NCBI GenBank assembly: GCA_013397455.1
Contig: VYZB01000134.1
Coordinates: 1,936,715 to 2,000,714, forward strand
Direction: 5' to 3'
DNA: 64,000 bases
Source: Crotophaga sulcirostris
Lineage: Eukaryota; Chordata; Aves; Cuculiformes; Crotophagidae
Shown here: positions 1-64,000 of the stretch, piece by piece
How positions within the stretch are numbered: the first letter of the stretch is position 1
Layout: every line of letters starts with the position of its first letter
Program-made: the position numbers and the translations under genes
The notes under the pieces: generated by a model
Seen by the model: only the letters and a program-made list of their open reading frames with translations
Database searches by the model: none
Told to the model about the DNA's origin: nothing

Positions 1-3000
1 AACGCAGCAGTGACCAGCTCTCATTTAGATGTTGCGGTAGTAGAATGGTGGGGCTTTGCATGGTGCATGCTTTCATTGTTTGTGTTAAGCTCCTTGCATG
101 TGTCTGCTGTGAGCTGGATGGTTTGTCTCTGCATCAGTTATAGAGAACACTTATTTTTCGTTTCTTCTAACAAAAAAATGTTACTGATGTAATTTTCTTG
201 CCCCCCACCCCCCTTCACTATTAAAACATAATTGAGACAATTTTTTGAACATGATCTGTAAATGCACATGCTTTGGATTAATGTCTGTCATTCTGTCTGC
301 TGTTCTATCTGCTGAATTGCCTTCTTTTGTGTCAAATAGCTAAAACTGCTTAAATTATTTTTATATAGCACCTTTTTATTGATAGGGTTTGCAAGCTAAT
401 AGCTGTATATGCTGTCTTGTATACAGTCCTGAAGCATGGATAAACCGTTAAGTCAATTTTGACTTTTATAGTGAAATAAATACACTGCTTGAAAGGTACC
501 TTAAAAAAAACCAAGCTTGCATATTGATATGGAAAGAAGTTTCTTTTCTTTTATCTTTAGCATTTATTTTGTGAACTAAATTAACTGAGCACTGACTCTA
601 TTGGTAATAGTGAGTGAAAAGGATTTAATTGAAGTGTAGAATATAAGTCACTAGGTTTTCTACATCTAACATTGCATCTGTTTCTGTAAGTTCCAAAGTG
701 GCGCTATTAAGATGTGACATTGATTAAATCTTCAGATGGAGAAATTCAGAAATTTGACTTCCTAAGCTTTAATCTAGGTTTTGCAATAGGCGTGCCTTTC
801 TCACTCAAAGGAGAAAGCAATCAGAAGACATTTTCTGCCTTAGTTAAAATGTTCTGACCTCAATGCAGTGGATATTTTGGCTATGTTTTACAGTTTCTGT
901 TCATTAATCCGTAGCCTATTTAAATGAAATTTTACCACCTTTCTAGTGTGTACAACTTACAGAGAAAATAACATTGATCCCCCTGTCAAACTGACTGTAG
1001 TAAAAGCACATTCAGAGTCATCTAATATTTGTAGCATATTATTAAATGAACGTTGAATTTACTAGTAAAACAGTAAAGGGTTTTTTAGATTTGCATTTAG
1101 AGAAAATCTTGAAAAGTTCCGTGCTTCAGTGTTGTGACTCAAAATGCTGATGTGAGGTTTTTGCTCATAAAATGCTTCTGAAATGAAATAATTGTATGCT
1201 TAGAACTCTTATCCTTTTAAAAAATCCTTTTATTGCTTTATGTATTTTGTTAGAGCCAGAAGCTCATTGCTACTTGCTTGAGTATTTGCCAAAAAGCCCC
1301 CAACTAATCAAAGCTTCATTATTTCATTCCTGTTAAGCTTAAAATTATAGCCCAGTGCATTTAGTTAGTCTTGAATTGCATTACAATTCAAAATGTGGTT
1401 CAGTATCCCAAATACGTTACCAAAGCCTGCTTAATAGTTGGTGTTAAGCAGGTATCCTCCTTAATAGTTGAACTGATACTCTAAAAAAAGCCCTATGCAT
1501 CCAGTATGAGTTTTTTTTTTTAATAAAAAGCCTACAGATATTTTAAAACCGAGCTTTAAAAGAAATACTAGGACTAATTCTTAAGGAATGGAGCTTTTAG
1601 CACTTCAGCTGCAACTTAAGTAGCTGTTTTTCTAGAACTCTTGCTTAGTATAAAATAGCTTTAAACACATGACTTTCAGCAGAAATTACTAAATGAACAT
1701 CCCTGTCGTGTGCCTTAATAAGGAAACTGTGCCTTGTCTTTTGTCATTTCATTCTGATATGTCATTAAATGTAAATTTCTATTTCTGGTAGTTAAGTTGC
1801 AGTATTTCTATTTACTTGCTAAATGAAGCAGTGAACTTAAGATATGCCTTAAATGTTTTGAATTGACAAGTGTCCTTTTTCTTTTTATGTTGATGATCGC
1901 TTAGCCTTCCTTCAAGTCTTTTGGACTACCTTTTTCTAATTACACGTGCATTTCTTGGTCATATTCATTCTTCAACTCCACTTCTGCTTTTGATACTCAT
2001 CCTGTTTGTCTTAAGGTTTCTCAGTGCTTTCTTGTATTCTACCTCGTTCTTTAAATGGGCCAGATAGAAATTGATTCTTGGCTTCTCCTTGCATGGTTTT
2101 GCTGGATAATCTCATTCAATTCTGTTCATTCAGGAATTACATTGACAGCTCTGAGACTCATTTTTTATTTTCAGTCACACCTTCATTTCTCTACCGCTGC
2201 TTCTTTGTGACCCAAACATATATTCTTTGTCCTGCACATTGCCTCATTATCAATCCTCCTGTTTTATCCAACACTAAAGTAAATTTTTTGTCCTTTCTTG
2301 TTACTTCTAATACATGAACTTGCATGTTTATCGGCTGTTTTCTGCCTTCCCAAAGCCTATGCAGTTCCCATTTTTTCTGTTGAAAGTACAACAGCTAGAA
2401 TGTCATTGTTGCTTCTAGTTTATTCTGTAACATTTTTGTAGTCTTCTCTCAGCCCTACCTGAATTTCTGTGCCAGTGCAGAATTTCTTATTTCTGTCAAC
2501 AGTCCTTCAGTGTTGTCACTGTCTTCTTGATAGAGCTCATCTGATAAACAGATTGTTCAGAGTAATATTTGAAATACTGTTATTTCTTACATTCTTTTTC
2601 AGGATTTTTCCTCTCCTTTGCCATGCACAGGCCATTTATATTTACCTTTAGGGAAATATTTTTCTTCCAGTTCCTCAATACCTACTCCGGTTTGATTTGT
2701 GAAGAAATTTGTTAAACTTGATATTTGTAGATATTTTTAATGTTATTGTAATCAAGAATTTTTTTCGTTATGAGTCACTATTATTGTCTTCTCCCTTCCT
2801 GCTTTTAGTATCTCACTTTGGTTTATGTAAACTTATTCTTTGTAATATACAATTTCAGTTTTAAGGATTTTGCTAAAGAAGCCTGGAAGAAGCAAAAAAA
2901 AAACTTGATAGCCGTAATTGTCTGGGTTTATTACCTCTATTTTGTTACTTTTGAAAATAAAATGGCACCATTTAAATGATTGGAAGGAGTGACTGGGACT

Positions 3001-3427
3001 GATTGTCTTCAAACTGGACCAAATTAATCCCCTGATTAGTGAGAGTGCTGTAGGCTTTTGAATGCCATGTGAAAATTGCTTGGTGTAGGGAATACATAAA
3101 TCAAAATAATAGAACAGTGTCCCTTTTTGAACCATTAAGTGTACGTTGCCTTGTTTTTGGGGGGGCACATGAAAGGTTGTAGATAGCATAATGATCTGAA
3201 AAAAATAGTTAACAAAAAATACATTCATAGTAACTTTACAGATGCTCCATCAACATCTTAGATGCTGCATCAACATCTTAGATCATGGGCACGATTTTAG
3301 TTAAGTCCTGACTGCTTCCTCATAAGAAACAAATGGACTGGTTTTAGAGGAAATGATATTTATCTTGCTTTCATTATTTCTTTTTTTATTAAAAAGCCTC
3401 TTGTTTTGTGTGTGGTTTGTTTTTTAG
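1..3427 (+). other. CERT1 intron (partial), no other gene seen
   Basis: AT-rich intron sequence upstream of the first visible CERT1 exon. Short open frames here have no family features. Only the 20-bp tandem pair is notable. Confidence 0.8.
3241..3280. repeat. Tandem pair of 20-bp units
   Basis: GATGCTCCATCAACATCTTA is followed directly by GATGCTGCATCAACATCTTA, one mismatch. In the intron 150 bp before the first CERT1 exon of the window. Confidence 0.95.
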
Positions 3428-26980
<23,553 letters not shown>

Positions 26981-28120
26981 TATTAGCAGGTATGCATTCA
27001 GTTTTTTAATTCTTGATTCACTGTTGTACGTTCAAAGCCAAAGGTATGCAATCTAGTAATATGTTGTGATTCATGGGAATTCAGTGCTTTTAGTATTTCT
27101 GTGCAGTCTATTTTTTTAAAACATTCATGTGATACATCTGTATTAGCCTGAAAAATGAGGGCTGCACACATTATCAAGTGCAGTGTTTTGTAGGCTCTTA
27201 CTAGTTTATCTTGCAAGATTTTGCATAAGGTGTCTTATACAGAAGTATAAAAGGAGGAAGTGTGGGGTTTTTTTCTGGGCTGTCATGGGCATTTTACACT
27301 TGTTCCAATAAGAACACGTAGTGAAGTTTCTCTAGAGCCTTGTGAGGTTTTGATATCTTAAATTCTACTTAAAATTGCCTATTTGATAGAATATTGTGAC
27401 GGTCAACGTATTCTTTTATATTGACAAAATAGTTTTGATCTAGAATTTTTATTAATGGAACTTTTCTGACCAGTGTCAATTGCTGGAGTATTTAAAAAGC
27501 TCTGACTTAAATTTTTAAGCTTTCTGATGAGTCTTAAGAAAGAAAAGAGATCGAACAAAAGCTTTCTGAAGTCAGTTGATCTGTTTTAATGATGTAGGTC
27601 ACTGGACTGAAATGATGACATTACATTAGAAAAGGATTTCTTGATCACTTTTGGGGGGGCTATCTGGATATGTCAGCCCTAAGGCTTATGTCTGCATAAG
27701 GCTTTGCTTAATTTTTAAATGTAGACTGTTGCTGTATGCTTCATTATGTTTAGCTGTAGTGTCAAACCGTGAAACTCCCATTTAGTAGTTGTAGTATTGC
27801 AGCATGATCTGAAAATAAAGTTTTTTCACTTTTTCTCTGCATGACATAGGCTACCTCTATTTTTGGGTTCTGTTTATTACATCAGACTCCAAATGTCAGT
27901 CACTTGATCTTTCCCTAACAGGTAACCCTGTAATGATTCAGATTTTCAATTGGATATTGTTAGAGAGCTAGTGTAGGTGAACCATTAAAAACAACTGTTG
28001 TGAGGCAACAGTTCAAATGTGATCATAGCAGTGCTGGTAACAATTTAAGGTGTTTACCAAGTTCTTGTTTTCCTATTAGTGTTTGAACTTTTCAATGTTG
28101 TATTTTTGTCTTACTTACAG

Positions 28121-30100
28121 TGACCAGAACAAGACTGGGTGAGCATTCCACGTTGGAGAAGTGACCATGCATAGAGCACTCCCTGCTGGAACGAAGGATC
28201 TACAGTCTTTTTATGGCCCGAGTTCTAGGCTTTGTATACTGAAGAAGTGTTGCAACACCATGAGGCTGAATATTAAACTCTAGCTCTCTGCTGCTAACTT
28301 TTCTTGCTGAATCAGTGTGTAATTATAAATACATGTATTGATAACATTGTATATGGCTCTATTTTTATTTGCTTGCTTTAGAAGAGGAAGAACGTGTACA
28401 ACTTTGAATTACCAGCGTGGGTTACTGCTTTAATTTTACATAGCTTACAGAATTTTCACTGTCAACCTTCCTAAGATACTCACACAGTTTTTGTGCATGT
28501 CTAAAAAGCACAAAAGACAGGTGCACATATAGCGTACTGTATGTGCTCTATATGCACAAAAATCTAGGTGGTATTTTGGGGGGGTAGGGGAGGAACTTGA
28601 GTAGAGCCTAGGTGACATTGGCAGGTTTTGTTTTGCATTGTATAATCATATTTCATTGCTGCTGGTTTCTATAATGAATCATCTTGTTACATAATGTCAG
28701 TTAATAACTGAGGGCTGTCAATATCTTTGACTTTGCCTTTTCTATTGTCTTACTCTTATGAAGATCTTTGGTTCTGAGGAGTAAGAGTTTGAAAAGCTTT
28801 ATTTTTTCCCAGATATCTTTATATTTCTATTTTATTTTTTAGTTATGTAATATGTGCTACAGAATTTTTGTTATGATCCAGAAATATCTAGGAAGATTCT
28901 ATATGAGAGGGCAAAGAGACTGCCTGAAAGCATGAAGTCATCTGCCCATGCTATAGGTGAACTGCTTTCTCGCATGATATCCAGGGCTTTACCGAAGCTG
29001 TGAGAAAGATACACTCTAATATTTATTGAAGTAGCTTGGTCTAACTAGGTAAGACAACATTCCCAGTCTAGAATGAGGATGAGTCCATTATTTTCAGATC
29101 CTGCATGTCTTTTTCTCATCTTAATAAAGCAGTGCTGAGATTGGTGTAGAAAATTATTTGCCTCTTGATCAAAACCCCATCAGATCTATAAGGATGTGTA
29201 GCTCTTATTGGAAAGTTCCCTTTAGTTGCTGTGAGATTTTAAATGTGACATATTTACCTGCCTTTGATTCTGGAGATGCTCATTAGGAGAAGACTGATAC
29301 TGACTTTGAAATCTTTTATCCATGTCCTGTTGTTGGAAACTCTGGAAGAGACTGCTTAGTGCTTGGTATTTCACTAACCTGTGTATCTCGAGAAAAAAGC
29401 TTCAGATATTTTTTTTTCCAAAAGAAAGCTGAAAGTCTTATTTGAGTTAGTATGGTAGGTGCCTGAAAATAAAGAGCATAAAGTAGGTTAATGCAGATTT
29501 GGTAAATGATTAAATGTGATCTGCAGTGTTAAATTTTATCTGTTCATCTTTGTAGAGATTAAATCATACATAACACATGATTACATGTGCATGCAGATTT
29601 CATGCTCCATAACTCTTCCCTTTTTATTTGCCTTTCTCCAACGGTGTGCATGGAATATGCCTTATTACAGAGTTATTCTGTTAATTTGAATATGTAGAAA
29701 AGTGCCTATATGGTAATGCTAGTAAGGTAAATAAGATGAATATTTGTATATGTTTACTATATCACCAGTGAGCATTTTATATAGCGATGTTAAAAAAGCT
29801 TATACCTCAAATGTACTTCATCTTTTTACAGTCAACCAAGGAATGGTTCATTCCACCATAGCCACTGATGGGAACTTTTAAAACAATATCCAAAATATAA
29901 AGGGTTTAAGTCCTTATTTGTCGTTTCTGGTACTTGCTGGAACACAAGTGAGTTTATTCATTTAATTGGTTATCTTTATTTTACAAAAGTATGGAAGGTT
30001 TACAAAGCAGTATAAAAACTTGTATCATTAGTTGCATTTGCACTAAATGTGATGTACTTTTGCAATTTATTCTGTAAATAAAATTACACTACAGATACTA
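28121..30100 (+). other. CERT1: CERT1 3'UTR, probable separate last exon
   Basis: Inferred 3'UTR. A good acceptor (TTACTTACAG) sits at 28111-28120 and pairs with the donor 9 nt after the stop. AATAAA signals lie at 29123-29128, 29468-29473 and 30077-30082. The last one is followed by T/A-rich sequence and is my choice for the main end. If the intron is not spliced, an AATAAA at 27814-27819 could end a short form. No long open frame or known RNA gene is visible. RNA data would settle the ends. Confidence 0.6.
30077..30082 (+). terminator. CERT1: Probable CERT1 poly(A) signal
   Basis: Canonical AATAAA about 3.1 kb past the stop in the genome and about 2 kb into the inferred last exon. It is the last such signal before the CR1-rich intergenic sequence. 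Confidence 0.5.
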
Positions 30101-32190
30101 TTTGTAAAGAATACATTTTACTTTTAGGTAAGGGCACTGATACTTCACTACAGCTAGTCCTGCCCAGTCGGAGTTGTAAGAGGCTTCTTGAAGTATATTG
30201 AAGGAATTGCAAGATTGAGAAATCTGTATTAATTGACCCCTTTAAAAATAAATTTAAGGCAGTTCTCTGTAGGCCTCTCAGATTGTCTGTGTGCAAGTAG
30301 GCATTGGATCCTTTCTTCTGGAAGGGATCTTGCTTTTCTAGTTTTATAAGATCTGCTCTGTCTCTTGAGCCCCTCCCTCTCTTCAGTCACTGCCATGTTT
30401 CTGTGTGCTCTGAGTTCACTTCTTCCTGTTAATGGGGATCAATAGTATTTATACAGCTGTGGTGGTCTTTGCAGAAGCAGCTCCTGACTCTAAAGGGGAT
30501 TTTTTTTATAAGCTGAATCAACTTGAAGGGCTGAAAATGCAGCAATCTTTTCCATCAGAGACAGTTCTCTGAATATCTGTTTTCATTTGGAGAATTTGAA
30601 TGTTGCCAAACTGGATCTGAAGGCAATGACTTGGTAGAACTTGTATTGGGAATGAGGACAAGGTGGTCATTGTTATCCTGTCTGAGAACCTGAACATCTT
30701 ATTTTGCCTAATCTCTGTGAAATGTGATGCACTTTGGAAAAAAAATTACTTTTTACTTAATTGGGCTGAGCTGGCTTATCTGAAGTTGTGCAGATTCTCT
30801 TTGAACTAATGAGATTGTCCACCTGTATTTTTGTCAAGTTGTACAGATAATGCTGTATTTGAATTGCCACTGTTCATCTGCAGACTTAAAACATGAATCA
30901 TATTTTTGAGTACCTTGAGTGTGTAGAGTGTAACTGTTCGTTCTATAATAGCTTTATATCCTAATGGTAAGTTTTAAAAATTAAAAGAAGTTGGCTCTTC
31001 CATGTTACAATCACAAATTTAAAACCAGTATTTAAAAGTGAAAAGCATTAAAAAGTATGAAGAAAAAACCTGGTTTGTATTTATTTTTAACTTTCAATGC
31101 TTTGGAGAGACTTACTGAAAACATGTTACTTTTAACCAACTTTTTATGTCTTGTATAAAGCTGCATATAATATTATAATACATGAAAAACATTTAACAGG
31201 ACAGCCTTTCCCTTGTATGACTGAGGTTACTGAGATGAAGGCTTGAATACCAGGTTAGTCTATATATCAAGAAGCTCATTTTGTGCTAGCATATCAGAGG
31301 CATGTTTATATAGAGCACTTCCAGAGTATATCAGCTCTTGTTAATCCTGTACAAACAAAAACAACATTATGAATGCTTCCATGGGAAGAATAGAAATCCA
31401 GGACTGGGGAGTGCCAAAGTACAAACGTGCATTTTTCTCAAAAGTGTGAAGGGTTTTAAGAACTGAGATGAGCTGCTGAGTAGCAAGCTTTCTTAATAGC
31501 AGAAATAGTTGGTGCCTAATGGATCAGTAACTATCCTACCTTTATTTGTTATGTGGGGATTTCCACTTTTTATATGGTAAAGTTGTCAAAACATTACATG
31601 CATGCATCACTGGAGGAACAGCTTGAAATAACAAGGCATTACTTGCACAAAAAGAAAACTTAGCTCAAGCTCAGCTGCCTCAGGCTGCAGGTAACACTGC
31701 AACAGAGTCCTAAGGTAAGCCCTGCCCTTAAAGAATGCAGCTGGTTTTGCTGGCAAAAAGAAATCCCCCCAAATAAAATACAAATACAGTCTCGTTCTTG
31801 GTCCCACAAGTTACGTGTGAAATTTCAAAAGTATGTACCTTGCCGTAAGGGGAGGTTGAGCATTTCTGTAGACATTTGTGTAACTACAATATAACTAGAC
31901 CCTAGATAATGAATGATAGTTAGGGTTATCCCATTTGGTTTACCAGTATGTCTTACTAGTAGTATTAGTATTATCTTTAGTCTGCAGCTATAAAAGTTCA
32001 GTTTCATAGAAGAGTATATGTCCTAGACGAAAGGAAGGGATGTACTTCTTGAGCATTAGGTGCCTGAAAGTGCAGGTCAGCTGTAACACTGATGCACCCA
32101 GCTTTTTCTCTGCGCCTGCCTCTTTGCATAGGCTGCAGCTAACCACAACAAGAAAGGCTGGTAACAGGTTTGCTGTAACTTTTAATGTTG
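30101..32190. other. Intergenic, nothing recognised
   Basis: AT-rich sequence after the inferred CERT1 end. It might include an extended 3'UTR. No coding or repeat signal is clear. Confidence 0.6.
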
Positions 32191-33525
32191 TATAGAATGG
32201 TTTGGGTTGGAAGGAACCTTGAACATCATCCAGTTCCAGCCCCCCTATGGATAGGGGTGCCTTCCACTGGATCAGGTTGCTCAAAGCCTCATCCAACCTG
32301 GTCTGGAACAGCTCTGGGAATGGGGCTTCCATGACTTCTCTGGGCAACCTGTGCCAGCGCTTCACCACCCTCACAGTAAAAAATTCCTTCCTAATATCTG
32401 ATATAAATCTCTTCTCTTTCAGCTTAAAACTATTACCCTTTGTCCCATCCCTGCACTACCTCATAAAGAGCCCCTGCTCATCTTTCCTGTAGCCCATCTT
32501 AAGTACTGAAAGGCTGCTATAAGGTTTCCATGGAGCCTTCTTCAGGCTAACTGCCCCCCAGCACTCAGCCTGTCACGACAGGGGAGATGCTCCAGCCTTC
32601 TGACCATCTCTTGTCCTTTTTTGGACTCACTCTAACAGATCCATCACCTTCCTGCACTGAGGACTCCAGAACTGAATGCGGGAGTCCAGGTGGGTTCTCA
32701 CAGGAGCAGAGCAGAGGGGCAGAATTGCCTCCCTCGACCTGTTGATCACACTCCTTTTGATGCAGCCCAGGATAGGGTTGGCTTCCTTCACTTCAAGTGC
32801 ACATTGCCAGCTCATGTTGAGCTTCTCATCCACCAGCAATCCAGGCCCTTCTCTTCAGGGCTGCACTCAATCCATTCTCTGCCCAGCCTATAAATTGTGC
32901 TTGGGATTGTCCTGACCCAGGTGCAGGACCTTGCACTTGGCCTTGTTGAACTTCATGAGGGTCACACAGACCCAGCTCTCAAGCCTGTCATGGTCCCTCT
33001 GGATGGTACCCCTTCCCTCCAGCATGTTTACAGCACCATGCAGCTTGGTGTCATCAGTAAACTTGCTGAGGGTGCCCTGAATTCCACCGTCCCTGTCTGC
33101 AACCAAGATGTTAAGCACCAGTACTAATACCAACCCCTGAGGAACACCACTTGTCAGTGGTGTCCACTTGGACGTTGCGCCGTTGACTACAGCTCTTTGA
33201 GTGCAACTATCCAGCCAATTCCTTGTCCACCCAGTGGTCCATTGTCAAATCCACATTTCCAATTTAGAGACAAGAATGCTGCATGGGACAGTGTCAAATG
33301 CTTTCCCCAAGTCCAGGTAGATAATGTCACTTACTTTTCCCTTATCCACCAATGCTGTAGCCCCATCATAGAAGGGCACCAAATTAGTCAGGCATTGATG
33401 CGCCCTTAGTGAAGCTTTGTTGCTTATCACCCATCATCTCCTTATTTTCCACGTGCCACAGGAGAGTTTCCAGGAGGATCTGTTACATGATCTTGCCAGG
33501 CACAGAGGTGAGACTGATCTGCCTT
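32191..33525 (-). repeat. CR1 LINE, about 1.3 kb, with reverse transcriptase remnants
   Basis: The longest transposon copy in the window. The 3' end is at 32191 (complement of CCAACCCAAACCATTCTATA). Broken frames on the - strand show CR1 reverse transcriptase landmarks: KAFDTVP (about 33,280-33,300) and FTDDTKLHG (about 33,040-33,070). Frameshifts and stops make it inactive. Confidence 0.9.
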
Positions 33526-34336
33526 AGAAAAACTTGAACTATTTTAAATGATTGTTTTTATTTTTGAGAACTTATACCAGGCAATAATCAGACCTATTGT
33601 CATCTAAAGTGTAAAAACTTCAATTAGAAACTTTCCATTCAGTCTCCTGTTGGTTTAGCTGGTCTGCCTTAAATTCCATTTTGGGAGTTCCCTCTCTATC
33701 ACCATTATACTAACACCAAAACACTCTGATTTGTTTGCCTCTTCACTTAGAAAGAAACTTGGGAGGGTAAATTACCAAATGAGTTCCTTGTGGATGCAAC
33801 AAGAAGGAGCTGTGTGCTCACTGTTCTCTGTGTGTCTTTGTACCGAGAAGTACTCACCCTTTGGGAACCTGGCATGCACCCATGGGAAGCTGGAAGTTTG
33901 TGGCAAGCAACTCCTAACTCATTGCAGTGACGGGGTAAGACAACAGTCCTGAGGATTCCCACCCCCTGAGGTGGGACAGCAAATGAATCGTGGAGCAATC
34001 CAGCAAGTTCAGCTTCTGGGTACAGGCAGAGCTCTGGAACCTACCCCACATCCTCTGGGAAGTTTGCCCTCCAGCAGTGTACTACAAAATTCCAGATGTG
34101 GAGGCCCTGCGTAGCATGCAGTGTGATGAGGGCAAGTCACAGCTGAGTACAAATGAAAGAATTGTAGGTGTGTCCACAGCATCCAGAAAACAAATCCACT
34201 CTAGGTAATGAGCAGCCCCACAGGTCCCCTCATTGCTTGTGCCCTGTTGGAAAACCATTGCTATGTACTCAATATCACGGTGTTCTCCAGCTGGTGTTCA
34301 CGTACTTCGTTGTCCCCAAACCTTGTATGCAGAGCC
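33526..34336. other. Intergenic, nothing recognised
   Basis: Between the long CR1 and the LTR-like element. Short open frames on both strands lack family features. It could be old transposon sequence. Confidence 0.5.
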
Positions 34337-34720
34337 TGTGACGTGCGGAAACAAACTCCATAACTCGCAGAGAGTTATAAAGCAGGTATGTTTATTGCGA
34401 CGTCGGGCACAGGTTGGATAATTCCAAAAAGCCCTGCGCACCAATTCCTTGACGGGCTTGGTATTTAAAGAGTACATCTATACATATGCATGGCATTATT
34501 GAAAAGGGAACAAATATTACAATTAGTCTGGGGAAATCATTGATGTAAGCAGTCTTTTCTCAACCTTGTTCTTTTCATTTCTTAGCTTCTTATCTTATCT
34601 AGTTTACACAATGTCCCCCCCATTCCCCGGGCTATGGGTTTGGCGGCAGCCTCCCCCTCCCTTCTTCCAGTCATTGTCAGCCTCCCCCTCCCTTTCTCCA
34701 GTCGTTGTCACTTTATGAAT
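34337..34720 (-). mobile_element. Possible solo LTR of unknown ERV family
   Basis: The + strand starts TGTGACGTGCGGAAAC. On the - strand a poly(A) signal AATAAA (complement near 34,389) is followed by a 60-base U5-like end. No primer-binding site or genes are found next to it. The right boundary is unclear. The call is by layout, not by recognition. Confidence 0.4.
34648..34709. repeat. Tandem pair of 31-bp units
   Basis: Two adjacent units beginning AGCCTCCCCCTCCC, 28 of 31 bases identical. They lie in the pyrimidine-rich part of the possible LTR. Confidence 0.85.
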
Positions 34721-35174
34721 TCCTCTGCCTTCCTCCTTTCTGTGTTATCTCTATTATTCTTAGCTGTATCACATCCTACTATAAAGAGGTACTAAACAAT
34801 ATCATCACTTGTTCAATTAGCATATCTATATCATACTCTTAATTGCTTAATGTGTCAGTTTTCAATATTGTTCTCAGGTGTGAGAAGTTTAATAAAATAA
34901 AAAAAACATGTAATTTACTGCTTTCTCATTAACCAAGACTGCCATATCCAACTTCAGTGAAAAAGACGGAACAGCATTAAAAGATTTGAAAACCTCTTGC
35001 AATTGTAATTTTACTACATTGTTTTCCAGTTCTCACCTTGTTTGTATCAGAAACAGTTTCTTGTGTCCTATCTGCTCCTGTTACATGTGGCATTACTTGA
35101 CTAGTCTATTGTAAATCAGTGCACACTTGCTCTTTTATACTATGTAGTCCTTGGGTTTGTGCTTGTGTTGCACA

Positions 35175-35605
35175 ACAGAATTGTAGAATCATGTAGGTTA
35201 AAAAACACCCTTAAGATCATTGAGTGCAACCCCTAACCTAGCACTGCCAGCTCCTCCACTAAACCATGTCCCTGAGCACCACAACCACACTTTTAAAGGC
35301 CTTTAAATACCTCCAGGGCTGGTGACTCAACCACTTCCCTGGGCAGCCTGGTATTCAGTTGGCAACACTTTCAGTGAAATTTTTCCTAATATCCAATCTA
35401 ATCCTCCCTTGGCACAACTTGAGGCCATTTCCTCTCATCCTATTGCTTTTTACCTGGGAGAAGAGACCAACAGTCAACTTGCTACAACCTCCTTTCAGGC
35501 AGTTGTAAAGAGTGATAGCGTCTCCCCTCAGTCTCCTCCAGAGTAAACAGCCTCACTTCCCTGAGCAGCACCTAACACTGCGCTCCAGACCCAGTTTCCT
35601 CACGG
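35175..35605 (-). repeat. CR1 LINE fragment
   Basis: Complement of a CR1 3' region. The phrases GATCATTGAGTGCAACCCCT, TCCCTGGGCAGCCTGG and GCGTCTCCCCTCAGTCTCCT are diagnostic. It is of a different, older-looking subfamily than the copy that follows. Confidence 0.9.
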
Positions 35606-35620
35606 GTTAGAGGCATAAAA

Positions 35621-35905
35621 TCACAGAATCGTTTGAAGGGACCTTAAAGCCCACCCAGTCCCACCCCCCTGCCACGGACAGGGACCCCTCCCACCAGCCC
35701 AGGCTGCTCCAGGCCCCATCCAACCTGGCCTTGGGCACCTCCAGGGAAGGGGCACCCACAGCTGCCCTGGGCATCCTGTGCCAGGGCCTCGCCACTCTTG
35801 CTGTAAAAACCTTCTTCTTAATATCTAATCTAAATGTCCTCTCTTTCAGCTTAAAGCCGTTACCACTCATCCTGTCTCTGCACTCCCTGATAAAGACCCT
35901 TTTAC
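35621..35905 (-). repeat. CR1 LINE fragment, left of MED18 block
   Basis: TCACAGAATCGTTTGAAGGG through CAGGCTGCTCCAGGCCCCAT and CTCTGCACTCCCTGATAAAG. It is closely similar to the copies at 37559 and 63052. The 5' limit is approximate. Confidence 0.92.
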
Positions 35906-36255
35906 TGTGGGCCCCCTTTAACACCTCCTGCATTAAAGGGTCTTAACTTCACATACTACCTAAAAGTCTGGATGACTAGGTAGGAGTCACAAATGGTGTT
36001 TTAATGACAAAAAAACCCAAACGATCAAGCACCACCTTGATATGGGCACAGAAAAGGATGAACTCTGACCAAAGTGCGATGTTTTTGGATCATTATGCAA
36101 GATGTGTTCTAACAGGAACTCCCCATCAGGAGAAGGAAAACTGCCGACATGAGCATTTACTGATGTTTGAATGGCATTAAAGAGTTCACTTTTGTTCCCA
36201 TCCACAAGGACAAAACTACTCAGTAAATGTGGCTGACAAAACCGATGAGCAGTCT

Positions 36256-36261
36256 TTTATT
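36256..36261 (-). terminator. MED18: Candidate MED18 poly(A) signal
   Basis: TTTATT on the + strand reads AATAAA on the gene strand, about 92 nt after the MED18 stop. No A-run follows it on the gene strand, so there is no sign of a retroposed poly(A) tail at this place. Confidence 0.4.
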
Positions 36262-36352
36262 CCCCTTGCTCTGCTTTGATTTCCCGTTAAAAAAAAGCTT
36301 TTTATAAAAAACACACTGTAAAAAAGGAAAAGGCCGGTTTCCGGCTTCTCCA

Positions 36353-36899
36353 TCACATCAGCCTTTTGGGGTCGATTTTCTCCAGGTGCACCAGAGGCTT
36401 CAGCTGCTCAGCAAAGTTCCTCATGTCGTCGGAGACGACGTCCTGCCCCGCCGGTGCCACCACGCTGAGCTCCACCAGGTAGGAGAGCGAGAGGGGCTCG
36501 ATGCTCTCCGTGTTGCCCGGCACCAGGATGCGGAACACCTTGTACACCACCACCTTCATGACGCCCTTGCGGAACACGTGCCCCTTGGCCACGAACTCGT
36601 GGTCCATGCGGAAGCCCATCTCCACCAGGAAGTCGGTCAGGTTCTCCGAGGTGGCGATGTCCACGCAGTGCCGCACCAGCGCGTGGCGGCTCTTGTCGCC
36701 GATCTCGGGCTGCCCCAGGTAGCGCAGGTGCCACGGCGCCCCGGCGCGGCCCAGCGACCGCCGCGCGCGCAGCACGAAGGGGCTGGCCTGCTGCCCCTTC
36801 AGCAGGAACACCAGCTCGTGGTCCACGAACGCCTCGGGCTCCACGTTGTCGCACAGCCCGCGCAGGCGGTGCAGGAGGCTCTCCAGGCTCTGGTCCAGG
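36353..36899 (-). CDS. MED18: MED18, Mediator complex subunit 18, C-terminal 181 residues (5' end in assembly gap)
   Basis: MED18 is a head-module subunit of Mediator, which links transcription factors to RNA polymerase II. The open frame begins LDQSLESLLHRLRGLCDN at the edge of the N gap and ends LVHLEKIDPKRLM with a TGA stop at 36353-36355. It matches human MED18 (208 residues) from about residue 28 to the end with no gap, frameshift or internal stop. Stretches such as GQQASPFVLRARRS and ATSENLTDFL are family hallmarks. The sequence is much richer in G+C, especially at third codon positions, than CERT1 or HMGCR beside it. The first 27 or so codons and the promoter are missing. MED18 is not between CERT1 and HMGCR in human. 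Whether this is a functional gene, a retrocopy or a misplaced contig cannot be decided here. Confidence 0.9.
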
Positions 36900-37558
36900 N
36901 NNNNNNNNNNNNNNNNNNNNNNNNNNNNNNNNNNNNNNNNNNNNNNNNNNNNNNNNNNNNNNNNNNNNNNNNNNNNNNNNNNNNNNNNNNNNNNNNNNNN
37001 NNNNNNNNNNNNNNNNNNNNNNNNNNNNNNNNNNNNNNNNNNNNNNNNNNNNNNNNNNNNNNNNNNNNNNNNNNNNNNNNNNNNNNNNNNNNNNNNNNNN
37101 NNNNNNNNNNNNNNNNNNNNNNNNNNNNNNNNNNNNNNNNNNNNNNNNNNNNNNNNNNNNNNNNNNNNNNNNNNNNNNNNNNNNNNNNNNNNNNNNNNNN
37201 NNNNNNNNNNNNNNNNNNNNNNNNNNNNNNNNNNNNNNNNNNNNNNNNNNNNNNNNNNNNNNNNNNNNNNNNNNNNNNNNNNNNNNNNNNNNNNNNNNNN
37301 NNNNNNNNNNNNNNNNNNNNNNNNNNNNNNNNNNNNNNNNNNNNNNNNNNNNNNNNNNNNNNNNNNNNNNNNNNNNNNNNNNNNNNNNNNNNNNNNNNNN
37401 NNNNNNNNNNNNNNNNNNNNNNNNNNNNNNNNNNNNNNNNNNNNNNNNNNNNNNNNNNNNNNNNNNNNNNNNNNNNNNNNNNNNNNNNNNNNNNNNNNNN
37501 NNNNNNNNNNNNNNNNNNNNNNNNNNNNNNNNNNNNNNNNNNNNNNNNNNNNNNNNNN
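36900..37558. other. Assembly gap (659 N)
   Basis: A run of N replaces the sequence between the MED18 coding block and a CR1 element. It hides the start of MED18, any intron, its promoter and the 3' end of the CR1. Its true length is unknown. Confidence 1.
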
Positions 37559-37990
37559 GCTCCAGGCCCCATCCAGCCTGGCCTTGGACACCTCCAGGGA
37601 GGGGGCACCCACAGCTTCCCTGGGCAACCTGTGCCAGGGCCTCACCGCCCTCACAATAAAAAAATTCTTTCTGATATCTAGGCTGAATCTCCCCCCCCTT
37701 TCAGCTTAAAACCGTTACCCCTTGTCCTGTCCGTGCACTTCCTGATAAAGAGCCCCTCCCCAGCTTTCCTGCAACCCCTTCAGGTACTGGAAGGCCGCTA
37801 TGAGGTCTCCCCGGAGCCTTCTGCTCTCCAGGCTGAACACCCCCAGCTCTCTCAGCCTGCCCTCACAGCAGAGGCGCTCCAGCCCTCTGACCAGGTTGGT
37901 GGCCTCCTCTGGACCACACTCAGACAGATCCATGTCCTTCCTGTGCTGAGGACTCCAGAGCTGGATGCAGTGCTCCAGGTGGGGACCCAA
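37559..37990 (-). repeat. CR1 LINE fragment, right of the gap
   Basis: Starts inside the element (GCTCCAGGCCCCATCCAGCC), so its 3' end is in the N gap. It continues through TATGAGGTCTCCCCGGAGCC to about TGCTCCAGGTGGGGACC. Confidence 0.92.
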
Positions 37991-40900
37991 CAAAGAAAAG
38001 CCTCCGTTTTGAAGAAGTGTCAGAAATGCTCAATGTTGTGTCCTGCAGTTATATATTTGATTTTGTCCTTAGCTGTTTCTTTGGCCTTTGCGCCACACAG
38101 AAAGCAAATGGCTTGTCTGTCTTTCCATTGTCAGTATCTCTACACAGTGGTGGTGTCCCCTGCCTCCCCCAAATCAATTATATCAATATCAACACAACCC
38201 AAACACCTGCAAGACAGCAATGGCACAAGCGTCCTGTCCCAGGGCAGTAATGGTTTGTTTCAGCCCTGATACATCAGAGCCAGCTTGACTTACAGCCATG
38301 CAGTTGAACTGGGGTGACTTCAGGGGTACAGTGGAAACTCAGAGGGACCCGGCTGTTGCTGAAGCCAGAGCCACAGCCCAAGTAGCTGGCAGAACCCATA
38401 TGCATTGTGTACGTACTTCCCTGATTGCAGATAAGAGGCCTGTGTTGAAATAAAAGAATAAAATAGTCAACAAAAGGTTTGCACAGCGATTTAAAAGCTT
38501 TCTGACATTTCAGAGAGCATAAAATAGGTTTTCTCTTGTACACATATCAGTTTTAATTAATGTGCCCGTAATACAGTTGTAATAAAAGAATATATATTGA
38601 GAAAGATAGCTAGAAAAAAAAATTAGTAACAAATGCACTTCAGTGTTTCACTAGGGATAGTTTCTGACATTCACTTCTTTCTGGGTGATACAGATTATCT
38701 CTTCTGCCTAGCTAACGTGCGTGGTGGAGTTACTACCAATACCTGAAAAAGCCCTAAGAGGTTGTCTATTTTTGTGTTTTGAATTGCAAGTTATTTTAAA
38801 TTCCCCAGTTGCAGCTACCTCAAGTAGTTCTGCCCCATAGTTTGAGAAGCTATGAAATATGGCAAAGCAGAGAACAAGCGTTATCCGAAACTGGGCAACC
38901 CCCTGCAGGACTGGACAAAACAGGGGAGCAAAAGTGGTTTTGCCACACTTAGAGAACATGACAACACAATCCTGCTGCTGAGCTGCTTGTCCCCTTGGGC
39001 TTGGGGGCTCTGCAGTCCAGACCATACCTTAAAGGAAACATCTCTCTGCACTTGGGGAAGGTCAGACACAGCCGACACAGAAGACAGATGGAGGAGGTGT
39101 AGAGAAACAGAGATAAAATTGAATGGTGAACATGTTATTCCCAGCCACCTACCTAAGTTCTGTTCAACTCCCTTTAAAACCCTTCTTATACACCTGGCTG
39201 TGTCAGAGAAACTGGATGCACGTGCTGGGCCAGGCCTTTGTCTCTGCTCAGTATCACAACATTTCAAGTGCACAGAGCAGAGCCCTCCCTGAAGAGCTCA
39301 TGCAGGGAAACGTCTGGGGAAATGTACCACCCAGCCAATAGCACACACTGAATTTACATAAACAGTAGGCAGGCTCAGTTAGACATAGACTGGTTGTAAA
39401 GGTTTTTTTGTCCCTTGTTACTAAAGCTTGGATTTTTTTCCTCTTATCTCACAGACTTTGGGCCTGAATCACTATTTTTTTTGTTTATCTATCAATCAAT
39501 ATAGTTTTCAGACTAAGTGTACGGCACTCTCCATTCGCTTGTGATGAATTAATAGCAAACAGCCTTCCACCCCAAAAATCTGTGTGAGAGATTGTTGAAA
39601 TCAGTTACTCTGTTCAGTTATGTAATAGGCAGTTTATATAACGTGTTCATTGCATAATTCGCATTTTTTAAAGTTGTTGACAGAATTTAAAGGCCAGGCT
39701 TACTCATTAGGTGATTTTCCAACTTAGCAGGTAGCTCAGAGATGTTAGATTGTTCTTAGCCTTTTCACCACAACCAATGATGCATCAATAGCTGCAGGAC
39801 TGTCTTAAACAAAGTGACTATGTGATCTTACAGCATAAAGACAGAGAGCGAAGACAACAAACACCAGATAATAGATTACTTATTATCAGCCTCAGTAAAA
39901 TATCCATGATGATTTATTCCTCTCTACCTTGCACCACAGGAAAATTTTTTGAGTGAGACAGTTCACTCAAAGTCTGGTGGCTTCCAGACTTGGCCTTGTT
40001 CCTAAACTCCTATTATCAAAGCAAAAACTAAAGTTGAATGTAGTTTTTTATGCTGTGTAACTGTCCCACTTGGATTTTAAATCACCAGTTTAGGATGTTT
40101 TATTAAATATTAAAAGAAACTGCTAACAGAACATTTCTTCAGTTTGTCCAACTCTTCAGACTTAACCCATCCAGAAACAATTTCACATAGGGAAGCCAAG
40201 ATTATTCTTAAAAAGTGCAGTTCTTTCTAGTCGGAAACTCTGCCCTGTGGCGTCTCTCTGTGTGCCTGATAGACCTGCCCATTTTTTTGTTTTTTTTGCT
40301 AATGAAGAACTCTTTTAGAGCAAATATTCCCTAAAGGTAATCAAATTTTAACTGTTTTAGTGTTGTTAAACTGGGCCAGCTCACACAGTTCCAAGCCAGC
40401 TTTCACATATAAAAGAAGGGGAATGACCTGGACTGCAAGCACTTGGTTTGTTTCAAGTATCTTTTTTAAAAAATGCTTCATTCTTGGCAGCATAGTTATA
40501 CCTGCACACAGTGTATAAAGCAGGCTTGATTGGGCGTGGGCTGTGGGTGAAACACAGAATGAGCAATGAGTCTTGGGCAAAAGAGAGTGGCAGAATTGCC
40601 CACTTGTTTTGAGGGCAAAGTAAGGTTTTCAGGGCAACTCTATGTAGCTCTCTGTCAGCAGGGTTACTGCCTCCTTGGAAAACCACTTTCATGAGATTGC
40701 GGATTGATGATGTTGCAGTCCGTGACATACACATATTGTGGGAATGCCTTCCATTTGTTCTTGGAGGCCAGCATTCCATTACAGGGAAGTGGGAAGCAGT
40801 TTATCAAACCTCGTTGTTGTAGCAGGTGGAGAGCTACAAGTTACAGACCTATATGGCTAGTCTTGCTCTGCGCTTGACAGACTTGCCTGAGTCTGGTCTT

Positions 40901-41059
40901 TCACCCAGCGATCTTAGGAGAGACTGGTCATTGGCATAATTTTTATGGCATGGTTACTTCATCCTGGTGTTCTAGCTTGTGAAAATGAACTGACCTTGTA
41001 CAATTCCCTCAAGAAGAATAAAGAAGCTAAGGAAGAAATTGTTTACGATGATGGTGCGG
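37991..41059. other. Intergenic, nothing recognised
   Basis: Between the CR1 right of the gap and the ERVL-like LTR. It contains a 146-codon (+) and a 130-codon (-) open frame overlapping at 38.85-39.29 kb. Neither resembles a protein that I know, and overlapping antisense frames suggest chance. Confidence 0.5.
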
Positions 41060-41560
41060 AGTGACCAGAACAGGTGTTTTGGATTTCTGACTAAGAGTGT
41101 TGGGTTACACACCAGTGTTTTGGCTGTTGCTGAGCAGAGTTTGCCAGCATCAAGGTTTTCCTCTTGTATTTCTCTCCTGAATCCCCTGCAAGGGCGTAGG
41201 CAGGGGGTGGGAGACAGGTTGTTAGGGGACACAGGCAGGAGAGCTGACCCTGACTGACCAAAGGGATATTCCACACTGTATGGTGTTGTGCTCAGCACTA
41301 AAAGAATGATAAAGGAGGGACATTTGTGGTTATGGTATTTGTCTTCCCAAGTAACCATTAGTGTGCCAAGGCCCTACCTGCCAAAGAGAAATAGTGAATA
41401 AATTCCTTATTTTGCTTTGTATGCACAGCTTCACTTTACCTGTTAAATGGTCTTTATCTCGATCCATGAGTTTTTCTCGCTTTTGCCTTTCCAGTTCTCT
41501 CCCCTATCCTGCTGCGCTGTGGTGAGCAACCAGCTGGGTCAACCCACCCCATTCTTCTAG
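41060..41560 (+). mobile_element. ERVL-like LTR
   Basis: GACTGACCAAAGGGATATTC, GTTGTGCTCAGCACTAAAAG and TCTTTATCTCGATCCATGAG are typical of abundant bird ERVL-type LTRs as I remember them. AATAAA is at about 41,397. Parts match, inverted, the elements at 12,080 and 19,850. No retroviral genes are found next to it. Confidence 0.6.
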
Positions 41561-43919
41561 ATCTCCTAAGTCGTACTGTGAAAGCTGCTGAGTTCTGTAA
41601 CTGGGAAGAACATATGAAAGCTGGAGCTAAAGCCCCTAGTGTCCCCCTGGGTAGATTAAGCAGCAGACTGAACAGGAACCAGTGGTGAACCCATGGTGAA
41701 GATGGGACACTGTGTGATTTTGCGTTGCGTAATAGGCTGCAAAAACCCTTGAGCACTGCAGAGATAAGGTTGGCTTCAGAGGCAGCCTCCTCCCAGAGGC
41801 TCAAACAACAAGGTGAGCTTGGGGCCAGCAGTAATCCCTAGACAGGAAGACGAGGTATGGAGTTGTCAGTGCTAGGAGTTCCACGGGATATACAGCACTG
41901 TAATTGCCTTGTGTGCTTGGCAGGATGCCTCTGCCAGGAATGCAAGCTTCCCCAGAGGCAACAGAGAGGATCTGCAGAGCAGTGAAACTGTTGATGTAAC
42001 AAGGACACTGCCTGAAGCCCAGACCATTGTCTCCTTGTTTCAGCAGGTGTCAATGTGCAGTGTAAACCTTCCCTAACCAGAGCTAAAGAGTGAGAAGGAA
42101 GAGGACACCTCAAAAAAAAGGTATGCCATGTCCCAAAAGAGCTGGAGATTATGATGTACCTTAAAAACACTGTAAGCAGGAAGAGTTCTCACTCCACCCC
42201 AAAAAGGTGGCTCAGAGGAGTGGGAGGATCTCATCTACCACAGCTTTTCTGAGAGTTGTATTCACCTCATGAGCAGGGTTCAAGCCAAAGATGAAAATTG
42301 TCCCCACAGTGCTGCGTAAAGCCAATCCTAGAGTCCAGATATACTTGAATGCTCCTCTGAGAAAGCTGGCCGGCCCTCAGCTCTTGTTTCTGGGAACCCA
42401 TGTGCCCGCTCAGCAGTGCCCATGCAGGGGCCTTCATTGGCACACCCCATCTGCCCCATCACCACTGCAGCACCTGCTACAGCCTTCTGCTTCCATAGCT
42501 ACGTTGAGCATGAACAGGGTTTGCATCTCCGTGCTGCGTGAGCAGAAGCCACTCTTACTTTCAGGAAGATTATGGAAGGCACACTGCACTGATAGTGTCT
42601 TACGCTGACTGACAGAAATGAAAAGTGGACAGCGATTGTGTAATCAGAGGCAGCTGGAGCTGCAGAGCTTCCAAGCCTCGCAGCTGTGAGTCTTCATGTC
42701 AGACAGCAAGAAGGGGCCTGGCATGTAGCAAGGGCAACACAGGTTCAGGACACAGAGAAGAAAGGGGTTAATCTATGTAAAGAGAGAAGCAAACTAGTTA
42801 GCAGAGTCAAATGCATTACTTTTTACTAGTTTTATTTCTTCTGGAGTTTTAAAATATTTGGAAAACTTGTAGTAGTATAGCATTTGAATTTTGGCAGCTT
42901 TAGAAACCCGATTACTGACAGCTGGTTTGGTTTTGCCAAGGACTCAAAACAGTACAAGACTTTTTCTTGTGCAGAAGCACAATATTTTCAGTGTGTGCGC
43001 AGGGAAACAAGAGTCCTTCAGTTCCCTGAACATTCTAACACCTATGAAATTGTAACCTCTGCTTCTGGCATAGAACCTGTAGGAGACCGAAGAATGCAGA
43101 CTGCACTGTATGTCTGGTTATTAGCTGATGGATGTTACCAAGATCAAACATGGGAGCCTGATGAAGGTTCAGGAAAAAATGTGTGTGTGGGAAGGAAACT
43201 TCTTGCTAAGTTCCCAGCATATGTAGTCAGGTACTGACTAAAATCTTAACCACTCTGCTGTTAATAAGCACTACTATATTAAAAGCTCTGATAATAATTT
43301 CAAATAGTTCTTGTGGTACTTGATCTTTTTTTGACACTTCAAGCTTAGTAGGTCTGGCAGGAATACACAGCACAGTGTATTTTGATGAAACTGCACTTTC
43401 CTGGTGGAACAAGTGTTTAAAATTCAGGTAGCAAGTTAACAGATTTAATATCACCTTTGAAACTTTTGTTGGTGGACATGTGAGAAACTGCCACAAGTAT
43501 AATTCAACAGTTTTCTGGAAGATTATATAAATGCCCCAAATGGGCCTCAGCAGAACGAACTGCTGCGGTTGTAGTGCATGAGTTCTCCCTCTTGGGCAAA
43601 TGCTGTAGCTCAGCTTCCAGGGGAACAAATGAGTACAGGTTTCTGCAAACAAGGTTGAGAAGTTTCGGTGTCATTGCCTCACCGTCTTTATCACCGTAAC
43701 TAGCCAGCTGTATTTTCATTCGACCTCTTATTTTATGTTGTCTGCTAAGGCATGTCACTAAGGCATGAAATAAGCTTAAAATATCACAATTAAGCAAATA
43801 CATTTTCCATTGTTTTACTGAAACTGAAAAAGTAATTCTGTACCAAAATGTACACAATTTAGTAATAATACAAAATGTTAATTCTGCAAGACAGAATGTC
43901 AGTTAAATCCACCAAAATG
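41561..43919. other. Intergenic, with an unassigned 117-codon open frame
   Basis: No known gene or repeat is recognised. A + strand frame at 42884-43237 has protein-like composition (for example YVWLLADGCYQDQTWEP), and a - strand frame is at 43504-43857. Neither has a visible family match, splice context or promoter. Confidence 0.45.
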
Positions 43920-43934
43920 AACACTGAACCACCA

Positions 43935-43940
43935 TTTATT
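43935..43940 (-). terminator. HMGCR: Probable HMGCR poly(A) signal
   Basis: AATAAA on the gene strand, about 1.88 kb past the stop. A second AATAAA at 44438-44443 could give a shorter form. Confidence 0.45.
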
Positions 43941-44689
43941 GCTAGAACAGTGTTACTTTAAATAAGATCACTGAATGAACATAGAAACAAAGCAGTTACA
44001 ACTTTCCTTAAATAAAGTGGTAGCAATTAGCAACAATACTGCAGAAAGATAAACATTCATGATATTTATATGCTATCATAACATATCTAGCATGTAGAAC
44101 GACTTCATGCTTGCACATTAGCTTTGTGAGCTCATTACAATGCTATTAATGTGTTGGTGTACTACAAAACAAGCCATCATGATTTATATCAAATTTGCAC
44201 ATTAGAAGAGCACCTCTGCTAGAATCCCCTTAGGAATGCTGCTGCATTCCTGAAAAAAACCCCAGTCCAATCCACTGATTCCTCCCCTAAAAATCACAAA
44301 CAAAAAAATCCCAAACCAAAACGAAAACACCCATCACCTCGCACATTAACAATTTTCCTCCTGTGATTAACTAGACAGGGTGATGCATTTAGCAATATTC
44401 CCAAAGGTGAATCAAATCAGAATACAACTGGGGTTTCTTTATTACATTAAGAACACCTGAGACTGCTTCACTGGTCCAAGTACAGTATTTTAATACAAAA
44501 CCTGCTGTTGCATTACTGTGTTAATTCTCTGAATTCTCTTAATTTACTACTTTTCACTGAAAAAAACCCTTAAAATAAATACTCCCCCCTCACAAAGAAA
44601 GTTTAAAAGGAATTAAACCATATAAAACTAGTGTTAAAGAACAGTGTGATTTTCTGGCTTCATTTCATTTCAGCTTTAGCAGTGGATAC

Positions 44690-44714
44690 ACACCTGTTCC
44701 TGGGGAACAGGTGT
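44690..44714 (-). other. Perfect 11-bp hairpin in HMGCR 3'UTR
   Basis: ACACCTGTTCC is followed by three bases and then its exact reverse complement GGAACAGGTGT. In RNA this would form an 11-bp stem with a three-base loop. Confidence 0.8.
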
Positions 44715-45660
44715 CAAACACTTAAAAAAAAAGGAATACGCAAACACACTGTACCTTAAGAGACATTTTTTAAAAGAAGTGTAAACATCTGTTCTCGACT
44801 CCTGTTGTTTCAATGCACTCCAAATAATATGAGAAATTGCATTTCCTTAAATTACTAACCTGTGTGACACAGAACTGGTTTTGGAGGTACCAGTTTCAAA
44901 ATCTGTGTCTGATACCTGAACAAAATAACATAACAGTTAAAGACACTGCCTTTTGCTACTTCAGTACAGACTACAGGTCACAAGTTTTCCATAAAGGAAT
45001 AACCTAAATTGTGGAGTTAACATATTGAATGCTGCCTAGCTGCAGCAGCAAGCAAACTGAGTACTATATTATATAGACAGACGTTTCTATGAAACTAATA
45101 TGATTCAATAAAATTATCTTATAGCCTAAAACCTAAGTTTTACAAGTCAACAAAAATAAAACTGGCAGTTCCTGGAAAGTGATTAGGCTTGCCATCACTT
45201 TAAAAAATATGCTTGTCTAACCAGAAAAATTTAGATGGCAAGGACCAGTGCATTCAAGCCAAGTTTAGATCAACTTTTTTTTTTAAATGTACAAAGTACA
45301 TTACATCACTTTTCAGCTCAGTATTTATCAGGAGTCTAGTAGTCAAAATAATCCCCACGTGTAAAAACACAAGACTGACCCTTTAGAAAATTATGTGTAG
45401 GAGTAACAATTCCAAAGCCATGTTCAAGACATCTGATAGGACTTCATTCATGAAGTCCTCTCTAACCACTGAAGAAGGTCAAAGGCGTAAGTAGTCTCAC
45501 ACAAGCCCAGATCTCTCAGTTCATCTTTCATAGACATCATGGAGTTGAAGGTGATTTTCATTCCAAACTTCACAGATACTTTTTTTCCCCTGTGCACCCA
45601 CTGGGTTGCTAGAGCAATTCTTCATTTCAAAGCCATTTTAATATTGAACTGCCTTCTCTT

Positions 45661-45796
45661 ATCATAAATAAGTGGGCAGTTCTTATGCAAGGTGTGGCTG
45701 CACTGTGGAATTCTGCCTGGAATACTAGCAATAAAAGTTTACATAGTTTCCCAGAAGAGACTGGTCAAATTTCTAGGAGAAAACAAAGAAAGAAAC
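45661..45796. repeat. 136-bp duplicated segment, copy A (HMGCR 3'UTR)
   Basis: Aligned by eye without gaps to 48055-48190, with 130 of 136 bases identical. It begins ATCATAAATAAGTGGGCAGT and ends AACAAAGAAAGAAAC. It starts 26 bases past the HMGCR coding end. Both copies read in the same direction. Confidence 0.9.
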
Positions 45797-45821
45797 GAAT
45801 TCTTCAAAGCCATTATATTAT

Positions 45822-59989
<14,168 letters not shown>

Positions 59990-60404
59990 TTATTTCTAAT
60001 CTTCTGAAATATGTTATGATTTCTCCTGCCTTCTCAATCCCCCTTTTTAATCCACATCTCCCTTGTTTCTTCAAATCTTTCTAATAACTCTCCGCTCACT
60101 CTTACATCTCTTTATCTGTCAGTCAAACAATTTGGATACCACTTTGACTCTAACTTTTTATTTTTATTTTATTTTTAACCACCTATGTAAACACATACTA
60201 AATTCTGCTACTACTCAGTCTTCCTACCAAAAAAAATTGATTATTTTAACTCTAGAAATTACCTGCTGACCATTGCTGGTAATGCTCGACTTCAACAGCA
60301 GGAACTGCAATGTCATCTTCCTCTGACTGCCTGTTCCCTACCTTCTGCTCCATATGCTTTGGTGATTCAAGTTAATCACATTCCAACCACTTCCTTCTTC
60401 ATCA

Positions 60405-61146
60405 CCTGGGACACGGCAACCCTGGATATTCCCTACAGACTGGGGAGTGAGAGGCTGGAGAGCAGCCCTGCGGAGAGGGACCTGGGGGTCCTGGTCGATG
60501 GCAAGTTGGACATGAGCCAATAGTGCCCTGGCAGCCAACAGGGTCAACTGTGCCCTGGGGTGCATCAAGCACAGCATTGCCAGCCGCGTGAGGGAGGGGA
60601 TCGCCCCGCTCTGCTCTGCACTGGGGTGGCCCCACCTCGAGCACTGGGTGCAGTTTTGGGTGCCACAGTATGAAAAGGACATAAAACTACTGGAGAGTGT
60701 CCAGAGGAGGCCACAAAGGTGGTGAAGGGTTTAGAGGGGAAGTCGTATGAGGAGAGGCTGAAGTCACTTGGTCTGTTCAGCCTGGAGGAGGCTGAGGGGG
60801 GATTCTGTAGCTGTACTGCCTTCTCACAAGGGAAGGAGGAGAAAGAGGTGCTGATCTCTTCTCTCTGGTGACCTATGATAGGACTAGAAGTAATGGCAGG
60901 AAGATGTGCCAGGGGAAGTTTAGATCGGATATTAGGAATAGGTTCTTCACCCAGCGGGTGGTGGAGCACTGGAACAGCTCCCTAGGGAAGCAGTCAAGGT
61001 ACCAAGTCTGTCAGTGTTAAAGCAGCATTTGGACAATGCCCTCAGTCACATGGTGTGAATGTTGGGAGTGTCCTGTGTAGGGACAGGAGTTGGACTCGAT
61101 GATCCTTATGGGTCCCTTCCAACTCGGGTCATTCTATGATTCTAAG
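60405..61146 (+). repeat. CR1 LINE, about 740 bp, in HMGCR intron 1
   Basis: The 5'-truncated CR1 includes CAGACTGGGGAGTGAGAGGC, AAGCACAGCATTGCCAGC and the 3' end TCATTCTATGATTCTAAG. It is antisense to HMGCR. Confidence 0.92.
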
Positions 61147-63051
61147 CACCTGAGTCCTTCTCATATGCAGTATTCTGTGACAATTCTCTTGTCCTGAGAA
61201 CATGGATGTTCTTCAATTCCAAAAAAACACATCCTACCTAGTCTATTTGCCCTGAGTTGTACCTTTAGATGAGTTCATGAAGGATATTTACTTGTTTTAC
61301 AGCATAGACACAAAATGCCAGAAAATTCTCTCTTAAATTCACCAGTACTGGGACTTTGCTTTTCTCATTACACCAAATCAACAGCATAGAAAACTCTGTG
61401 GTAAATGTTAACTATATAACTATATCGTAAAGTTCAAAAGATGCTTAAATAGTAGCCTGGCTAACAGAGACAATTTATAATTCAGTATTTACATGCACAG
61501 ACCTAGCACTGTCAAGATTTCCATTGAGAACCAAGGGCTCTAGACCCTGCCACTTCGAAGTGGATTAAAAAAATCCCTTCATGTTGCCTTAAAAGTAACA
61601 ATCCACGCATCAGGCTTCTGGGAAGACAGTGTTTCCAGCATTATTTCTTTTGCTTGGACATCAAAAATGAGGCTACCATTCAATGAAGAAAATAACAGAG
61701 CAAACCTTCCTGCTTAGTGTTCCTGAAGATACCAGAATTATCTTCGTTCCCTTCCAATGCCAATCTTGAACATATAAGCACCAACACCACCAATACATTT
61801 TTCTCTATCCTTTCTCAGTGAAAGTGTGGCAGGATTTTCATAGCTCAGGGAACCAGATCAGGAAAACAGTTGAGAGGACTGCCTTCCTTATGAACAATTT
61901 TTTTCATTTCCTGACAGAAAGCTTTTTTATGGGAAAAAAACAACCAAGCAACCCAACAAAACCGCTGCTTTTAAAGTCAACATCACTCTTTGCTTTCCCT
62001 GTCTATAGAATCTACATACTGTTTTGTAAATTTATTTTTATGCAAAACTGTTCCAAAATGGTATTATAGTTTTCCTCAGCAGAACAGAAGGTATCTTTGA
62101 AATCGGAAAACTAAAATAAGACACAGACAGAGGAATATTTTAGTGCCAGAGATTTTGAAAAAAAAAAGCAAAAAATAGAAAAGGTAAGGCAATGTCCTAT
62201 GAAAACATAAATACTTTTTAATACCACACAGTTTCAGGAAAACCAGAATTAGTACTTACTACATGACTATATAGAGTCCTACCAGTCCTAGTAATACAAC
62301 TCCTATTTTCTGATGGTTGGTATTATGATCTAGGCAATTATTAGTAGAGCTAGAATGACTTCAAAATCTTCCTTCATATATTGTCCTTTGCATTTCTAAG
62401 CAAAACTTATAAGTGTAAAATGGCTTTACACAAATCAATAAGGAAAAAGCACATTAATTTTATTATGAAAATAATTATCCACAATATCTGTTATTAGACA
62501 ATGCCTCGTAATCAACTGCTGCTATGAAAGACAGGATGCTTCACTGCTGATCTTGAGGTTAACTGAATGGCAGTAACTCCTAACCTAAAAGGATTCTTTG
62601 AAGTCTTCATATTTATTTAACCCGCCTTATGTGCACAGGATTTTTGGTTTGCAGTTGACATTTCCAGAAAATACTGATGAAGTTTCCAAACACTGGTTCT
62701 GCATTACTGAGTGTTGTAAAAAATTTTTATGTGTATGATCTCCTGCTATTTCTAATTGTTTAAAATATTTGTATAGCCACATTGACTCACAGCGTGAAAT
62801 TAACATGGCATAATGATAAATATAAAGCTGATGTTTAAGATAAATATAATTTTGTTGCATCTCAAAATAGTGGTTCAGCAGGGATTCCATCCATCTCCCA
62901 TTTGCCTTTGTTTTCAATCAAAAACATCCAGGCAACTATTAAGTAAAGCAATCCACTCTGGAAATCAAAACAAAATACAGCAAAAAAACCAACTGCAAGC
63001 CCTTCAAAAGCTTCACCAGTGTGTAGAAAGTAAAATAGACTGGTTGTCTGG

Positions 63052-63566
63052 TCACAGAATCATAGAATGGTTTGGGTTGGAAGGGACCTTAAAGCCCATC
63101 CAGTCCCACCCCCCTGTCACGGGCAGGGACCCCTCCCACCAGCCCAGGCTGCTCCAGGCCCCATCCAGCCTGGCCTTGGGCACCTCCAGGGAGGGGGCAC
63201 CCACAGCTGCCCTGGGCAGCCCATGCCAGGGCCTCACCGCCCTCAGCGGGAAGAATTTCTTCCTAATGTCTAATCTAAATCTACCCCGTTCCAATTTCAA
63301 GCCATCCCCCAGTCCTCTCTCTCCTTGCCTTTGTACAAAGCCCCTCCCCAGGTTTCCTGCAGCCCCTCCAGGTACTGGGAGGCCGCTATGAGGTCTCCCC
63401 GGAGCCTTCTCCCTCTCCAGGCTGAACACCCCCAGCTCTCTCAGCCTGCCCTCACAGCAGAGGCGCCCCAGCCCTCTGACCAGGTTGGTGGCCTCCTCTG
63501 GACCCACTCCAACAGCTCCGGATCCTTCTTACGCTGGGCCTTCCAGAACCGGACACAGCACTCCAG
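63052..63566 (-). repeat. CR1 LINE at the HMGCR exon 1 border
   Basis: Starts TCACAGAATCATAGAATGGT and ends CGGACACAGCACTCCAG. It is a young-looking copy in the same direction as HMGCR. It stops about 12 bases before the predicted exon 1 donor. Confidence 0.92.
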
Positions 63567-63583
63567 CGCTTCACAGCACTCAC

Positions 63584-64000
63584 CTCCTACGCTCCCGCGT
63601 CACCGCGCGCTGCAATGCGCCGCGCTGGTCACAGCTCTCGCCGGATTCGGAGCAACCGCCGGCAACACCGCCCGCGGGACCAGCGCCCCTTCCCAACCTC
63701 CCGCTGCTGACTCAGCGCCAGCCGCGCTGCCGCAAAGGCGCCGAAGCGCTCCCTGTTTCCCAAAGGGGAGCCGCCCTCAGGCGGTCCCTGCGGCCGTTCA
63801 GCCCCGGGGAACGGGGCCGCGCCGGGGCAGCGGCCGGGCCGCCCCTTCCGCACCCTCAGCGGGGACGCGGCCTCCGAGGAGCACCGGGACGGCGGCTGCG
63901 GCCTCCCCAGGGGCAGCGATGGCAGCGGCGCCCTCCCCCGCTCGGCCGTTACCGGCGTTATCTCCCGGGGGGCCGCTCCGCGCCCGCTCCCCGGCCCCGC
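63584..64000 (-). promoter_or_regulatory. HMGCR: HMGCR non-coding exon 1 and CpG-rich promoter (runs off the window)
   Basis: The last 420 bases are strongly G+C- and CpG-rich, unlike the AT-rich introns. A good donor on the gene strand (GTGAGT, complement at 63578-63583) would end a non-coding first exon that splices to 59819. The start site cannot be fixed. I find no perfect sterol-regulatory element and no CCAAT box in the visible part, so these may lie beyond the edge. A TGCTGACTCAGC element is at 63705-63716. Confidence 0.6.
63705..63716. promoter_or_regulatory. MARE/antioxidant-response-like element
   Basis: TGCTGACTCAGC matches 12 of 13 positions of the Maf recognition element, and its TGACTCAGC core fits the NRF2/Maf consensus TGACNNNGC and an AP-1 site. 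It lies within the HMGCR CpG island. Function is inferred from the motif only. Confidence 0.4.

What the first reader, a model, noticed from the sequence alone, without database searches (positions are those of the whole stretch)
36353..36899. MED18 coding block between CERT1 and HMGCR
Seen: an unbroken frame for the last 181 residues of MED18 sits antisense in the CERT1-HMGCR interval. Known: CERT1 and HMGCR are direct neighbours in human, and human MED18 is on another chromosome (1p35). The block is far richer in G+C than either neighbour gene, as if it came from a different compartment such as a GC-rich microchromosome. Explanations: a recent duplicated or translocated gene, a retrocopy, or a contig placed wrongly.
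Basis: partly seen in the sequence, partly recalled or inferred. Interest (0 to 1): 0.75.

Follow-up and report, generated by a model that had tools for sequence, protein, structure and literature searches.

The report
Z-linked MED18, the native bird copy
This is most likely the bird's ordinary single copy of the MED18 gene, sitting where birds have kept it since an old move to the Z chromosome; what is unusual is that in this bird it is extremely GC-rich and differs from other birds at about five times as many protein positions as its two neighbour genes do.

Summary
The block is real. Window 36898..36350 (minus strand) encodes residues 28-208 of MED18 in one open frame with its own stop, between the 3' ends of CERT1 (+) and HMGCR (-). 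It is not a visible second copy: the own assembly shows one MED18. A retrocopy is unlikely: four bird-like proteins read through what looks like a short intron. Misplacement is unlikely: no N separates the block from CERT1. The less expected part is composition: GC3 0.967, and 17 of 181 residues differ from the bird consensus, none requiring GC-to-AT change. HMGCR and CERT1 in the same window differ at 16 of 860 and 7 of 492, with GC3 0.40 and 0.37. GC-biased gene conversion beside a promoter CpG island is my best explanation; it is inferred, not shown.

The parts
36350..36898 (-). MED18 last coding exon, residues 28-208 plus stop TGA
36256..36261 (-). AATAAA, likely poly(A) signal of MED18, about 90 nt after the stop; no poly(A) tract follows
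   Evidence: read by eye; use not tested
36900..37558 (.). assembly gap (659 N) where MED18 exon 1, the short intron and the promoter should lie
   Evidence: expectation from bird proteins
35706..35899 (.). CR1-like repeat on the 3' side of MED18 (name recalled, no repeat library searched)
   Evidence: direct repeats of 37559-37692 and 37693-37754, 84%
37559..37754 (.). CR1-like repeat on the 5' side, abutting the gap (name recalled)
3428..26977 (+). CERT1 exons (from about residue 117 of P0242 to the C-terminus)
   Evidence: tblastn of P0242
45825..59788 (-). HMGCR coding exons
   Evidence: tblastn of P0124; PF00368 in the own genome

Best explanation
This is the bird's native and, as far as assembled, only MED18 gene, encoding a subunit of the Mediator complex. 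By the time of the common ancestor of chicken and killdeer the gene had left the block that holds RCC1 and moved, as DNA with its intron, into the interval between the convergent ends of CERT1 and HMGCR on what is now the Z (position shown here; history partly shown, partly inferred). In this lineage it then took up many AT-to-GC substitutions, most likely because meiotic recombination in birds, which lack PRDM9, settles at CpG islands such as promoters, and repair of mismatches favours G and C. The promoter would lie in the gap; GC3 is 1.00 from residue 28 to 174 and lower beyond. The conversion step is inferred; I put it at about 0.5-0.6. The confidence below is for the native-gene reading.
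For: One MED18 in the own assembly, by protein and by family. Chicken med18 on the Z (passage in PMC3880147). Charadrius MED18 P0076 and HMGCR P0144 both on a contig of 7,141,784 bases; it is the only bird with both genes in the two capped lists of 120. In the five non-birds that I found with contig lengths in both lists (Rhineura, Bombina, Leptodactylus fuscus, Ambystoma, Ascaphus) the lengths differ. Zosterops P0001 and the unnamed bird-like P0006, P0007, P0008 run MEAPPV...LLQG, then 49-63 extra residues, then SVLDQ, as a retained intron would. No N between CERT1 and MED18. For conversion: 17 of 181 residues differ from the bird consensus, 15 AT-to-GC on every shortest path, 2 ambiguous, 0 reverse. 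Neighbours: HMGCR 16 of 860, CERT1 7 of 492; rate difference p 6e-7. All 6 A/T-ending codons lie at residues 175-205. Recombination is enriched at CpG islands in zebra finch and flycatcher, and G/C was transmitted at 59% in both (passages in PMC12047795 and PMC4878770).
Against: Columba MED18 (contig 4,899,519) and Columba Col4a3bp (7,557,448) are on contigs of different length, and no bird CERT1 contig equals a bird MED18 contig; whether the Columba pair is one assembly is unknown. P0012, P0014 and P0028 show no insert between LLQG and S(V/I)LDQ: spliced models or RNA, or intronless. The free MED18 tree places the window with Tachyglossus, outside the birds (82/95, not starred), though birds plus window are not rejected (p 0.41), nor a group of the window with the non-galliform birds (p 0.39). 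At 6 of the 17 sites the window has the commonest mammalian residue. The controls also lean AT-to-GC, so the excess in direction is weak (15:0 against 13:5, p 0.049; against HMGCR alone p 0.028). No DNA of other birds at this locus was available, and the gap hides exon 1.
Confidence: 0.85

Rival explanations
1. An old second MED18 lineage (a diverged paralogue or a W-linked gametologue) sits here, and the ordinary bird MED18 is missing from this assembly.
For: The window protein is at most 92% identical to any row of the tree, carries mammal-like residues at 6 of 17 sites, and falls outside the birds in the free tree. GC-rich bird genes are often lost from assemblies (recalled).
Against: Only one MED18 and one HMGCR found in the assembly. 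The neighbours show ordinary bird divergence. The window keeps I93 (15 of 15 birds, 0 of 10 mammals, 0 of 6 squamates) and E158 (13 of 15, 1 of 10, 0 of 6). Charadrius has the consensus type on the HMGCR contig. Some of the same changes occur in other birds: 52 and 79 in Zosterops, 79 and 97 in Scytalopus, 172 in Apaloderma.
Confidence: 0.07
2. A retrocopy of MED18 inserted between CERT1 and HMGCR.
For: Only the last exon is visible, and the gap hides any intron. Three bird or bird-like proteins lack the insert (P0012, P0014, P0028).
Against: Four bird-like proteins read through an apparent intron after codon 25. No poly(A) tract follows the gene. No parent copy was found in the assembly.
Confidence: 0.03
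3. A scaffolding or contamination error.
For: A gap abuts the block, and similar CR1-like repeats lie on both sides.
Against: No N lies between the block and CERT1. The protein has bird-type residues at sites 93 and 158. Two lines put MED18 on the Z or on the HMGCR contig in other birds.
Confidence: 0.04
4. The native gene, but its fast change was driven by positive selection on the protein (an alternative to the conversion step only, so its odds overlap with the native-gene odds).
For: 17 changes in an otherwise conserved subunit.
Against: None of the changes requires GC-to-AT and third positions are saturated as well. 16 of the 17 residues occur in other MED18 proteins among the 120 examined.
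Confidence: 0.12

Closest known systems
Chicken MED18 on the Z chromosome (one sentence in PMC3880147, read as a passage)
   Same: MED18 separated from the RCC1 block and on the Z
   Different: the passage gives neither neighbours nor composition. PMC3880147 was the only paper listed for MED18 with Z chromosome and chicken, Z-linked, avian and sex chromosome, or birds and GC content; four papers with MED18 and HMGCR were not opened; none held HMGCR, Z chromosome, chicken and COL4A3BP together
Mammalian MED18 (PDB chains 8t1i_M, 7emf_R; P0018, P0019)
   Same: residues 28-208 align end to end without gaps
   Different: 161 and 160 of 181 residues identical in P0018 and P0019; in human the gene is on 1p35 (from the finding)
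GC-biased gene conversion at CpG-island recombination sites of birds (PMC12047795, PMC4878770, passages)
   Same: AT-to-GC change, GC3 highest toward the 5' end of the gene, next to a presumed promoter
   Different: recombination here was not measured; the extent in one conserved gene is unusual (judgement)
DNA-based transposition between bird sex chromosomes (Z to W in birds-of-paradise, PMC7692361, passages)
   Same: gene movement as DNA with introns
   Different: there a multi-gene piece from Z to W; here a single gene into the Z, much older

Membership tests
MED18 (Mediator subunit) | Med18 domain over the curated cut-off | tested here: met
   144.9 bits against 21
MED18 (Mediator subunit) | N-terminal residues 1-27 | not testable with these tools
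   would lie inside the gap 36900-37558
Native orthologue, not a duplicate | only copy in the genome | tested here: met
   1 match by protein and 1 by family in the own assembly; unassembled sequence not covered
Native orthologue, not a duplicate | same neighbours in other birds | tested here: inconclusive
Processed retrocopy | introns lost | tested here: inconclusive
   hidden here by the gap; apparently kept in four bird-like homologues, not seen in three others
Processed retrocopy | 3' poly(A) tract | tested here: not met
   none after the AATAAA at 36261-36256 (read); an old tract could have decayed
GC-biased gene conversion site | excess of AT-to-GC substitutions | tested here: met
   15 strict, 2 ambiguous, 0 reverse; only marginal against the controls
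GC-biased gene conversion site | high local recombination or biased transmission | not testable with these tools
   needs population or pedigree data

The most novel reading that the evidence does not exclude
After moving to the Z, MED18 became a lasting promoter-centred gene conversion site. In this lineage conversion has overridden purifying selection in a core Mediator subunit, replacing about 9% of the visible residues, none against the GC direction, while the two genes next to it stayed ordinary. Some of the same sites are drifting the same way in other birds.
Probability: 0.5. Interest if true: 0.5.

Novelty: new member of a known kind. Interest (0 to 1): 0.3.

Why it matters
The location itself is an old avian gene move, already noted for chicken. 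If the composition reading holds, this is a local case in which biased repair, rather than selection, changes a conserved transcription protein, with two ordinary genes in the same window as controls. It also warns that fast change in GC-rich bird genes need not mean adaptation or paralogy.

Tried and rejected
A recent duplication was rejected after the own-genome searches found one MED18. Mammalian contamination was considered because 6 sites match mammals; rejected because at 8 sites (30, 36, 93, 119, 135, 158, 160, 162) the window has the bird residue against the commonest mammalian one. Tree placement gave no starred branch.

The ancestral site was looked for through sestrin (PF04636), a recalled human neighbour of MED18: three sestrin genes, on C678, C738 and C1335. 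I took the compact one on C1335 for SESN2 by its size; that is unproven. I fetched 70,000 of the 230,546 bases of C1335 (10,816 of them N at the far end, and a 205-base gap); tblastn with 4 MED18 proteins found no MED18 there, best E 0.075. Among 10 ORFs scanned, only a FOXO gene was recognised, so the old neighbourhood was not identified, and whether MED18 left a trace there is open.

Searches for TAF12 (PF03847), RPEL (PF02755) and the flanking DNA in the own genome did not complete. The CERT1 protein search gave no bird contig length equal to one in the MED18 list; the one bird species that I found in both, Columba, differed. The promoter/terminator scan uses bacterial patterns and told nothing. 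A term search in one W-chromosome paper, PMC7599627, found none of HMGCR, CERT1, COL4A3BP and MED18. Rows chosen: one search used 21 of the 120 MED18 proteins as birds and left out P0107, a bird-like partial; one search used 15 of those 21, leaving out Apaloderma, Geospiza, Charadrius, Pygoscelis, Columba and Scytalopus, which are partial or odd; one search used 30 of the 120. The HMGCR control used 31 bird proteins and the CERT1 control 6.

Full report
Observation. The minus strand at 36898..36350 carries an open frame of 181 codons and a TGA. It matches Pfam Med18 at 144.9 bits and residues 28-208 of solved MED18 without gaps. Its 5' end is the edge of the window's only gap, 36900-37558. CERT1 exons lie on the plus strand within 3428-26977 and HMGCR exons on the minus strand within 59788-45825, so MED18 sits between two convergent 3' ends. 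CR1-like repeats (my naming; no repeat library was searched) lie on both sides in the same orientation, 84% alike.

Copy number. A protein search of the own assembly (1,058,157,671 bases, 1548 contigs) gave one match at E up to 0.001, the window itself. A family search with PF09637 at E up to 10 gave the same single place. HMGCR gave seven exon matches, all in this gene. So no second MED18 was found in what is assembled; unassembled GC-rich sequence cannot be excluded.

Age of the position. [quoted passage not shown] passages only). In the protein lists, Charadrius MED18 (P0076) and Charadrius HMGCR (P0144) share a contig length of 7,141,784, which I take as one contig. The Ficedula MED18 contig is 59,856,998 bases, about the size that I recall for its Z. 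Against this, Columba MED18 and Col4a3bp are on contigs of different length, perhaps from different assemblies; Leptosomus shows that this happens, its HMGCR being on a 25,676-base contig and its CERT1 on one of 94,217,628. In five non-birds that I found with contig lengths in both lists (Rhineura, Bombina, Leptodactylus fuscus, Ambystoma, Ascaphus) the MED18 and HMGCR lengths differ, while CERT1 and HMGCR share one in Ambystoma, Pyxicephalus and the bird Prinia. The lists are capped at 120 rows and collapsed at 90% identity, so most birds are not seen in them. The simplest history is a move of MED18 into the CERT1-HMGCR interval on the bird lineage.

DNA or RNA move. Zosterops P0001 and the unnamed, bird-like P0006, P0007 and P0008 begin MEAPPV...LLQG and continue for 49, 63, 53 and 55 extra residues before SVLDQ, which is what a retained in-frame intron of 147-189 bp would give. 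P0012, P0014 and P0028 lack the insert, as spliced models, RNA or an intronless gene would. Downstream of the window gene an AATAAA at 36261-36256 is followed by ordinary sequence, not a poly(A) tract. The window's own intron is hidden by the gap, so the DNA move is an inference from relatives.

Assembly. The sequence from the start of the window to 36899 has no N, so MED18 and CERT1 lie on one ungapped stretch. Only the link to HMGCR crosses the gap.

Composition and rate. MED18 has GC3 0.967; all six A/T-ending codons lie at residues 175-205, so GC3 is 1.00 over residues 28-174. GC is 0.37 in the 100 bases after the stop codon. Against the consensus of 21 rows that I took as birds (14 named, 7 unnamed; six cover only 141-161 residues), 17 of 181 residues differ; 15 are AT-to-GC on every shortest path, 2 ambiguous, none the reverse. 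The 21 rows themselves deviate by 0 to 10: Apaloderma 10 (mostly GC-to-AT by my reading of the codon table), Geospiza 9 and Pygoscelis 8 (both partly through what look like mispredicted starts), Scytalopus 6, Cyanistes 5, Zosterops 3, the other fifteen 0 to 2. In the same window HMGCR differs at 16 of 860 (8 AT-to-GC, 4 reverse, 4 ambiguous; GC3 0.40) and CERT1 at 7 of 492 (5, 1 and 1; GC3 0.37). A few control differences lie at exon edges and may be alignment error. The rate is 9.4% against 1.7% (17 of 181, 23 of 1352), about 5.5-fold, p 6e-7; the difference in direction is marginal (15:0 against 13:5, p 0.049). Of the 17 residues, 16 occur in other MED18 proteins among the 120 examined, invertebrates included; only H104 does not.

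Reading. Passages of two papers say that birds lack PRDM9, that recombination events are enriched at CpG islands, and that G/C alleles were passed on at 59% in zebra finch and in flycatcher (PMC12047795, PMC4878770). A short gene whose last exon starts near its promoter would be exposed along most of its length, with decay toward the 3' end, as seen. Positive selection or an old paralogue remain possible. The free tree puts the window outside the birds with weak support, but a place among birds is not rejected, and some of the same changes in other birds (52, 79, 97, 172) favour convergence.

Verdict. The gene and its place look ordinary for a bird as far as could be tested. The GC-biased burst is the part worth a second look.

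Noticed in passing
P0244, P0253, P0281, P0285, P0293: Several birds list a 'ceramide transfer protein-like' on contigs of about 24-37 Mb, smaller than the Z-sized ones; possibly W-linked CERT1 gametologues.
   Followed up: no
P0150 and P0196, Numenius arquata HMGCR: Two HMGCR proteins on contigs of 85.6 and 35.8 Mb; the second may be a W-linked copy.
   Followed up: no
P0028 Apaloderma MED18: Ten changes from the bird consensus, five of them losses of arginine, plus two extra residues, on a 12,680-base contig; may be a decaying copy.
   Followed up: no
P0129 and P0130, Tinamus guttatus HMGCR: Two HMGCR proteins on contigs of the same length, 85,101 bases, in a tinamou.
   Followed up: no
window HMGCR, P0124 residue 455: Of the 45 rows compared only Strix and Bubo share the window's cysteine here (Otus, also an owl, does not), and Strix is the closest by count (14 of 798 differ); the bird may be near owls, but the margin is small.
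   Followed up: partly
G000:C1335:134981-138148 and 153133-154368 (L015-L017): A compact sestrin gene about 15 kb from a FOXO gene in the own genome.
   Followed up: partly
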